From Flavobacterium salmonis (GTDB lineage Bacteria > Bacteroidota > Bacteroidia > Flavobacteriales > Flavobacteriaceae), in assembly GCF_903819435.1 (NCBI RefSeq), contig NZ_CAIJDP010000053.1, positions 1-64,000 of the forward strand: DNA of 64,000 nucleotides, read 5' to 3'. Shown here in pieces: positions 1 to 64,000 of the stretch. The notes beneath the pieces are model-generated. The model was not told the origin of the DNA, did no database searches, and saw nothing but the letters and a program-made list of their open reading frames with translations. The translations under genes were made by a program, and so were the position numbers. Positions within the stretch are counted from its first letter, which is position 1, and each line of letters begins with the position of its first letter.

Positions 1-3
1 AAA

Positions 4-47
4 CGCTTATAGCGGATTTTTTAAAGTCCTGTTATAAGCGGTTTTTT
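4..47 (+). terminator. Rho-independent terminator of an upstream gene
   Basis: An 8-bp inverted repeat (CGCTTATA at 4-11, TATAAGCG at 33-40) is followed directly by a T run at 41-46. It would end a plus-strand transcript that enters from outside the window. A near copy of the right arm plus T run occurs again at about 106-121. Confidence 0.55.
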
Positions 48-84
48 ATTGTCCAAAAAATAAACCTGATCAAAATAAGGGATG

Positions 85-98
85 TTTTTCAGTGCCCT
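85..98 (+). repeat. Relic of a MITE/IS terminal repeat
   Basis: The 14 bases TTTTTCAGTGCCCT match the terminal inverted repeat of the element at 45210-45389. No second end is visible here, so this looks like a decayed or partial copy, or a chance match. Confidence 0.35.
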
Positions 99-152
99 TA
101 ATTTTTATGAGCGGTTTTTTTGTGCATAAACTTATTTGAATGGTATCAAGTG

Positions 153-1757
153 TTATAGATTTTCGAAGAAATCATTCCCTTTATCATCCGTAATGATAAA
201 TGCAGGGAAATCCTTTACAGTGATTTTTCGAACAGCTTCCATTCCTAATTCTTCAAAATCAACTACTTCTACTTTTAAGATATTGTCCTGAGCCAAAATA
301 GCGGCCGGACCTCCGATAGAACCCAAATAGAATCCGCCGTATTTGTTGCAGGCATCCGTAACTTGTTTGGTACGGTTTCCTTTGGCCAGCATCACCATAC
401 TTCCGCCATGTTTTTGAAATTCATCCACATACACATCCATACGACCGGCTGTTGTTGGTCCAAAACTTCCTGAAGCCATTCCTTCAGGAGTTTTTGCAGG
501 TCCTGCATAATACACAGGATGATTTTTAAAGTATTCCGGCATCGGTTTTCCGGCATCTAATAATTCCTTAATTTTTGCGTGTGCGATATCACGGGCCACA
601 ATAACAGTTCCGTTTAGTTTTAAACGGGTTTTGATAGGATATTGTGACAATTTTGCTAAAATATCCGCCATTGGCTGATCTAAGTCAATTTCAACCGGAG
701 CTTCCAGATGAGGTGCTGTTTCCGGTAAAAATTGTTTTGGATTTACTTCTAACTGCTCAAGGAAGATTCCGTCTTTTGTAATTTTTCCTTTGATATTTCG
801 GTCTGCAGAACAGGAAACTCCCAATCCAACCGGACAGGAAGCTGCGTGACGAGGCAAACGGATTACACGTACATCATGCGTAAAATATTTTCCTCCAAAC
901 TGAGCTCCGATTTCACTTTCCTGACAGATTTTCTGAACACGCTCTTCCCATTCCAAATCACGAAACGCCTGACCGGCCATGTTTCCTGAAGTAGGCAGAT
1001 TGTCAAAATATCCTGCGGATGCTTTTTTTACAGTTGCTAAATTTGCTTCAGCAGAAGTTCCGCCAATCACTAAAGCCAAATGATAAGGTGGACAGGCAGA
1101 AGTTCCTAAATCCTTGATTTTAGCACGAATGAAAGCATCAAGGGATTTATCGTTTAGTAACGATTTTGTTTGCTGGTATAAATACGTTTTATTTGCAGAT
1201 CCTCCTCCTTTTGCCATGAATAGAAATTCGTAAGAAGTTCCTTTTTTGGCGTAAATATCAATCTGTGCCGGAAGATTCGAACCTGAGTTTTTCTCTTCAA
1301 ACATCGAAATTGGAACGATCTGTGAATAACGTAAATTTCGTTTTTGATAGGTATTGAAAATTCCTTTGCTCAGCCATTCAGCATCATCAGCACCGGTGAA
1401 AATGCTTTCTCCTTTTTTTGCCATAACGATTGCTGTTCCCGTATCTTGGCAGCTTGGCAATTGCCCTTCGGCAGCCACCGAAGCATTTTGAAGTAAATTG
1501 TAAGCCACAAAACGATCATTGTCTGTTGCTTCCGGATCGTCGAGAATATTTCTTAGCTTTTGTAAATGTGTTGTTCTCAACATGAAAGAAACATCTGTTA
1601 AAGCTTCTTCAGCTAATAATTCCAATCCTTTTGGATCAACGAGAAGAATTTCTTTGTCTCCAAATTTTTCAAGTTGTACAAAATCTGAAGTAATTTTTCT
1701 GTATTGTGTTTCGTCTTTTAAAATAGGATAGGGATCCTGGTATATAAAATCAATCAT
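153..1757 (-). CDS. fumA: Class I fumarate hydratase (iron-sulfur fumarase)
   Basis: This enzyme interconverts fumarate and malate in the cytoplasmic TCA cycle using an oxygen-sensitive [4Fe-4S] cluster. The 534-residue length is normal for single-chain FumA/FumB-type enzymes. The three cluster cysteines expected for the family are present at C103 (PSCQDTGTA), C222 ([10 protein letters not shown]) and C316 ([11 protein letters not shown]). The C-terminal half carries the beta-domain motif [10 protein letters not shown] typical of class I fumarases. It is monocistronic, with a -7 promoter box upstream. It could be named fumB equally well, but the class is secure. Confidence 0.95.
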
Positions 1758-1771
1758 TTCTTTGTTTTTGG

Positions 1772-1779
1772 CAAAGTTA
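1772..1779 (-). promoter_or_regulatory. Probable -7 box of the fumarase promoter
   Basis: On the minus strand this reads TAACTTTG, a match to the Bacteroidota -7 consensus TAnnTTTG, 15 bases upstream of the fumarase ATG. No clear TTG -33 element was found at the usual spacing. Confidence 0.45.
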
Positions 1780-1826
1780 AAAATTATTTACCTAAGAAAG
1801 AATTTGAATTATAAGTGTTTCGGAGT

Positions 1827-2573
1827 TTATTGTTGGTTATGAAACTCATTAAAGCTCATCTTTTTTTCAAAATAAGGTTTATCTTTTGCTGAAAGAAGTT
1901 TCTTTTTCCAATGAGTTCCCTTTAGTAAAAATGAAATAGAATCAGAATAGGTTACAATTCCCGAATCTTCATTGCTATCATCTCCGGGTTCAAATGAAAC
2001 TGTCTTGCAATAAAAACTTTCAGGATCTTTTCCTGATGTATTGCTTACAAATTCAGTCCACGTTCCCCAACCGCTGTCTGACATCGATTGCCATTGATGA
2101 ACAAGCTGTAAATTATGGTTTTTCAGATAGTACAGATAATTTTCATGCGTATAACCGCAGGCAGGATATCCAAAACCAATTTGTATAAAAGAAGAATTTT
2201 TGCCTGATGCATTAGTCAAACCTGAGGATCCTCCCCATTCGGCACCTTTCTCGTAATTGTTAATAGTGATTCTTGAAGACGTGATTTTGGTTTTATTCTG
2301 ATAAAAATCAAGTCTGAATTTCGATGTTAGGATACTGTCCTTATCAGCTTTCAGTTCTGTCAAATTTGCCATAATATGAGTGAACTCGGCATTTTTTTCA
2401 TTTGAAAGGAAAATGGTATCTGTTTCTAATATATTTTCTTCTGTTTCTGCTTTATCAGTAACAGTGGGAAGTTCTTTTGCTTCAGCAGAATTTACATCTG
2501 CAATCAGACTTTTTTTCTGTTCTTTATGACAGCTTGCTAGAATCAATAAGATAAAAAGATGTTTAATTTTCAT
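1827..2573 (-). CDS. Putative lipoprotein, function unknown
   Basis: I do not recognise the family. The ATG at 2573 is preferred over an in-frame TTG five codons upstream because it puts a clean lipoprotein signal peptide at the N-terminus (MKIKHLFILLILASC, lipobox LASC), giving 248 residues. The residue after the cysteine is His, not Asp, so surface or outer-membrane sorting cannot be read from it. The mature part is polar, without membrane segments, and contains repeated Trp/Gly-rich stretches (WGGSSG, GWGTWTEF). It lies 18 bases from the stop of the upstream membrane protein, so co-transcription is likely. Confidence 0.75.
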   Translation of the reverse strand: MKIKHLFILLILASCHKEQKKSLIADVNSAEAKELPTVTDKAETEENILETDTIFLSNEKNAEFTHIMANLTELKADKDSILTSKFRLDFYQNKTKITSSRITINNYEKGAEWGGSSGLTNASGKNSSFIQIGFGYPACGYTHENYLYYLKNHNLQLVHQWQSMSDSGWGTWTEFVSNTSGKDPESFYCKTVSFEPGDDSNEDSGIVTYSDSISFLLKGTHWKKKLLSAKDKPYFEKKMSFNEFHNQQ

Positions 2574-2591
2574 ATTTAAAATCTCCAAATT

Positions 2592-4031
2592 TTAAAAAAA
2601 CCAGGTGGCCACAAAAATAGCCGTAATCACACAAATTAAATCAACCAAAAGCATGGTGCCCAAAGCGTAACGAGTATTTTTAATATTTACCGAGCCAAAG
2701 TAAACCGCAATTACATAAAACGTACTTTCGGCGCTGCACTGAAAAATACTGCTCAGTCTTGCTGTAAGGGAATCTGCTCCAAAAGTATTCATCGAATCAA
2801 TCAAAAATCCTCTTGATCCCGCAGAACTAAAAGGGCGAAGCATTGCAACTGGCAGTGCATTAGTAATTTCTTTGCTCACTCCCATATTAGAAAAGATAAA
2901 TCCAATAGCATCACTGATGATTTCGAATAAACCACTGTTTCTAAATAATGAAATAGCAACCAGCATTCCCAAAACATAAGGAAAAATCGTAACTCCAGTC
3001 TTAACTCCGTTATTTGCTCCCACTACAAATGTGTCAAAAACTGTCGTTTCAGCTTCCTTAAATTTTTTCTCATGTATGAAAGAAAAGATTAGGGTAAAAG
3101 CAATTATCGCTACTAATATTAATCCCGAAAGGTTAGAAGTGAAATAGTTTTTCCCGATTAAATCCAAATGGTTTACATACATCAGAAGACCAACAATTGC
3201 TGCAATTAAGGTCATTAAACCAATAAGAAGTGAAGCACTTTTAAAATTGATTTTTTGTTTCACTCCCACAATCAGGAAAGCAGCAATAGTTCCGATGAAA
3301 GAAGTAATGATACAAGGCAGCATTACATCTGCCGGATTACTGGCATTGGCAGCAGCACGATAACCGATAATTGAAGTTGCAATTAAAGTTAAACCCGAAG
3401 CGTGAAGACACATAAACATAATCTGTGCATCACTGGCTTTGTCTTTTTCGGGATTTATTTCCTGTAAACTTTCCATGGCTTTTAGTCCGAACGGAGTTGC
3501 GGCGGAATCTAATCCTAAGAAATTCGCGGCAAAATTTAAGGTCATGTAGGATATCGAAGGGTGGTTTTTAGGAATACTCGGAAATACTTTTACAAAAACG
3601 GGACTCAGCACTTTGGCTAAATTTCCGGAAGCTCCTGAAATAATCAGAAGTTCCATTAATCCGCAGAAAAATGCTAAATAAGCCATAAGCGGCAGAATTA
3701 AATCAAGTAAGGTACTTTTACAAGTTGGCAGTAAACCATCTGATTTTTGAAGACCGCTGTAGATTTTTACGGTTTTGTTTTTATAAACATAGGTTGTATC
3801 GGAATTTAGCGTGTCACGATTTACAATCATGGTCTGTTCCGGCGCATTTTTAATGCTGTCTTTGATGAAAGCGGGAAGTTGTTCAACGTATTTTTCAGAA
3901 ACCAAAATCGGATCATCTTTCTTTCCATTCAAAATAGAATCAATAGTATACGTGTTGGCAGTAAATAAACTCACCACAATAAACACAATCGAAGAAATAA
4001 AAATCGTTAACCAAAATCTGCTTAATACCAT
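2592..4031 (-). CDS. Nucleoside-recognition (Gate) domain membrane protein, SpmA-SpmB fusion type
   Basis: A 479-residue polytopic membrane protein with two Gate/nucleoside-recognition domains, corresponding to fused SpmA and SpmB proteins as seen in many Bacteroidota. Visible marks are the first domain with GLDSAATPFGLKAM and ASGLTLIATS, and the second with VTIFPYVLGMLVAI, AMLRPFSSAGSRGF and the C-terminal SAESTFYVIAVYFGSV. The ATG at 4031 (MVLSRFW) is chosen over an upstream in-frame start because it begins just before the first membrane helix. Between the first helix and the domain is a periplasmic-looking segment of roughly 90 residues. The transported substrate, if any, is not known. Confidence 0.8.
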   Translation of the reverse strand: MVLSRFWLTIFISSIVFIVVSLFTANTYTIDSILNGKKDDPILVSEKYVEQLPAFIKDSIKNAPEQTMIVNRDTLNSDTTYVYKNKTVKIYSGLQKSDGLLPTCKSTLLDLILPLMAYLAFFCGLMELLIISGASGNLAKVLSPVFVKVFPSIPKNHPSISYMTLNFAANFLGLDSAATPFGLKAMESLQEINPEKDKASDAQIMFMCLHASGLTLIATSIIGYRAAANASNPADVMLPCIITSFIGTIAAFLIVGVKQKINFKSASLLIGLMTLIAAIVGLLMYVNHLDLIGKNYFTSNLSGLILVAIIAFTLIFSFIHEKKFKEAETTVFDTFVVGANNGVKTGVTIFPYVLGMLVAISLFRNSGLFEIISDAIGFIFSNMGVSKEITNALPVAMLRPFSSAGSRGFLIDSMNTFGADSLTARLSSIFQCSAESTFYVIAVYFGSVNIKNTRYALGTMLLVDLICVITAIFVATWFF

Positions 4032-4132
4032 AATTGTAATTTTTTGTAAATGTAATAAATCAATTGCAATGACAATTACAAAAGTCAATTTCGTGGTTTA
4101 AGGCAAATTGATTTAGGTGAGTTTTTGAATTT

Positions 4133-5209
4133 TCATTCAATCACAATTTTAGTTTCCAGATAATTTCCGAAAGATTTGATTCCTTCAAAAAGTAACTTTT
4201 TTTTGCTCATTTCGGTTTTAACGAAAAACTCTGTTTCAATTTTGGCATGATCTTTTTTGATGGTTCTTTTCCAGGTTCCAATGACTTTTCCGTTTTCTAC
4301 AATTGTGGGTTTAAAAATGCCGTTTTTGGTAAAAGCTTTTGGCTGATGTTCTAATAAAATAGAAGATTCGCGGTTTTTATACGAAATTAAATACTCGTCA
4401 AAAGCGGCAAGAAAATGTACGCTTTCGCGGAAATTATGAGGATTAGGACATGCATTACTTAACCAATATTGCTGATTATCAATAGTTATACTATTTAATT
4501 GCAATTTAATTGCATTAATTGCAGATTTGCAAATTGTTGTAGAAAAACCGGACCAGTGTGAAAAATCTGCAACTGTTGCCGGACCACGGCTTTCAAAATA
4601 ACGTTGGGCAAGTTTGGCCAAAGCTTCTTCTTTGGTTAATTTGGTTTTTGGTTTAGGGACCCTTTCTTCAAGTAAGGTATATGTCATTTTTTTGCCTTTC
4701 ATTTTTCCGTTGCAGACTAAACCATCTAATTCTGCATACATCATGATTAAAACAGGACTTAATTTATAATCTCCGGAAATTTTTTTGACATTAAGTTCCT
4801 GTATGATTTCTTCCCGGGTTAAATGATTGTTTCCGGCCAGTATCTTTTCTATAGCTGAGTTGATCTTGTCAAATTCCTTTTCGTCACAGCCATATTTTTT
4901 AGTTTCGGCAATAATAATACGTTTCACCTGAGGGCCGGAAACATCGAGCATCCAGTAAATATCTTCTGCTGAAACCAAATGCCAGGTTGGACGTAAAATA
5001 TGGATTCGGATTATTTTTCCTGAACTAATGGCTTCTTCGATTTCCTTTTCAGTAGCATCACAACGGGAGCCAATTGCCCATTTTGCCATTTCGTAATCCT
5101 GAGCCTGCATGGCGCCAAGATGTTGTACAATTTTTTCAGGTGAATTATGACTTGTTTTATCCAGTTTTTGCGAAATGAGACGATGATTTGAAATTTCGTG
5201 ATGTGTCAT
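4133..5209 (-). CDS. Winged helix DNA-binding domain protein (HTH_42 / YcaQ-like family)
   Basis: 358 residues matching the winged-helix family formerly called DUF1006. Characteristic parts are the N-terminal HRLISQKL and LGAMQAQDYEMAKWAIG, then ILRPTWHLVSAEDIYWML, and the middle SRGPATVADFSHWSG. YcaQ/AlkX-type members unhook DNA interstrand crosslinks as glycosylases, but this shorter branch (the one often annotated only as winged-helix protein) has not been shown to do so, so activity is inferred at most. It appears to be transcribed alone. The downstream gap to the exonuclease gene contains a short palindromic repeat. Confidence 0.8.
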   Translation of the reverse strand: MTHHEISNHRLISQKLDKTSHNSPEKIVQHLGAMQAQDYEMAKWAIGSRCDATEKEIEEAISSGKIIRIHILRPTWHLVSAEDIYWMLDVSGPQVKRIIIAETKKYGCDEKEFDKINSAIEKILAGNNHLTREEIIQELNVKKISGDYKLSPVLIMMYAELDGLVCNGKMKGKKMTYTLLEERVPKPKTKLTKEEALAKLAQRYFESRGPATVADFSHWSGFSTTICKSAINAIKLQLNSITIDNQQYWLSNACPNPHNFRESVHFLAAFDEYLISYKNRESSILLEHQPKAFTKNGIFKPTIVENGKVIGTWKRTIKKDHAKIETEFFVKTEMSKKKLLFEGIKSFGNYLETKIVIE

Positions 5210-5223
5210 ACTTGCTTTTTTTT

Positions 5224-5251
5224 AACCATATAAGTTATATAAGTCATTTAA
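5224..5251. repeat. Short intergenic repeat, ATATAAGT type
   Basis: The AT-rich motif AACCATATAAGT, followed by a second ATATAAGT and CATTTAA, recurs in related form upstream of bioA near 50600-50620 and 50740-50762. It appears to be part of a dispersed intergenic repeat family of this genome. Confidence 0.4.
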
Positions 5252-5301
5252 TACTTTCCATTTCAAAATCTTAGTATGTTAGAACCTTAGCAACTAAAAA
5301 T

Positions 5302-6015
5302 CTATACATGAATAATTTCCTCCTCAATCAATAAATCCTCACGTCTTAAACGAAGGAAAATCTGTGCTACGGCAATGGTGTCTTTTTCACAATAGGTAAT
5401 AATTCTGTCAATGTCTTTCTCCACATAAAAAACATATGCTACCTGGCTTCCGTCGATATCACCTTTTGGAGAAGGAACTCCAAGAATTTTCGTCAGTAAT
5501 TTTAAAGAAGTAAAATGTTTGTAATCGCCAAACTTCCATAATTCTAAAGTATCCAAATGCGGAATTTCCCATGGCTTTTTGCCGAATAAATTCAGTTTAT
5601 CCGGAATCGCAATTTGGTTGATAATCATTCGGCGTGCGAGAAACGGAATATCAAATTCCTTGGCATTATGCCCGCACAAAAGATGCTGTGGCTGATTGAA
5701 ATGATTGTTCAGCAGATTATTAAAGTCTTTCAGGATCTTTTTTTCTTCTCCAAAAAAAGAAGTTACCCTGAAATTTCGAATATCTCCTTTGATCGTAAAG
5801 TAACCAACCGAAATACAAATTATCTTTCCGAACTCTGCCCAGATTCCGGCACGATCGTAAAATTCTTCTGGGGTAAAATCTTCTTTTCGCTGATATTGTG
5901 TTTTCAAATCCCAAAGGGATTGCATTTCCGAATCAAGTGAATTAAAGTTTTCTTCTTCAGGAACGGTTTCTATATCAAGAAATAAAATGTTGTTGAGGTT
6001 TATTTTTTCAATCAT
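5302..6015 (-). CDS. Predicted 3'-5' exonuclease, PolB-like DEDDy superfamily
   Basis: A 237-residue stand-alone proofreading-type exonuclease resembling the exonuclease domain of family B DNA polymerases. Motif I is FLDIETVPEE (D and E metal ligands). Motif II lies in HNAKEFDIPFLARRM (N-x3-D), and motif III is YCEKDTIAVAQIF (Y-x3-D), so it belongs to the DEDDy class. Family knowledge supports single-strand 3'-5' exonuclease activity, but the cellular role is unknown. The protein is complete and has no extra domains. It is followed by a small gene of unknown role on the same strand. Confidence 0.85.
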   Translation of the reverse strand: MIEKINLNNILFLDIETVPEEENFNSLDSEMQSLWDLKTQYQRKEDFTPEEFYDRAGIWAEFGKIICISVGYFTIKGDIRNFRVTSFFGEEKKILKDFNNLLNNHFNQPQHLLCGHNAKEFDIPFLARRMIINQIAIPDKLNLFGKKPWEIPHLDTLELWKFGDYKHFTSLKLLTKILGVPSPKGDIDGSQVAYVFYVEKDIDRIITYCEKDTIAVAQIFLRLRREDLLIEEEIIHV

Positions 6016-6099
6016 TTTTGGAGACTTCTTAGATATTTGATGGTTAGACTTGCTTATATTTTTTTACAAATATCTGTAAAATTCTTACTATTTTTAAAT

Positions 6100-6324
6100 T
6101 TATTTTATGAATTTACAATTAATGCCAAGTTTGTCTGCTTCTTTCAAAAAATATTTGGCTAAGTTTTCATTATCTATTTCCAGAATTATTTGAATATCTT
6201 CCAAAAGGTTGTCGAAATTAGTTTTACCCTCTTTGAGATCTATTCCTAATATTTCTTTTTGCAGCTTTACAAACGAAACTCCCTTTATACCTTCTCTCCA
6301 GCTTTCTAAAACTATTTTAGCCAT
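6100..6324 (-). CDS. Small protein of unknown function, possibly L7/L12 C-domain-like
   Basis: A 74-residue protein with a clean ATG and strong alpha/beta character. The layout VSFVKLQKEILGIDLKEGK, then alternating hydrophobic segments, then KEADKLGINCKFI recalls the C-terminal domain of ribosomal protein L7/L12 (a K-x-V-K-x-L-K-E stretch followed by helix-strand). That resemblance is my inference from sequence style only. It precedes the exonuclease gene on the minus strand with an 84-base gap. Confidence 0.55.
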   Translation of the reverse strand: MAKIVLESWREGIKGVSFVKLQKEILGIDLKEGKTNFDNLLEDIQIILEIDNENLAKYFLKEADKLGINCKFIK

Positions 6325-6358
6325 AATTTTATATATGAATGATTAATATAAGTTATGA

Positions 6359-6835
6359 CTAAAATAAACTTTGCTGTGCAGAAGGACTTTCGTGCTCCAA
6401 AAGCCATTTTTTGCGCCATATTTCTCCTGCATAACCCGTAAGAGATCCGTTTGTACCAATAACCCGATGACACGGAACCACAATCCAAAGCGGATTTTTA
6501 CCATTTGCCGATGCTACAGCCCGAATCGCTTTTACATCTCCAAGCTTTTTAGTCTGATCCATATAACTTACTGTTTTTCCATACGGAATTTCCAGTAAGG
6601 CTTTCCAGACTTTCTGCTGAAATTCTGTTCCTTGTGGATTTAGTTTTAAGTCGAAATCGGTTCTTTTACCTTCGAAATAGTCATTGAGCTGCAAAACTGC
6701 CTCCTGTAAAACTTCGGGAATAGTTTCTGAAACTTCATTTGTTCCAACATCAGAAACGGAGATTACAGCGATACCATTCTCATCTCCAACGATTTTGGTG
6801 ATTCCAAGAGGGGAATTGATATAAACTGTTTCCAT
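6359..6835 (-). CDS. ogt: Methylated-DNA--protein-cysteine methyltransferase
   Basis: Suicide repair protein that takes the alkyl group from O6-alkylguanine in DNA onto its own cysteine. The 158-residue protein carries the active-site block IVVPCHRVIG with acceptor Cys122, the helix-turn-helix region TEFQQKVWKALLEIPYGKTVSY, and RAVASANGKNP with the Asn hinge. The ATG at 6835 is preferred to an in-frame TTG seven codons upstream because it begins at the usual Ogt N-terminus (METVYINSPLG). There is no AdaA domain, so it is Ogt type rather than Ada. Confidence 0.93.
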   Translation of the reverse strand: METVYINSPLGITKIVGDENGIAVISVSDVGTNEVSETIPEVLQEAVLQLNDYFEGKRTDFDLKLNPQGTEFQQKVWKALLEIPYGKTVSYMDQTKKLGDVKAIRAVASANGKNPLWIVVPCHRVIGTNGSLTGYAGEIWRKKWLLEHESPSAQQSLF

Positions 6836-6940
6836 GATTTTTGGTTTTAACCGCAAAGACCCAAAGTTCGCAAATATTTTTGAACGATATAAAATTTAAG
6901 TTTAAGTGTTTTGCTTTACTTATATAAAATTAATGACTGG

Positions 6941-6990
6941 CTGAGCGGAGTCGAAGCCTTTTGTTTTCATAAGCCTTCGACTCCGCTCAG
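6941..6990. repeat. Palindromic intergenic repeat (CTGAGCGGAGTCGAAG family)
   Basis: A 16-bp perfect inverted repeat, CTGAGCGGAGTCGAAG at 6941-6956 and its complement at 6975-6990, separated by 18 bases. Single arms or damaged copies occur at 15730-15745, 48166-48181 and 50693-50708. It lies between the ends of ogt and the NAD(P)-binding protein gene. A run-of-T tail typical of a terminator is absent. Confidence 0.8.
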
Positions 6991-7038
6991 GATGACAATA
7001 GTGTTAGGAGGTAATAAAACTTAAATAATTTATATAGT

Positions 7039-7854
7039 TTAATAATCTTCCAGTCTAAATTTATAGTTTAAAACGGTTTCAATTTTCGCGCTTGAAATAA
7101 CCTTTTTACTATTAGATTTCCCAGCACTAAACTTCGGTAAAATCAGGTTTTGTTCTTTTGCTTTTTGTGTATAATACTCCTCTCTTGTTGGATGAAATGG
7201 CGCAACAGCATTAAAAACGTCGTTCCATTTAGATTGGTTTATGATTTCTTCAATGATGCTGATGCAATCGTTTTGATGAATCAGATTTACGGGAGCATCT
7301 GCATTTGCTAAGTTTTCTTTTCCTGACAAGGAAGTCACAGGATGACGATCTTCTCCAATTAATCCGCCGAAACGCAGAATAGTAGTTTCGAAGTTTTGAT
7401 TTCTCTGTAAAATTGCTTCTGATAAAAGCAATTGCTTGCCACTTTCGGTTTCGGGATTTGGATTTGTTTCTTCCGTAATCAAATTATTTTCATCGCCATA
7501 AACTGAAGTTGAACTTACAAAAAGCACTTTTTTAACGGAAGATTTTTCTATAAACGGAATCAGGTTTTTGATTTTTTCGACAAAAACTTTCTTTTCTGAA
7601 TCTGGATTGGCAGCTCTCAGTTTTGGCGGAATATCAATAATCAGGATTTCGCTTTCTGCTAAAAAATCAATGATGCTTTCAGAAACGCTTTCGCTTTCAA
7701 GTGCAACTAAAAATGGATTTACCCCGGCGTCTTTTAAAATCGGAAGTTTATTTTCTGAAGTTGTGGATCCATTTACTGAATTTCCTTTTTCGATTAGTCT
7801 TTTTGCCAGTGGAAGCCCTAACCAACCGCATCCCAGTACACTTATTTTTGTCAT
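7039..7854 (-). CDS. NAD(P)-binding Rossmann protein, YeeZ-like extended SDR
   Basis: 271 residues with a Rossmann fold. The nucleotide loop GCGWLGLPLAKRL starts at residue 8, followed by LFVSSTSVYGDEN, which corresponds to the catalytic Ser/Tyr region of extended short-chain dehydrogenases. The usual YxxxK is not obvious (SGKQLLLSEAIL follows), as is common in the YeeZ/NAD-dependent epimerase-like branch. The substrate is unknown. It is monocistronic, with a repeat-rich gap upstream. Confidence 0.75.
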   Translation of the reverse strand: MTKISVLGCGWLGLPLAKRLIEKGNSVNGSTTSENKLPILKDAGVNPFLVALESESVSESIIDFLAESEILIIDIPPKLRAANPDSEKKVFVEKIKNLIPFIEKSSVKKVLFVSSTSVYGDENNLITEETNPNPETESGKQLLLSEAILQRNQNFETTILRFGGLIGEDRHPVTSLSGKENLANADAPVNLIHQNDCISIIEEIINQSKWNDVFNAVAPFHPTREEYYTQKAKEQNLILPKFSAGKSNSKKVISSAKIETVLNYKFRLEDY

Positions 7855-7875
7855 TTTTTAAGATTCAAAATAGAA

Positions 7876-7996
7876 AAGCTTTTTTCTTTCTCGCAGATTT
7901 GCTTCGCCAGTTCGCTATCGCTCGAGTGGCAGATTTAGCAGATTGATTTTAAAATAATCTGCTAAAATTAGCTTAAATTTTTTTAAATCTGCGTTA
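7876..7996. repeat. Repeat-rich intergenic segment with CTGCTAAA/CGCAGATTT motifs
   Basis: The stretch contains CGCAGATTTGCTTCGCC, AGCAGATT and AATCTGCTAAAATTAGC as partial inverted repeats, then AAATCTGCGTTAAAA. A similar AAATCTGCAGAATCTGCG segment is seen near 20380-20402. This looks like decayed copies of a dispersed intergenic repeat. No gene is seen in it. Confidence 0.45.
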
Positions 7997-8019
7997 AAAA
8001 AAAATACAAGATTAATATT

Positions 8020-8469
8020 TTACAAAGTTAAAGTAAATCGGACTTTTTCTTTTCCTTTTGCACCAATTCTGTTGTAAAATTTAATGGCCCTTGTGTTGAA
8101 TTCCGGTGTTTGCCACTGCATATTGATGCAGTTATTTTTGATTCCGATTTCTTTTAGTTTTTCGATTAAAACTTCGCCAATTCCAAAACTTCTTACTTCT
8201 TCTTCCAGAAATAAACAATCCATATACAAAAAACAAGAAGCATCCCAGGTTGAAAAATCAAAAGTAAAGGATGTGTAACCCACAATTGTTTCTTTCGTGG
8301 CAACAACTAAACAAAACAATTTTGGATTTTCATTAAAAAGAGCGTTTTTCAAACCTTGTTCTTTTCCTTTCGGAGAAAATTCGGCTTTTTCAAATTCAGC
8401 ATGTTTTTGGCATAAAATGACCAGTTTGGGTAAATCGGCTATTTCGCAGTTTCTTATTGAATATTCCAT
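8020..8469 (-). CDS. GNAT family N-acetyltransferase
   Basis: 149 residues with a single GNAT domain covering the whole protein. The N-terminal strand is YSIRNCEIADLPKLV, and the central strand CLFLEEEVRSFGIGEVLIEKL carries the acetyl-CoA pyrophosphate loop in the variant R-x-x-G-I-G. The C-terminal FYNRIGAKGKEKVRFTL is the usual beta-bulge/tail. The overall look is of the small diamine- or amino-acid-type acetyltransferases, but the substrate cannot be read from sequence. The start overlaps the LysR gene's 3' end by 16 bases, so the two genes are probably co-translated from one message. Confidence 0.85.
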   Translation of the reverse strand: MEYSIRNCEIADLPKLVILCQKHAEFEKAEFSPKGKEQGLKNALFNENPKLFCLVVATKETIVGYTSFTFDFSTWDASCFLYMDCLFLEEEVRSFGIGEVLIEKLKEIGIKNNCINMQWQTPEFNTRAIKFYNRIGAKGKEKVRFTLTL

Positions 8470-9356
8470 TGAAGATTGATTTCTGTTTGCAGAAAGCTGA
8501 TAAAATGATTAAAATAATCCGGATAATTCTCATTGGCTCTTGTGGCAATAAAGTGTTTTCTCTTCAAACCATTTTTCCCAACTTTAATTGCTTTGATCTG
8601 ACTGGATTTTAAATGCGGCTGAACTGCCCATTTTGCCATTGACATTACACCCATATCGGCTTTGACCATTTCCAGGGACGCTTCTGTCAAAGGCATTGGC
8701 GTTATTTTTTTCGGACTCACTTTGGCTGGAGCCAAAAGAAACTGATGAATGGTAACAGTTTCCATTGGGAGCGAATGGATAATGAGATGTTCATTGATGA
8801 AATCTTCTGCAACAACATATTTTTTATCGGCCCAGGGATGATTCTCAGAAACGACCATCATAACCTCGTCCTGAAACAGTTCTGTGTATTTGATAGTATT
8901 GTCTTTAATCGGATCGCTTATAATAGCAATATCAATGGTGTTGTCTAAAAGTTTCTGCAATGGTATATGAGTGGCTTCGATCACAATTTTAAGTTCCACA
9001 TTAGGATATAAAAGATGAAACTGTTTCAAAACTGACGGAAGCCAGTGATAACTCGAAAAACATTCAGTACTGATTCTAATTTCGCCATATTCTCCAAAAA
9101 CCATTTGTTTGATTTGGCTTTCGGTTTCTGACAGTTTGTTCAGGATTTCATTGGCGAGATCGTAGATTTTTTCGCCGGCTTTGGTCAAAACCAGTTTTTT
9201 ATTGGTTCGTAAAAAAATGGCTGTTCCCAATTGATATTCTGCTTCTTTGAGCTGATGACTCAAAGCCGATTGTGTCAGGTGAAGTTTGTCAATCGCTTTG
9301 GTAATGCTTCCTTCTTCGACAATTGCTTTTATCAATTTTAAGTGACGTATTTCCAT
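8454..9356 (-). CDS. LysR family transcriptional regulator
   Basis: 300 residues with an N-terminal winged helix-turn-helix (residues about 1-60, MEIRHLKLIKAIVEEGSITK, LHLTQSALSHQLKEAE) and a C-terminal LysR substrate-binding domain (IRISTECFSSYHWLPSVL onward). The effector region resembles MetR-type regulators (ECFSSYHWL, IVIEATHIPL), hinting at a sulfur or methionine role, but this is inference. It is divergent from the rhodanese gene at 9499, with 142 bases between, the classic arrangement of a LysR protein with its target. Confidence 0.9.
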   Translation of the reverse strand: MEIRHLKLIKAIVEEGSITKAIDKLHLTQSALSHQLKEAEYQLGTAIFLRTNKKLVLTKAGEKIYDLANEILNKLSETESQIKQMVFGEYGEIRISTECFSSYHWLPSVLKQFHLLYPNVELKIVIEATHIPLQKLLDNTIDIAIISDPIKDNTIKYTELFQDEVMMVVSENHPWADKKYVVAEDFINEHLIIHSLPMETVTIHQFLLAPAKVSPKKITPMPLTEASLEMVKADMGVMSMAKWAVQPHLKSSQIKAIKVGKNGLKRKHFIATRANENYPDYFNHFISFLQTEINLQWNIQ

Positions 9357-9464
9357 TTTCAGTGATTAATACACAAAGAAACAAAAAATTAGATTGGCTT
9401 TTGTATGAAAAAAAATAATGTTCTGCATGAATTCTTTTCGTTTTTATGAGAGGTAAAACCATCC

Positions 9465-9472
9465 TAATTTTG
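9465..9472 (+). promoter_or_regulatory. Probable -7 box of the rhodanese promoter
   Basis: TAATTTTG fits the TAnnTTTG consensus and lies 26 bases before the rhodanese ATG. An imperfect dyad TTCTGCATGAA sits just upstream at about 9421-9431 and could be part of a LysR operator, which is speculative. Confidence 0.5.
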
Positions 9473-9498
9473 AAAAAATAAACTTTAAAACATTAAAT

Positions 9499-9894
9499 AT
9501 GGAAGCACAGATTAAACATTACGAAAATAAGCTGGCCTTTGAAATGGATCCGTCAGATTTATTTGAAGCGCTGAACGATGGAGAAAACATAATTGTAATA
9601 GATGCCCGAAGAGCTTTTGGCTACGACGAGGAACATATTCCAAACGCGCTTAATATTCCACACCGCGAAATGAATTTAGAAACCACACAGCATTTAGATA
9701 AAGATGTTTTGTATGTTACCTATTGTGCCGGAATTGGGTGTAATGCCTCAACAAAAGGAGCTCTAAATATGACCAGACTAGGATTTAAGGTAAAAGAATT
9801 AATTGGCGGACTGGAATGGTGGAAAATCGATGGTTATGCAACCGAAGGCGAAAAGGGAGTCAAGGAAGGATTGAAGGTTGAATGTGCTTGTTAA
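9499..9894 (+). CDS. Rhodanese-like domain protein
   Basis: 131 residues, essentially one rhodanese domain. The conserved front is VIDARRAFGYDEEHIPNALNI, and the active-site loop is YCAGIGCNAS with the persulfide-forming Cys76. The loop has a second cysteine (C81) and ends in the C-terminal CAC, giving extra thiols unusual for a simple rhodanese. It may pass sulfane sulfur or respond to it. Divergent placement from a MetR-like LysR regulator suggests regulated expression. The true sulfur donor and acceptor are unknown. Confidence 0.9.
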   Translation: MEAQIKHYENKLAFEMDPSDLFEALNDGENIIVIDARRAFGYDEEHIPNALNIPHREMNLETTQHLDKDVLYVTYCAGIGCNASTKGALNMTRLGFKVKELIGGLEWWKIDGYATEGEKGVKEGLKVECAC

Positions 9895-9898
9895 ATAT

Positions 9899-9931
9899 AA
9901 AAGGCAGACTTTTTCATTAAGTCTGCCTTTT
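9899..9931. terminator. Bidirectional terminator between convergent genes
   Basis: The stem AAAAGGCAGACTT / AAGTCTGCCTTTT around a short loop has A and T runs on both sides, so it can act for the rhodanese gene (plus) and for the TPR gene (minus). Confidence 0.85.
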
Positions 9932-9962
9932 GAAATTGTTCTGAACGATTTAAGAGAAATAT

Positions 9963-10832
9963 TTATTCTATTTTAATATCGTTTTGCTCAGCAACTTTTT
10001 TGAATAGATCTTCTTTGTTTTCGCTTTTCATTTTCTGATAAATACCGCCTATAATTTGCTCTGTGTCTTTTACGTAGTCAGATTTGCCAATAGTATAAAT
10101 ACGATGTGCTTTAAAAATATTGTCTAAAGCTTTTTCAGAATCATTGAGGGCAAGATAATTTTTTCCTGCTCCAAAAAAGCCTTCTGCATTATTAGGGTCA
10201 GACTTTATCAGTTTTTCATAATAAGTAATAGCTGTTTTATAATCTGTTTTTAAACTGTACACAACGCCAATATTTACTAAAGCAAAATCACCTTCAGGGT
10301 AAATTTCGAGTGATTTTTTATAATATTTGATTGCATTGTCATAATCTTTTAATTGTCTGTAACACATCGCAATGTCGTCCAAAGCCAAAACAAATTTTGA
10401 ATCTTTTTTTAGAGCTATTTGGAAAGATTCAATCGCCAGTTCATATTTTTGGTCACGCATAAAGTCTTTAGCAATAATATAAGAGTTTTGTGCCTGTTCG
10501 TTTTTTGAATCAGTATAAAAGGGGCTTGGATTGCTTATTACTGGTTTAGTCGTAATTTTACCGCAGGTTTTACTTAAAATCTCAGCTGTTTTTTTTAAAA
10601 GGCTCTGAATTCCTTCAACTGTATTTATGGATTCTCTAACCTTTGTGTCTTTGTCATCCATAACAACCTGAGTCATGGATTCACTTATACAGCTTGTGTA
10701 AATTTCGTCAGTTATTTCAGCTTTTTTGCTTAGACAGTCGCATGTCAGTTTCGCTATTTTTTCTTCAATCGTTTGAGAAAATCCGTTATGGGAACTTACA
10801 GAAATTACAAAAATCCAAAATAGTTTTTTCAT
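9963..10832 (-). CDS. Exported tetratricopeptide repeat protein
   Basis: 289 residues with a signal peptide (MKKLFWIFVISVSSHNGFSQ, cleavage after about residue 19), then a cysteine-containing helical segment (TCDCLSKKAEITDEIYTSC). Four or so TPR units follow from about residue 110 (ALDDIAMCYRQLKDYDNAIK, ALVNIGVVYSLKTDYKTAI, GFFGAGKNYLALNDSEKALD). The partner is unknown, and a periplasmic location is inferred. It lies 17 bases after the M28 peptidase gene, so they are probably in one operon. Confidence 0.8.
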   Translation of the reverse strand: MKKLFWIFVISVSSHNGFSQTIEEKIAKLTCDCLSKKAEITDEIYTSCISESMTQVVMDDKDTKVRESINTVEGIQSLLKKTAEILSKTCGKITTKPVISNPSPFYTDSKNEQAQNSYIIAKDFMRDQKYELAIESFQIALKKDSKFVLALDDIAMCYRQLKDYDNAIKYYKKSLEIYPEGDFALVNIGVVYSLKTDYKTAITYYEKLIKSDPNNAEGFFGAGKNYLALNDSEKALDNIFKAHRIYTIGKSDYVKDTEQIIGGIYQKMKSENKEDLFKKVAEQNDIKIE

Positions 10833-10849
10833 AAATACGGTTTGAATGA

Positions 10850-13261
10850 TTATTGATTTATGACTTCTTTTTTAACTTCCATTACTGGCGCCAGACTATC
10901 TGTTTTGACTGTAGTACTATCAATTACCGGAGCAGTTTCTATTGGTTTTACCGGCGCTGGATGTCTTTTAATTTTTTGCTGAATCAAAACAGCATCATTT
11001 AAAACAAAAGCTTTAGGCATCATCCAGTTGCTTCTTGGTTTGATATTAAACAGCGGATTGGTCATTAAATCGAAAGAGCTTTCGATCAAATCCATATCAA
11101 AAACAGAAGATTTATTAATAACGAATTCCATCACAAGAGGTTCATTAGATACAACATAGTAGCATAAAATTTTGCTGTCCTCTCTCTTTAAAAGATTTCC
11201 TTTTTGTCCGGACGTTGAAACGCCATTGGCTTTAAAGTTATAAAACGTCATTTTTGGATTTGCATAAATATCGTAGCGATTGACTTTACGGTTTGGCGTA
11301 ATTTTTATTTTCAGATATCTTTTACTTCCTATAACGCTGTCTCTTACAAAGGAAATAGTTGGTTTTAGTACTTCTATATTAGGAGCAATGGCGCTATACG
11401 TAAAAGCAGAATTGTACTTGCTTGCAATTGGAAGACGGTTTAGACCTATTGCTTTTTGATTCATATTTCCCAGATATGTTTTAGTCCATTCATCCAGATT
11501 GATATCATAAGTTGTCCAGACGGCAGAATCAGTATCAGCGTTATAAACGTATAATAAACTATTTGATTTTGCCTTTCCGGGTTCATAATCTGAGTGATAT
11601 CCGGCATAAACAAAAAAGCTGATCGATATGATAAGGAAAAGTATAGTCCAGGCACCTTTTCTATAAAATGATCCAAATAGCGGGAGTAATAATCCGAAAA
11701 GCAATACCGTAAGAACTGAACTTCCGTAAAGGATTTTTAAACCTAAACCAATTGGAAACGTGATGATAAACGGTGCTAGAATTGCTAATGCAGGAATGCT
11801 GAATAACAAGTTTAGACCTATGCTGTAATGTTGGGTAAGGACAAAAAATCCAAATAAAAAAATTCCAAAGTAAACAGGAATAATCAGGAATCCTGCTCCC
11901 GTTAATTGATTGGCTAAAACGATATTGATGATAATCCATAGCAATAACGGCGCTACGAAATGATTCATCGTAATTTTTGCTTCAGAAAAATGATGGTAAA
12001 AAGCAAAACAAATGGCAATACTAAGTGTTACAAAGGCGCCAATGTAGGCATGACCATTATAAGTAAAACCATTTAGCAGATCAGTGTATTGCGGATAAAT
12101 TTGCAGGACGATTTTCCAGCCTAAAAAAGTGACCAAACCAGCAATAATCATGGAACCTAGCAAAGGAACAAATCCTTTAAAAATTTCCCTGAAAGAAATG
12201 AGGTGTTTTACTTTTCCAACGAAAATAAAGAAGAAAAGTAGTCCTAAAGCAATAATGCTCATTGGGAAAACCCATGAAAAAGGATAATTTATGAAGAATC
12301 CGAACGGAACACTAAAATAAACATTGTCCTGTGTAGTGTGAGTAGAGTTTAAATCAATATTAGAGAAGTATTTTAATAGCGGCATCAAATATGATCCCTG
12401 ATGTGTTAATGTAGTTTTGTTTAAATGCTGAATATCATCTTGCTGGGTGTGATAATTATAATGACCATCAATAAAAGCAAAGTTGAAACCCTGAATGTTT
12501 CCCTGTTCTCTAAAAACAGTTAAATCGGTGTCATTTGGAAGCATTTTGTAAATACTGTACATTAGCGAGTTTGAAACCGGATATTTTGCTTTGGCATTCG
12601 AAAATTCTTTTACAAGAGCCTGGTTTCCTTTATTGGTTTCCATCAGCATATAGCTTGGTCCGGACGAACCTCTTGCTTCAAAATTTAAAACCAGGCCAAC
12701 CTCTTTTGCCCACGGATGCTGATTCACAAACAGGGCAGCGCCGTTTAAACCCAGTTCTTCAGCATCAGAAAAAAGGATAATAATATCGTTTTTATGCTTT
12801 TCATTAGCGTATAAAAAAGCCCGTACGCCTTCAAGGATTGTGGCAACTCCTGAAGCATCATCACTTGCTCCTTTAGAAAAAGAATGCGGTGCGCTGTCAT
12901 AATGTGAGAGTAATAATAGCGCTTTTGAATTATCAGTTCCTTTTATACGGGCCAGAATGTTTTTGGATTTTACCAAAAGACCTTTGTCATTCAGTGTAAA
13001 ACCTTCCTGAATCGAGGTTTCGAGACCAATTCTGTTTAATTCAAGTTTAAGGTAATTAGCAACTAACTCATGATTGGTAGAACCAACAAAATGGGGCTTT
13101 TGGGCTATAATCTGAACCTGATTTAGTGCTCGTTCTGTTGAGAATTCGGCAAGAGCTTCTTCATCTTTAGAAATATACTGGGGCATCATAGAGGCAAATA
13201 TGATGGACAGAATTGCTAAGACTCCTAAGAAAGCCAGAATTGAAGTAGGATTTTTTTTCAT
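10850..13261 (-). CDS. Membrane-anchored M28 family zinc peptidase
   Basis: 803 residues. An N-terminal helix (about 7-28) anchors an M28 aminopeptidase-like domain with metal ligands in LLLSHYDSAP (H120, D122), KGASDDASG (D134) and FSDAEELG (E168/E169), and a later YNYHTQQDD. The domain is followed by about eight transmembrane helices (roughly residues 325-560) and a C-terminal soluble region ending in Pro-rich sequence. This architecture resembles yeast PFF1 and mammalian ERMP1, which is rarer than secreted M28 enzymes. The catalytic domain should lie on the periplasmic side. Substrates are not known. Confidence 0.9.
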   Translation of the reverse strand: MKKNPTSILAFLGVLAILSIIFASMMPQYISKDEEALAEFSTERALNQVQIIAQKPHFVGSTNHELVANYLKLELNRIGLETSIQEGFTLNDKGLLVKSKNILARIKGTDNSKALLLLSHYDSAPHSFSKGASDDASGVATILEGVRAFLYANEKHKNDIIILFSDAEELGLNGAALFVNQHPWAKEVGLVLNFEARGSSGPSYMLMETNKGNQALVKEFSNAKAKYPVSNSLMYSIYKMLPNDTDLTVFREQGNIQGFNFAFIDGHYNYHTQQDDIQHLNKTTLTHQGSYLMPLLKYFSNIDLNSTHTTQDNVYFSVPFGFFINYPFSWVFPMSIIALGLLFFFIFVGKVKHLISFREIFKGFVPLLGSMIIAGLVTFLGWKIVLQIYPQYTDLLNGFTYNGHAYIGAFVTLSIAICFAFYHHFSEAKITMNHFVAPLLLWIIINIVLANQLTGAGFLIIPVYFGIFLFGFFVLTQHYSIGLNLLFSIPALAILAPFIITFPIGLGLKILYGSSVLTVLLFGLLLPLFGSFYRKGAWTILFLIISISFFVYAGYHSDYEPGKAKSNSLLYVYNADTDSAVWTTYDINLDEWTKTYLGNMNQKAIGLNRLPIASKYNSAFTYSAIAPNIEVLKPTISFVRDSVIGSKRYLKIKITPNRKVNRYDIYANPKMTFYNFKANGVSTSGQKGNLLKREDSKILCYYVVSNEPLVMEFVINKSSVFDMDLIESSFDLMTNPLFNIKPRSNWMMPKAFVLNDAVLIQQKIKRHPAPVKPIETAPVIDSTTVKTDSLAPVMEVKKEVINQ

Positions 13262-13270
13262 ATTGTGGTA

Positions 13271-13618
13271 TTAAATTTCTTTTTTTACGAGCATAAAATA
13301 ATCATTGTCCAAAGACCGATATCCCTGATCGTACAGAAAATAGTAGGTATTCCCTGTTTTGGTCTGCAAGATATTGGTAAAGAAATCAAAATCAAAACCT
13401 TTATTGAGCATTTTATCACGTGTTGCTTTTGATTTTCCTTCCGAATTTAATTCAGACAAAATACGGTAATTTTTACGCAGTTTGTTGTTTACATTGCGCA
13501 TAAAATTCGTGCTGTCTTTATTTATTTTATTGTTGTAGGCATTGCGGCAACTGTCTGAGCAAAATTTTTTATCTTCCCGGCCTACAATTTTTTCGGAGCA
13601 TTCGAGGCATGTTTTCAT
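13271..13618 (-). CDS. Small zinc-ribbon protein of unknown function
   Basis: 115 residues. Four cysteines at positions 4, 7, 20 and 24 (TCLECSEKI, KFCSDSCRNAYNNK) form a C-x2-C / C-x3-C zinc ribbon like the DUF2116/MYND-like small binders. The rest is helical and lacks known motifs. The 5' end overlaps the start of the zinc-ribbon gene with the stop of the upstream nitrilase fusion gene by four bases (ATGA), which indicates translational coupling. I do not know its function. Confidence 0.75.
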   Translation of the reverse strand: MKTCLECSEKIVGREDKKFCSDSCRNAYNNKINKDSTNFMRNVNNKLRKNYRILSELNSEGKSKATRDKMLNKGFDFDFFTNILQTKTGNTYYFLYDQGYRSLDNDYFMLVKKEI

Positions 13619-15144
13619 GAATCAATTTTCTTTATTTCATATAAGTCTGTTCTTCTATCTTTCAGCGTATGTACACTTCCATGTTCATGCAGTTCTTTTA
13701 GTAAATTCAAATCAACATCAACAATAAGTGTCATTTCGGTGTTTGGAGTGGCTTCGGCTTTGATACCGTTGCTCGGAAAAGCAAAATCCGAAGGCGTAAA
13801 AACGGCTGCCTGCGCATATTGAATATCCATATTATTTACTTTCGGAAGATTCCCCACGCAACCAGCAATCGCCACATAACATTCATTTTCGATGGCACGT
13901 GCCTGCGAACAATGTTTTACACGGGTATATCCATTTTGAGTATCGGTCAAAAAGGGTACAAAAAGAATGTTCATTCCTTCATCTGCAAGTAATCGTGGGA
14001 GTTCCGGAAATTCGACATCATAACAAATCAGGATTCCTATTTTACCGCAATCGGTATCAAAAGTTTTAAATTGGGATCCGCCTTTCATTCCCCAGTGTAC
14101 CACTTCGTTTGGTGTGATATGAATTTTGGTATACATTTCGGAAGTTCCGTCTCTTTTGCATAAAAAACCAACATTATACAAATTACCGTTTTCCAAATAA
14201 GGCATACTTCCGGTAATAATATTGATGTTGTAAGAAATAGCAAACTCCTGAAAACGTTTCCTGATAGGATCAGAATGTCGGGCAAGCTCCCGAATTGCAT
14301 TGGCTTCAGATAAATGATTGTAATCGGCCATTAAAGGCGCAATGAAAAGTTCCGGGAAAAGGGCAAAATCACTTCCGTACCCAGAAACCACATCAATAAA
14401 AAACTCTGATTGCTCAAAAAATTCTTCCAGGTTATTCAATTGACGCATTTGCCATTGTACAAGTCCAAGGCGAATAACACTTTTTTCGAGATTAATCAGT
14501 TTGGGACTTTCATCATAATAAACATTGTTCCATTCCAGAAGAACGGCAAATTCCTTAGACTCTTCGTCACCTTCCAGATAGTTTTTGATAATCCGCAAAA
14601 CGTGAAAGTCGTTACTTAGCTGAAATGAAAGTACAGGATCATGTAATTCCTTGTGCTTTACTTTGTCGATGTAGTTTTTTGGCGTCATCTTTTTAGAATG
14701 CTGCGCATAATTTGGAATTCTGCCTGCAAAAACAATTGCTTTAAGGTTCAATTGTTCGCATAATTCTTTTCGGGCATCGTACAAACGTCTTCCTAAACGA
14801 AGCCCGCGATAATTTGGATGGATAAAAACATCTATTCCGTATAAGATTTCTCCGTTTGGATTGTGAGTCGAGAAAGAGTAATCACCAATAATTTGTTTGT
14901 AGTTGTGTTTTTTGTCTACTAATTTTTCATCAAGAATTAATGATAATGCAGATCCCACTACTTTTCCATCAACTAAGATAACCAGCTGACCTTCGGGAAA
15001 TATAGAAAGCAATTTTTCGATTTCATCAGCTTCCCAATATGAATTGGCCATTTCAGGATAGGATTCCACCATTGAATTCTTTAACTGTTTATAGTCATCA
15101 AATTCTAAATTTCTTAATTCTACCTTATTTATTTGAGTCTGCAT
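13615..15144 (-). CDS. GNAT acetyltransferase - carbon-nitrogen hydrolase fusion
   Basis: 509 residues with two domains. An N-terminal GNAT domain (about 8-160, with IHPNYRGLRLGRRLYDARKEL as acetyl-CoA loop) is joined to a C-terminal nitrilase-superfamily amidohydrolase (about 225-500). The catalytic triad is visible as E265 (LFPELFIAP), K340 (YTKIHITP) and C374 (ILICYDVEFPE). The fusion is known as a family, but its reaction is not established. It could acylate and deamidate the same amide or amine substrate. The ATG at 15144 is used rather than an upstream in-frame TTG. It is coupled to the downstream zinc-ribbon gene. Confidence 0.9.
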   Translation of the reverse strand: MQTQINKVELRNLEFDDYKQLKNSMVESYPEMANSYWEADEIEKLLSIFPEGQLVILVDGKVVGSALSLILDEKLVDKKHNYKQIIGDYSFSTHNPNGEILYGIDVFIHPNYRGLRLGRRLYDARKELCEQLNLKAIVFAGRIPNYAQHSKKMTPKNYIDKVKHKELHDPVLSFQLSNDFHVLRIIKNYLEGDEESKEFAVLLEWNNVYYDESPKLINLEKSVIRLGLVQWQMRQLNNLEEFFEQSEFFIDVVSGYGSDFALFPELFIAPLMADYNHLSEANAIRELARHSDPIRKRFQEFAISYNINIITGSMPYLENGNLYNVGFLCKRDGTSEMYTKIHITPNEVVHWGMKGGSQFKTFDTDCGKIGILICYDVEFPELPRLLADEGMNILFVPFLTDTQNGYTRVKHCSQARAIENECYVAIAGCVGNLPKVNNMDIQYAQAAVFTPSDFAFPSNGIKAEATPNTEMTLIVDVDLNLLKELHEHGSVHTLKDRRTDLYEIKKIDS

Positions 15145-15320
15145 GTGGTGTATTTCTCTCAAATATAGTAAAATATTTCCATTTACAAACGGTTACAAAC
15201 AGTTACAACCGAAAGTAAATAGTTTGCTACCGACTAATCTTTGAAACCTGTCACATCTTTGCACTGTTGAATTTGACGAACGAATTCGATTTTATATAAC
15301 CCTTAAAAATAGTATACGCC

Positions 15321-15644
15321 ATGAAAAACAAAGTACAATTAATCGGTAATGTAGGTAATGATCCAGAAATCAAAACATTAGACAGTGGAAGAAAATTAGC
15401 GCATTTAAGTATTGCTACTAATGATAAATACACCAATGATAAAGGTGAAAAAGTAGAGCAAACCGAATGGCATCGTGTTACTGCATGGGGCAAAACTGCC
15501 GAAATTATCGAAAAATATGTTGTAAAAGGAAAAGAAATCGCCGTTGAAGGAAAACTAACCCACAGAAGCTACGATGATAAAAACGGAGAGAAACGCTACG
15601 TTACAGAAGTTGTTGTAAACGAAATTTTATTGCTTAGCAAGTAA
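15321..15644 (+). CDS. ssb: Single-stranded DNA-binding protein, short form
   Basis: 107 residues, nearly one complete OB fold (NKVQLIGNVGNDPEIKTLDS, EWHRVTAWGKTAEIIEKYV, KRYVTEVVVNEILLLSK). It binds single-stranded DNA as an oligomer. The Gly/Pro-rich linker and acidic C-terminal tip (usually DDDIPF) that recruits partner proteins are missing, as the protein ends straight after the last strand. It is therefore probably an accessory SSB, not the main replicative one. A good terminator follows. Divergent from the GNAT-nitrilase gene. Confidence 0.9.
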   Translation: MKNKVQLIGNVGNDPEIKTLDSGRKLAHLSIATNDKYTNDKGEKVEQTEWHRVTAWGKTAEIIEKYVVKGKEIAVEGKLTHRSYDDKNGEKRYVTEVVVNEILLLSK

Positions 15645-15663
15645 TGTTTTTATTTGTTGGTTA

Positions 15664-15697
15664 AACCTGACAGGCTTTAAAACCTGTCGGGTTTTTT
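15664..15697 (+). terminator. Terminator of ssb (AACCTGACAGG family)
   Basis: The stem AACCTGACAGG (15664-15674) pairs with CCTGTCGGGTT (15683-15693) and is followed by a run of T. The sequence is nearly the same hairpin as that after serS at 34764-34803. Confidence 0.85.
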
Positions 15698-15729
15698 ATT
15701 ATCATTAAACATAATCCTTAGAGAAGGGG

Positions 15730-15745
15730 CTTCGACTCCGCTCAG
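15730..15745. repeat. Single arm of the CTGAGCGGAGTCGAAG repeat
   Basis: CTTCGACTCCGCTCAG, the right arm of the palindrome described at 6941-6990, is followed by CCTGACAA. The left arm is missing. Confidence 0.7.
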
Positions 15746-15781
15746 CCTGACAACTTTTAATTCTAATCATAAAAGATATAA

Positions 15782-16474
15782 TTATAAAATCGAAGCGCCG
15801 TTTATGTCAGTAGTGAGTATTTCGCTCATATAATCAAAAAAGGGTCTCATATTCTGCATGGTTTCCAAAGCCTGTCCTAAAAACTGCGGACTCAAAACCT
15901 CATCATCTGTAAAACGTTTAATAATCAAAAACTGTTTAAAGCGAAGTAAATCAATAGCTTTATGATTGATGTCAAAACCTTTTGGTGCTGTTTTGAGCTG
16001 TTCTCCCTGTAAAGCTCTAAAAGTATTTCTAAAAACTTTTGAATTTAGTATTTTTTTAAATGATTCAGAATCATGGTCAAATTCGGTTCGAATGCGTTTT
16101 AAATCTGCTGCATTGGGTCCCCAAAAGCCGCCGGCAAAAAAACTGTTTCCTTTTTCAAGATGAAAATAATAACCACCACGTCTTGCCGCTGTTGCGCGTG
16201 TATAACTGCCTCCCCAAAAAGTTTTAAACGGAGTTTTGTCTTTAGAAAAACGAATATCACGATAAATTCGGTACACACTTTTTTTGCCTGAACGGGTTTC
16301 CAGAACATCTGTTTTAGAAAGTTCGTGAAGTAAAGCCTCTGCAAAAGTTTCAATATGGTTTAACTCGATTAGATATTCTTGTTTATGCGCTTCGAACCAG
16401 GATTTGTTGTTGTTTTCTTTAAGCTGCTGCAAAAAATCAAGAGCAGATTGTGGAATTATGATTTGGTTTTCCAT
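15782..16474 (-). CDS. DUF2461 family protein
   Basis: 230 residues matching the DUF2461/TIGR02453 family, a widespread uncharacterised cytoplasmic family. Typical blocks are ALDFLQQLKENNNKSWFEAHK near the N-terminus, RIYRDIRFSKDKTPFKTFWG, and YYFHLEKGNSFFAGGFWGP. No enzyme function is established for the family and no catalytic motif is evident. It is probably monocistronic, with a repeat arm and a gap downstream. Confidence 0.9.
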   Translation of the reverse strand: MENQIIIPQSALDFLQQLKENNNKSWFEAHKQEYLIELNHIETFAEALLHELSKTDVLETRSGKKSVYRIYRDIRFSKDKTPFKTFWGGSYTRATAARRGGYYFHLEKGNSFFAGGFWGPNAADLKRIRTEFDHDSESFKKILNSKVFRNTFRALQGEQLKTAPKGFDINHKAIDLLRFKQFLIIKRFTDDEVLSPQFLGQALETMQNMRPFFDYMSEILTTDINGASIL

Positions 16475-16523
16475 ATAAATTTTAGTCTTTAAAAATAAGA
16501 AGTTGACCGCAATTCAAAACTAA

Positions 16524-16552
16524 AAAACCCACCGAAAAATTGGGTGGGTTTT
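16524..16552 (-). terminator. Terminator of the small Lys/Cys-rich gene
   Basis: On the minus strand the stem AAAACCCACC / GGTGGGTTTT forms a 10-bp hairpin with an A-rich loop and a T run after it, 11 bases from the stop codon of the 61-residue gene at 16563. Confidence 0.8.
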
Positions 16553-16562
16553 GTCTATATCG

Positions 16563-16748
16563 CTAAGCAGTCTTTTTGAATAAATCAAACATAGGACAGC
16601 GTGAGCAGCGTTTCTTTTCACTTTTTTTGTATTTCTCACAGCAAGAAGATTTACAGTTTTCAATCTTCTTAATTTTATCAAGGATATCTTTGTTTTTCTT
16701 TTTCTTCTTGTCCTTTTTCTTGTCCTTGTCTTTTTCTTTCTTGCTCAA
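16563..16748 (-). CDS. Small Lys-rich, Cys-rich protein of unknown function
   Basis: 61 residues. The first third is almost entirely Lys, Asp and Glu (MSKKEKDKDKKKDKKKKK), followed by a Cys-containing tail with CKSSCCEKYKK, then RCSRCPMFDLF. Five cysteines in 23 residues and a highly basic arm suggest a metal-binding and nucleic-acid- or polyanion-binding peptide, as inference. It has its own terminator and sits between the DUF2461 and ferritin genes. It may not be translated, as composition alone keeps the frame open. Confidence 0.6.
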   Translation of the reverse strand: MSKKEKDKDKKKDKKKKKNKDILDKIKKIENCKSSCCEKYKKSEKKRCSRCPMFDLFKKTA

Positions 16749-16827
16749 TTTTCCTCTGTATTAAAAACAGTGACAAATATAAAAAGAAAATATTATTTTT
16801 ATATATTCTAAATAAATTTTAACTTTT

Positions 16828-17346
16828 TTATTTTGGGTTAATAGCAATTGAGCTCGTAACGGTTAACTGCTGAATATCACGATCGAACAGGTAAAGTCCG
16901 CCTTTGTCTTCACCAATTAAGTTGATTTTGTCCAGAATAGATTTAGCTGTAGCTTCTTCCTCGATTTGTTCAGAAACATACCATTGTAAGAAATTATGTG
17001 TAGCATAATCTTTTTCTTCAAAAGTGATGTGTACCAATTCGTTGATAGATTGCGAAACAAAAAGTTCGTGATTATAAAGCTCCTCAAACATTTCTTTAAA
17101 AGTAGAATACGATATTCTAGGTGCTTTTAAATCTGTAATCTGAGCATGTCCGCCACGTTCGTTTACATATTTTACCAATTTAAGCATATGTGCACGCTCT
17201 TCGTCTGACTGGGTGTACATAAACTGAGCGATTCCTTCTAATCCATGTACTTCAGCCCAACAAGCCATTGAAAGGTACGTTTGAGAAGATTCTGCCTCTA
17301 TACGGATTTGTTTGTTTAAAGCCGTTTCAATATTTTTTGATAACAT
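16828..17346 (-). CDS. ftnA: Ferritin (non-heme iron storage protein)
   Basis: 172 residues. A 24-mer iron storage protein with ferroxidase centre residues in EAESSQTYLSMACWAE (E-x2-Y), EERAHMLKL (E-x2-H) and the later EEKDYATHNFLQWYVSEQIEEE. It oxidises Fe(II) and stores it as mineral in the cytoplasm. It lacks the heme Met of bacterioferritin, so FtnA class is chosen. It is transcribed alone. A -7-like TAACTTTA lies just upstream of the start. Confidence 0.95.
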   Translation of the reverse strand: MLSKNIETALNKQIRIEAESSQTYLSMACWAEVHGLEGIAQFMYTQSDEERAHMLKLVKYVNERGGHAQITDLKAPRISYSTFKEMFEELYNHELFVSQSINELVHITFEEKDYATHNFLQWYVSEQIEEEATAKSILDKINLIGEDKGGLYLFDRDIQQLTVTSSIAINPK

Positions 17347-17426
17347 AATAGATGTCTTTTTTGTAAAGTTAAAAAAAATAATTCAAACCATTTTTTGGAT
17401 ATCTGAAAAACATAAGAATATTTCGA

Positions 17427-18905
17427 TTAATTCTTAGTCGATTTAAGGTTATCAAAAGAAATAGGCTGTGAGAAAATGGCTTTATTAATGATTGAATTTT
17501 TTTCTTCATAATAAAACCCGTCTGTAAATTTCCGCATTATGTATTGTTTTGAAGCTATATCATAATAGCTCAAAATGTAATAATCTTTTAGTTTAAGAAT
17601 ATTTTGCAGCGAAATATTTTTATTGATACTTAAATAATAAAAAACATTATCAATAGCCAAAGGTTCTGATTGTTTGTTTTTTACAAATTCTAAATCCGAA
17701 TTAAGCATAGCATCAAAATAAGCCATTTTACTTGAATATTCAGAGTAGCCTCCAAAGTCATTATCAAAAAAATCTGCCAGTAAATTGCTCTGTATGTTAT
17801 CAAAACCTGAAATCTGATATTCTACAAATCCGCCAAAAGATATTGATGTATTTTTCTTGTTTTTAAAAACTGTTATTCCTGCATTTAATGTTGAAAGCTG
17901 TTTTAAAAACTTCTCAGTAGTTTTTACCTCCTGAGGATTTTTATCGTTTATCTGTAAAAAGAAGGGTGAATTTTTAAAATTAACGGAGTCTTTTTTTGAG
18001 ACAGAGAGGCTTTTAAGTGTTTTGCCTGAATCAAAATCTTTGATGTCAAACAATAGTTCTTCTTTGCCTGCCTTGATTTGCATTAATTTGTTTTCGTAAA
18101 AAAAAGAGTTGGAAGTTTTTGATGGTGTTTTAGAGACAGGCTGATTGAAATTTTTCTCGGTAACATCTACAGTGATAGTATTTAGATCTAAAACGTGGGT
18201 CTTTTTTAAACTGTAATCGAATGTCAAAAAAATATGATCGCCTGATACATACATTTTGGTTTTTTTAATCGTTTTATCTAAGGTATTAAAACTATCAGGA
18301 TCTATTTTTTCAATTGGGTAATATCGGATAACGGTATTGAAAGCCAAATTCTGCTCTTTATCATTCTGAAACAGGATTCCGGATAAATCAAACATTTTTA
18401 CTTCGGCCTTTCCATTATTAAATTCATAGAGTAACAGATGCTGCCTATTTGTTTCCTTACAAAGCATATAAAAATTATTGTTTTTTTGGTAAGTCGTTAT
18501 TACATTTTCGTTGTTTGGTGACAAATCAAAATTTAAAGCTTTTGAAGTTTTTGTTTCCAGATAATATTTAATAATTCGGATGTTTCTTAAATTATTTGTG
18601 GCCCAATAAAGCAGAGGATTTCCGTCATCCCCAATACTATGACCAATTAAAGACCTGTCTTTTTCCATTTTTATAGAATCGGTAAATTGATTTTTGAGGA
18701 AAAGAGATTTATTGTATTTTAAGATATTAATGTATTTATCATCTGCTGCAAAAACATAAATGTCATTAGTTTTTACATCTTCAATATTGAGTATCTGACC
18801 ATTTTCTAAAGGCCTGTTTAGGTTTAATGAAAAAGAATTTAATACTGTCTGGCTGAATGAGACAGCATTATAAAAGACGTATAAAATAAGGAATAGTTTT
18901 TTCAT
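17427..18905 (-). CDS. Exported protein of unknown function, family A (distant member)
   Basis: 492 residues with a signal peptide (MKKLFLILYVFYNAVSFSQ, cleaved after FSQ). The mature part is all-beta-looking, with blocks such as FAADDKYINILKYN, HVLDLNTITVDV and a C-terminal LKDYYILSYYDIASKQYIMRKF. That C-terminus matches the tandem genes at 21394 and 22922 (LDAYYLGYYDNKTKEYIIRKF), and length and layout also agree, so the three form one family. I recognise no known domain. Propeller-like repeats are possible but unproven. Confidence 0.75.
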   Translation of the reverse strand: MKKLFLILYVFYNAVSFSQTVLNSFSLNLNRPLENGQILNIEDVKTNDIYVFAADDKYINILKYNKSLFLKNQFTDSIKMEKDRSLIGHSIGDDGNPLLYWATNNLRNIRIIKYYLETKTSKALNFDLSPNNENVITTYQKNNNFYMLCKETNRQHLLLYEFNNGKAEVKMFDLSGILFQNDKEQNLAFNTVIRYYPIEKIDPDSFNTLDKTIKKTKMYVSGDHIFLTFDYSLKKTHVLDLNTITVDVTEKNFNQPVSKTPSKTSNSFFYENKLMQIKAGKEELLFDIKDFDSGKTLKSLSVSKKDSVNFKNSPFFLQINDKNPQEVKTTEKFLKQLSTLNAGITVFKNKKNTSISFGGFVEYQISGFDNIQSNLLADFFDNDFGGYSEYSSKMAYFDAMLNSDLEFVKNKQSEPLAIDNVFYYLSINKNISLQNILKLKDYYILSYYDIASKQYIMRKFTDGFYYEEKNSIINKAIFSQPISFDNLKSTKN

Positions 18906-18944
18906 ATCGTTTTACGCTCAAATATTGTTCCGTTTTTTATCTTC

Positions 18945-19574
18945 TTATTGATTCATAAGCTCTTGAAAAAAATCTACAAACCGACCTACATGCAATCCAT
19001 CCATCAATCCGTGATGAACATGTACAGACACAGGCATCGATTTTTTCCCGTTTTCTAAGGTAATCATTTTTCCAAAAGAAATTTTAGGGCAGCTATCCGG
19101 ATAAGTGTAACTGCGTGCGTGAGAAAGTGAAGTGAAATTTATCCACGGAATCGCCGAAAAGTGAATCAGATTATCATCATCAAACGATCTTGTAAAAAGT
19201 CCGGGAGTGTTTTGTATACGCTCAATTTCTGTATAAGTATTCTTTTCAAAAATCCTGAAAGCCGGATTGTATTCTATTAATGAAAAGCCGAAAGTACCGT
19301 CTTTGCGGCCAATTGTTGCAGAAACATCTACACGATCATTAATGTAGATTTGATTTTCAGAAATGCGATATTTAAAATTTTCAATCGAGTTTACCGCAAC
19401 CAAAGTTTTATGCAGATAAAAGATAAAAAAAGAAGCCTTTAGTTTTTTAGCGGTTTGATAGGCTTTTGTACAATCAATCTCGACAGTAACACCAAAAAAA
19501 GGTTCTTCCATTTTACTGAAATGTTCAAAATGCTCTTTTCTGTTCCAGTTTTCTAAATCTAAAAGTGTTTTCAT
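18945..19574 (-). CDS. Chloramphenicol acetyltransferase-like protein (CatA type)
   Basis: 209 residues, complete. The active-site motif HVHHGLMDGLHVG gives the catalytic His188 and Asp191, and SFSYTYPDSCPKISFGK-like C-terminal elements match classical CAT trimers. The usual chloramphenicol-contacting residues cannot be checked by eye, so the natural substrate is uncertain and many chromosomal members are not resistance genes. The start codon overlaps the stop of the HAD gene by one base (TAATG), showing translational coupling. Confidence 0.8.
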   Translation of the reverse strand: MKTLLDLENWNRKEHFEHFSKMEEPFFGVTVEIDCTKAYQTAKKLKASFFIFYLHKTLVAVNSIENFKYRISENQIYINDRVDVSATIGRKDGTFGFSLIEYNPAFRIFEKNTYTEIERIQNTPGLFTRSFDDDNLIHFSAIPWINFTSLSHARSYTYPDSCPKISFGKMITLENGKKSMPVSVHVHHGLMDGLHVGRFVDFFQELMNQ

Positions 19575-20281
19575 TACAGTAAATTATGAACAACTTCGGT
19601 AATTTTTTCGAATGAACTAAAATGTTCGTGTTCCACTTTATGATTGATTTTTTCATGTTCCCAGGTGGTATGAAACGGAATGTGAACGGCATATCCGCCA
19701 ATTCCTAAAACCGGAAGCACATCTGATTTTAACGAGTTCCCGATCATAAGAAATTCATGCGCCTGAATATCCAGACGGCCTAATAATTTTTGATAATCAA
19801 TTTCCTGTTTGTCCGACATGACTTCGATATGGTGAAAATAATGTCCCAAACCGGAGCGATGCAATTTGCTGTGCTGATCTTTTAAGTCGCCTTTTGTAGC
19901 TACGACCAGTTTGTATTTTCCATGTAATGACTGAAGGGTTTCTTCGATTCCGTCAAGCAGTTCTATTGGTTTTTCCAGTAACTCTTTTCCGTATTGAATG
20001 ATTTTTTCAATGACTTCAACCGGAATGGTATTATTCGAAATATTCATTGCCGCTTCGATCATCGATAAAATATATCCTTTGATTCCGTAACCGTATAAAG
20101 GAAGATTCTCAATTTCGATTTTAAATAGCTCCTGAGAAATTCCCTGATGTGAAAGATAATCTTCCATTAAGGCGCAAAATTTATTTTCGGTTTCCTGAAA
20201 GTAAGGTTCGTTTACAAATAAAGTATCATCGGCATCAAATGCGATTACTTTTAAGTTGGGTATTTTGTTTTTATGTAACAT
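19574..20281 (-). CDS. HAD-superfamily hydrolase
   Basis: 235 residues. Motif I is AFDADDTLF (nucleophile D16, general acid D18), motif II is the Thr in VVATKGDLKD, and motif IV is MIGNSLKSDVLP with metal-binding acids. The cap between motifs I and II is helical, so it is a type C1 HAD phosphatase (phosphoglycolate-type group). Substrate unknown. It is the first gene of a two-gene unit with the CAT-like acetyltransferase. Confidence 0.88.
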   Translation of the reverse strand: MLHKNKIPNLKVIAFDADDTLFVNEPYFQETENKFCALMEDYLSHQGISQELFKIEIENLPLYGYGIKGYILSMIEAAMNISNNTIPVEVIEKIIQYGKELLEKPIELLDGIEETLQSLHGKYKLVVATKGDLKDQHSKLHRSGLGHYFHHIEVMSDKQEIDYQKLLGRLDIQAHEFLMIGNSLKSDVLPVLGIGGYAVHIPFHTTWEHEKINHKVEHEHFSSFEKITEVVHNLL

Positions 20282-20324
20282 GGTATATTTTGTTTCAAGT
20301 TTGAAGTTTTCTTTGTTTCAGGTT

Positions 20325-20407
20325 TTTTTGCTACGAATTACACGAATTTCCTCTAATTGTAGAACAAATTAAAATAATTTTAAAAAATCTGCAGAATCTG
20401 CGTGAAA
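20325..20407. repeat. Intergenic repeat-like AT-rich segment
   Basis: The stretch holds GCTACGAATTACACGAATTTC and AATCTGCAGAATCTGCGTGAAACC, motifs shared in spirit with the gap at 7876-7996. It separates the HAD and EamA genes, and I see no gene in it. Confidence 0.35.
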
Positions 20408-20410
20408 CCT

Positions 20411-21301
20411 TTAATCAGTCTTAGAAGAAAGCTTTTTTAACGAAATAGTCTTATCGTAAAAAGTAATCCGGATTCCGAAAAGCAAAATGATTCCGCCAAT
20501 AACCATTTGTAAAGTTATTTTTTCTTCTAAAAACAACCAAGCTAATATTGAAGTAATTACAGCCTGACTTAATAAACTTAAAGAAACCCTCGTAGCACGC
20601 ATGTGCTGGGTTGCATAACTAACCGAAAGCCAGGCACACAATTGACAAATTACCGACTGCAATATCAATATAAACCAGCCTGTATCTGAAAATCCGGTAA
20701 AAGGTTCGTTTAGTAAATAACAAAGTATCCCTAAATAAATACTGGAAGCGAATAAACTAATGGTCATAAACGATAAAACATCCACCTTTGAAAGAACATT
20801 TTTGCTGATCAAAAGATAAATTGAATATAAAATACCGGATAAAACAGCAAACAGAAATGCCTGATTGAAATTCAATTCCACAAAAAAGGCAAAGCCAACC
20901 AAAGTCACCATTCCGAATAAGGATACCAATGTTCCAATCCAAAAGTTAGTAGCAGGTTTTGATTTCAGGAATAAAAAAGAACCAATTCCTACCCAAACCG
21001 GAGACAGATTGGTCAGTAACGAAGCCTGAGTAGCACTCGAGTCCTGAATGGCGATATTCCAAACGGCAACATCTGAAGCAAACAGAATACCGCAAAGTGC
21101 TGCTAAAAGAGTAAATTTTAATGTTGGCAGTTTAAAGTTTTTGCTCAAAAGCACATAAGGCAAAAGTAATGTCACCGCAAAAAACATTCTGTAAAATGCC
21201 GAAATTAATCCTGGCGTTAATTTGAGTTTTACCAAGATAGGGAAGATGGAAATACAAAGTATGCCGCAGATTAAGGCTAATCTTGGTTTGGTCAGTTTCA
21301 T
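20411..21301 (-). CDS. EamA/DMT family transporter
   Basis: 296 residues with ten predicted membrane helices in two repeats of five, the drug/metabolite transporter pattern. Marks are LALICGILCISIFPILVKL at the start, and the second half with SQAVITSILAWLFLEEKITLQM, the typical EamA end. The ATG at 21301 is used since an upstream in-frame start adds twelve residues (MLILHFRLIKTK) with no support. Substrate unknown. Confidence 0.9.
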   Translation of the reverse strand: MKLTKPRLALICGILCISIFPILVKLKLTPGLISAFYRMFFAVTLLLPYVLLSKNFKLPTLKFTLLAALCGILFASDVAVWNIAIQDSSATQASLLTNLSPVWVGIGSFLFLKSKPATNFWIGTLVSLFGMVTLVGFAFFVELNFNQAFLFAVLSGILYSIYLLISKNVLSKVDVLSFMTISLFASSIYLGILCYLLNEPFTGFSDTGWFILILQSVICQLCAWLSVSYATQHMRATRVSLSLLSQAVITSILAWLFLEEKITLQMVIGGIILLFGIRITFYDKTISLKKLSSKTD

Positions 21302-21354
21302 TTTTGTTTTTATTAAGCGAAAATGCAAAATTAGCATTTTGAAAGCGTTCTTTC

Positions 21355-21391
21355 AGAAAAAAACTCCCAATTCATAAAATCAGGAGTTTTG
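21355..21391 (-). terminator. Terminator of the first tandem family A gene
   Basis: AAAACTCC / GGAGTTTT stem with a 15-base loop and a run of A on the plus strand (T on minus), three bases after the stop of the gene at 21394. Confidence 0.8.
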
Positions 21392-21393
21392 TA

Positions 21394-22827
21394 TTAATCT
21401 TCAAATTTTCTAATAATGTATTCTTTTGTTTTATTATCGTAATATCCCAGATAGTAGGCATCTAATTTGAACAAAGTCTGTGATGAAACATCATTATTTT
21501 TATCAAAAAAAGTTCTGATTTTGTCAAAAGCTAATGGTTGTAATTCTCCATTAATATGGTTCCCCTGATTGTCAAACAATCCTTCAATTTTGACTACTTT
21601 TCGGTTAGAATAAGAATTAAAGCTCTGCATAGTTGAATTGAAAGCAGCCACTGAAATCAGAGCACCAATTAATCCAAACTGACCTAATGCTATTTGTCCT
21701 GTAGATTGCTGAAGTGCCGAAACGCCTCCAAAAGTAATTAGGGTATTTTGACCAATATGGTAACAACTTAGAGCAGAGCTTAGGTTATTTGTTTTTCTAA
21801 TAAACTGAGAACTGTTTTCTAAGACCCTTTTTCCTCCAAAGCTGCCACCTTCCTGATAAATTTCGGAATTCTTAAATTCAATCGGATTAGTTGAATTGGC
21901 AAGATATTCTTTTATTATGTTGTCATCTAAATCTTTTATCGTGAAATGAAAAATATCTGATGAGGTTTTTATCTGATATAATTTATTGTCAAAATAAAAA
22001 GAATTTGAATTTAAAAATGCTCGTTCACCACTTAAATATGGTTTTTTTACCATTTTTTCAGTAGCAGTAAAATCCTTTAAATCAATTAAAATGACCTGAG
22101 TAAAATCGATATTGCTATCATTAGTTATTATAATTTGTTTGTTATTGAAATAGCATTTTCTTTTTTTCGCAGCATCCGTTAATGATGTTGGGTTCTCGAC
22201 AGTAATATTTTGTAAGGAGAAAGGCGTATCGAAAGGTGGTAAATATTCAGACAAAATACCCGATAAGTCTGATTTTTTATAGTCTGATTCTAAAAAATGA
22301 AATCTTTCTGCAGGAATCATTTTTTCTGTATAATTGCCTTCGTTGTTAAAAACATAGATCTTGAAGATATTACTATTTTTTAAAACCGTTAGTATATAAA
22401 AATTTTCGTTTTCACTGAACTTTTGTAAAACCTTTTCATTTTTTAAAATCAGTTTATATTCTTTGGTTGTGGTTTTACGATTATTAAAATCGTATAGTTG
22501 CGCAAATATATTCTCATGGTTATTAGACGACCAATATAATCTCGTACCATCATTACTGGTATTGTAACCAATAATATTAGCGTATGTTTTGGTATTTGGC
22601 CTTTCGGCAGAAATACTGTCAACAATTTGCATCTTGTCATTCAGATTAATTGCTTTTACTTTTTCTTTGTCGCTTATAAATAAAGTAACCGTGTTTTTTT
22701 CATGATTAACCGTTTGAAAAACATCACGATTTTTTTTTAGTTCCAAAACGATCGAGTTTACAACTTCCTGAGTAAAAGCAGTTATAGTTGTAAGAAGTAA
22801 AAAAAGTAAAAAAGTTGTTTTTTTCAT
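21394..22827 (-). CDS. Exported protein of unknown function, family A (tandem copy 1)
   Basis: 477 residues, signal peptide MKKTTFLLFLLLTTITAFTQ with a normal ATG. The protein is a close paralogue of the gene at 22922, sharing for instance SDVFHFTIKDLDDN-like, KLYQIKTSSDIF and the C-terminal YYLGYYDNKTKEYIIRKFED. The last 63 bases of both genes are identical. I recognise no domain. The C-terminal glycine-rich stretch ALGQFGLIGALISVAAF differs from the other copy. Exported location is inferred from the signal peptide. Confidence 0.8.
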   Translation of the reverse strand: MKKTTFLLFLLLTTITAFTQEVVNSIVLELKKNRDVFQTVNHEKNTVTLFISDKEKVKAINLNDKMQIVDSISAERPNTKTYANIIGYNTSNDGTRLYWSSNNHENIFAQLYDFNNRKTTTKEYKLILKNEKVLQKFSENENFYILTVLKNSNIFKIYVFNNEGNYTEKMIPAERFHFLESDYKKSDLSGILSEYLPPFDTPFSLQNITVENPTSLTDAAKKRKCYFNNKQIIITNDSNIDFTQVILIDLKDFTATEKMVKKPYLSGERAFLNSNSFYFDNKLYQIKTSSDIFHFTIKDLDDNIIKEYLANSTNPIEFKNSEIYQEGGSFGGKRVLENSSQFIRKTNNLSSALSCYHIGQNTLITFGGVSALQQSTGQIALGQFGLIGALISVAAFNSTMQSFNSYSNRKVVKIEGLFDNQGNHINGELQPLAFDKIRTFFDKNNDVSSQTLFKLDAYYLGYYDNKTKEYIIRKFED

Positions 22828-22855
22828 AAATTTGGGCGCAACAGATTTTTAATTG

Positions 22856-22874
22856 GCGAATATTTTATTTTTTG
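22856..22874 (-). repeat. Duplicated upstream block of the tandem genes (copy 1)
   Basis: The 19 bases GCGAATATTTTATTTTTTG are identical to 24371-24389, so the duplicated unit included the promoter or leader region, not only the coding sequence. Confidence 0.7.
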
Positions 22875-22921
22875 ATAAAGGATAGCTTGTTATTAAACCT
22901 AATCCTGAGTTTGATTTATAT

Positions 22922-24367
22922 TTAATCTTCAAATTTTCTAATAATGTATTCTTTTGTTTTATTATCGTAATATCCCAGATAGTAAGCATCTAATTTGAAT
23001 AATGTTTGTGCTGAAATAGTATTATTTTTGTCAAAAAAAGTACTGATTTTATCAGATGCCAATGGCACTAATTTTCCTTTAATACGATTTCCTGCAGTAT
23101 CAAACAATCCTTCGGTTTTAACGACTCTTCTGTTAGAACTGGAATCGAAATCTTCCATTGATGTACTAAATACAATATCTTCAGTAAGCCCAAATTGATT
23201 TATTGTAGTTTGATCGGCTGATTGTTTTAACTCTGATACACCTCCGAAAGTAATGAATGTGTTTAGACCCGTCTGATAACAGGAAAGTCCAAGAAATAAA
23301 TTGTTTGATTTAAGAATAAACAGCGGACTGCTTGCTAAAGTTCTTTTAGCTCTTAAACTGCCACCCTGTTCATGAAATTCTGAATTTTTAAAGGCAATTG
23401 GTTTCGTTGAATTGGCAAAATATTCTTTTAGAATGTTATCCTCTAAATCTTTTATAGTGAAATAAATGATTCCTGATGAGCTTTTTAGCTGATATAGTTT
23501 ATTGTCAAAATAAAAGGAATTTGAATTTAAAAATTTTCGATCGCCAACCAAATATTGTTTTTTTATCATCTTTTCGGTAGCAGTAAAACTTTGTAAATCA
23601 ATTAAAATCAACTGAGTAAAATCGATGTTGATATCAAGGGTGATTACAAGTTGTTTATTGTTGAAATAGCATTTTCTTTTTTTGGCAGCATCTATTAATG
23701 ATGTTTGATTTTCAACAGTGATGTTTTGTAAAGAGAAAGGTGCTTCAAAAGGCAATAAACTTTCGGAAAAGGCGGTATATAGATCTGATTTTTTATAGTC
23801 TGATGTGAAAAAGTGAAATCCTTCTGTGGTAATTATTTTCTCTGTATAATTGCCTTCGCTGTCAAAAATATACAGTTTGAAGATATCACTGTTTTTTAAA
23901 ACTGTCAGAATGTAAAAGTTTTCGTCCTGACTGAATTTTTGTATAACTTTTTCGTTTTTTAAAACCAGTTTGTATTCCTTGGTTATGGTTTCACGACTAT
24001 TAGTATTAAACAATTGGGCAAAAATGGCTTCATAATTAGTAGACGACCAAAATAATCGTGTGTTGCCATTGTTTTTATTATAACCAATTATATTAGTGTA
24101 AGTTTTAAGATTTGGCCTTTTAGCAGAGATACTGTCTGCAATTTGCATCTTTTCATTCAGATTAATTGCTTTTATTTTTAGTGAGTCTCTTACAAACAAT
24201 GTAACTGTTTTTTTTTCAGGGTTAGCAATTTGAAAAACAGCACTACTTTTTTTTAGTTCCAGAGGTATTGAATTTACAATTTCCTGTGCGAAAGCGGTTA
24301 GATTGCTTAGGAATAAAAAGATTAAAAAAGTTCTTTTTTTATAGATTGGAGTGTGGTGCTGTATCAA
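22922..24367 (-). CDS. Exported protein of unknown function, family A (tandem copy 2, lost ATG)
   Basis: 481 residues when read from the only available start, a TTG at 24367. The paralogue at 21394 begins ATG AAA AAA ACA ACT; here the same place reads AT-AAAAAAAGAACT, a one-base loss that removes the ATG. The frame from the AAA codon on is open and the signal peptide (TFLIFLFLSNLTAFAQ) is intact. Translation from TTG would add nine residues (MIQHHTPIY) before it. It could be weakly translated or be on the way to becoming a pseudogene. No stop codon or other damage is visible. Confidence 0.65.
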   Translation of the reverse strand: MIQHHTPIYKKRTFLIFLFLSNLTAFAQEIVNSIPLELKKSSAVFQIANPEKKTVTLFVRDSLKIKAINLNEKMQIADSISAKRPNLKTYTNIIGYNKNNGNTRLFWSSTNYEAIFAQLFNTNSRETITKEYKLVLKNEKVIQKFSQDENFYILTVLKNSDIFKLYIFDSEGNYTEKIITTEGFHFFTSDYKKSDLYTAFSESLLPFEAPFSLQNITVENQTSLIDAAKKRKCYFNNKQLVITLDINIDFTQLILIDLQSFTATEKMIKKQYLVGDRKFLNSNSFYFDNKLYQLKSSSGIIYFTIKDLEDNILKEYFANSTKPIAFKNSEFHEQGGSLRAKRTLASSPLFILKSNNLFLGLSCYQTGLNTFITFGGVSELKQSADQTTINQFGLTEDIVFSTSMEDFDSSSNRRVVKTEGLFDTAGNRIKGKLVPLASDKISTFFDKNNTISAQTLFKLDAYYLGYYDNKTKEYIIRKFED

Positions 24368-24370
24368 TTT

Positions 24371-24389
24371 GCGAATATTTTATTTTTTG
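24371..24389 (-). repeat. Duplicated upstream block of the tandem genes (copy 2)
   Basis: Identical to 22856-22874. Directly behind it (24390-24397) the minus strand reads TATCTTTG, a good -7 box, which is altered to TATCCTTTA in copy 1. Confidence 0.65.
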
Positions 24390-24397
24390 CAAAGATA
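24390..24397 (-). promoter_or_regulatory. -7 box upstream of tandem copy 2
   Basis: TATCTTTG on the minus strand fits TAnnTTTG and lies 23 bases before the TTG start at 24367. A clear -33 TTG at standard spacing was not found. Confidence 0.45.
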
Positions 24398-24424
24398 GTT
24401 TACAAAGCAAATACTATGAAAGTA

Positions 24425-24468
24425 AAAAGCGTAAATCAATTAAAAATGTTAATTGGTTTACGCTTTTT
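24425..24468 (-). terminator. Strong hairpin terminator
   Basis: A 20-bp stem (24424-24443 with 24449-24468) with one wobble position, five-base loop, A run on the left and T run on the right. It lies downstream of the toxin gene on the minus strand, after the short frame at 24476, and could end that transcript. Confidence 0.75.
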
Positions 24469-24475
24469 GTTGTTT

Positions 24476-24621
24476 TTAATATCTTGCCAATTCGCTGTAG
24501 GCCTTTTGAATTTGTTTATCTGAAAATGGTTTCTGTGTTTTGGCTAACATTTTACTGGTTCTGATACAGCTCATCATTATTAAATGCTTAATGGCTTTAA
24601 CGTTTAACTTATAGTTTCCAT
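24476..24621 (-). pseudogene. Small frame, possibly a frameshifted small gene
   Basis: A minus-strand frame reads MMSCIRTSKMLAKTQKPF then SDKQIQKAYSELARY and stops just before a strong terminator. An ATG at 24621 begins METIS in another frame, and adding one base would join it to LNVKAIKHLI and the rest, giving a 48-residue protein. This reading is an inference. The 24476-24577 part alone gives 33 residues. Confidence 0.3.
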
Positions 24622-24659
24622 TTCTGCAAATTGGTATCAGGATTTTTAATAACTATCGA

Positions 24660-24959
24660 TTATTTTACTTTTCTGCTCTTAATATCCTGACGGTTATCCC
24701 AAAACGATACTATTTGGATTTGATTTTCGTTTATTTCATAGAATATTAGATAAACTTTCATAGAAATAACACGGGTAATTTTGTTTGAAGTAAGTCTTCC
24801 AATCAGTTCTGAATTTGAAAGTGTGTCTAATAAATCTTCGACTTCATTTAGCAGTTTTAAGCTGTAAGTTGGACTTTCATTTCTAATTAAATAATATTCA
24901 ATAACATTTTGTAGCTGAAGTTTAGCAAAAGAAGACCAAACTATTTCTTTTTTAGCCAT
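24660..24959 (-). CDS. RelE/ParE-family toxin
   Basis: 99 residues of the ParE/RelE fold. Seen are the N-terminal AKKEIVWSSFAKLQLQNVIEYY, the strand-loop around SELIGRLTSNKITRVI, and the C-terminal MKVYLIFYEINENQIQIVSFWDNRQD ending in NRQD-like acid/Arg residues typical for the family. It probably inhibits DNA gyrase or cleaves mRNA, but which cannot be decided here. The start overlaps the antitoxin gene by 19 bases, as usual for TA operons. Confidence 0.88.
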   Translation of the reverse strand: MAKKEIVWSSFAKLQLQNVIEYYLIRNESPTYSLKLLNEVEDLLDTLSNSELIGRLTSNKITRVISMKVYLIFYEINENQIQIVSFWDNRQDIKSRKVK

Positions 24960-25177
24960 TCTCGCATTTCTGAGATTACTTCTTTATTTTTATGAAAATT
25001 TCCATTTTCGATCTCCGAACGACTACTCTCAATTGCCTTTTTTTGATCATTTGACAATTCATAAAGCTCTTGTTCAGATGAATCAAAAATAGTTTGAAGT
25101 GCATTTAGAAAATTCAAATCTTTAGAATCTTTGATTCTCGATATTAAATTCTTTTTTATTTGTGCAGTCAAGTCCAT
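24941..25177 (-). CDS. Antitoxin of the RelE/ParE-type pair
   Basis: 78 residues, helical and charged. Seen are MDLTAQIKKNLISRIKDSKDL at the start, and SNDQKKAIESSRSEIENGNFHKNKEVISEMREWLKKK at the end, a toxin-binding tail style found in small Bacteroidota antitoxins without a classical HTH. Its gene precedes and overlaps the toxin, and the pair has a -7 box at 25197-25204. It presumably neutralises the toxin and represses its own promoter, which is inference from the family. Confidence 0.82.
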   Translation of the reverse strand: MDLTAQIKKNLISRIKDSKDLNFLNALQTIFDSSEQELYELSNDQKKAIESSRSEIENGNFHKNKEVISEMREWLKKK

Positions 25178-25196
25178 AATGTTTTCTTTATATACT

Positions 25197-25204
25197 CAAA
25201 ATTA
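25197..25204 (-). promoter_or_regulatory. -7 box of the toxin-antitoxin promoter
   Basis: Minus strand TAATTTTG matches TAnnTTTG, 20 bases before the antitoxin ATG. Confidence 0.5.
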
Positions 25205-25261
25205 GAGATTTATTCTTAGAAAGTATAATCTATTGCGATTATTTGTACAAATGTGTCTAAA

Positions 25262-25298
25262 TAAAGAAAATTATCTGCCAGATGTTTAGGCAGATAAC
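25262..25298 (-). terminator. Terminator of metG
   Basis: TTATCTGCC at 25271-25279 pairs with GGCAGATAA at 25289-25297 (9-bp perfect stem), with an A-rich left flank that gives a T run on the minus strand. Confidence 0.75.
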
Positions 25299-25334
25299 TT
25301 CCCTTGTAAGTTTTATCGAAATAAAATTAATTTT

Positions 25335-27392
25335 TTAATTTACCGTCTCCCCATTTGGAGCATCAGCATCTGGATTTATAAAAACCAGTTTACCTTCGGC
25401 ATTTGTTGTCATCAGGATCATTCCCTGGCTTTCAACACCACGTAATGCTCTTGGTGCCAGATTAGCTAATACAGAAACACGTTTCCCGATTATTTCTTCA
25501 GGTGAAAAACTCTCTGCAATTCCTGAAACAATCGTACGAACATCGATTCCTGTATCTACTTTAAGCACTAAAAGTTTGTTTGCTTTTGGCATTTTTTCGG
25601 CGTCCAGAATAGTTCCTACACGAATATCCATTTTAGCGAAATCTTCAAACTGAATCAAATCTTTTTGAGGTTCCGGCTGTTTGCTTTCAGCAAGATTAGC
25701 TGTTTTTGTAGCTTCCAATTTATCTATTTGTTTTTGTATTTCTTCATCTTCAATTTTTGCGAATAATAATTCTGCTTCGCCAATTTGGTGTCCGTCCGGA
25801 ATCAATTCTGAATTTTCAGTAACATCATTCCATTTCAGTTTTCCTTGGTTTTTTAGAATATTTGACAATTTATAAGCAGTAAAGGGTAAAAACGGTTCAG
25901 CCAAAACGCTCAAAGCAGCCGCAATTTGAAGTGCTACATACATTTGGGTTTTTACACGCTCCGGATTGTCTTTCATTACTTTCCAAGGCTCTTCATCGGC
26001 AAGATATTTATTTCCTAAACGGGCAACATTCATCAATTCGCCTAAAGCTTCACGGAATCTGTAACGCTCTACCGAACTTGAAATCACAGCCGGATATGCT
26101 TTTAATTCGGCTAAAGTATTCTCGTCAACTTCAGATAATTCATTTGGAGTTGGAACAAATCCGTCGTAATATTTGTTGGTTAAAACCACAACACGATTAA
26201 TAAAGTTTCCGAAAATAGCAACCAGTTCATTGTTATTTCTCGCCTGAAAATCTTTCCATGTAAAATCATTATCTTTAGTTTCAGGAGCATTTGAGGTTAA
26301 GGCATAGCGCAAAACATCCTGTTTTTCCGGAAATTCTTCTAAATATTCGTGCAACCAAACTGCCCAGTTTTTTGAAGTCGAAAGTTTGTTTCCTTCTAAA
26401 TTCAAAAACTCATTTGCAGGAACATTGTCTGGTAAAATATAGCTTCCTTCGGCTTTTAGCATTGCCGGGAAAATGATACAGTGAAAAACAATATTGTCTT
26501 TCCCGATAAAGTGAACCAGTTTCGTGTCTTCATCTTTCCAGTACGGTTCCCAGTCTTTTCCTTCACGGGCTGCCCATTCTTTTGTTGATGAAATATAGCC
26601 AATTGGCGCATCAAACCAAACGTAAAGTTTTTTTCCTTCAGCACCTTCAACCGGAACATCAATTCCCCAGTCAAGATCACGTGTTACCGCACGAGGTTCT
26701 AATCCTCCATCGATCCATGATTTTACCTGTCCGTAAACATTCGATTTCCAGTCATTTTTGTGACCTTTTATAATCCACTCGTTTAGGAAATCAGTATATC
26801 GGTCCAAAGGTAAAAACCAGTGTTTGGTCGATTTCAAAATTGGAGTTTCACCTGTAATTGTTGATTTTGGGTTGATCAAATCGGTAGCATTCAAAGTCGA
26901 TCCGCATTTTTCGCACTGATCTCCGTAAGCTTCCGGATTGTCACATTTTGGACAGGTTCCTACAACAAAACGATCTGCCAAAAACTGATCTGCTTTTGCA
27001 TCGTACAACTGCTCCGTCACTTCTTCAATAAAATCGCCTTTATCATACAATGTTCTAAAGAATTCCTGAGCGGTATCATGGTGAATTTTAGCCGAAGTTC
27101 TGGAGTAATTATCAAACGAAATTCCAAAATCAGCAAACGATTTTCTAATAATTCCGTCATATTTATCAATAACTTCCTGTGGCGTAACTCCTTCTTTTTT
27201 TGCTTTCATCGAAATGGCAACACCGTGTTCATCGCTTCCGCAAATAAATGCAACGTCTTTTCCCTGCAAACGCAGGTATCTCGAATAGATATCTGCAGGC
27301 ACGTAAACCCCCGCCAAATGCCCAATGTGGATTGGTCCATTGGTATAAGGCAATGCTGCTGTAATCGTATATCTTTTAGGATTCTGTATCAT
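25335..27392 (-). CDS. metG: Methionyl-tRNA synthetase
   Basis: 685 residues. Charges tRNA(Met) with methionine. The class I signatures are [13 protein letters not shown] near the N-terminus and [11 protein letters not shown] (KMSKS region). A four-cysteine zinc knuckle is visible as [17 protein letters not shown]. The C-terminal region [21 protein letters not shown] is the tRNA-binding (EMAP/TRBP) domain. Domain order is typical of Bacteroidota MetG. A canonical promoter lies upstream and a terminator downstream, so it is a single-gene unit. Confidence 0.97.
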
Positions 27393-27401
27393 ATGTTGAT
27401 A

Positions 27402-27476
27402 TTATTGTTTTTTATTTGTCGTCTGTAATTCGCTCATTAAATTTTGGTGTGTAAGGCCAATTTTGGTTTTGCTCAT
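27402..27476 (-). CDS. Possible 24-codon leader frame upstream of metG
   Basis: An ATG-initiated frame MSKTKIGLTHQN then LMSELQTTNKKQ ends nine bases before the metG ATG, just after a canonical promoter. Whether it is translated is unknown. It holds two Met and four Lys, with no obvious attenuation signal, and I rate it low. Confidence 0.2.
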   Translation of the reverse strand: MSKTKIGLTHQNLMSELQTTNKKQ

Positions 27477-27485
27477 TTCATCTTT

Positions 27486-27513
27486 CAAATTTATTGAGTG
27501 CAAAAATAAGCAA
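27486..27513 (-). promoter_or_regulatory. Promoter of metG
   Basis: On the minus strand TTG, 17 bases, then TAAATTTG, a full match to the Bacteroidota -33/-7 pattern (-33 at 27511-27513, -7 at 27486-27493). It lies about 94 bases before the metG start, leaving room for a leader. Confidence 0.7.
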
Positions 27514-27530
27514 TAGAATTGAGATTTTGT

Positions 27531-27784
27531 TATTTCACAGAGATTCACAAAGAAAAAGCGCAGAGATTCGCTAAGGTTTTTTATTTTTTTCAATCTCGCA
27601 AAGTCGCAAAGCCTCAAAGTTTTGTTGCACACAGATTGAGCAGATTTAAGTAAAAATCATTTAAATCTTTTTTATAATCTATGGTTAAAATAAAACTTTG
27701 CATATCGGCGAGACTATTTTAGTACAACAATTAAATCCCTTTGTGAACCTCCGTGAAAACTTTGTGTATCTCTGTGGTAAAAAC
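27531..27784. repeat. Intergenic repeat element with CACAGAGAT inverted ends
   Basis: Left end ATTTCACAGAGATTCACAAAG and right end CTTTGTGTATCTCTGTGGTAA are inverted relative to each other about 250 bases apart. The inside has further AAAG/CGCAAAG motifs but no reading frame. Pieces of the same family are seen at 55128-55200. The rest of the metG-CDGSH gap (27393-27874) holds the metG promoter and nothing else I recognise. Confidence 0.6.
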
Positions 27785-27874
27785 ACTCATAAAATAGAAC
27801 CAGTTTAAACTAACACGACAAGTAAAATCTTCAAAATATATTTCGCAATCTTTGCGGTCGAAAAAACAAATTTT

Positions 27875-28102
27875 ATGAGCAAGACAAAACTAATTATCAA
27901 TAAAAACGGATCAATCAAAATTGAAGGAGATTTTGAAATCATGGATCCGGAAGGAACAGTTTACGGATTACAAGGAAGAGCAGCATTAGGGCTTTGCCGT
28001 TGCGGATTATCTGCAAACAAACCTTTTTGCGATGGCGGTCACAGAAACAACTTCGAACATGATTCTGTTGCATTTGATTTACCACCTATGAAAACGAATT
28101 AA
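27875..28102 (+). CDS. CDGSH-type iron-sulfur protein
   Basis: 75 residues. The motif CRCGLSANKPFCDGGH fits the CDGSH zinc-finger/mitoNEET class, in which three Cys and one His ligate a [2Fe-2S] cluster; here Gly replaces the usual Ser/Ala before the His. The N-terminus (KLIINKNGSIKIEGDFEIMD) forms the beta cap. Likely a small soluble redox or cluster-carrier protein; partner not known. Divergent from metG. Confidence 0.92.
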   Translation: MSKTKLIINKNGSIKIEGDFEIMDPEGTVYGLQGRAALGLCRCGLSANKPFCDGGHRNNFEHDSVAFDLPPMKTN

Positions 28103-28123
28103 GAAATTGTATTTTTGAACGAT

Positions 28124-28155
28124 AAAAAAAGCTGCACTTTAATGCAGCTTTTTTT
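28124..28155. terminator. Bidirectional terminator
   Basis: AAAAAAGCTGCA / TGCAGCTTTTTT stem with a six-base loop serves the CDGSH gene and the convergent SMI1/KNR4 gene. It touches the SMI1 stop codon by two bases. Confidence 0.88.
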
Positions 28156-28648
28156 ATGATTCGTGTTCTTTGACTATAAATTCAAGTACGTCTTTAAAGT
28201 ATTCATTCAAATTTCCGAAAGGATGTTCACCTGGATACCAATTAGCAAATTTCCAGTATTTCCATTCTTCGTTTTCTGGTTCGGGAGGGATGAGTAAAAA
28301 ATATTGTTCTTCTTCTATTCCTGCAATAAGAATGGCATTTTTTAATTCTGGTAAATAAGAATAAGCTTCAATTGTAAAGGGTTCAATATTTTTTAAGAAA
28401 TCAATATTTGAGATATTTTCAAAACTTGGTTCTATATCATTTGGTGCAGAAAAACCATTAGTTATTTTTATAAACTCAATGTAATCCTTAGGTAATTTTA
28501 CACCGAGTCTATTTTCAGTATTGCTTATTTGTTTTTCAGTTGCAGGAATAGTTCCTAGCCAATTATTTTCAATTTGTTCTGATGTGAAATTGAAATCTTC
28601 ATTTTTAATTGCTTTTTCAGAAATAGTAGTTAATAATTTTTTCATCAT
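28154..28648 (-). CDS. SMI1/KNR4 family protein
   Basis: 164 residues matching the SMI1/KNR4 (SUKH-1) fold: NTENRLGVKLPKDYIEFIKITNGF at about residues 44-67, and FANWYPGEHPFGNLNEYFKDVLEF at the C-terminus. In many bacteria such proteins are immunity proteins for polymorphic toxins, but no toxin gene is next to it here, so it may have another or an orphan role. The gene lies five bases from the stop of the PhzF gene, on the same strand. Confidence 0.88.
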   Translation of the reverse strand: MMKKLLTTISEKAIKNEDFNFTSEQIENNWLGTIPATEKQISNTENRLGVKLPKDYIEFIKITNGFSAPNDIEPSFENISNIDFLKNIEPFTIEAYSYLPELKNAILIAGIEEEQYFLLIPPEPENEEWKYWKFANWYPGEHPFGNLNEYFKDVLEFIVKEHES

Positions 28649-28653
28649 TATTT

Positions 28654-29556
28654 TTATATATAAAGCTCACCCTTCATCGTAATAATCGAAGAACCTCCAA
28701 CCAAAATATCATTTTCTCTTATCATGACTTCAATAATAGAAGGCTGATTTAGTTTTACACCCTGCAAAATTTTATATTCAGTATTCAGTTTTGCCTGTTT
28801 TTTTGAAGTTAAAAAACCAATTAATGGACCGGCAGCTGTTCCCGTAGCAGGATCTTCATAAATTCCGATTACGGGATTGAAAAATCTGGCTTCGGCAATG
28901 TTGTCTTCCTTTTGATTTGAAATGGTAAAACAATAAAATCCTTCTGATTGGTATTCTTTTGAAATTTCAATTAGAAGCTTGTGATCAGGAACGATGCTGT
29001 TTAAAATTTGACTGTTTTTGATGGGCACCATAGTATGAGCGACTTCGGTTTTTACAATTGTTGGGACAAAATCATTACTATCTAAATCTTCAATTTTTAA
29101 ACCAAGCGCCACAGCAAGTTTATAAGTAGGTATTTCCTTTTTGATAACAGCCAATTTTTGATGCATTTGTACAACAGGATATTGTGTAACCGAGTCAAAA
29201 CTTACCGTTAATGAAATCGAAGATTTTTTCATGATTACAAATCGGTTGTTTTCTGATTGTTCGTCAAATATTGGTATTTTTTTAAGCAAAGCCCCGCAGA
29301 CTGCACCCAGTAAATTATGACCTGCACCGTCAATTTCGATTCCGGTTGGAGTAAACGAACGAACATTTAATGCTTTTTGTCCCTTTGAATAGTAGACGAA
29401 AGAAGTTTCGGAATAACCAAATTCTTTAGAAATATCCTGATACGTTTTCAGTGCTAAATTTCCGGTAGTAAAAACAACAGAGAGCGGATTTCCCTTATAA
29501 CTTTCATTCGAGAATACGTCTAAAACATAATATTCTAATGCTTTTCTTTCTGTCAT
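28654..29556 (-). CDS. PhzF family isomerase
   Basis: 300 residues of the PhzF/diaminopimelate-epimerase-like fold. The family acid is E50 in FGYSETSFV, and the second half has IYEDPATGTAAGPLIGFL, the typical end of these proteins. Known members isomerise phenazine precursors; most chromosomal ones have unknown substrates. Likely co-transcribed with the SMI1/KNR4 gene behind it (five bases apart). Confidence 0.9.
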   Translation of the reverse strand: MTERKALEYYVLDVFSNESYKGNPLSVVFTTGNLALKTYQDISKEFGYSETSFVYYSKGQKALNVRSFTPTGIEIDGAGHNLLGAVCGALLKKIPIFDEQSENNRFVIMKKSSISLTVSFDSVTQYPVVQMHQKLAVIKKEIPTYKLAVALGLKIEDLDSNDFVPTIVKTEVAHTMVPIKNSQILNSIVPDHKLLIEISKEYQSEGFYCFTISNQKEDNIAEARFFNPVIGIYEDPATGTAAGPLIGFLTSKKQAKLNTEYKILQGVKLNQPSIIEVMIRENDILVGGSSIITMKGELYI

Positions 29557-29822
29557 ACCTTCCTGTTTTTAGTGCTTGAAACCTTTTTAGAGGGAATAAA
29601 ATTACGTTTTATTCTTGTATTTCAATTATAGCATTAACCTTCCATACGTTATTTTAGTATTACTTTATGATTAAAATTTGTTTTCTCTGTTGTACTAAGA
29701 TGGTCTTCATTATTTTCTAATCATTTAATCCTTTTCCGTTAAAAACTTATGATTTAGCTTTAGTAAGCAGATAGTCAGGTACGGAGAAAACGTCCTAAGA
29801 ATTTATTACAGTTTACGTTTCT

Positions 29823-29830
29823 TATATTTG
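29823..29830 (+). promoter_or_regulatory. -7 box of the small-gene promoter
   Basis: TATATTTG is a perfect TAnnTTTG, 22 bases before the ATG at 29853. The rest of the 29557-29852 gap is AT-rich and holds nothing I recognise. Confidence 0.55.
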
Positions 29831-29852
29831 CGGTCACATAAAGTTTTATACT

Positions 29853-30020
29853 ATGGCTAAAGGACCCGAAAAAAACACTAAAAATAAGGCTTTGCATACC
29901 AAATTGTTAAATCGGAAAAACGCTAAGCTTCAGGAGGAAAAAAAAGAACGTGCATTGCGATTGAAAGCTTTAGTTGCAAAAATGAATGAAAAAAAGAGTA
30001 ATAACGATGATGGCATATAA
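29853..30020 (+). CDS. Small Lys-rich helical protein, 55 residues
   Basis: Begins MAKGPEKNTKNKALHT, has a charged helix (NAKLQEEKKERALRLKALV), and ends NDDGI. It has a clean ATG, a perfect -7 box and lies 24 bases before the next gene, so it is likely a real first gene of a two-gene unit. Basic with about a third Lys, suggesting RNA- or ribosome-binding, but no family was recognised. Confidence 0.6.
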   Translation: MAKGPEKNTKNKALHTKLLNRKNAKLQEEKKERALRLKALVAKMNEKKSNNDDGI

Positions 30021-30044
30021 AACAATCCCAAAACAAAAATAAAA

Positions 30045-30587
30045 ATGGAGGAATTCGGAAGAATAATAATTTCAGAAACAGCAATAAACAGCGAATATCC
30101 TCAGGATGTTGTTAATTCAAATATTTCGGTAATCAATTTAATGCGCGAAGAAAAAATCGATGATGATTTAATACATGAAGATGCTTTATTGAGTTATTAT
30201 TTAGATTATTATACTTCAAAATATACCGAAGGTAATTTCGCAAAGTTTGTATATGATTCCGGATGGAATAAAGAACTGAACGAATTGATTGAAGAAGGTT
30301 TGACCATAATTGGTGCCGAAAAGCATTTAGCCTTATTTCAGGAGCAAAGCAGGAAACTGCGATTACAAAGCAATATCAAACTTGGTAAATTTTTAAAGGG
30401 AAAATTAGAAGGGCCAAATCCGTTTCGGGATCTTTTAAATAATGATTTGTTTTTTGGACTGGAGGAAAATATAACCTTATTAAATGCTGCATTCCTCAAA
30501 TCACATCCTGATACCGAAGTACTTTCTGTAGATGATATGTTTGAGGTTTTGGAGAAATTTGTAGGCCATGAGATTAAGAGAGCATAA
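30045..30587 (+). CDS. DMP19/DUF4375-like protein, function unknown
   Basis: 180 residues, mostly helical and acidic. The stretch SYYLDYYTSKYTEGNFAKFV followed by YDSGWNKEL resembles the DMP19-type fold, hence the tentative assignment. The rest is charged (RKLRLQSNIKLGKFLKGK, DDMFEVLEKFVGHEIKRA). No catalytic motifs are seen. It follows the 55-residue gene at 24 bases, so they are likely co-expressed. Confidence 0.6.
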   Translation: MEEFGRIIISETAINSEYPQDVVNSNISVINLMREEKIDDDLIHEDALLSYYLDYYTSKYTEGNFAKFVYDSGWNKELNELIEEGLTIIGAEKHLALFQEQSRKLRLQSNIKLGKFLKGKLEGPNPFRDLLNNDLFFGLEENITLLNAAFLKSHPDTEVLSVDDMFEVLEKFVGHEIKRA

Positions 30588-30799
30588 AACAGGAAACAAA
30601 GGTTCAGTGTTTGAAGGTTTTTTCACAGTCTGAAATAAAAAACTTTAAAATTCTGTCTTTTCTAAATTTGTTAATTTTTTAAAAAATCTCTGCAAATTTT
30701 TGGATATCTCTGTAAAATGATTTCAAATTTTTGATTTTATTTAAAAAGCTTATTAAGAATATTTTATATTTGAAAGCCCCAATACTAAAATCAAAACCA

Positions 30800-31723
30800 A
30801 TGAAAATCAAAACCTACTTAATTCTTATCGGCACTTTTTTATTTTTAAGCTCCTGCGAAAAAAACAAAAAACAAGCCATTGAAGATAATGACACAGCTTT
30901 AGCCTTACACGCTCAACCCGAAAATGTGAAACAAAAACTTATTGAAAAACTTATTTTTAAAGATAATGATGCTATAATAGTGTCTAAAGAACTCGATTTG
31001 GCTCTTTTGAAAAAAGTAACCACAAATTTAAACATAAGGTATGCTGATTTAAAAATCAATGAAACAACTTCTATAAGTTACAACGATAAAATCGCCTTTT
31101 TTGTAATTACTTATTTTGTTAAAACAGAAGAATCGGAAAAAGAAAATACCGGAGAGGATGACCCGGGAGATTTTTTTGAAAGAAAATATCTTTTTGTTAA
31201 TAAAGCAGATGGAAAAATCATTGATCAGGAAACAGATTTTAATTTGAGCTACAATGAAAATGAAGGAATGAAGTTTTCGAAAACATATATTCTTAATAAT
31301 CTGTTTCAGCTCAACCAAAATACAACAGCAGTTGCATTTTATACAGAAGAAAGCTCAGGAAGTCGTGTTGCTTTATATTCTCAGCAAAAATTTACGATCA
31401 TTGCATTGGTAAATAATAAAATTAAAAAACTTTTATACGAATACCCAATTAGAAAAACGCAGGGAGATTCTAATGACAGAGGCTCTTTTGAATTGGAAAC
31501 TTTAGAAACAGGTTTGATAATTTCTGATACAGAAACAAATGGTTTTTTGGATTTAATTGTTTCAAAAAATTTTTTATACGAAGTTGCAGTTGAAGAAGAC
31601 CGGGAAAATGGAACCAAAGAACAAAGTAATATTAAAGTTAAAAAAGAATCTGAAAGGATAAAGTATAACGGAAATACTTATGAGTTTAAAAAAGATGAAA
31701 GATACAGATTTCTGGATAATTAA
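30800..31723 (+). CDS. Putative lipoprotein, function unknown
   Basis: 307 residues from the ATG at 30800, which puts a lipoprotein signal at the start (MKIKTYLILIGTFLFLSSC, lipobox LSSC); an upstream in-frame start would add 23 residues with no signal. The mature chain is charged, with EENTGEDDPGDFFE-like acid stretches and repeated strands such as YLFVNKADGKIID, SRVALYSQQKFTI. No family recognised. The next gene starts 32 bases later on the same strand. Confidence 0.75.
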   Translation: MKIKTYLILIGTFLFLSSCEKNKKQAIEDNDTALALHAQPENVKQKLIEKLIFKDNDAIIVSKELDLALLKKVTTNLNIRYADLKINETTSISYNDKIAFFVITYFVKTEESEKENTGEDDPGDFFERKYLFVNKADGKIIDQETDFNLSYNENEGMKFSKTYILNNLFQLNQNTTAVAFYTEESSGSRVALYSQQKFTIIALVNNKIKKLLYEYPIRKTQGDSNDRGSFELETLETGLIISDTETNGFLDLIVSKNFLYEVAVEEDRENGTKEQSNIKVKKESERIKYNGNTYEFKKDERYRFLDN

Positions 31724-31755
31724 AACTGTAAGTTCAAAACGATAACCTATAAATT

Positions 31756-33159
31756 ATGTATAAAAAAATAGTATTTGCCTTTATGCTTTTCCCTGCTTTT
31801 TTATTGGCTCAGGGTTACAATAAATCTAATAGAGTTACCCGTTATTTTTATGATGATCAGGTACCTTCAATAGAGATTTGGTATGGTACGGATAACATTA
31901 AAGACAGCATTAAAACATATTATCCAAACGGAAATTTGAACGAGGTTTTTTATCATGATGAAAAGGGCAGGAAGAATTCGAATTGTTTTCAATATAACAG
32001 ACAAGGGGAGAAACTCGTTACCTGGAATTTTTTGCACGGAAAACTGCTCAGCAGAATCGATCATAAACTGCCTTTTAATAAAGATAGTGAAGAGGCAACA
32101 GAAAAAATGCTCAAATCACTTACAGAACTGAATCTAAAAACGAATTATAACCCGACAAATATCAAAGATATTACAACAAGGGGCTATCTAAGAGCCCGCC
32201 TTGGAAATAAAACTTTAGCGCTCGAGGATTTAAAAAGAGCCGAATTTCTGATAAATAAAAAACCTAAAGATACCACTAAAGTGGTTTCAGAATCTATAAA
32301 GGCAAGCAGAGAAAAATTCAAAAGCTCCCTTTATGATGTACTGGCAAATACTTATATGAGCCTTGAAATGGAAAATCCTGCATTTCAGTATTTTTACAAA
32401 GCAATGATTTGTGCTCCGGGTGATTATCGAATTTTATACAATTTTGCTAATTATTTACAACTAAGAAAATCCAATGATCTGGCACGATATTATTTAGAAA
32501 AAATTATAAAAGAAAAGCCGGAACATGGTCATGCCAGATGGGGGATTGCCAAATTATATTCGGATTTAGGAGAGTATGATAAGGCAATGGAAAATATTGA
32601 AATTGCTTTTAAGAAAGAAAAAACAATAATAGATCATTCATCAGATTACGGCGGAAGGGATTTAAAAACGACAAGAGGTTTACTTTATCATAAATTAGGG
32701 GAATCTGAAAAAGGGATTAAAGATCTTAAAGAAGCTTTGGAAATGGATAAAAACAATTCCTATGCAATGAAAAATCTTGGAATTATTTATTTGGAACAGA
32801 ATAAATATAACGAAGCATGTCAGTTATTTACAAAAGCAAAAGAGCTGAATTATACCTTAATGTTTGATGAAAATGATTTGGATCTACTATTAGAAAGCGC
32901 CTGTAATAATATTCAGCGCGAAATAGTTCAAAAACAAGCGGCGTATGTTTTTCCTAATCCTGCAGTTTCTGTGATTTCAATTGAGAATTTTAATTCTAAA
33001 AACTTTGATTATTCATTCTTTGATTTCGAATCTAATCCAATCCTGAACGGAAAAAGTACAAATGGATCAATTGATGTTTCGGGGTTATCTTCAGGGTTTT
33101 ATATTCTTAAAATTTCGAACAGAGAATCTTCAGAAACATTTAAAGTGATTAAGGAATAA
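31756..33159 (+). CDS. TPR protein with C-terminal T9SS sorting domain
   Basis: 467 residues. Signal peptide MYKKIVFAFMLFPAFLLAQ, an MORN/antitoxin-like N-terminal part (PNGNLNEVFYHDEKGRKN), then tetratricopeptide repeats (about residues 130-385, for example ARWGIAKLYSDLGEYDKAME). It ends in a type A sorting domain for the type IX secretion system (VFPNPAVSVISIENF, then SGLSSGFYILKIS). It is therefore predicted to be exported across the outer membrane. Partner or ligand unknown. Confidence 0.85.
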   Translation: MYKKIVFAFMLFPAFLLAQGYNKSNRVTRYFYDDQVPSIEIWYGTDNIKDSIKTYYPNGNLNEVFYHDEKGRKNSNCFQYNRQGEKLVTWNFLHGKLLSRIDHKLPFNKDSEEATEKMLKSLTELNLKTNYNPTNIKDITTRGYLRARLGNKTLALEDLKRAEFLINKKPKDTTKVVSESIKASREKFKSSLYDVLANTYMSLEMENPAFQYFYKAMICAPGDYRILYNFANYLQLRKSNDLARYYLEKIIKEKPEHGHARWGIAKLYSDLGEYDKAMENIEIAFKKEKTIIDHSSDYGGRDLKTTRGLLYHKLGESEKGIKDLKEALEMDKNNSYAMKNLGIIYLEQNKYNEACQLFTKAKELNYTLMFDENDLDLLLESACNNIQREIVQKQAAYVFPNPAVSVISIENFNSKNFDYSFFDFESNPILNGKSTNGSIDVSGLSSGFYILKISNRESSETFKVIKE

Positions 33160-33474
33160 CATTTTCTAAAATCAGACTTAACTAAAATCGATTTTACAAT
33201 TGAAAAAATAGGTAATACCGAGTATAAAAACATACAAAAGCGTTATCAGCAAATTAACCGTATGAAAAATAAAAATGCTGTTTTTCGTCTTTGGTAAAAT
33301 TCATTTTGATCTTCTTTAATAAAAAACCTGACAAATCTCTGTCTAACCTTGGTAAAACTTTGCGAAACAACCTTTATAATGCATTTTTCCCTTAAAAGTT
33401 TGTCGTAATCTTAGGAAACATTTCCTTAAATTTGCTTCCGTTATAAAAAATACAATAGTTATAAAAACCAAGCT
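33160..33474. other. Gap between the T9SS protein and serS
   Basis: 315 bases of AT-rich DNA. It holds degraded repeat-like pieces (AAAAACCTGACAAATCTCTG, CTTTGCGAAAC) and, near its end, the serS -7 box. No credible gene was seen. Confidence 0.4.
33427..33434 (+). promoter_or_regulatory. -7 box of serS
   Basis: TAAATTTG matches TAnnTTTG, 40 bases before the serS ATG. A TTTG at 33399-33402 is a possible but far -33 element. Confidence 0.5.
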
Positions 33475-34746
33475 ATGTTACAAATCGCATTTATTAGAGA
33501 AAATCAGGAGAAAGTAATCAAGGCTTTAGCAAAACGAAATATCGATGCTAAAAGCGTTGTGGAAGAGGTGGTGCAATTAGACGAAAATCGTCGCGCAACA
33601 CAGGCAGAATTAGACAATACTTTAGCTGAATCTAATAAATTATCCAAGGATATTGGTGAATTAATGAAAGCGGGAGAGAAATCAAAAGCCGCAATCTTAA
33701 AAGAGAAAACAGTTTCATTAAAAGAAAAAAGTAAAGAATTAGGCGAAAAAGCAGAAGCTTTAGCTACCGAATTAACGAATAAATTATATACATTACCTAA
33801 TCTTCCTGCTGATATTGTTCCAGAAGGGAAAACGCCCGAAGAAAATCTAAATGTTTTTGAAGAAGGTGATATTCCGGTTTTACATGAAGGCGCACAACCT
33901 CACTGGGAACTGGTAAAAAAATATGATATTATCGATTTTGAATTGGGTGTAAAAATTACTGGTGCAGGTTTTCCGGTTTACAAAGGAAAAGGTGCTCGTT
34001 TACAGCGTGCTTTAATCAATTATTTTTTAGATAAAAATACGGCTGCAGGTTACAACGAAGTTCAGGTGCCTCATTTGGTAAACGAAGCTTCTGGTTATGG
34101 AACCGGACAACTACCGGACAAAGAAGGACAAATGTATCATTCAACGATTGATGATTTATACTTGATTCCAACAGCTGAGGTTCCGGTTACAAATTTGTTC
34201 CGCGACGTACTTTTAACAGAAACGGAATTACCGGTTTTATATACAGCTTACACCCCATGTTTTCGTCGTGAGGCAGGTTCTTATGGAGCGCATGTACGCG
34301 GATTAAATCGTTTGCACCAATTTGATAAAGTTGAAATTGTACGCGTTGAACATCCGGATAAGTCTTACGAAGCACTTGACGGAATGGTAGAACATGTAAA
34401 AAATATTTTAAAAGAGTTAAAATTACCATACAGAATTTTACGCTTGTGTGGCGGTGATATGGGTTTCACTTCGGCTTTGACATATGATTTCGAAGTATTT
34501 TCTACCGCACAGGATCGCTGGTTAGAGATTAGCTCTGTATCTAACTTTGAGACTTTCCAGGCAAATCGTTTGAAATTACGTTTCAAAGATAAAGACGGAA
34601 AAAACCAATTGGCTCATACGCTTAATGGAAGTTCATTAGCTTTACCAAGAGTTTTGGCCGGTATTTTAGAAAATTACCAAACTCCGGAAGGAATTGTAAT
34701 CCCTGAAGTTTTACGTCCTTACTGCGGATTTGATATTATAAATTAA
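33475..34746 (+). CDS. serS: Seryl-tRNA synthetase
   Basis: 423 residues, the normal size. Charges tRNA(Ser) with serine. The N-terminal part (about 30-105) is the coiled-coil tRNA-binding arm (DNTLAESNKLSKDIGELMKA, KEKSKELGEKAEALATELT). The class II core has motif 2 in TPCFRREAGSYG and motif 3 in LNGSSLALPRVLAGILEN. It heads a gene run that continues through lgt, a TPR protein, DUF4286, rsmA and mgtE; a terminator between serS and lgt shows they are separate transcripts. Confidence 0.97.
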   Translation: MLQIAFIRENQEKVIKALAKRNIDAKSVVEEVVQLDENRRATQAELDNTLAESNKLSKDIGELMKAGEKSKAAILKEKTVSLKEKSKELGEKAEALATELTNKLYTLPNLPADIVPEGKTPEENLNVFEEGDIPVLHEGAQPHWELVKKYDIIDFELGVKITGAGFPVYKGKGARLQRALINYFLDKNTAAGYNEVQVPHLVNEASGYGTGQLPDKEGQMYHSTIDDLYLIPTAEVPVTNLFRDVLLTETELPVLYTAYTPCFRREAGSYGAHVRGLNRLHQFDKVEIVRVEHPDKSYEALDGMVEHVKNILKELKLPYRILRLCGGDMGFTSALTYDFEVFSTAQDRWLEISSVSNFETFQANRLKLRFKDKDGKNQLAHTLNGSSLALPRVLAGILENYQTPEGIVIPEVLRPYCGFDIIN

Positions 34747-34763
34747 TTATATAGTAATTAGCT

Positions 34764-34803
34764 AAACCTAACAGGTTTCCAAAACCTGTTAGGTTTTCTT
34801 TTT
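34764..34803 (+). terminator. Terminator of serS (AACCTAACAGG family)
   Basis: AAACCTAACAGGTTT (34764-34778) pairs with AAACCTGTTAGGTTT (34782-34796), a 15-bp perfect stem, followed by TCTTTTTT. Same hairpin family as that after ssb at 15664. Confidence 0.88.
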
Positions 34804-34822
34804 TACAATAAACAATGGAAAA

Positions 34823-35665
34823 ATGAGCGGAATATTAAACTGGAATGTCGATCCTGTTATTTTTTGGATAACAGATACTTTTCCTCTAAAATATTATGGA
34901 GCATTTTTTGCTGCCGGACTCCTGCTTGGTTTTTATATTGTTAGAAATATTTATAAAAAAGAAAATGTATCTTTAGAAAGTCTGGATAGTTTGCTGATTT
35001 ATGTTATTGTTGGTACAGTACTTGGAGCCAGGCTTGGACATTGTTTTTTTTATGAACTGTCTTATTTTATTCAACATCCGATAGAAATACTTTTGCCAAT
35101 TCAAAAAATTAAAGGCTCGTATGAATTTGTTGGTTTTCAGGGTTTGGCAAGTCACGGTGGAACTATTGGCGTTTTAATTGCGATACTGTTATACTGCAAA
35201 AAACATAAAGTACAGCTGCTGTGGATCTTAGACAGAATGGCTGTTGCCGTTCCTATTACAGCTGCTTTTATCAGGTTTGGTAATTTCATGAATTCAGAAA
35301 TTTACGGGAAACCAACTAATGGAAAGTGGGGAGTAGTATTTCAAAGAGATGATTTGATTCCCAGACATCCAACGCAGTTATATGAGGCATTCTCGTATTT
35401 GTTTATTTTTGGTTTCTTGTTTTTTATGTTCCGATCACAAAAAATAAAAGAACGAGAGGGACTGATTTTTGGTTTTTTCCTCACGTTATTGTTTCTGGCT
35501 CGTTTTATAATTGAATTCTTCAAAGAAAATCAGGAAGTTTTTGAAAATAATATGCCAATTAATATGGGACAGATTTTAAGCATTCCCTTTATTTTAATTG
35601 GATTAACTTTGATAATCTGGAAATCAAAGCAAAAAAGGAATACATTGAAATTTTATAATGCTTAA
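34823..35665 (+). CDS. lgt: Prolipoprotein diacylglyceryl transferase
   Basis: 280 residues, seven membrane helices. Transfers a diacylglyceryl group from phosphatidylglycerol to the lipobox cysteine of prolipoproteins, the first step of lipoprotein maturation, matching the many lipoproteins in this window. The Lgt signature is seen as IRFGNFMNSEIYG, with the conserved SHGGTIG (His), and HPTQLYEA. The start at 34823 is consistent with the first helix around residue 20. Followed at 23 bases by a TPR gene. Confidence 0.93.
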   Translation: MSGILNWNVDPVIFWITDTFPLKYYGAFFAAGLLLGFYIVRNIYKKENVSLESLDSLLIYVIVGTVLGARLGHCFFYELSYFIQHPIEILLPIQKIKGSYEFVGFQGLASHGGTIGVLIAILLYCKKHKVQLLWILDRMAVAVPITAAFIRFGNFMNSEIYGKPTNGKWGVVFQRDDLIPRHPTQLYEAFSYLFIFGFLFFMFRSQKIKEREGLIFGFFLTLLFLARFIIEFFKENQEVFENNMPINMGQILSIPFILIGLTLIIWKSKQKRNTLKFYNA

Positions 35666-35688
35666 AGTTAGCTTCTAAAAACCGAAAT

Positions 35689-37470
35689 ATGAAAAACATC
35701 TGTATCTATATCGTTTTGTTGTGGTCTACTTTTGTATTCTCCCAAAATGAGCAGCTCGCTCAATATTATTATGATAAAGGTGATTTCGAAAAAGCAAAAA
35801 TCAGTTATGAAGAGCTTTTAAAAAGTGTACCATCCAATACGCAGTATTTTTTAAGAACAGTTGAATGTTATCAGCAGCTGCAGCAATTTATCAATGCTGA
35901 TAAAGCTATTCAGGAAAGGTATAATAGATATAAACAGGGTGTTTTTTTAGTCGAATTAGGATATAATTTTCAATTACAGAAAAACGAATCTAAAGCTAAA
36001 AATTATTATGATCAGGCTGTCGAAAAAATAAAAACGAATCCGAATGATGTTTACGGAGTTGCGAATTCTTTCGAGAAAAAAGTATTGCTTGAATATGCTT
36101 TGAAATCCTACCAAACCGCAATGCAGGTGCAGCCCAATTACAATTTTAATTTCCAGATTGGAATGTTGTACGGGCAATTAGGGAAAACCGATTTAATGAT
36201 AGATCTTTTACTGACAGAATCATTTCAAAATCCACAAAATTCAAATCTGATACAGGCACAATTATCACGTTTTATGAACGGTGAAAATGATAATACGGCT
36301 TTTAAAGATGCTATGCGTAAGGCTTTAATCCTGAAAACACAACAAAATCAGGATGTATTTTGGAACCATTATCTAAGTTGGTTTTATGTACAGCAGAAAG
36401 AATTTGGAAAAGCTTTTATTCAGGAAAAGGCCATTTATAAACGTGAACCGGAATCGTTGACAAGTATAGTTAATCTAAGTCAGTTTGCACTGAATGAAAA
36501 TGATACTGAAACGGCTACTGAAATTTTGAATTTTATTTTGCTGAATACCAAAGATTTAAATTTACTGATTCAGACCAATGCTAATTTGATGCAAATTAAA
36601 ATTGATAAGGCGCAGGAAAAGGATTACCCGGGCATCACTATCGAATTGGAACATTTGCTTGCAACTTACGGAATAACTCCTTTTACCTTATCTTTGCAAA
36701 TAATTCAGGGTCATTTCCTGGCTTTTAATTTAAAAAAGACAGAAGAAGGCAAAGCAGTTGTAAAAAAAGCCTTAGAGCTTAATTTGAATGAGTATCAAAA
36801 AGCAGATGCCAAAATGGAATTGGGGGATATTTTGCTTTTGGAAGAAAAATACAATCAGGCATTGATTTATTATTCCCAAATTCAATTGGATTTGAAGAAT
36901 GATGTGATGTCTCACGAAGCAAGTTTAAAAGCAGCAAAAGCAAGTTATTTTAAAACAGATTTTGAATGGGCTTTAAAACAATTCAAGGAATTAAAGTCGG
37001 CCAATACACAATTAATTGCAAATGATGCCCTGGAATATTTTTTGCTGATCAATGACAACACAGTTGCTGATTCGACACAAACGGCTTTGAAGCAATTTGC
37101 AAAAGGTGATTTTTTAATTTATCAAAATAAACAACAAGATGCAATTATACAGTTTCAGAATATTTTGAAGTCTTTCAAGGGACAGGAAATTGAAGCTGTA
37201 ACAATGTTGCGTTTAGGTAAAATATATGAAAGTCTGAAAGATTATAATTCGGCTTTAAGCCAATACCAGCAAATCATTGATCATCATAGCGACGGAATTT
37301 ATGTAGATGAAGCGCTGTTTTTTTCGGCAGAAATTTACAACGATCAATTAAAAGATATAGAAAAAGCAAAACCTTTGTATGAAAAGGTGATTTTTAACCA
37401 TCAGGATAGTATTTACTTTGTTGATGCCAGAAAAAAATACCGCGAGTTAAGAGGAGACAAGAATTTATAA
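35689..37470 (+). CDS. Exported tetratricopeptide repeat protein
   Basis: 593 residues with a signal peptide (MKNICIYIVLLWSTFVFSQ) and TPR-type repeats along most of the chain (LAQYYYDKGDFEKAKISYEE at the start, AVTMLRLGKIYESLKDYNSALSQYQ at the end). A periplasmic or outer-membrane-associated scaffold role is likely. The gene lies between lgt and DUF4286-rsmA, an order known in Flavobacteriia. No enzymatic motif seen. Confidence 0.85.
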   Translation: MKNICIYIVLLWSTFVFSQNEQLAQYYYDKGDFEKAKISYEELLKSVPSNTQYFLRTVECYQQLQQFINADKAIQERYNRYKQGVFLVELGYNFQLQKNESKAKNYYDQAVEKIKTNPNDVYGVANSFEKKVLLEYALKSYQTAMQVQPNYNFNFQIGMLYGQLGKTDLMIDLLLTESFQNPQNSNLIQAQLSRFMNGENDNTAFKDAMRKALILKTQQNQDVFWNHYLSWFYVQQKEFGKAFIQEKAIYKREPESLTSIVNLSQFALNENDTETATEILNFILLNTKDLNLLIQTNANLMQIKIDKAQEKDYPGITIELEHLLATYGITPFTLSLQIIQGHFLAFNLKKTEEGKAVVKKALELNLNEYQKADAKMELGDILLLEEKYNQALIYYSQIQLDLKNDVMSHEASLKAAKASYFKTDFEWALKQFKELKSANTQLIANDALEYFLLINDNTVADSTQTALKQFAKGDFLIYQNKQQDAIIQFQNILKSFKGQEIEAVTMLRLGKIYESLKDYNSALSQYQQIIDHHSDGIYVDEALFFSAEIYNDQLKDIEKAKPLYEKVIFNHQDSIYFVDARKKYRELRGDKNL

Positions 37471-37479
37471 AATAGATTT

Positions 37480-37550
37480 TTGGATTATTAGAAAGTTAGA
37501 TCATTAGATTTCTAACAATCTAAGATGTCTAACAATCTAATAATCTAAGA
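37480..37550. repeat. Imperfect palindrome of TCTAACAATCTAA units
   Basis: Left arm with TGGATTATTAGAAAGTTAGA, right arm with two TCTAACAATCTAA units and TAATCTAA. The whole can fold into a long imperfect hairpin. It lies between two genes of the same direction; the same unit reappears at 37872-37961. Confidence 0.65.
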
Positions 37551-37555
37551 AAAAA

Positions 37556-37867
37556 ATGATTATTTACAACGTTACCACCAATATACACGAAAGCGTTCAT
37601 GACCAATGGTTAAAATGGATGCAGGAAAAACATATACCGGAAATTCTGGCTACAAACAAGTTTTCTTCAGCACGAATCGTAAAAGTTTTGATTGAAGAAG
37701 AAATGGGGGGAATTACATATTCTGTTCAGTATTTTACAGACAGCAAAGCAACTTTAGAGAAATATTATCTTGAAGATGCACCAAAATTTCGTCAGGAAGC
37801 CCAGGAATTGTTTGCCGATAAAATGCTTTCTTTCAGAACCGAATTAGAAGTGATCTCGGAACATTAA
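37556..37867 (+). CDS. DUF4286 family protein
   Basis: 103 residues of a small ferredoxin-like (alpha-beta) family, with IIYNVTTNIHESVHDQWLKW at the start, and TYSVQYFTDSKATLEKYYLE in the middle. The function of the family is not known. It is flanked on both sides by palindromic repeats and followed by rsmA. Confidence 0.9.
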   Translation: MIIYNVTTNIHESVHDQWLKWMQEKHIPEILATNKFSSARIVKVLIEEEMGGITYSVQYFTDSKATLEKYYLEDAPKFRQEAQELFADKMLSFRTELEVISEH

Positions 37868-37871
37868 AAAA

Positions 37872-37961
37872 GATAGTTAGATCGTTGACTTTTTAGACAG
37901 TTAGAAGCTTTTTCTAAAAATCTAATAAGTCTAACGATCTAATAAGTCTAACAATCTAAAA
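37872..37961. repeat. Second palindrome of TCTAACAATCTAA units
   Basis: Left arm TTAGATCGTTGACTTTTTAG, right arm with CTAATAAGTCTAACGATCTAA and TCTAACAATCTAA. It abuts the rsmA start with six bases between, so it could influence rsmA translation or transcription. Confidence 0.65.
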
Positions 37962-37967
37962 GAAATA

Positions 37968-38753
37968 ATGGAAAAAGTAAAAGCCAAAAAACATTTAGGA
38001 CAACACTTCCTGAAAGACGAAAGTATCGCCAAAGCAATTGCAGATACTTTGAGTTTACAGGGATATGATGAGGTTTTAGAAATAGGGCCGGGAATGGGTG
38101 TGCTGACTAAATATTTGCTTGACAAACCAATTAACACACACGTAATCGAGATTGATACGGAATCTGTAGTGTATTTGAGTGAAAATTATCCAAAATTAAA
38201 AGACAAGATTATCCCTCAGGATTTCCTGAAATACAATATTAATGAGGTTTACGAAAACAAGCAATTTGCCATTATCGGAAACTTTCCTTATAATATTTCA
38301 ACACAGATCGTTTTTAGGACTTTAGAATTTAAACATCAGATTCCGGAATTTTCGGGGATGTTTCAAAAAGAAGTTGCTGAGCGAATCTGCGAGAAAAAAG
38401 GCTCTAAAGCTTACGGAATCTTGTCCGTTTTAGCACAGGCTTTCTATGATACTGAGTATCTGTTCACTGTTGACGAAAATGTTTTTATTCCTCCGCCCAA
38501 GGTAAAATCGGGTGTGATGAAAATGACCCGAAAGGAAGATTATAGTCTTCCTTGTGGTGAGAAGTTGTTCTTTACGGTAGTGAAAACTGCTTTTCAGCAA
38601 AGACGAAAAACATTACGTAACAGTTTGAAAACATTAAATTTAACTGATAATTTGCGATTAGACACTATCTTTGATAAACGTCCCGAGCAACTAAGTGTAG
38701 ATGAATTTATTGAACTGACTCAAAAGATAGAAGCCGATGGAGTTCAAAGTTAG
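37968..38753 (+). CDS. rsmA: 16S rRNA dimethyladenosine transferase
   Basis: 261 residues (KsgA). Dimethylates two adjacent adenines in helix 45 of 16S rRNA during 30S assembly. The SAM-binding loop is [16 protein letters not shown]; the catalytic motif IV is [11 protein letters not shown] (N-x-P-Y class). The N-terminus [18 protein letters not shown] is typical. The stop overlaps the mgtE start by 17 bases. Confidence 0.96.
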
Positions 38754-40086
38754 CAAAGAATTAATACATCAATTAGAAGAGCACATTGTTCACAAAAACG
38801 ACAAAGAACTTGAAGTTTTACTTAACGATCTGCACCATGCCGATATTGCCGAAATCCTCGATGAACTGGATTTTGACGAGGCAACCTATATTTTTAAGGT
38901 TTTAGACAGTGATAAAACCGCTGAAATTCTTCTTGAGCTGGAAGATGATTTGCGGGAGAATATCTTAAGCCGACTTTCGCCAAAAGAGATTGCAGAAGAG
39001 CTTGATGAACTCGAAACTAATGATGCGGCAGATATTATTGCCGAACTTTCGCAGGAAATTAAAGCCGAAGTAATCTCGGAGCTAATTGATGTTGAACACG
39101 CAAAAGACATTGTTGATTTATTGCGTTACGACGAAAACTCTGCCGGAGGTTTGATGGGAAAGGAGCTGGTAAAAGTCAATGAGAATTGGAATGTACTGAC
39201 TTGTGTGAAAGAAATGCGTATTCAGGCCGAAAATGTGTCCAGAGTACATTCAATTTATGTGGTTGATGATGAAAATCGCTTAAAAGGAAGATTATCACTA
39301 AAAGACTTATTGACAACTTCGACCAAAACACAAATTGGAGATATTTATATTCGGAAATTAAATTTTGTAAACGTAGATACTGAAGATGTTGAGGTAGCGC
39401 GTATCATGCAAAAATACGATTTGGAAGCTATTCCGGTTGTAGATGAATTGGGTCGTCTTGTTGGTAGAATTACAATTGATGATATCGTAGACGTAATCAA
39501 GGACGAAGCTGATAAAGATTACCAGTTAGCGGCGGGTATTACGCAGGACGTTGAATCAAATGACAGTGTTTTAGAATTAACAAAAGCACGTTTACCCTGG
39601 CTTTTAATTGGAATGGTAATCGAAATTGTAGCTTCTTTTGTTTTAAAAGGAAACGAAGAAACATTTCAAACCTATTCAACCTTAATTATTTTTGTGCCTT
39701 TACTTTCGGCAACTGCAGGAAACATAGGCGTTCAGGCATCAGCAATTGTAGTTCAGGGGCTTGCAAACGGAACGTTGAAAGAATTTAGCCGAGGTTATTT
39801 TACCAAAGAAATTACCGTTTCGATGATTTCCGGAAGTATCATTTCATTGCTTTTACTTGGATATCATTCAATTATGTATCAACAGTATTTAGTAGGTCTG
39901 GCAATTTCAATTTCGATGATTGTAGTGATTTTATTTGCTGCAACTTTGGGGACTCTGGTGCCGCTTTTCCTTCATAAAAACAAAATAGACCCCGCTATTG
40001 CAACAGGTCCTTTTATCACAACAACCAATGATGTTTTTGGAATTATGCTCTATTTTGGAGTTGCCAAACTGATTCTTGGATTTTAA
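38737..40086 (+). CDS. mgtE: Magnesium transporter MgtE
   Basis: 449 residues. Magnesium channel of the cytoplasmic membrane. N-terminal acidic sensor domain (about 1-130, [18 protein letters not shown], and the [15 protein letters not shown] stretch), a pair of CBS domains (about 135-255, [18 protein letters not shown]), and five C-terminal helices with the pore region [15 protein letters not shown]. The N-domain and CBS pair normally gate the pore by Mg2+ level. It overlaps the rsmA end, so it is translationally coupled. Confidence 0.96.
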
Positions 40087-40142
40087 ATGTTGAATTATAC
40101 AAAACAGCTATTAACCAATTAGAATATAAATTAACAATCAGA

Positions 40143-40919
40143 ATGAAAGTACATATCATAGGAGGAGGAAATCTTGGTGTTTCTATTGCCTTGGGAATTG
40201 CGAAATTTTCACAAAGTCACAAAGTCACCGTAACCAGAAGAAATACCGCCAGTATTCAATATTTAACCGAATTAGGAATTACGGTTTCTTCAGATAATAA
40301 ACATAACATTCAGGAAGCTGATGTTATAATTTTAACTATTAAACCCTATCAGGTAGATACAGTTCTGACAGAGATTTTGCCAATTATTCAGGGCAAAACC
40401 ATTGCATCTGCAGTAAGTGGTTTGTCTTTGGAAATGCTTCAGTCAAAAACGAATAATGAATATCCGGTAGTGAGAATCATGCCGAACATCGCTGCACAAT
40501 TTGGAGAATCTGCAACTTGTATTTCTTTTCCTGAAAAAGACAGGGAAAAAGCATTGCCAATCGTAGATTTATTTCAGGATTTGGGAACTGCACCGGTTAT
40601 TGATGAGAAATTAATGGATGCGGCCACTGTTTTAGGAGCTTGTGGAACCGCTTATGCTTTAAGATATATTCGTGCTTCAATGCAGGCCGGTATCGAAATT
40701 GGATTTGATTCTCAGACAGCTTTGGCAATTGCGGCACAAACTGTAAAAGGAGCAGCAAAAATGTTGTTGGAAGAGAAAGTGCATCCGGAACAGTTAATCG
40801 ACCGTGTAACAACTCCTCAGGGCTGTACAATTGTAGGTTTAAATGAAATGGAACACAATGGATTCAGTTCATCTTTAATAAAAGGAATCAAAACTTCTTT
40901 GAAACAAATCAAGGGATAG
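40143..40919 (+). CDS. proC: Pyrroline-5-carboxylate reductase
   Basis: 258 residues. Last step of proline synthesis, NAD(P)H reduction of pyrroline-5-carboxylate. The Rossmann loop IIGGGNLGVSIALGI opens the protein, VVRIMPNIAAQFGES is the conserved centre, and the C-terminal IDRVTTPQGCTIVGLNEME is the substrate/dimer motif. It follows mgtE by 56 bases and may share its transcript. Confidence 0.93.
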   Translation: MKVHIIGGGNLGVSIALGIAKFSQSHKVTVTRRNTASIQYLTELGITVSSDNKHNIQEADVIILTIKPYQVDTVLTEILPIIQGKTIASAVSGLSLEMLQSKTNNEYPVVRIMPNIAAQFGESATCISFPEKDREKALPIVDLFQDLGTAPVIDEKLMDAATVLGACGTAYALRYIRASMQAGIEIGFDSQTALAIAAQTVKGAAKMLLEEKVHPEQLIDRVTTPQGCTIVGLNEMEHNGFSSSLIKGIKTSLKQIKG

Positions 40920-40930
40920 TTTTTAAAAGA

Positions 40931-41010
40931 AATTCCAATATAAAAATTCCAAATTCCAAGTTTGTATAGCTGGGATTTGGAATTTATTTTTGGTATTGTT
41001 TTATGATTTA
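40931..41010 (+). terminator. Long hairpin after proC
   Basis: An imperfect inverted repeat, AAAAATTCCAAATTCCAAG with CTGGGATTTGGAATTTATTT, about 10 bases after the proC stop, followed by a T-rich tail. Terminator or repeat function cannot be separated by eye. Confidence 0.55.
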
Positions 41011-41041
41011 GAAAAGGAGAAATTAATCGTAGCTAGAAAAT

Positions 41042-41443
41042 CTAATTCTTCATTTTGATACAATTAATCTTTTCGGTTGTTAAATATACAGAATCAGAGA
41101 TAGTTGAATAATAAATTTTCGTGACTTTGCATTTGCAATTTTCTTTTTCTAATGTCAAAACTACTATTCTTGGGCCACTTGGAGGATTATTTCCACGTTC
41201 CCAATTTATTATTTTAAAACCTCTGGATTTTAGTCTTTCAGCTAATTTCAATTTTTCATCTTTATCATCTGCAATGTTGTAGACGGGTTTATCATATAGA
41301 TCAGGGTATTCAATAGATTGTCCATTTGAATATTTAATTACTAAATCAAGAGTTTTATCAATAAAATCAGAATTTGTTTCTTTATTTTTAGAACAAGAAA
41401 AGAATATAAGAATTCCGATAAAAAGAAAATAGATGTTCTTCAT
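41042..41443 (-). CDS. Putative lipoprotein, function unknown
   Basis: 133 residues with a lipoprotein signal (MKNIYFLFIGILIFFSC, lipobox FFSC). Mature part charged, containing NKETNSDFIDKTLDLVIKYSNGQ and a Cys-rich strand CKCKVTKIYYSTISDSVYL. No family recognised. Single gene convergent to proC. Confidence 0.7.
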   Translation of the reverse strand: MKNIYFLFIGILIFFSCSKNKETNSDFIDKTLDLVIKYSNGQSIEYPDLYDKPVYNIADDKDEKLKLAERLKSRGFKIINWERGNNPPSGPRIVVLTLEKENCKCKVTKIYYSTISDSVYLTTEKINCIKMKN

Positions 41444-41527
41444 TAGTATAATTTATTAATCAATGAACAATTGTAAGGATTAAGATTTGTAAAACATAAT
41501 TCTTCAAAAAATCTTGGTGTCAAAAAA

Positions 41528-42674
41528 TTATAAGATTTTTTTTCTGGTCAAAATAAACTTCAAATAAACAAATCCGAAAATACCCGAAAGCACAGAAGCA
41601 ATCAGAATCGCAATTTTAGAGAAAACAATTATTTCAGGATCTTTAAAAGCTAAAATGGTAATGAAGATTGACATCGTAAAACCAATTCCGCCAAGCATTC
41701 CGGCACCTAAAATGTGCTTCCATTTTAATTTTTTTGGTAAAGCACAAAGACCAGCGTTTACTCCAATAAAAGAAAAAAGTAAAATGCCTAGAGGTTTACC
41801 AATAACCAATCCTAAAACAATTCCGAATGTGTTTGTGTGGTTTAAACCTTCATGCCAATCTAATTCTATGGCGATGCATGTATTTGCAATAGCAAATAAT
41901 GGTAAAATCAGAAACGCTACAGGTTTGTGTAAAAAGTGCTGTAGTTTATAGGATGATGATTTTTTACCGCCATCTCCAAACGGAATTACAAATGCTAATA
42001 TAACCCCGGTAATAGTGGCATGAACCCCGGAGTTTAGCATGAAATACCACATGGCAACACCACCAATCAAATACGGAATCAGGTTATTAATTTTCATTCT
42101 GTTCAAAACAAATAAAAGTCCCCATATTCCTAAGGCAATAGCAAGATTTATAAAAGCAATTGAAGACGTATAAAAAATAGCAATTACGATAATAGCACCT
42201 AAATCATCAATAACTGCCAATGCTGTTAGAAATACTTTTAGTGATACTGGGACTTTATTTCCCAAAAGCGATAAAATTCCAATAGCAAATGCAATATCGG
42301 TTGCCATAGGTATTCCGGCTCCATTTTGTGTTGCAGTACCGTAATTTAAAGCTAAAAATAGACCAGCGGGGATCAACATTCCACCAAATGCGGCTATGAT
42401 TGGCAAAGTTGCATTTTTGATGCTTGACAATTCACCATGGTAAATTTCGCGTTCTAGTTCTAATCCAATCAGTAAAAAAAAAAATCGTCATCAAACAATC
42501 ATTAATCCAATGTGTAATAGAATGTTCGCCAAAATCTTTTTCCCATAAAGCAATATATTCCGTCTGAAATAATGAATTGGCCAATGTAAGCGAAAGAATA
42601 GTGACAAAAAGCAATAAAAGGCCTCCTGATTTTTCGTTTTCAAAAAAGGTTTTAAAGGTTTTAGTCAATTTCAT
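41528..42674 (-). pseudogene. nhaA: Na+/H+ antiporter NhaA, frameshifted
   Basis: Two neighbouring frames together make one NhaA. The N-terminal part (42674 down to about 42485) reads to ITHWINDCLMTIFF, then goes out of frame as FTDWIRTRTRNLPW and stops at 42432. The other frame goes on LLIGLELEREIYHGELSSIK and runs to 41528. The break lies at the A11 run 42474-42484; ten A would restore one frame of 381 residues, the normal NhaA size. All else, including the AVIDDLGAIIVIAIFY region with the two essential Asp, is intact. It may be a sequencing slip, true loss, or phase variation. Confidence 0.85.
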
Positions 42675-42845
42675 TTAAGAGAAGTTATCTTGATATAAGA
42701 AGAATATTGAAAGGCATTTTCATCTGTGTTATTTCAAAGTTAAAAAAAATTAGGTCAATAAAAACCTGCGTTTATCAGTTTGAAACAATCTCAATTAAAA
42801 AATAAAGAATAAACTGTATTTTTGTTTTATCTAAATTTAAAAATA

Positions 42846-43793
42846 ATGAGCATAAAAATTCTACATATCGATAACAATCATCCCACTCTCTGGAAGCAAT
42901 TAGAAGAGGCCGGTTTTGAAAATCATTCTGATTTTACATCTACAAAAGAAGAAATTGAAGCCAAAATTCAGGATTATAACGGAATCGTAATCCGAAGCCG
43001 TTTTAAAATTGACAAACAATTTATCGATAAAGCTGTTAACCTTCAGTTTATTGCCAGGGTAGGAGCAGGATTAGAAAGTATTGATTGCGATTACGCATTA
43101 GATAAGGATATTCATTTGATCGCTGCTCCCGAAGGTAATTGCAACGCTGTTGCAGAACATACTTTAGGAATGATTTTGTCACTTTTTAATAAACTAAATC
43201 AGGCAGACAGCGAAATCCGATCTGGTGCATGGAATCGTGAAAGTAACCGCGGATATGAACTAGACGGAAAAACAGTCGGAATTATTGGATATGGTAATAT
43301 GGGGAAAGCCTTTGCCAAAAAACTCCGTGGTTTTGATGTAGAGGTATTGTGTTATGATATTGTGGATAACATGGGAGATGAAAATGCAAAACAGGTTTCA
43401 TTACAGGAATTACAGAAAAAAACCGATGTTTTAAGTCTGCATATTCCATGGACACCGGACACAGACAAAATGATCGATCTGAATTTTATTAATGCATTTA
43501 CAAAGCCGTTCTGGATTATTAATACATCTCGTGGTAAAAATATAGTGACGGCAGATTTAGTTGAGGCCATGAAATCTGAAAAAGTTTTAGGAGCTGGTTT
43601 AGATGTATTGGAATATGAGAAATTATCTTTTGAGACCCTTTTTCAGGATAAAAATACTCCTGAAGCTTTTCAGTATCTCTTAGATGGTAAAAAAGTGATT
43701 CTGACTCCTCATATTGCCGGATGGACATTCGAAAGCCATGAACGTTTAGCACAGGTAATTGTAGATAAAATAAAAGCTCTGTATGTAAAATAA
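42846..43793 (+). CDS. D-2-hydroxyacid / phosphoglycerate dehydrogenase family protein
   Basis: 315 residues from the ATG at 42846; an upstream in-frame TTG would add 8. NAD-binding motif GIIGYGNMGKAFAKKL, conserved INTSRGKNIVTADLV and the catalytic-His region TPHIAGWTFESHERLA all fit the D-2-hydroxyacid dehydrogenase family. It lacks the C-terminal ACT-type extension of long SerA, so it is a short form. Serine synthesis is possible but the substrate is not proven. A -7-like TATTTTTG lies at 42817-42824. Confidence 0.85.
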   Translation: MSIKILHIDNNHPTLWKQLEEAGFENHSDFTSTKEEIEAKIQDYNGIVIRSRFKIDKQFIDKAVNLQFIARVGAGLESIDCDYALDKDIHLIAAPEGNCNAVAEHTLGMILSLFNKLNQADSEIRSGAWNRESNRGYELDGKTVGIIGYGNMGKAFAKKLRGFDVEVLCYDIVDNMGDENAKQVSLQELQKKTDVLSLHIPWTPDTDKMIDLNFINAFTKPFWIINTSRGKNIVTADLVEAMKSEKVLGAGLDVLEYEKLSFETLFQDKNTPEAFQYLLDGKKVILTPHIAGWTFESHERLAQVIVDKIKALYVK

Positions 43794-43971
43794 CAGCCCA
43801 GTTGAGTTTTAGGTTTTAATAACAGGTTTTTTCTGTAAAATATATTTTGCAGAATTAGTTTTTGAAGTTATTTTTTTTTAATATTGTTGCTAAATTTAAC
43901 AAAATTTTAAATTAAGGAGGAACTGAAAATCCTAAAAAGAGTAAGTATTAACTAATTAAATTTTATTAATT

Positions 43972-44343
43972 ATGATTGAATGGTACAAAAAAGTGGTTTT
44001 TGAAAATTATGCAAATTTTAATGGTCGTGCAAGAAGAAGTGAATATTGGTACTTTGCTTTGTTAAATGGTATTATTAGTATCGCTTTGAGCTTTGTTCTG
44101 GGCTTTATTTCACCAAGTTTAGGGCTTGCAGCCAACCTTTATAGCTTAGCTGTATTAATCCCTTCGATAGCGGTTGGTGTTAGAAGAATGCACGATGTTG
44201 GAAAAAGCGGATGGTTTATCATTATTCCAATCTACAATTTAATCCTTGCATGTACTGAGGGTGAAAAAGGAACAAACGAATATGGTCCGGATCCTAAAAA
44301 CAATTTTGACGAAATCAATGAAATCGGAAAGGCTGAGGCATAA
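43972..44343 (+). CDS. DUF805 family membrane protein
   Basis: 123 residues with four membrane segments. The typical N-terminal WYKKVVFENYANFNGRARRS and YWYFALLNGI, then VRRMHDVGKSGWFIIIPIYN, mark DUF805. Function unknown. It is first of three small membrane-protein genes in a row. An AGGAGG at 43916-43921 is too far upstream to be its ribosome site. Confidence 0.92.
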   Translation: MIEWYKKVVFENYANFNGRARRSEYWYFALLNGIISIALSFVLGFISPSLGLAANLYSLAVLIPSIAVGVRRMHDVGKSGWFIIIPIYNLILACTEGEKGTNEYGPDPKNNFDEINEIGKAEA

Positions 44344-44360
44344 TCACATAATTGAATAAT

Positions 44361-44744
44361 ATGGAAACTACAAAGCCAGAAGAATGGAATAATTCAAATC
44401 CTGAAATACCGGTATTTAAGGTTGACCCAATTATGGTATTAGTCTTTGGATTTTTAACTTGCGGATTATATTTGATTTACTGGAATATTAAAGTTGCAGA
44501 AGTTTTTAATGCAGTGGCTAAAAGAGAAGTTATTTCTCAGCCAATTGCAATTTTTGCCGGATGTTGTATGCCTATAAATATTTACTTCTATTATTTAGCA
44601 GGTAAAGAGGCTTTGCCAAAAGTATACGAACAAACAGGTGAACTTCAAAAAGATCAATCAACTTTATTAATCCTTTTAGGTTTCTTTTTTCCTATAGCCG
44701 CAGCAATGATCGTACAAGGTGACATCAACAGATTGTATAAATAA
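44361..44744 (+). CDS. DUF4234-like membrane protein
   Basis: 127 residues from the ATG at 44361; an earlier in-frame TTG adds three. Two to three membrane segments, VFGFLTCGLYLIYWNIKVAE, then IFAGCCMPINIYFYYLAGKE and ILLGFFFPIAAAMIVQGDIN. The T-C-G-L-Y-x-I-Y-W pattern is that of DUF4234. Function unknown. Starts 17 bases after DUF805. Confidence 0.75.
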   Translation: METTKPEEWNNSNPEIPVFKVDPIMVLVFGFLTCGLYLIYWNIKVAEVFNAVAKREVISQPIAIFAGCCMPINIYFYYLAGKEALPKVYEQTGELQKDQSTLLILLGFFFPIAAAMIVQGDINRLYK

Positions 44745-45183
44745 TAATAGAATAAAACGTAAAATTTACGGAATTATCGGTGCATTAATAACACTGATAG
44801 TTCCGTTTTTTTTAATGTTGCAAAATCATAATAATCATTTAGAATCAGATCAGTCTTTATGTCCTTTTAAAATGCTTACCGGATTTCCTTGTCCGGGTTG
44901 CGGTATAACTAAATCGTTGGTATACTTTTATCAGGGAGATATTTATAAAAGTATTAGCTATCATATTTTAGGCCCGTTTGTAATTCTTTTTTGCTGTCTG
45001 ACAATTATTGTGTTAACAGTAGAGATAATTAATAAAAAAGAATATTTTACCACTCTTTTATACAATAAAAAATTAGCTTATAATCTGGCTTATTTTCTGG
45101 CTATTTATCACTTTGTAAGATTGATAGTTTTTATTGCAAACCATTCTTTTGATGCTATTTTGCATCAGTCTGTCTGGTTTTAA
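44719..45183 (+). CDS. DUF2752 family membrane protein
   Basis: 154 residues if a GTG at 44719 is used, which overlaps the DUF4234 gene by 26 bases. The motif CPFKMLTGFPCPGCGITKS and YHILGPFVILF define DUF2752, a small membrane family with a conserved P-C-P-G-C-G. The first membrane segment (KIYGIIGALITLIVPFFLML) lies between the GTG and the first in-frame ATG, so the ATG would cut it off, which favours the GTG or an unrecognised start. The start is therefore uncertain. Confidence 0.78.
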   Translation: MTSTDCINNNRIKRKIYGIIGALITLIVPFFLMLQNHNNHLESDQSLCPFKMLTGFPCPGCGITKSLVYFYQGDIYKSISYHILGPFVILFCCLTIIVLTVEIINKKEYFTTLLYNKKLAYNLAYFLAIYHFVRLIVFIANHSFDAILHQSVWF

Positions 45184-45186
45184 AAT

Positions 45187-45410
45187 AAAAAAAAATCCCA
45201 ACCACAAGGGAGGGCACTGAAAAAGTGGCTATTTATCAAAAGAGGTTGTTTTCAAATATGAAAACAACCTCTTTTTCTTTAATGTATTCGGATAGGTGAT
45301 TGAGAACATTTCGTACAGACGATTCTCAGAGCCTCCATTTTACTTGTAAAATTACCTTTTTAATTTTAAAGGACTTTTTCAGTGCCCTCCCACAAGGTTA
45401 GGATTTTTTT
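45187..45410. terminator. Bidirectional terminator split by a MITE
   Basis: The outer parts, A-run plus ATCCCAACC (45196-45203) and GGTTAGGAT plus T-run (45396-45410), would make a terminator with loop ACAA for both convergent genes if the 180-bp element and one target copy were removed. The insertion lies in the loop. Confidence 0.75.
45210..45389. mobile_element. MITE with 17-bp terminal inverted repeats
   Basis: 180 bases, ends GAGGGCACTGAAAAAGT (45210-45226) and its perfect complement (45373-45389), flanked by direct repeats CCACAAGG (45202-45209 and 45390-45397). Because the flank and ends run together as G/C, the duplication could be read as 4, 6 or 8 bases. Inside is a 17-bp perfect stem with an AATA loop (45238-45254 / 45259-45275) and no transposase. 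The parent IS family is not identified; a 14-base partial match to the end lies at 85-98. Confidence 0.85.
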
Positions 45411-45423
45411 TTATTTTTCTTTA

Positions 45424-47232
45424 TTAATTAATGTCCTCTTTCTCAGCTAATTTACGCTCCAGTTCAATCTGAAACTCTTCTATTACAGGTTTCATCGTAC
45501 TTTCAGGAATATCTGCAATCCTGATGTACATTAAACCATCGACTGCATTGTTAAACAACGGATCAACATTAAAAGCTACTACTCGCGCATTTTGTTTGAT
45601 ATATTTTTTGATTAATACCGGCAAACGCAAGTTCCCTGGTTCCAGTTCATCAATAATTTTATCAAATTTGTTAAGGTCTGATTCTGCTTCGTCAAAAATA
45701 AAATCTTTGTCAGCGTCTTTCAGTTTTACCTTATAAGCCTTTTTCGGATGAATATACTGAGCGATATAAGGATCATAATAGTTTGACTTCATAAATTCAA
45801 TCATCAGCGATTTTGAGAAGTCAGAGAACTGGTTACTGATGCTTACGCCACCCAATAAATATTTATGTTCCGGATAACGCAAAGTCGTATGAATAATTCC
45901 TTTCCATAGTAAGAACAATGGCATAGGTTTTTGCTGGTATTCTTTGACGATAAACGCACGACCCATTTCTATTGATTTATGCATCATATCATGCAACTCC
46001 GGTTCAAATCTAAAAAGATCGTTCAGGTAGAAGCCTTCAATGCCGTATTTTGGGTAAATTTCAGAGCCTAATCCCATACGGTAAGCACCGGCAATTTTTT
46101 TAGTATCCTCATCCCACAAAAACATATGATGGTAATACTGGTCAAACTGGTCTAAATCTATTGATTCATTGGTTCCTTCACCTACTTCACGAAAAGTAAT
46201 TTCGCGTAAACGGCCAATTTCATGCAAAATATTCGGTATCGATTTTGCTCTTGCAAAAAAGACTTCATAATTTTTACTTTGCAATAAACGACAGTCACTG
46301 TTTCGTAAAGCATCTACTTCAGCAATCATTTTTGCTTCATTTGCAGGAGTAGCAATTTTTTTAGGTGCTTTCGTAATTTTTAAATTAGCCGTATCCAGTA
46401 ACTTATGATCTTTTTCAAAAGGATTGGCCAGCATATAGGTTTTCTTTCTTAAAAACTCAGAGTATTCTTCAAACGATTCAATTTCGTTTTGTTCGTTTAC
46501 CGAAATTGGTTTGCCGATACGAACCTTAATAACACGGTCTTTTTGAGTAAGCAATTCCGATGGTAATTTTGCAGTACGCAAAGTATCATCAATTTTAGAA
46601 AGCCAATAGAACAATCTGCTGTTTTTGGCATGAAAATAAATCGGGACAACCGGAACTTTAGCTTTTCTAATTAGTTTTAAAGCTCCTTCTTCCCAAGGTT
46701 TGTCAACTACCAGTTTTCCATCTCTGTAAGTCGACACTTCCCCGGCAGGGAAAATACCCAAAGGTTTTCCATCACTTAAATGACGTAAGGTTTCCTTAAT
46801 TCCAACCACGCTGGATTTAGCATCCCTATGATTTTCAAAAGGATTAACCGGCATGATATATTTTTTAAGCGGAACAATTCGGTGTAATAAAAAGTTGGCA
46901 ATAATCTTGAAATTAGGTTCTCTTTCAAGCATTAATTTCAATAATAAAATACCATCAATTCCTCCAAGCGGATGATTTGAAATAGTGATATAAGCACCAT
47001 CTTTAGGCAAACGTTTTAAGTCTTCTTCCGGAATTTCAAACTTAATTTGTAATTCATCCAATACTCCGTTCAAAAAAGGAACGTCTTCTAAATGTTTATT
47101 ATGATCGTATATTTTATTAAGGGTTGATATCTTAAGAACCTTCATAAGAATCCAGCCTGAAAAAGTACCGAAAACCCCGTACTTCTCAACATTTATCGCC
47201 TTTGCAACTTCTTTCGCGGTAACTAAACCCAT
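45424..47232 (-). CDS. olsF: Bifunctional acyltransferase, OlsF type (ornithine lipid synthesis)
   Basis: 602 residues in two parts. The N-terminal half (about 60-290) is a PlsC-like acyltransferase with ISNHPLGGIDGILLLKL (H-x4-D) and FPAGEVSTYRDGK. The C-terminal half (about 310-560) is an OlsB/hemolysin-like GNAT acyltransferase (LREITFREVGEGTNES, MGRAFIVKEYQQKPM). Family knowledge: OlsF, reported in Serratia and Flavobacterium johnsoniae, makes ornithine lipids by adding both acyl chains. Assignment by architecture only. It is convergent to the DUF2752 gene, across the MITE. Confidence 0.78.
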   Translation of the reverse strand: MGLVTAKEVAKAINVEKYGVFGTFSGWILMKVLKISTLNKIYDHNKHLEDVPFLNGVLDELQIKFEIPEEDLKRLPKDGAYITISNHPLGGIDGILLLKLMLEREPNFKIIANFLLHRIVPLKKYIMPVNPFENHRDAKSSVVGIKETLRHLSDGKPLGIFPAGEVSTYRDGKLVVDKPWEEGALKLIRKAKVPVVPIYFHAKNSRLFYWLSKIDDTLRTAKLPSELLTQKDRVIKVRIGKPISVNEQNEIESFEEYSEFLRKKTYMLANPFEKDHKLLDTANLKITKAPKKIATPANEAKMIAEVDALRNSDCRLLQSKNYEVFFARAKSIPNILHEIGRLREITFREVGEGTNESIDLDQFDQYYHHMFLWDEDTKKIAGAYRMGLGSEIYPKYGIEGFYLNDLFRFEPELHDMMHKSIEMGRAFIVKEYQQKPMPLFLLWKGIIHTTLRYPEHKYLLGGVSISNQFSDFSKSLMIEFMKSNYYDPYIAQYIHPKKAYKVKLKDADKDFIFDEAESDLNKFDKIIDELEPGNLRLPVLIKKYIKQNARVVAFNVDPLFNNAVDGLMYIRIADIPESTMKPVIEEFQIELERKLAEKEDIN

Positions 47233-47321
47233 CTACTATTTTTAATTTATTAGAACAGCGAACAAAGATAACAAAAAACTCTACTTTTAGTGTTTGTTAT
47301 GTAAACTTTCCGCTTTTTTAT

Positions 47322-47329
47322 TACTTTTG
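47322..47329 (+). promoter_or_regulatory. -7 box of xth
   Basis: TACTTTTG fits TAnnTTTG, 18 bases before the xth ATG. A TTTG at 47293-47296 is somewhat too far upstream to be an ideal -33. Confidence 0.45.
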
Positions 47330-47347
47330 AAATTCTAAAAAAATCGA

Positions 47348-48109
47348 ATGAAAATTATTTCTTATAACGTAAACGGAATACGCGCTGCTATTTCAAAAGG
47401 CTTTATCAACTGGCTTCAACAGGCTAATCCTGATGTTATTTGTCTTCAGGAAATTAAGGCTACTCAGGAGCAGATTCCTACAGAAGATATTACTGCTGCG
47501 GGTTATCCGTACCAATATTATTATCCGGCAACCAAAAAAGGATACAGCGGTGTAGCTATTTTATCTAAAACAGAACCTAATCAGGTTGTTTATGGAACAG
47601 GAATACACCATATGGATTTTGAAGGACGAAATCTTCGTGCTGATTTTGATGATGTATCTGTAATGAGTTTGTACCTTCCTTCAGGAACAAACATAGAAAG
47701 GTTAGACCATAAATTTATGTTTATGGATGATTTTCAAGTCTATGTAAACGAATTAAGGACTACAATCCCTAATATAATTATTTGTGGCGATTACAATATT
47801 TGCCACGAAGCAATCGATATTCACGATCCGGTCCGCAACAAAACAGTATCGGGATTTTTGCCTCAGGAACGTGCCTGGCTGGACGGATTTATGAAGTCCG
47901 GTTTTATCGACAGTTTCCGTCATTTCAACAAAGATCCGCATCATTATACATGGTGGAGTTACCGCGCTGGAGCAAGAGGAAACAACAAAGGCTGGCGTAT
48001 CGATTACAATTTGGTAAGCGAACCTTTAGAGCACAGATTAAAACGTGCCGTAATCCTTCCGGATGCCATACATTCAGACCATTGCCCGGTTTTAGTCGAA
48101 ATTGAGTAA
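47348..48109 (+). CDS. xth: Exodeoxyribonuclease III
   Basis: 253 residues, the size of Xth/ExoA. AP endonuclease and 3'-5' exonuclease of base-excision repair. Seen are ISYNVNGIRAAISKGF, the metal-binding Glu in VICLQEIKATQEQ, IICGDYNICHEAIDI with the D-x-N pair, and the final IHSDHCPVLVEIE with Asp-His. Complete and monocistronic. Confidence 0.96.
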   Translation: MKIISYNVNGIRAAISKGFINWLQQANPDVICLQEIKATQEQIPTEDITAAGYPYQYYYPATKKGYSGVAILSKTEPNQVVYGTGIHHMDFEGRNLRADFDDVSVMSLYLPSGTNIERLDHKFMFMDDFQVYVNELRTTIPNIIICGDYNICHEAIDIHDPVRNKTVSGFLPQERAWLDGFMKSGFIDSFRHFNKDPHHYTWWSYRAGARGNNKGWRIDYNLVSEPLEHRLKRAVILPDAIHSDHCPVLVEIE

Positions 48110-48165
48110 TTTTGGTATTGTTATTGTTAGAAAAAGGTCAGTTTTAAGTCAAAATAATTGTCATC

Positions 48166-48181
48166 CTGAGCGGAGTCGAAG
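48166..48181. repeat. Single arm of the CTGAGCGGAGTCGAAG repeat
   Basis: Left arm of the palindrome, in the gap between xth and the OmpA gene, preceded by GTCATC, which is also seen in inverse after the other copies (GATGAC). Confidence 0.7.
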
Positions 48182-48346
48182 CTTTAAGATTAAAAGTAAG
48201 GAGCTAATTCCTGCTTTTCACTGCAATCTTTTTGTTTTTAAAGAAAAAACTAAAAGGATTTCCGTTTCAATCAGGGCTAGGGCTTCACGGTAATAAGAAT
48301 TTCAAGAAAGAATAATAACCTAATTTATTAAATACCATAAACAAAA

Positions 48347-49288
48347 ATGATTAAAAAAGCCTCACTGGGATTGCTTGTTATAGCTCTTTCGACGTCTTGT
48401 GTTTCCAAAAAAATATACAACGATCTGGAAACAAAATATTCAGATTTAAAAAAAGAAAACCGTTCTATTGCTGATGAAAACGCAGATCTAAAAACGGCAA
48501 AAAACCAATTAGAATTAGATCGTGATAAATTAGCCAAAGATTTAGCAAGTACAAAAGATGATTTAGCCAAACAAAAAGCTGATTTAGCTGCTGCACAAAG
48601 TAAATACAAGGTTTTACAGGATTCGTACAATGCTCTTGAAAAGAACAGTAATGACGCTTTAGAGAAAAACATGAGTAAAAACCGTGATTTATTGGCTGAA
48701 TTAGAAGCAAAATCAAAAAAATTAGCTGAAGAACAGGCTCGTTTGGATAAAACAGCAAGCCGTCTGAACGAACTTGAAGCTATGATTGCTGCAAAAGAAG
48801 AAGCTATGAGAAAGCTGAAAGAAACGTTGTCTAAAGCTTTAAATGGTTTCGAAGGAAAAGGACTTACTGTAGAACAGAAAAACGGAAAAGTATACGTTTC
48901 TATGGAAAACAAATTACTTTTTAATTCAGGGAGCTGGGCAGTGGGTTCAGAAGGTAGAAAAGCGGTTGTAGAATTAGGAAAAGTTTTAGGAGACAACCCG
49001 GATCTTTCTGTCCTAATTGAAGGACATACAGATGATGATCCATACGCAGGTTCAGGACCAATTGCAAATAACTGGGATTTATCTACCAAAAGAGCGACTG
49101 CAATTGTGGCTATTTTAAGTGAAAATACTAAAATCAACAAACAAAAATTAACAGCTGCCGGTCGTAGCGAGTTTTCTCCTTTGGCAAGCAACGCAACTCC
49201 TGAAGGAAAAGCTAAAAATCGCAGAATCGAAATCATCTTAACACCAAGATTAGATGAAATCGCTGATATGTTAAACAGCATCAACTAA
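48347..49288 (+). CDS. OmpA-family lipoprotein with coiled coil
   Basis: 313 residues. Lipoprotein signal (MIKKASLGLLVIALSTSC, lipobox LSTSC), then a long coiled coil (about 25-165, rich in Lys/Glu/Leu heptads), then an OmpA-like peptidoglycan-binding domain (LIEGHTDDDPYAGSG, DLSTKRATAIVAIL, LTAAGRSEFSPLASNAT, KNRRIEIILTP). Likely an outer-membrane lipoprotein that tethers the envelope. A terminator follows. Confidence 0.92.
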   Translation: MIKKASLGLLVIALSTSCVSKKIYNDLETKYSDLKKENRSIADENADLKTAKNQLELDRDKLAKDLASTKDDLAKQKADLAAAQSKYKVLQDSYNALEKNSNDALEKNMSKNRDLLAELEAKSKKLAEEQARLDKTASRLNELEAMIAAKEEAMRKLKETLSKALNGFEGKGLTVEQKNGKVYVSMENKLLFNSGSWAVGSEGRKAVVELGKVLGDNPDLSVLIEGHTDDDPYAGSGPIANNWDLSTKRATAIVAILSENTKINKQKLTAAGRSEFSPLASNATPEGKAKNRRIEIILTPRLDEIADMLNSIN

Positions 49289-49307
49289 GCTGATTTTTAT
49301 AACATTT

Positions 49308-49346
49308 AAAAGGCTCAGAGTTTTTTAATACTTTGAGCCTTTTTTT
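49308..49346 (+). terminator. Terminator of the OmpA gene
   Basis: AAAAGGCTCA / TGAGCCTTTT stem with T run, 20 bases after the stop codon of the OmpA-family gene. Confidence 0.85.
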
Positions 49347-49365
49347 ATTGATATGATTTTATAAA

Positions 49366-50532
49366 TTATGCTTTTTCAATTAAAATACTCACGGCATTTC
49401 CTCCAAAACCTACTGCATTAATGAGTACTTTTTTTATGGTTTTCGTCTGATTTTGAGCTTTCGCAAAGGGAACATTGATAAACTTATCGTGCTGTATCAT
49501 CAAAAGCGCTAATTCTAAACTTAAAATTCCTGAAGCTCCAAAAGTGTGACCGATTTTCCATTTATTTGTAGTAAGTAATGGTAAGTTTTCTCCAAAAACT
49601 TTTTCAATCGCACGTAGTTCCGTTAAATCGCCTTTTATGGTTCCGGGAGCGTGCATAACGATTACGTCTACATCTTTTAAATTGGTTTTTTTTAAAGCCA
49701 TTTTCATAGATTTCTGAAAGCAGTCCGCTTCTGCAGAAATCGAAATATTATGTTCCAGAATCTCAGTTGCATATCCAACTCCGGTAATATACGCAATTGC
49801 ATTATCTGCTTTGCCAGCTTCCAGACAGCAAACGCCCGATGCTTCACCTAAAATCATCGTATTTTGCGTTTTCTCAAAATCAAAAGCGAGATTTGGCCAT
49901 GCTTCCTCTGTTTGATTAATACGTGAATATATTTTTAAAGCTCTCATTTGAGCAATCGTAAAATCGGTTAAGGGAGCTTCACTTCCGCCAACTAAAAATT
50001 TATCTGCCATTCCTGATTTTAGCCATGCTACGCCATTTAGTATTGCATGAAGAGCGGTAGAACAGGTAATCGAATGCGAAATTTCAGGACCGGTGCTTTG
50101 TAAATCGTGTGCAATCCAGGAAGAAATATTTCCTAAAGTGGTGGTAGGAGAGGCAAGAGTCTGCGCTTTTCCGGTATCGATGTATTCCTTGTAATGTTTT
50201 TCGAATAAATCAGTTGCGCCACGTGAAGAACCTATGTTGATCCCGAATGTATCTCCTGATTTCCAGCCTGCGTGTTCAACCGCTTTTCGCGAAGCTGCCA
50301 ATGCAAACAAAACAGAATCATCCAAAAATTTATATTTAGGATCCGATTCTCTTACTTCAGCTATAATTTGTTTGGTGTCAGCTTCAAGTACCGCTACAGA
50401 AGTTTCCTGCTGATCTAAGAACTGCTGCGAAAAGCAATGTTGATCGTTAAGGTATTTTTTCCAGACTTCTTCATGATTATTTCCTAATGGAGAAATAGAC
50501 GAAAATGCTGTTATGGAGATTTTAGTATTCAA
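49366..50532 (-). CDS. Beta-ketoacyl synthase family protein, next to biotin genes
   Basis: 388 residues of the KAS/thiolase fold. The condensing triad is visible: C157 in SITCSTALHA, H294 in VMHAPGTIKGD, H329 in KIGHTFGASG. It is a little shorter than standard FabF. Being on the same strand just behind bioA, it may condense a precursor step for pimeloyl chain synthesis, but a fatty-acid role or another aryl/polyene role cannot be excluded. A 240-base repeat-rich gap separates it from bioA. Confidence 0.88.
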   Translation of the reverse strand: MNTKISITAFSSISPLGNNHEEVWKKYLNDQHCFSQQFLDQQETSVAVLEADTKQIIAEVRESDPKYKFLDDSVLFALAASRKAVEHAGWKSGDTFGINIGSSRGATDLFEKHYKEYIDTGKAQTLASPTTTLGNISSWIAHDLQSTGPEISHSITCSTALHAILNGVAWLKSGMADKFLVGGSEAPLTDFTIAQMRALKIYSRINQTEEAWPNLAFDFEKTQNTMILGEASGVCCLEAGKADNAIAYITGVGYATEILEHNISISAEADCFQKSMKMALKKTNLKDVDVIVMHAPGTIKGDLTELRAIEKVFGENLPLLTTNKWKIGHTFGASGILSLELALLMIQHDKFINVPFAKAQNQTKTIKKVLINAVGFGGNAVSILIEKA

Positions 50533-50542
50533 TTTTTTTTAT

Positions 50543-50760
50543 TTAACCGCAAAGTTCGCAAAAGTTTACGCAAAGTTTGCAGGGTTTTAAATAAAAATTA
50601 AACCATATAAGTGATTTAATTTTGAGTGTTTTACTTTTCTTATATACCATTCAATTTCTGGCTTATGGAGTCGAGCCTTTGTTTTCATAAGCCTTCGACT
50701 CCGCTCAGGATGACAGTAAGGTATGCGAGGCAAAGTTAAATGAACTTATATCTCTTATAT
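50543..50760. repeat. Repeat-rich gap upstream of the ketosynthase
   Basis: It holds AACCGCAAAGTTCGCAAAAG, several CGCAAAGTTT and ACTTATAT motifs, and the arm CTTCGACTCCGCTCAG at 50693-50708 with a damaged left partner (GGCTTATGGAGTCGAGCC). The pattern closely follows the gap at 6849-7020, so the two are copies of a long compound repeat. Confidence 0.6.
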
Positions 50761-50772
50761 GGTTTTTAGTAG

Positions 50773-52044
50773 CTAGACCATTTCAATAGCTTCTTCAATG
50801 GTTTTGTAAACTTTTTGAAGCTGTTCGTTTGTCATGATATATGGAGGTAAAATATAAACTATGTTTCCAACCGGACGTAAAACAACACCATTTTCAATAA
50901 AAAAATTATACAATTTGGTGCGCATAGAACCGTAATAGCTTTCCTCAGAATCGGATTTTATTTCAACGGCAAAAATAACTCCTAATGTTCTGGCTGTAAT
51001 TACTTTTGGATGACTTTCGATTTTCTTTTGGAACTCTAAATGATTTTTATTGATTCTCTCAATATTAGTCTGCATTTCATCGGTTTGCAGTAAATCGATA
51101 CTTGCCAAAGCTGCTGCACAACCTGTTGGATTTGCAGTAAAAGTATGGCCGTGAAATAATGCTTTATTAATATCATCGTCATAAAAAGCATCAAAAACCT
51201 TCTGGGTAAAAGTCGTAATTGCCATCGGAATTGTTCCGCCGGTTAAAGCTTTAGACAAACAAATCATGTCTGGATCTGCATCAACATAGTCCATTGCAAA
51301 GGTTTTTCCGGTTTTACCAAAACCTGTCATTACTTCATCAGCAATGGTTAAAACCTTATTTTCTTTACAAATTTCGATTAGTTTTGCTAATGCTTCGGGT
51401 TCGTACATTACCATTCCGGCTGCTCCCTGAACGAGAGGTTCAAAAATAAATCCGGCACAATTATTTCGCTGAATTACATTTTCCAGGGCCTCAAAACTCA
51501 CTTGTTCCTGACCTTTCACCGGAACCGGAATTCGAACAACATCTATAAACATTCCCTGAAAAGCCTGAGTGTAGAAAGAGATTCCGCTTGCTGCCATCGC
51601 TGCAAAAGTATCTCCGTGAAACGCATTTTCAAAAGCAATTATGGTTGTTCGTTTTTCTCCTTTATTGAAAAAATACTGTAATGCGACTTTTATGGCAACT
51701 TCGACTGCAGTTGAACCATTATCAGAAAAGAAAATTTTCTGCTGGTTCTTGGGCAAAATTTCCATCAATTTTTCAGCAACTTTTATGGCTGGTTCGTGAG
51801 TAAAACCGCCAAATAAAACGTGTTCTAAAGTTGTGAGCTGTTTGTAAATAGCATCGGCAATAAATTTATTACTGTGTCCAAATGGATTTACCCACCAGGA
51901 AGCGATCGCATCAATATATTCTTTATTGTTTTCATCCCAAAGCAAGGCGCCTTCGCCTCTCGAAATAGCAATTGGTGTTTGAGAAGTTTTGTGCTGGGTA
52001 TAAGGATGCCAAAGATATTGGCTGTCTTTTTCCTGTAAAGTCAT
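50773..52044 (-). CDS. bioA: Adenosylmethionine-8-amino-7-oxononanoate aminotransferase
   Basis: 423 residues, class III PLP aminotransferase. Makes diaminopelargonic acid for biotin. Seen are LWHPYTQHKTSQ at the start (BioA mark), DEVMTGFGKTGKTFA and CLSKALTGGTIP with the PLP-binding Lys. It is preceded by bioD at 62 bases on the same strand, so bioD-bioA form one unit. Confidence 0.95.
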   Translation of the reverse strand: MTLQEKDSQYLWHPYTQHKTSQTPIAISRGEGALLWDENNKEYIDAIASWWVNPFGHSNKFIADAIYKQLTTLEHVLFGGFTHEPAIKVAEKLMEILPKNQQKIFFSDNGSTAVEVAIKVALQYFFNKGEKRTTIIAFENAFHGDTFAAMAASGISFYTQAFQGMFIDVVRIPVPVKGQEQVSFEALENVIQRNNCAGFIFEPLVQGAAGMVMYEPEALAKLIEICKENKVLTIADEVMTGFGKTGKTFAMDYVDADPDMICLSKALTGGTIPMAITTFTQKVFDAFYDDDINKALFHGHTFTANPTGCAAALASIDLLQTDEMQTNIERINKNHLEFQKKIESHPKVITARTLGVIFAVEIKSDSEESYYGSMRTKLYNFFIENGVVLRPVGNIVYILPPYIMTNEQLQKVYKTIEEAIEMV

Positions 52045-52106
52045 GCGATTGATGATTTTAGATTTTTGATTAACGATTTCAGATTTGAACTTGATTTTTG
52101 AAGTTG

Positions 52107-52727
52107 TTATTGAAGTTGTAAAAGGTTCTCCCGAAACAAATCGGCATATTCTTTAATTATATTTTGGTCAAAATACGGTTCTTCATCAATTCTTCCAATC
52201 CATTTAATTCCGGTTTTATTCAGAATCAAACTTTCGGTTGATTTGTTTTCGCTTCCGCTAAAGATGATTCCTGCGACTTTAAAACCTCGATTCTGAATAG
52301 CTTCAATGGTCAATAAGGTATGATTAATACTTCCCAGATAATGTCTTGAAACTATAATCACTTTGTAATCAGGTTTAATTAAATCAATAATGGTATCTTT
52401 TTCGTTTAACGGAACAAAAATACCACCAGCACCTTCAATAACCAGATGATTTTTAGTTTCCGGTTGCTGGATTTCTTTTAAATCAATTATAATTCCATCA
52501 ATTTCAGCAGCTAAATGTGGACTCGCCGGGGTATTTAATTGATAAGAGTTGGAATGGAATTGAGATTTAGAATTTGAAATTCGGGATTTTACTTTATGGG
52601 TATCTGAATTGTCAAGATCGCCTGCCTGAATTGGTTTCCAATAATCTGCTTCTAAAGCTTCAACAATGATAGAAGAAGCAATTGTTTTGCCTACATCTGT
52701 GGAAATCCCGGTTACGAATAGTTTCAT
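52107..52727 (-). CDS. bioD: Dethiobiotin synthetase
   Basis: 206 residues from the ATG at 52727; the upstream in-frame start only adds eleven residues with no support. P-loop FVTGISTDVGKTIASS, carboxylate-binding EADYWKPIQAG, and VIEGAGGIFVPLNEKDT fit BioD. ATP-dependent ring closure of DAPA to dethiobiotin. A -7 box at 52749-52756 gives it its own promoter. Confidence 0.93.
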   Translation of the reverse strand: MKLFVTGISTDVGKTIASSIIVEALEADYWKPIQAGDLDNSDTHKVKSRISNSKSQFHSNSYQLNTPASPHLAAEIDGIIIDLKEIQQPETKNHLVIEGAGGIFVPLNEKDTIIDLIKPDYKVIIVSRHYLGSINHTLLTIEAIQNRGFKVAGIIFSGSENKSTESLILNKTGIKWIGRIDEEPYFDQNIIKEYADLFRENLLQLQ

Positions 52728-52748
52728 TTCTTTGTTTTTAATGGAGTA

Positions 52749-52756
52749 CAAAAATA
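52749..52756 (-). promoter_or_regulatory. -7 box of the bioD-bioA promoter
   Basis: Minus strand TATTTTTG, 22 bases before the bioD ATG and directly after the terminator of the upstream gene. No BirA-like palindrome is evident nearby. Confidence 0.45.
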
Positions 52757-52790
52757 CCAATAAAAATAAAGCCCATCATTACGATAGGCC
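52757..52790 (-). terminator. Terminator before bioD
   Basis: GCCTATC / GATGGGC stem (one wobble), followed on the minus strand by a T-rich run. It ends the sigma-factor unit seven bases after the stop of the membrane protein gene at 52797. Confidence 0.6.
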
Positions 52791-52796
52791 TGTGTT

Positions 52797-53411
52797 TTAT
52801 TCTTCTTTTAATTCATCTATTACTTTTCTTATTTCTTTTGCATATTTACCATAAAAACGATGTACCCACCATTCTAAAGCCAGTCCCATGCATATAATGG
52901 AAAAAAATACAAGTACTATAAAACCTATTAACTGCGAATTACTGATTTGATTTATTTGAAAATCGGATGATTTTGTCAGTACATAATATTGAAATCCAAT
53001 TAAACCTAACACAACAAAAGGAGTTAATGCAAAACCAAATGTTTTGTATAGTTCCATGTTTAATTTTATATCAAAATAAGTTTCATATAAACTGTCTTTT
53101 GTTTTAAGTGTAATGTTGTTTAGCCTTTTGTGAAAAAAGTAAAGTTTAGCAAGATAATAAACACATACAGCAGTAAACATGCTGAATATTAAGTAAAAAA
53201 ACATAGAAATTCTATCTGGGAATTGGTAAAAAATAGGAGCAAATCCGATTATAATGATGGAAATGATTTGGTAATAAAACTCATTTTTAAGGTTTTTTCT
53301 AATTTTGTCCAAAGGTGTATTTGCCGATTGTATTTTTTCTAAGTTATCCGGAAGAACGACATTTTCTGTCTTTTCGTTATTCCATGCGTTTTGTATGTCG
53401 TTAAGATCCAT
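52797..53411 (-). CDS. Membrane protein, likely partner of the ECF sigma factor
   Basis: 204 residues with four membrane helices (about 47-65, 70-90, 124-144 and 158-180) after a charged N-terminal tail MDLNDIQNAWNNEKTENVV. The D-L-x-x-I-Q-x-x-W start is common to Bacteroidota membrane proteins encoded next to sigma factors. The start overlaps the sigma gene by 11 bases. It may act as an anti-sigma factor, with no classical zinc motif visible, so this is inference. Confidence 0.75.
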   Translation of the reverse strand: MDLNDIQNAWNNEKTENVVLPDNLEKIQSANTPLDKIRKNLKNEFYYQIISIIIIGFAPIFYQFPDRISMFFYLIFSMFTAVCVYYLAKLYFFHKRLNNITLKTKDSLYETYFDIKLNMELYKTFGFALTPFVVLGLIGFQYYVLTKSSDFQINQISNSQLIGFIVLVFFSIICMGLALEWWVHRFYGKYAKEIRKVIDELKEE

Positions 53412-53904
53412 AACCTTGATTTTTTATAATTTCTTTTAATTTTTCTTTTGCTCTGTTTAATTTTACTCTGGCATTTCCTTCAGAAATTCCGAGGTTTTCA
53501 CCTATTTCTTTATGAGAGAATCCTTCTAATTGATAGAAAATAATTGCTTTGTCAATTTTTTCGAGTTTCTGAACTGCTTTGTAAAAATGATCTAATTGAC
53601 TTTCTTTTATATGAGAATCTCCCTCATCATCTTTGATATTTTCTGAAGCAATTTCATATTTGTCTACTTTTCGTTTTTCCTTTCTAAGGAAGACAATCGC
53701 CGTATTTACAGCTACCCGATACATCCAGGTCGAAAATTGACTTTCATTTCGAAAAGTATCATATGATTTCCAAAGTTGACAAACAATCTCCTGAAGCAAA
53801 TCCTGCTGATCGTCATGATTGTCCATGTACATCTTGGAAACTTTGTACAGAATTCCTTTGTGATTTTCTATCCGGGTTAAAAATTCTTTCTCTTTTTCTT
53901 TCAA
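53401..53904 (-). CDS. RNA polymerase sigma factor, ECF type
   Basis: 167 residues with region 2 (DLLQEIVCQLWKSYDTFRN, FSTWMYRVAVNTAIVFLRK) and region 4 (FYQLEGFSHKEIGENLGISE, NARVKLNRAKEKLKE). It is a small group-4 sigma factor. It lies between a TraB-family gene, eight bases upstream, and its membrane partner, so the three probably share one transcript. Confidence 0.93.
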   Translation of the reverse strand: MKEKEKEFLTRIENHKGILYKVSKMYMDNHDDQQDLLQEIVCQLWKSYDTFRNESQFSTWMYRVAVNTAIVFLRKEKRKVDKYEIASENIKDDEGDSHIKESQLDHFYKAVQKLEKIDKAIIFYQLEGFSHKEIGENLGISEGNARVKLNRAKEKLKEIIKNQGYGS

Positions 53905-53911
53905 AATAATG

Positions 53912-54775
53912 CTATTTCAATACAGGTTTAACGGTATATCCCGCTTTTCTTAATAAATTGATTATTCCTAAATCTCCAGCCAAATGCGCTGATCCTACAG
54001 CGATAAATGTACTTTCATTTTTGATTAGCTCAGGGATTGTTTTTAGCCAATTTTGATTTCTGTTGTCCAGAATCGTTTTTTTGGTTTCTTCGCTTATTAT
54101 TTTTTTATCAGTAGTAATATCATATAAGGCAGTTATGTTTTCCTCTTTGTATTGTGCAACTAATTTATCGGTTTCTTCCTTGTTTAATTCTTCCAGCATT
54201 TTAATCATTTCCGTATCAGAATAGGCATTCTCAAACATATTCATTTGCTCTTTTACTGTTTCTAATCCGGCAATCTTAAGTTTTCGTTGTTTAGCTGTTT
54301 CAATAAAACTCATTTCGTAAAATTTCAGGTCATTACAACCAAAACTTTTCATACTTATTAAACTCATTACGGTAAATAAACTAAAACTATCAACTTGCTG
54401 AATGCTCATTCCGGCTTTTTTCTGCAGAATATTATCTAATTTTAATAAGTCTTGCGCATTTAGTGTTTTGCTAAGCGGTTGTTTACCTATTGCCATTTGC
54501 TGCAAATCTGTCATTTGTTTTGGATCAGATAGGTCGATTTCCAAAATTAATTTACTCGAAGATTCAAAGGCTTTTTTTGCTTTTTCAGAAAGAAAATAAT
54601 CTGTTGAGCAAATCATATGGATAGTGCCGTATAAATAGGAAGGATTTGATAATCCGTTTCCTGAAACTTCCCATAAAAGTGAATTTTCTAATTTTGGAGA
54701 TTTTGTCTGTGCGTGAGTTGCAGTACTAAAAATAATTGTGATTGCTATTACTGCTGATTTGATTAAATTTTTCAT
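53912..54775 (-). CDS. TraB/GumN family protein
   Basis: 287 residues with a signal peptide (MKNLIKSAVIAITIIFSTATHAQ). Family marks are YLYGTIHMICSTD with G-T-I-H-M, KIAGLETVKEQMN, and FIAVGSAHLAGDLGII with G-S-x-H-L. The fold includes two GxxH motifs of the TIKI/TraB/GumN metallo-type proteins; protease or polysaccharide roles in this group are mostly unproven. Periplasmic or outer-membrane exposed. Confidence 0.9.
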   Translation of the reverse strand: MKNLIKSAVIAITIIFSTATHAQTKSPKLENSLLWEVSGNGLSNPSYLYGTIHMICSTDYFLSEKAKKAFESSSKLILEIDLSDPKQMTDLQQMAIGKQPLSKTLNAQDLLKLDNILQKKAGMSIQQVDSFSLFTVMSLISMKSFGCNDLKFYEMSFIETAKQRKLKIAGLETVKEQMNMFENAYSDTEMIKMLEELNKEETDKLVAQYKEENITALYDITTDKKIISEETKKTILDNRNQNWLKTIPELIKNESTFIAVGSAHLAGDLGIINLLRKAGYTVKPVLK

Positions 54776-54826
54776 GATGTTGATTGATTAAAGTTAGGAT
54801 TAATTGATGATTGAAACTCCTTTTTG

Positions 54827-55015
54827 TTATTTACCCGCTTTCTTTTTCTGTGAGGAAGATATATAATTTAGTAATAAAAATCCTATGATAAACAATAGCA
54901 GAAGGCTAAGAAGTTTTATGAAAAAATGAGTTATGATACCAATTGCAAGTCCTATTGAAGCAAACAGGATACAATTTAAAATATTTTCTTTTAATGAAGT
55001 AAATTGTGATTTCAT
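54827..55015 (-). CDS. Small membrane protein, function unknown
   Basis: 62 residues: a short charged start, two membrane helices (ILNCILFASIGLAIGIITHF, LLSLLLLFIIGFLLL) and a Lys-rich tail (SSQKKKAGK). Positive charges suggest a cytoplasmic end. No family recognised. It starts 195 bases after bioF ends, and precedes the TraB gene. Confidence 0.65.
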   Translation of the reverse strand: MKSQFTSLKENILNCILFASIGLAIGIITHFFIKLLSLLLLFIIGFLLLNYISSSQKKKAGK

Positions 55016-55127
55016 AATTGTTTTGATTTATTTGATTACGACTCGTAAGTAATCGAATGTTCAAAACGTTACAAAAGTTTTTAATTTTTTTTAAAAGTGA
55101 CTAATAATGGATTATGGATGTCTTTTT

Positions 55128-55200
55128 AAATTTCACAGAGATACAAAGTAAAACGCAGATACTCACGAAATTATTCTTTGTTGAGCTTTTTAAGGTTTTG
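55128..55200. repeat. CACAGAGAT-type intergenic repeat fragment
   Basis: TTTCACAGAGATACAAAG and later AAGGTTTTGAGG resemble the ends of the element at 27531-27784. It separates bioF from the small membrane protein gene. Confidence 0.45.
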
Positions 55201-55210
55201 AGGAATGAAA

Positions 55211-56347
55211 CTAAAACACTAGATCCCTTAATAATTCTAAAATCTGATTGATTTCTTTTTCTGAATTATAGCTGTGAATACAAAAGCGAAGGCGTTCCTG
55301 GCCTTCCGGAACAGTTGGAGAAAGTATTGCTTTTACATCAAATCCTTTATCCTGTAGTTGCTGTGCTATACGCTTTACATTTTCATTACCTGGAACAATA
55401 GCAGATTGAATAGCCGATTTACTTCGTACAAAAATTGGTTTTAAACCTAATAAATTTTTCTGCTGATTAAAGCATATGATATTATGACGTAGGTTTTCAA
55501 TCTTTTTCTTCTCGAATTCTAAATGTTGATAAGCCACCAGAATGGTTGCAACAGAATGCGGAGATAAGCCTGTTGTATAAATAAAACTTCGGGCGAAGTT
55601 TACAAGATATTCCTTAAGTTCATTACTTCCTAAAACCACTGCACCGTGACATCCTAATCCTTTTCCAAAAGTTATGATTCGGACAAAAATTCTATTATGT
55701 AAATTCAAATATTGTGATAAGCCTTCTCCTTTTTCGCCAAAAACGCCAAGAGTGTGTGCTTCGTCAAGAACCAAATAGCAATTATGCTTTTCTGAAAGTT
55801 CAACTAATTCTTCCAGATTTGGGCTGTCACCATCCATAGAAAAAACAGTTTCAGTAACTATATAGATATTGGTATTGGGAAATTTTAGGATAAGTCGCTC
55901 TAAATCTTCAAAATCGTTATGGTTAAATTTATATGATTTGGCATTTGACATTGATATACCGTCTCGAATAGACGCATGACTTAATTCATCATACAAAATA
56001 ACGTCGTTTCGTTGCGGTACAGCGCTAAAGAAACCAACATTGGCATCGTAGCCTGAATTGAAAATTAAAGTCGATTCTGCTTCGTGGAATTCAGCAATAA
56101 AAGATTCTGTAATTTGATAGAGGGAATAATTGCCGGAAATTAAGCGGGAACCTGTTGCGCCATTTTGAATAATCCCATTTTCGATTAAATAATCATGAGT
56201 CAATTTAAAAATACTTTCAGATTTAGAAAATCCAATATAATCGTTTGAAGAGAAATCCACAAGATTACTAAAACTTGGTAATTGTCTTAACGAATTATTG
56301 TGTTTCCGTTTTTCAAGTTTCTGAATAAGATTTTCGGGTATTTTCAT
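55211..56347 (-). CDS. bioF: 8-amino-7-oxononanoate synthase
   Basis: 378 residues of the alpha-oxoamine synthase family. Condenses pimeloyl-ACP/CoA with alanine to form KAPA. Seen are GATGSRLISGNYSLYQ, the PLP-Lys in TFGKGLGCHGAVVLG, and VLDEAHTLGVFGEKGEG. It fits BioF better than Kbl given the biotin genes nearby. It is 23 bases behind the membrane protein gene at 56371, so they may be co-transcribed. Confidence 0.88.
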   Translation of the reverse strand: MKIPENLIQKLEKRKHNNSLRQLPSFSNLVDFSSNDYIGFSKSESIFKLTHDYLIENGIIQNGATGSRLISGNYSLYQITESFIAEFHEAESTLIFNSGYDANVGFFSAVPQRNDVILYDELSHASIRDGISMSNAKSYKFNHNDFEDLERLILKFPNTNIYIVTETVFSMDGDSPNLEELVELSEKHNCYLVLDEAHTLGVFGEKGEGLSQYLNLHNRIFVRIITFGKGLGCHGAVVLGSNELKEYLVNFARSFIYTTGLSPHSVATILVAYQHLEFEKKKIENLRHNIICFNQQKNLLGLKPIFVRSKSAIQSAIVPGNENVKRIAQQLQDKGFDVKAILSPTVPEGQERLRFCIHSYNSEKEINQILELLRDLVF

Positions 56348-56370
56348 AAAACAAAGTTATGAAATAATAG

Positions 56371-56907
56371 CTAAATAGAATTTGAGTTCTCCTTCTCAAT
56401 CCATTTAAAGTTTCCTCTTTCAGTTGCATCCAATAAATCAATTTTTAATTTGGTTGAAAGGTCCAAAGAAAATTGATAGGCACGCTCTTTAGTTTCAAAT
56501 TCATACATCTCAAAATGGCGGTTTTTTACATACCAGAGATTAGTTCCAAAACATGTATTGTTTACTTTAAAAAAAGAAACGTATTCGAATTCTGTTACTT
56601 TAGACTCTGTCTTATATGAAAAAGGGCCGACAACATATCTTGTTATAATTAAATTCTTATGAAAATCAATTTGTAAATTTCTTACTTGAGAAAACTTCAA
56701 TCCCGCAACAAAAGACATTACACCAATTAGTGCTAAGATACGCATACTGGTAATAAATGTTAAAAGGGAATGGATGTTGTAATTTATAAATATTACAAAA
56801 ATTACTACAGCTATGGTAACACTAAAAAATACTGCTGCTATAACTAATTCATACCAACTCCTTTTTGCTTCAAAAACTGAAACGATTGATTCTTCTTTAT
56901 TATTCAT
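56371..56907 (-). CDS. Membrane protein of unknown function
   Basis: 178 residues from the ATG at 56907. Two membrane helices near the N-terminus (LVIAAVFFSVTIAVVIFVIF, ALIGVMSFVAGLKFS), then a soluble domain that looks like a PH-type fold, with VRNLQIDFHKNLIITRY and KNRHFEMYEFETKERAYQF. No family recognised. It sits between atpC and bioF. Confidence 0.7.
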   Translation of the reverse strand: MNNKEESIVSVFEAKRSWYELVIAAVFFSVTIAVVIFVIFINYNIHSLLTFITSMRILALIGVMSFVAGLKFSQVRNLQIDFHKNLIITRYVVGPFSYKTESKVTEFEYVSFFKVNNTCFGTNLWYVKNRHFEMYEFETKERAYQFSLDLSTKLKIDLLDATERGNFKWIEKENSNSI

Positions 56908-56920
56908 ATTCAAAAATGAA

Positions 56921-56950
56921 AAAAGCCAAACATCTCTGCTTGGCTTCTTT
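56921..56950 (-). terminator. Terminator of atpC
   Basis: AAGCCAA (56923-56929) pairs with TTGGCTT (56940-56946), with a run of A before it that is a T run on the minus strand. It lies 18 bases after the atpC stop codon. Confidence 0.75.
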
Positions 56951-56967
56951 GTTAATTGAAAATTATT

Positions 56968-57249
56968 TTAGTCAACTAAAACAATTACTTTATTGTCTTT
57001 CATTTCGATAGTGCCTGACGTAATTTCTAATATGTAAGTCTGGTCATTTACTTTCGTGAATTTATTCGCTACATCTTTAGAAAAATTGAAACTTTTAGCT
57101 GCAATTTTAATAGTTCCTTTCTCTAAGATAGAAACAATAGGAGCGTGATTATTCAAAATTTGAAAGCTTCCATTAACCCCAGGCAATGTAACAGATGTTA
57201 CTTCTCCTGAAAATAATTTTGCTTCTGGTGATACTATTTCTAAAATCAT
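56968..57249 (-). CDS. atpC: ATP synthase F1 epsilon subunit, short form
   Basis: 93 residues, only the N-terminal beta-sandwich domain (MILEIVSPEAKLFSGEVTSV, LPGVNGSFQILNNHAPIVS). The usual C-terminal helical hairpin that inhibits ATP hydrolysis is absent, as in other Bacteroidota. It is behind atpD on the same strand, separated by a 77-base hairpin-rich repeat. Confidence 0.93.
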   Translation of the reverse strand: MILEIVSPEAKLFSGEVTSVTLPGVNGSFQILNNHAPIVSILEKGTIKIAAKSFNFSKDVANKFTKVNDQTYILEITSGTIEMKDNKVIVLVD

Positions 57250-57255
57250 ATTTTT

Positions 57256-57326
57256 TTAGTTAATAGTTGGTCGTTGATGGTTGATTGTTGTTTTTTAACA
57301 ACTGACAACTAACAACTAACAACCAA
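57256..57326. repeat. Imperfect palindrome between atpD and atpC
   Basis: Left arm TTAGTTAATAGTTGGTCGTT then GATGGTTGATTGTTG; right arm AACAACTGACAACTAACAAC then TAACAACCAATTA. It can form a long imperfect hairpin with a T-rich loop, inside what should be one operon. Confidence 0.65.
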
Positions 57327-58841
<1,515 letters not shown>

Positions 58842-58899
58842 TTATGTGTTTATTAAATAGCTATTTAAGTTTATCGAAAATACCTCTTTTTTCAGAGCG

Positions 58900-58929
58900 C
58901 AAAGATAAATTTTTAATATATAAAATCAA
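58900..58929 (-). promoter_or_regulatory. Promoter of atpD-atpC
   Basis: TTG (58927-58929), 19 bases, then TATCTTTG (58900-58907) on the minus strand. It is a full match to the Bacteroidota -33/-7 pattern, about 62 bases before the atpD ATG. Confidence 0.75.
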
Positions 58930-59072
58930 TATTTTTTTTAATAAAAAATACTTAGTTTTTGTTATAATTCATAAAACTGATTCTCCAAATACCTAAATTA
59001 TATAAAATTTGGTATAAATTAAAAAAACCACTGCGTTATAAACGAGCGGCTTTCTACTAAAAAAAATTGGCT

Positions 59073-60611
59073 TTATTGTAATGATTTTGGAAATAGGATT
59101 TGATAGTTACCTAAATTAACTGCTTTTATGTTAGAGCCATATTTCAAATTTATGGCTTCAATGAATTTATTTGCAATCAAAGCATATCCTCTTGGCGACG
59201 GATGAACTCCGTCTAAAGAAAAAGCTCCTCCTGTTACAAATGTTGATGTCAGTGTGTAGCTGTCTGCAACAATTCCATTTGTTGTTCCTAATTGCTCCAT
59301 GATTTTTTTAGTATCAACAATTGCTAAATTATTAGTTTCTGCAGCTGTTTTAATGGTTAAGTTGTAAGCAGTAGTAGCGACTTCAATCTCGGCGACTTCA
59401 CTAGGTAATAAAACATATCGGTCAGGTAAAGGAAAAGTAATTCCTAATTGTGATAAAGACGGAGAAGGAGAAGCGATTCCATCAATTGCTGCAGATGGAG
59501 CTTTTCCTATTCTGGCAGAGGCACTTAAGCAAATTAAATCTGTTGGTAAGGTTTGCCTTGCCTTGCCGAAAATTTGCCCCATTACTGTTGCAGTAGTCGC
59601 GTCCAAACCTCCTCCCATTAAGACAGCTTTTAAACTTGCAGACAAATCAGTTAGGGTTTCATCTACCATAATCATTGGATTGTTGCCAGTTGCCGATAAA
59701 AGTTTTATTCTGTCGCCTTGGCCTAAAAAAGTTAATGCGTTATGTAAAGGGCCGTATAATTGAGTATTAAGATTACTTACGAGATTAACTCCGCTAATGG
59801 TCAGATTAGCTTGAGTTAATTGATTATACTTGATTACATAAAAATAAGGCAGGGTTGTTATGACTGGCAAATTCGCTATAACACCTTTTCTGCCTCCTGT
59901 AGTAAGCTGAGTAATTAGTGCTTTATATGTTGCATCAAAAGTTGCAGGAGGGGTTAAAGGATTTACGGCTGGATCTCCACCAGCAGTTGCATACCCTAAT
60001 TCATCATTTCCTCCAATCCATAAAGAGAAGAAAGTCGGATTCTGACTTAATGCATCTGCTAAAACTGTAGTCGTAGCACTTGAAGCAAAACGAGCAAAAT
60101 AAGGATTTGCTGTTCCCGCAGTTATTCCTGCTATGCTACCGTAACCAGGCGCCAGCAAATGGAAACTTTTAGCACCAGGAACTCCTAAATTATTAAATGT
60201 TCCAGACAAATGTGCTGTAACTTCTGTTGTTGGTGTGCCTACAACAGAAACAGGAGTACTGGTAGTAGTATCAAAATACAAACGTGGTGCGGTGATTGCA
60301 TTACCGCCTAATAACAATCCACCGATATTATCATTTGCATAAGGGGTCTTGAATTCTTCTCCTCCAACTAAAGCAAATTGTTGTGCTATAATATTTGGAT
60401 ATGCGCCTTCCTGTCCTTTAATAAAAAGAGCATTGTCACTAAAACCTGCTGCAAAAGAATCCCCTAGAGCTACATATTTTGAAAAATCTGCTGAACCTGA
60501 AGTTAAGGGTAAACCATCAGAGGAGTTGGAGTCTTTTATTGTCTCGTCATCACTATTACAAGCTGCAAAGGTTAGTGAAACCAATAACAGCCATTTTAAA
60601 TTTTTTATCAT
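59073..60611 (-). CDS. SGNH/GDSL-type hydrolase lipoprotein
   Basis: 512 residues. Lipoprotein signal (MIKNLKWLLLVSLTFAAC, lipobox FAAC). The SGNH blocks are FSKYVALGDSFAAGFSD (catalytic Ser), GVPGAKSFHLLAPG (Gly), LWIGGNDELG (Asn) and DGVHPSPRGYALIAN (Asp-His). Likely an outer-membrane or surface ester/lipid hydrolase. It lies 69 bases behind the TonB-dependent receptor on the same strand, so they probably form one operon, a pairing in which it takes the place SusD would have. Confidence 0.92.
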   Translation of the reverse strand: MIKNLKWLLLVSLTFAACNSDDETIKDSNSSDGLPLTSGSADFSKYVALGDSFAAGFSDNALFIKGQEGAYPNIIAQQFALVGGEEFKTPYANDNIGGLLLGGNAITAPRLYFDTTTSTPVSVVGTPTTEVTAHLSGTFNNLGVPGAKSFHLLAPGYGSIAGITAGTANPYFARFASSATTTVLADALSQNPTFFSLWIGGNDELGYATAGGDPAVNPLTPPATFDATYKALITQLTTGGRKGVIANLPVITTLPYFYVIKYNQLTQANLTISGVNLVSNLNTQLYGPLHNALTFLGQGDRIKLLSATGNNPMIMVDETLTDLSASLKAVLMGGGLDATTATVMGQIFGKARQTLPTDLICLSASARIGKAPSAAIDGIASPSPSLSQLGITFPLPDRYVLLPSEVAEIEVATTAYNLTIKTAAETNNLAIVDTKKIMEQLGTTNGIVADSYTLTSTFVTGGAFSLDGVHPSPRGYALIANKFIEAINLKYGSNIKAVNLGNYQILFPKSLQ

Positions 60612-60680
60612 AATTCGTATATTTTAAATTATTCCTTGCTAAATTTTTGAACAAGTAAAATAATGGTTGTTGTTTTTTAA

Positions 60681-63521
60681 TTATGGATTAATTGTCCAGG
60701 AAACAAAATATTGCTGACCGATTGATCCTGAACCAATTACCTGTGTATATTCTTTTCCTCCGATATTTGAAGCGCCTAATTTAAATGTAGATTTTAATTT
60801 TGGCATAGAATAATTAATTTGTGCATCGATTACTGTGGCCGATTCAATTGTCCCGTCAGCAAAAGTTGATTGCCATTCATATTCGCTATTCCATCTCGCG
60901 CTAACATTAAATCCTAAATTTTTAAATAATTTTTGGTTTCCGATTGAAGCTTTAAATCTGTGTTTTGGTGTGTTAAAACCAGCTTCAAAACTTGGATCTT
61001 CAGACTGATCAAAATCAAATTGGGCATAATTATAATTTAAACCTAATTCAAAATCTGCAATTATCTTTTTTGATAATCCAATTCCAAATCCAAGTGAATG
61101 AATTTCTACACTTGAATTTGTATATATTTGATAAGCTCTGTATTCTCCGTTTTGAAGTCCTCGTACTGATTGTGCTCCTGGATCCGTTACAGGAAAGGAA
61201 ATTGGTAAGTTTGGATTGTCTTGTGCTGTTCCATAATATGTAGAAACAACATTAAGGTTGCCAATAAAATCGTTATAAATGTTATAGTACCCATTAAGAT
61301 CTATTGAAATATCTTCATAAACCGAACGGTATCCTAATTCAAATGCTTTTACCTGTTCCGGTTTTACAAAATTAGCTCTTGTTTTTCTTAATAGTTTTGC
61401 GGCTTCAACAGGATTTGTTCCTGCCATTGCGCTAAAAGCTTCAACTGAACTTGCAAGATAGGAGTTTTTATAAGCGTCTTCTCCTGTCATAATTTTGGTT
61501 GGGCTATTGTTGACATTATAGCTTTGGCCTTCTGCGCTAAGGGTAAAAGTTTCGCTAAATCTTGTCAGGTTGTCTGGGGCTGAACCGATTAATACGGCCC
61601 GGCCTATATTAAATCCAATATATTGATCCTGTGTAGTAGGGTTTCTGAAACCTGTCTGGAAAGACGCTCTGAAATTGTGATTTTTCTTTTCACCTCCTGA
61701 ATATACAAAAGATAATCTTGGAGAATAATTTCCGTCAAAATTTTTAGATTTGTCATAACGAATAGATCCTGTAAATTTTAATCTGTCATCAAGAAATCTT
61801 TTTGTTAATTGAGTATAAGCACCATATTCGTTATAGTTGATTGGTCCGTCTGCATCTGTATAAATTCTGCCATGAGAATTTAATTCGTATAATCTGTATG
61901 ATCCTCCTACCTGAATTTCTGCAAATTTGATGAGATCTTTAAAATTATAATTTGCATCAGAATGATAAATTTTTGAGTTATCAACCAGTTTTGATCCAGA
62001 TAGAACGCTTTCGTCATTAATGACCTGATTAAATGCATTTTGAAATGCTGTTGTTCCAGGTAAAAAGCGTCCGGTATCAGCGGTTGCTCTTGCAGCTGCG
62101 TGCGCTTGTTGTGGTGTCATGCCCCCTAAAGTTCCCTGTATGTAAGCACCTGCATACTGTCCAAACCATGTATTGTCATCTTTCCATTTTCTGTTCACAT
62201 TAATTCCTGTAAAAATCATATCATAGGAGTTTCCTCCATCTTCTGTGGTCATGTATCCTCTTAGGAAAAAATTCTTTCCTTTAAACTCTAATTTATGCTG
62301 TTGCATAAAAAAATTATTTAAGTAATATCTATTGGCTCCCTGATATACTGCGTTTCCAAAACCAAATTTGCTTTGCCAGATAATTTCTAATCTTTCGTCC
62401 CCAAAAGGTCTTCCATGAAAAGAAAAGTCGATTTTAGTGTTTCCGGCTTTGTTGTTTGTAAGGTCTGTTTCATTATATCCTGTTCTGCTCACATTGCTGT
62501 TTGGTAAAAGATTAACTGCTCCGGCTGGTATGATGCCTAATGCTGCTAATCTTTGTCCTACCCCTTTAATGTTTGTGGTGGCCTCATCTCCATACACGTT
62601 TATACCGTCATAATTTGGGTTTGTTCTGTCTATGCCTCCTATTGTTTTGTCGTTATAATCCGTTGCGTACCAATCAGTGGCTTCCATATAGGTGAAATTT
62701 GCTTTAGCAGCAAAATATTTATTAAAAGCGTGTGCGAATCGCAATCCTAAATCGTAATAATTATTTGTTCCTGCTGCATCCTGAGAAGTCATTCCGTATT
62801 TAAAATAAGCCGAAACTCCCTGATGGGTAAATGGGCTTTTACTATTCATAAACAAAATTCCATTAAAGGCATTTGCACCATATAATGCAGATGAAGCACC
62901 TGGCAGTAATTCAACACTCTGGACGTCAATCTCTGATACCCCAATCATATTTCCTAAAACGAAATTTAGAAGTGGGGATGAGTTGTCCATTCCGTCAACC
63001 AATTGGAGGAAACGTGTATTGGCCACTGTGGCAAACCCTCTTGTGTTAACGGATTTAAAAGTCATACTACTGGTATTCATCTGTACCTCTTTTAAATTTT
63101 CCAAACCATCATAAAAAGAAGGAGAAGCGGTTTTTTTAATATCCTGAATCCCCATTCTTTCGATGGTTACGGGAGATTCTAATATGCGTTCGGGTGTTCG
63201 GGATGCCGAAACAACTATTTCATCCAATTTGGTTTCTTCATTTTTTAAAATCACATCTGCTTTTTGATTCAACGAAGTAATGTTGATTGTTTTAGATTCA
63301 AAACCAACTGCCGATATTTTGATTGTAAAGGGAGGTTTCGATGGAGTATTTAACTTAAATGTACCGTCAAAATCGGTAGAAGTTCCACTTGAGCTTCCAA
63401 CAACAGTAATATTAGCTCCTGGAATTGATTGTTTGTTGGTATCTGTAACAGTACCACTAATTGTATTCTGCGAAAAAGATAATCCGCTGATAAACAACAT
63501 TATTAGTAAATATGCTCTCAT
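60681..63521 (-). CDS. TonB-dependent outer-membrane receptor
   Basis: 946 residues. Signal peptide MRAYLLIMLFISGLSFSQ, then a carboxypeptidase D-regulatory-like domain (about 19-105, ISGTVTDTNKQSIPGANITV). The plug follows (about 115-230, EIVVSASRTPERIL, VNTRGFATVANTRF), then the barrel, ending GSIGQQYFVSWTINP with an aromatic final strand. It belongs to the plain receptor class, not clearly SusC. Ligand unknown; the linked SGNH lipoprotein hints at lipid- or ester-type ligands. Confidence 0.94.
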   Translation of the reverse strand: MRAYLLIMLFISGLSFSQNTISGTVTDTNKQSIPGANITVVGSSSGTSTDFDGTFKLNTPSKPPFTIKISAVGFESKTINITSLNQKADVILKNEETKLDEIVVSASRTPERILESPVTIERMGIQDIKKTASPSFYDGLENLKEVQMNTSSMTFKSVNTRGFATVANTRFLQLVDGMDNSSPLLNFVLGNMIGVSEIDVQSVELLPGASSALYGANAFNGILFMNSKSPFTHQGVSAYFKYGMTSQDAAGTNNYYDLGLRFAHAFNKYFAAKANFTYMEATDWYATDYNDKTIGGIDRTNPNYDGINVYGDEATTNIKGVGQRLAALGIIPAGAVNLLPNSNVSRTGYNETDLTNNKAGNTKIDFSFHGRPFGDERLEIIWQSKFGFGNAVYQGANRYYLNNFFMQQHKLEFKGKNFFLRGYMTTEDGGNSYDMIFTGINVNRKWKDDNTWFGQYAGAYIQGTLGGMTPQQAHAAARATADTGRFLPGTTAFQNAFNQVINDESVLSGSKLVDNSKIYHSDANYNFKDLIKFAEIQVGGSYRLYELNSHGRIYTDADGPINYNEYGAYTQLTKRFLDDRLKFTGSIRYDKSKNFDGNYSPRLSFVYSGGEKKNHNFRASFQTGFRNPTTQDQYIGFNIGRAVLIGSAPDNLTRFSETFTLSAEGQSYNVNNSPTKIMTGEDAYKNSYLASSVEAFSAMAGTNPVEAAKLLRKTRANFVKPEQVKAFELGYRSVYEDISIDLNGYYNIYNDFIGNLNVVSTYYGTAQDNPNLPISFPVTDPGAQSVRGLQNGEYRAYQIYTNSSVEIHSLGFGIGLSKKIIADFELGLNYNYAQFDFDQSEDPSFEAGFNTPKHRFKASIGNQKLFKNLGFNVSARWNSEYEWQSTFADGTIESATVIDAQINYSMPKLKSTFKLGASNIGGKEYTQVIGSGSIGQQYFVSWTINP

Positions 63522-63819
63522 TGGTTGGTTATTTGTTAGTTTATATAGCCAAAATACGAATAATTTTGATATTAATAAAAAAACGTTAAAAAAAATTAAT
63601 ATTTATCATAATATTGATAGTTATTTTAACTATTTGATATGGTCATTTATTAAATTTAAATCAAGAAACTAACTCGAATAAAACAAAATAGTATGCATAC
63701 ATAATAATTTTAAGAAAAAAAATGCATTTATCTTAAAAATTCAAGGAAGGATAAAAAAATTGTCAATAAAAAAAGCGAGATGTAAATCTCGCTTTAATAT
63801 TTGTTTGCTTTATTAAAAA
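63522..63819. other. Intergenic region between the TonB receptor and glmS
   Basis: 298 bases of very AT-rich DNA with long A and T runs. The upstream side of the receptor gene holds no exact TAnnTTTG box, the nearest being GTATTTTG at 63552-63559 on the minus strand; the far end holds the glmS terminator. Confidence 0.45.
63766..63796 (-). terminator. Terminator of glmS
   Basis: AAAGCGAGAT (63772-63781) pairs with ATCTCGCTTT (63786-63795), a 10-bp perfect stem with GTAA loop, with a run of A before it that reads as T on the minus strand. Confidence 0.88.

Positions 63820-64000
<181 letters not shown>

Follow-up and report, generated by a model that had tools for sequence, protein, structure and literature searches.

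Two convergent genes, one encoding a DUF2752 protein and the other an acyltransferase, meet at a hairpin that is split by a short mobile element. The locus lies in the window, i.e., the whole stretch of 64,000 nucleotides that was analysed, which belongs to contig C53 in a Flavobacterium salmonis genome (5.86 Mb, 138 contigs). The element is a 180-bp MITE with perfect 17-bp ends, and it is flanked by an 8-bp direct repeat. Outside this repeat, the left arm of the hairpin reads aaaataaaaaaaaATCCCAA, and the right arm consists of TTAGGAT followed by a T-run. An ORF scan found no frame of at least 60 aa within the element (45210-45389), and an Rfam search of positions 44900-45700 returned zero families. 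The features on which the argument draws are the following:

1-99, minus strand: terminus of an autonomous IS that is truncated by the contig boundary, with an end hairpin; partner end at C45:99 (L039)
44719-45183, plus strand: DUF2752 protein gene (PF10825, 4e-17), upstream partner of the putative split terminator, ending 18 bp before the duplication
45182-45201, no strand: left half of the putative split bidirectional terminator (A-run and ATCCCAA), overlapping the last bases of the DUF2752 gene
45202-45209, no strand: left copy of the target site duplication CCACAAGG, 8 bp
45210-45389, no strand: MITE family A, a non-autonomous IS1182-type element of 180 bp with five copies in the genome
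45210-45226, plus strand: left terminal inverted repeat GAGGGCACTGAAAAAGT, the same as the ends of the IS copies
45238-45275, no strand: internal 17-bp perfect hairpin, terminator-like, with a T-run that passes the scan on the plus strand only
45373-45389, minus strand: right terminal inverted repeat, pairing with the left end
45390-45397, no strand: right copy of the target site duplication CCACAAGG, 8 bp
45398-45417, no strand: right half of the putative split terminator (TTAGGAT and T-run), from sequence and fold
45424-47232, minus strand: acyltransferase/GNAT gene, the convergent neighbour (PF19576, 6e-30; PF13444, 2e-25)

Rejoined as an empty site, the flanks fold as AAATAAAAAAAAATCC[C]AACC(ACAA)GGTT[A]GGATTTTTTTTTATTT, with 20 pairs, one C/A mismatch, an ACAA loop, a folding energy of -18.9 kcal/mol and a dyad score of 42. 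The target duplication comprises the ACAA loop together with two stem bases on each side. As the genes on both sides converge on the rejoined hairpin, the flanks without the MITE read as a bidirectional terminator common to the two genes. A first-pass annotation made from the letters of the window had described a MITE with perfect 17-bp inverted ends, flanking repeats and no transposase, placed between flanks that would form one terminator with loop ACAA in its absence; both parts of this description were confirmed, and the length of the duplication is now defined as 8 bp.

The hairpin is also found where the element is absent. The 3' part of the acyltransferase gene was found in 193 of 198 genus genomes, the window's own counted, and the 29 best-matching loci besides the window's own (83-87% identical) were compared. 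Using a simpler arm search with no chance control, an uninterrupted hairpin of at least 12 pairs was found behind the gene in all 29 relatives, and a T-run in 28 of them; a stricter scan found the hairpin at the orthologous site in 23 of the 29. None of the 29 carries an element end at this site. In L263, L268, L271 and L275 the end of the upstream gene, by eye, matches that of the window too, and these four look like true unoccupied alleles, while the upstream gene differs at several other orthologous loci. According to the first-pass annotation, an unoccupied allele lacking the reconstructed hairpin would speak against a split terminator; the uninterrupted hairpins of the relatives point the other way. 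They also reject the candidate explanation that the hairpin arises by chance from the element's own ends.

The window element has several relatives in the same genome. Five copies of the MITE (MITE-A) were found, in the window and on C45, C54, C73 and C74, together with one copy of a second MITE (MITE-B) on C49, which has a different interior and like ends, and four ISs bearing the MITE's ends. This family of copies runs against the other finding that the annotation had named as fatal, i.e., an element without further copies. Two near-matches in this genome (G000) were left out, at C60:16246 and at C60:43822, the latter lying in L048 and looking like a chance match. The MITE copy on C74 (L046:1018-1734) holds an insert of ~530-540 bp with a 148-aa ORF that resembles an IS200-type transposase. 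One IS is whole (L047, on C89), and three are cut by contig ends and were paired by their duplications (C57/C56, C45/C53 and C58/C44). The C45/C53 pair includes the start of the window: the IS end at position 99 is followed by the duplication AATTTTTA at 100-107 and then by half a terminator, the other half lying where contig C45 begins (L039).

The whole IS measures 1,755 bp, has the ends GAGGGCACTGAAAAA and the target duplication GCTATCAC, and encodes a transposase of 482 aa. This protein matches the NCBIfam IS1182 model NF033551 with 366 bits (cut-off 270, 2.9e-109) and PF13751, PF05598 and PF01609 above cut-off, while a PDB sequence search gave zero matches. Its residues D145, D307 and E439 are invariant in nine aligned IS1182 transposases (the others 26-79% identical to the first) and are probably the catalytic DDE residues. 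Cys 356, 388, 391 and 397 are likewise invariant across distant IS1182 transposases; perhaps they form a zinc-binding insert, which could take part in target reading. The window element is classed as a MITE for its 180 bp, the lack of a transposase gene, its several copies with duplications and the ends that it has in common with an autonomous IS, and its partner as a member of IS1182 for the family model, the predicted DDE residues, the terminal inverted repeats and the target duplication. The IS1182-family transposase, of which L047 holds the full copy, would move the window MITE in trans.

The site of insertion can be scored in every element whose two ends are paired. The score is that of the best inverted repeat centred at most 3 bp from the centre of the duplication in the rebuilt empty site. 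Nine of the ten pairable elements of the genome lie in sites scoring at least 20, and the tenth (L040) scores 19.0, or 25, with a stem of 11 pairs, once loops of 16 nt are admitted. Across the genus, the 17-bp end is present in 15 of 199 genomes, the window's own counted. The search gave 142 ends, of which one duplicate was dropped, 106 were paired and 35 stayed unpaired, among them L204 and L259, which look like chance matches, six ends of L163, L164 and L183 with inverted loops, and two of L182 with a mutated duplication. The ambiguous pairing L226/L232 was dropped, and the pairing retained, L210/L226, is itself doubtful. An exact direct repeat thus pairs 53 insertions in the 15 genomes, 47 of them with 8 bp and six with 9 bp. 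Of these 53 rebuilt sites, 44 score at least 20, 40 at least 24 and 33 at least 28; among the 44 hairpin sites, the dyad lies exactly on the centre of the duplication (offset 0) in 30, and the loop measures 4-8 nt in 37. Duplication parity and loop parity are weakly associated (P 0.07). The sites below the threshold are mixed: L040, L155/L158 and L181 miss it narrowly, by eye, the hairpin looks imperfect in L218/L227 and off-centre in L233/L236, those of L156/L159 and L186/L203 are weak, L210/L226 has the doubtful pairing, and the rebuilt site of L192/L196 shows no hairpin.

Two groups of copies depart from the usual arrangement. In L163:264-473 and L164:275-484 (both G175) and L183:268-436 (G056), the loop is present in both flanks in inverted and not in direct orientation, such that the right flank is the reverse complement of the left arm plus loop; for L183 this was seen by eye, with one base missing. 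Perhaps such inverted loops arise when repair of the long flank-end-flank inverted repeat converts one loop. In G139, L161:2313 and L162:719 lie ~784 kb apart on one contig, with same-strand ends and one common duplication, and their flanks together rebuild a near-perfect terminator. The shared duplication and the rebuilt terminator point to a large inversion between these two element copies.

Could the sites merely be those where an insertion does no harm? Convergent gene ends are safe places, and elements that inserted at random might be spared by selection only between convergent genes or behind genes. This explanation is very improbable, however, as the controls reject it: a score of at least 20 is reached at 0.65% of 21,178 random window positions and at just 2.3% of 7,876 intergenic window positions (0.8% reach 28), and by 0 of 318 centres shifted by 10-18 bp. 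Both the shifted centres and the intergenic positions indicate that the duplication sits on the dyad and not merely near gene ends, a centring that selection would not produce. In addition, a Metabacillus copy (L290) interrupts an HD-domain gene, the reading frame of which runs on without a stop once the site is rejoined, and its target hairpin is poor, with an A-run and a T-run enclosing arms that are short.

The same choice of target extends beyond the genus. Related transposases occur at 68 named loci, of which 46 were analysed and the remaining 22 are partial matches. Among the 46, seven are without ends, 11 without a duplication of at least 7 bp (several of these having the right ends and no intact repeat), one is a duplicate of L237, and 27 were scored; L305-L307 were likewise left unscored. 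The threshold is reached at 24 of the 27 sites, and the sources of this wider set, from the Bacteroidota and the Bacillota, include Flavobacterium, Chryseobacterium, Sphingobacterium, Bacteroides fragilis, a Lachnospiraceae MAG and Lysinibacillus. A hairpin is absent from the site of L115 (Lysinibacillus) and weak at those of L102 and L104. On plasmids of Metabacillus, Peptoclostridium, Priestia and Enterococcus raffinosus, four copies show duplications of 8-9 bp at sites that by eye are terminator-like. Taking genus and wider sites together, 80 rebuilt sites of 52 nt have a median RNA folding energy of -17.1 kcal/mol, versus -5.3 among 500 stretches taken at random. Within 24 nt, 47 of the 53 genus sites and 21 of the 27 wider ones have four A to the left and four T to the right, versus 15% of intergenic positions, and pairing is kept while the stem sequences vary from site to site. 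With 44 of 53 genus sites and 24 of 27 wider sites, the earlier suggestion that terminator loops are a preferred target is strongly supported.

As most sites are terminator-like and have T-runs, it could be speculated that a paused transcription complex or the nascent RNA hairpin is captured, and not an inverted repeat in the DNA. L118, from an Oscillospiraceae MAG, has a target hairpin without a T-run, and L290 lies within a gene; these are two cases only, yet they speak against such a target, which we regard as improbable.

A proteobacterial subgroup of IS1182 differs in how much of the site is duplicated. Its members, from Rhizobium, Aminobacter, Sphingobium, Salinivibrio and Providencia, have the ends CAGACTGCTGAC and transposases with 24-26% identity to that of the window. 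All 12 fetched copies (L296, L297, L300-L303 and L308-L313) have on either side an exact direct repeat of 18-25 bp that takes in the G+C-rich stem-loop of a terminator-like site from end to end, and the repeat length in this subgroup therefore follows the hairpin. The window clade, by contrast, has a repeat of constant length, 8-9 bp, on the loop. More distant plasmid copies are less uniform: L294 and L295 have 5-bp repeats in small palindromes, and L298 (9-bp repeat), L299 and L304 (no repeat) show no clear target hairpin.

These duplications bear on the form in which the target is read. A transposase dimer could read two-fold symmetry in duplex DNA, or the flanking A- and T-tracts, with no hairpin being formed; the fixed duplication of 8-9 bp whatever the stem length, as in an ordinary transpososome, and the presence at 47 of 53 sites of an A-run and a T-run, each on the side expected, would fit such a dimer. 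Mispaired flanks from the same genome keep the tracts, however, and only 12.3% of 350 score at least 20, while the target hairpin of L118 has no T-run at all. Furthermore, the proteobacterial repeats of 18-25 bp (12 of 12) track the hairpin, a relation not expected of a duplex footprint of constant size. By inspection, no shared base pattern was noticed beyond the tracts. Recognition of the duplex alone is accordingly considered rather unlikely, and a cruciform, or a hairpin formed upon strand separation, would best fit both the fixed loop duplications and the variable stem-loop duplications.

The elements also bring hairpins of their own. In the window MITE, 45238-45254 pairs with 45259-45275 at 17 of 17 positions, five of them G-C, around a 4-nt loop, and folds at -22 kcal/mol on the plus strand and -23.4 on the minus strand (z -9.4 and -8.3). 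Its dyad score is 39, and at least 34 is reached in only four of 351 window tiles of 180 bp. The first-pass annotation had this hairpin ending transcripts in both directions; in a simple terminator scan, the plus strand passed and the minus strand failed the T-run rule, so that the sequence supports the claim in part, for the plus strand. One such hairpin is present in each of the 12 MITE copies scanned, a set to which the G139 element L162 does not belong. Among the 19 complete ISs, 17 have a hairpin at the end upstream of the transposase gene, starting within ~50 bp of the end, and 15 have one at the downstream end, starting within ~60 bp; L109/L110 and L118 show no downstream-end hairpin, and that of L047 scores only 16.5 without bulges. 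Between genera, the place of the IS-end hairpins is constant and their sequences are different.

Conservation suggests that it is the pairing that matters. In MITE-B and a relative from another species, five of the 17 pairs of a 17-bp stem are changed on both sides and none is broken, in three rows of which two are near-identical, leaving two lineages. The seven rows of MITE-A and its G056 relative have GATTCTCAGAGC in common, and the stems are quite different. In the 18 alignable IS-end hairpins, 94% of cells pair, and covariation exceeds that of shuffles and slid controls; hairpins that could not be aligned were left out, e.g., those of G131, G058, L083, L087, L097 and L104 and of the Bacillota copies. 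Given the compensatory changes and the covariation, the element-borne hairpin seems to be maintained as a structure. That the MITE hairpin replaces the terminator split by the insertion is plausible.

Many ISs have insulation against read-through into the transposase gene. The hairpins may be for the element alone, in such insulation or in transposition, with host termination as a by-product; we hold this to be possible, at somewhat below even odds. The upstream-side hairpin precedes the transposase start, and the T-tracts at the IS ends are longer for transcripts entering the element (medians of 8 vs 6 and 8 vs 7 T in ten; paired P 0.0015 and 0.025, with a smaller effective n because several of the 19 ISs are near-identical). 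Yet all 12 MITE copies analysed retain the hairpin without a transposase gene, and one MITE family shows the compensatory changes described above. Insulation of the transposase gene is thus not the whole reason for keeping it, while a role in transposition would still be compatible with the MITEs.

Taken together, we favour, with a probability of about 0.8, a transposase that picks hairpin-forming inverted repeats, mostly terminators, and duplicates their loop, the window MITE being moved by such an IS1182-family transposase. The reading draws on the family, ends and duplications, the dyad-centred targets, the intact hairpins of the relatives and the compensated hairpins of the elements. The transposase would bind the element ends and capture a hairpin-forming inverted repeat, mostly an intrinsic terminator, recognising probably the inverted-repeat structure, perhaps as an extruded cruciform, rather than its bases. 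Judging from the duplication, both element ends would then be joined to opposite strands ~4 bp either side of the dyad, and repair would duplicate the loop region of 8, sometimes 9 bp, with both stem arms retained. The insertion would split the host terminator; the element hairpin sits ~30-60 bp in from one end, where it would halt host-side transcripts, and may terminate those that escape the split terminator, making the insertion harmless and shielding the transposase gene from read-through.

A broader proposal, on which we are evenly divided, is that IS1182 is a family of structure-guided transposases whose subfamilies cut different landmarks of the hairpin, and whose elements co-evolved replacement terminators. 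The landmarks would be the loop in the window clade (8-9 bp), the foot of the stem in the proteobacterial subgroup (18-25 bp) and, for IS1272, deletion of the stem-loop. Because terminators are what they usually hit, the elements would have co-evolved their own at both ends and inside the MITEs. The family is reportedly listed in the ISfinder/TnPedia table with a very wide range of duplication lengths. If correct, the proposal offers a testable rule, namely that the length of the duplication reveals at which position in the hairpin the cuts were made. A transposase that recognises DNA shape, locates terminators in the Bacteroidota, the Bacillota and the Proteobacteria and comes with a replacement terminator would account for a low-cost spread of such elements, and might serve as a tool to mark genomic terminators or hairpins.

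Other mobile elements offer partial parallels. Group IIC introns have no transposase and make no loop duplication. They resemble the elements described here in reading a terminator stem-loop at the target, but are retroelements that insert downstream of the stem-loop of intrinsic terminators (PMC7161350, citing Robart et al. 2007). The pneumococcal BOX and RUP repeats are likewise short, non-autonomous and interspersed (PMC3049150); the comparison is weak, as the listings and the opening of that abstract mention no targeting of terminator loops by BOX, RUP or other bacterial MITEs.

The closest known system is IS1272/TnSha1 of staphylococci, whose transposase is of the IS1182 family too. As given in passages of PMC4923244 and PMC5678879, it targets inverted repeats with no primary sequence preference, and RNA-seq confirmed that, of seven TnSha1 sites, hairpins A to E are terminators; some IS1182 members are also said there to target palindromes (Siguier et al. 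2015, as cited in both). A published survey reports that, of ten families, IS1182 has an excess of insertions between convergent genes (PMC9208149). Targeting of hairpins and terminators by an IS1182-family element is thus already published, and the window clade, with 44 of 53 and 24 of 27 sites, has the same kind of target. The outcome differs, however: IS1272 replaces the stem-loop by a blunt cut, with deletion and no duplication (passages of PMC4923244 and PMC5678879), whereas the window clade retains both arms and makes an exact duplication of 8-9 bp. In addition, the IS1272 passages are silent on element-carried terminators, which the window-clade elements have as predicted hairpins. No loop duplication at natural sites and no element-borne terminators were found for IS1182 in the open literature searched. 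Relative to the literature found, the following are new: a clade that duplicates the loop, duplications that span a whole stem-loop, conserved hairpins borne by the elements, and MITEs that have these in common with the ISs. Wan et al. 2017 drew duplication of the loop as a possible pathway c and duplication of the whole stem-loop as pathway b (passages of PMC5678879). The natural sites look like both, and would provide natural examples for a reaction scheme that had been drawn only as a possibility.
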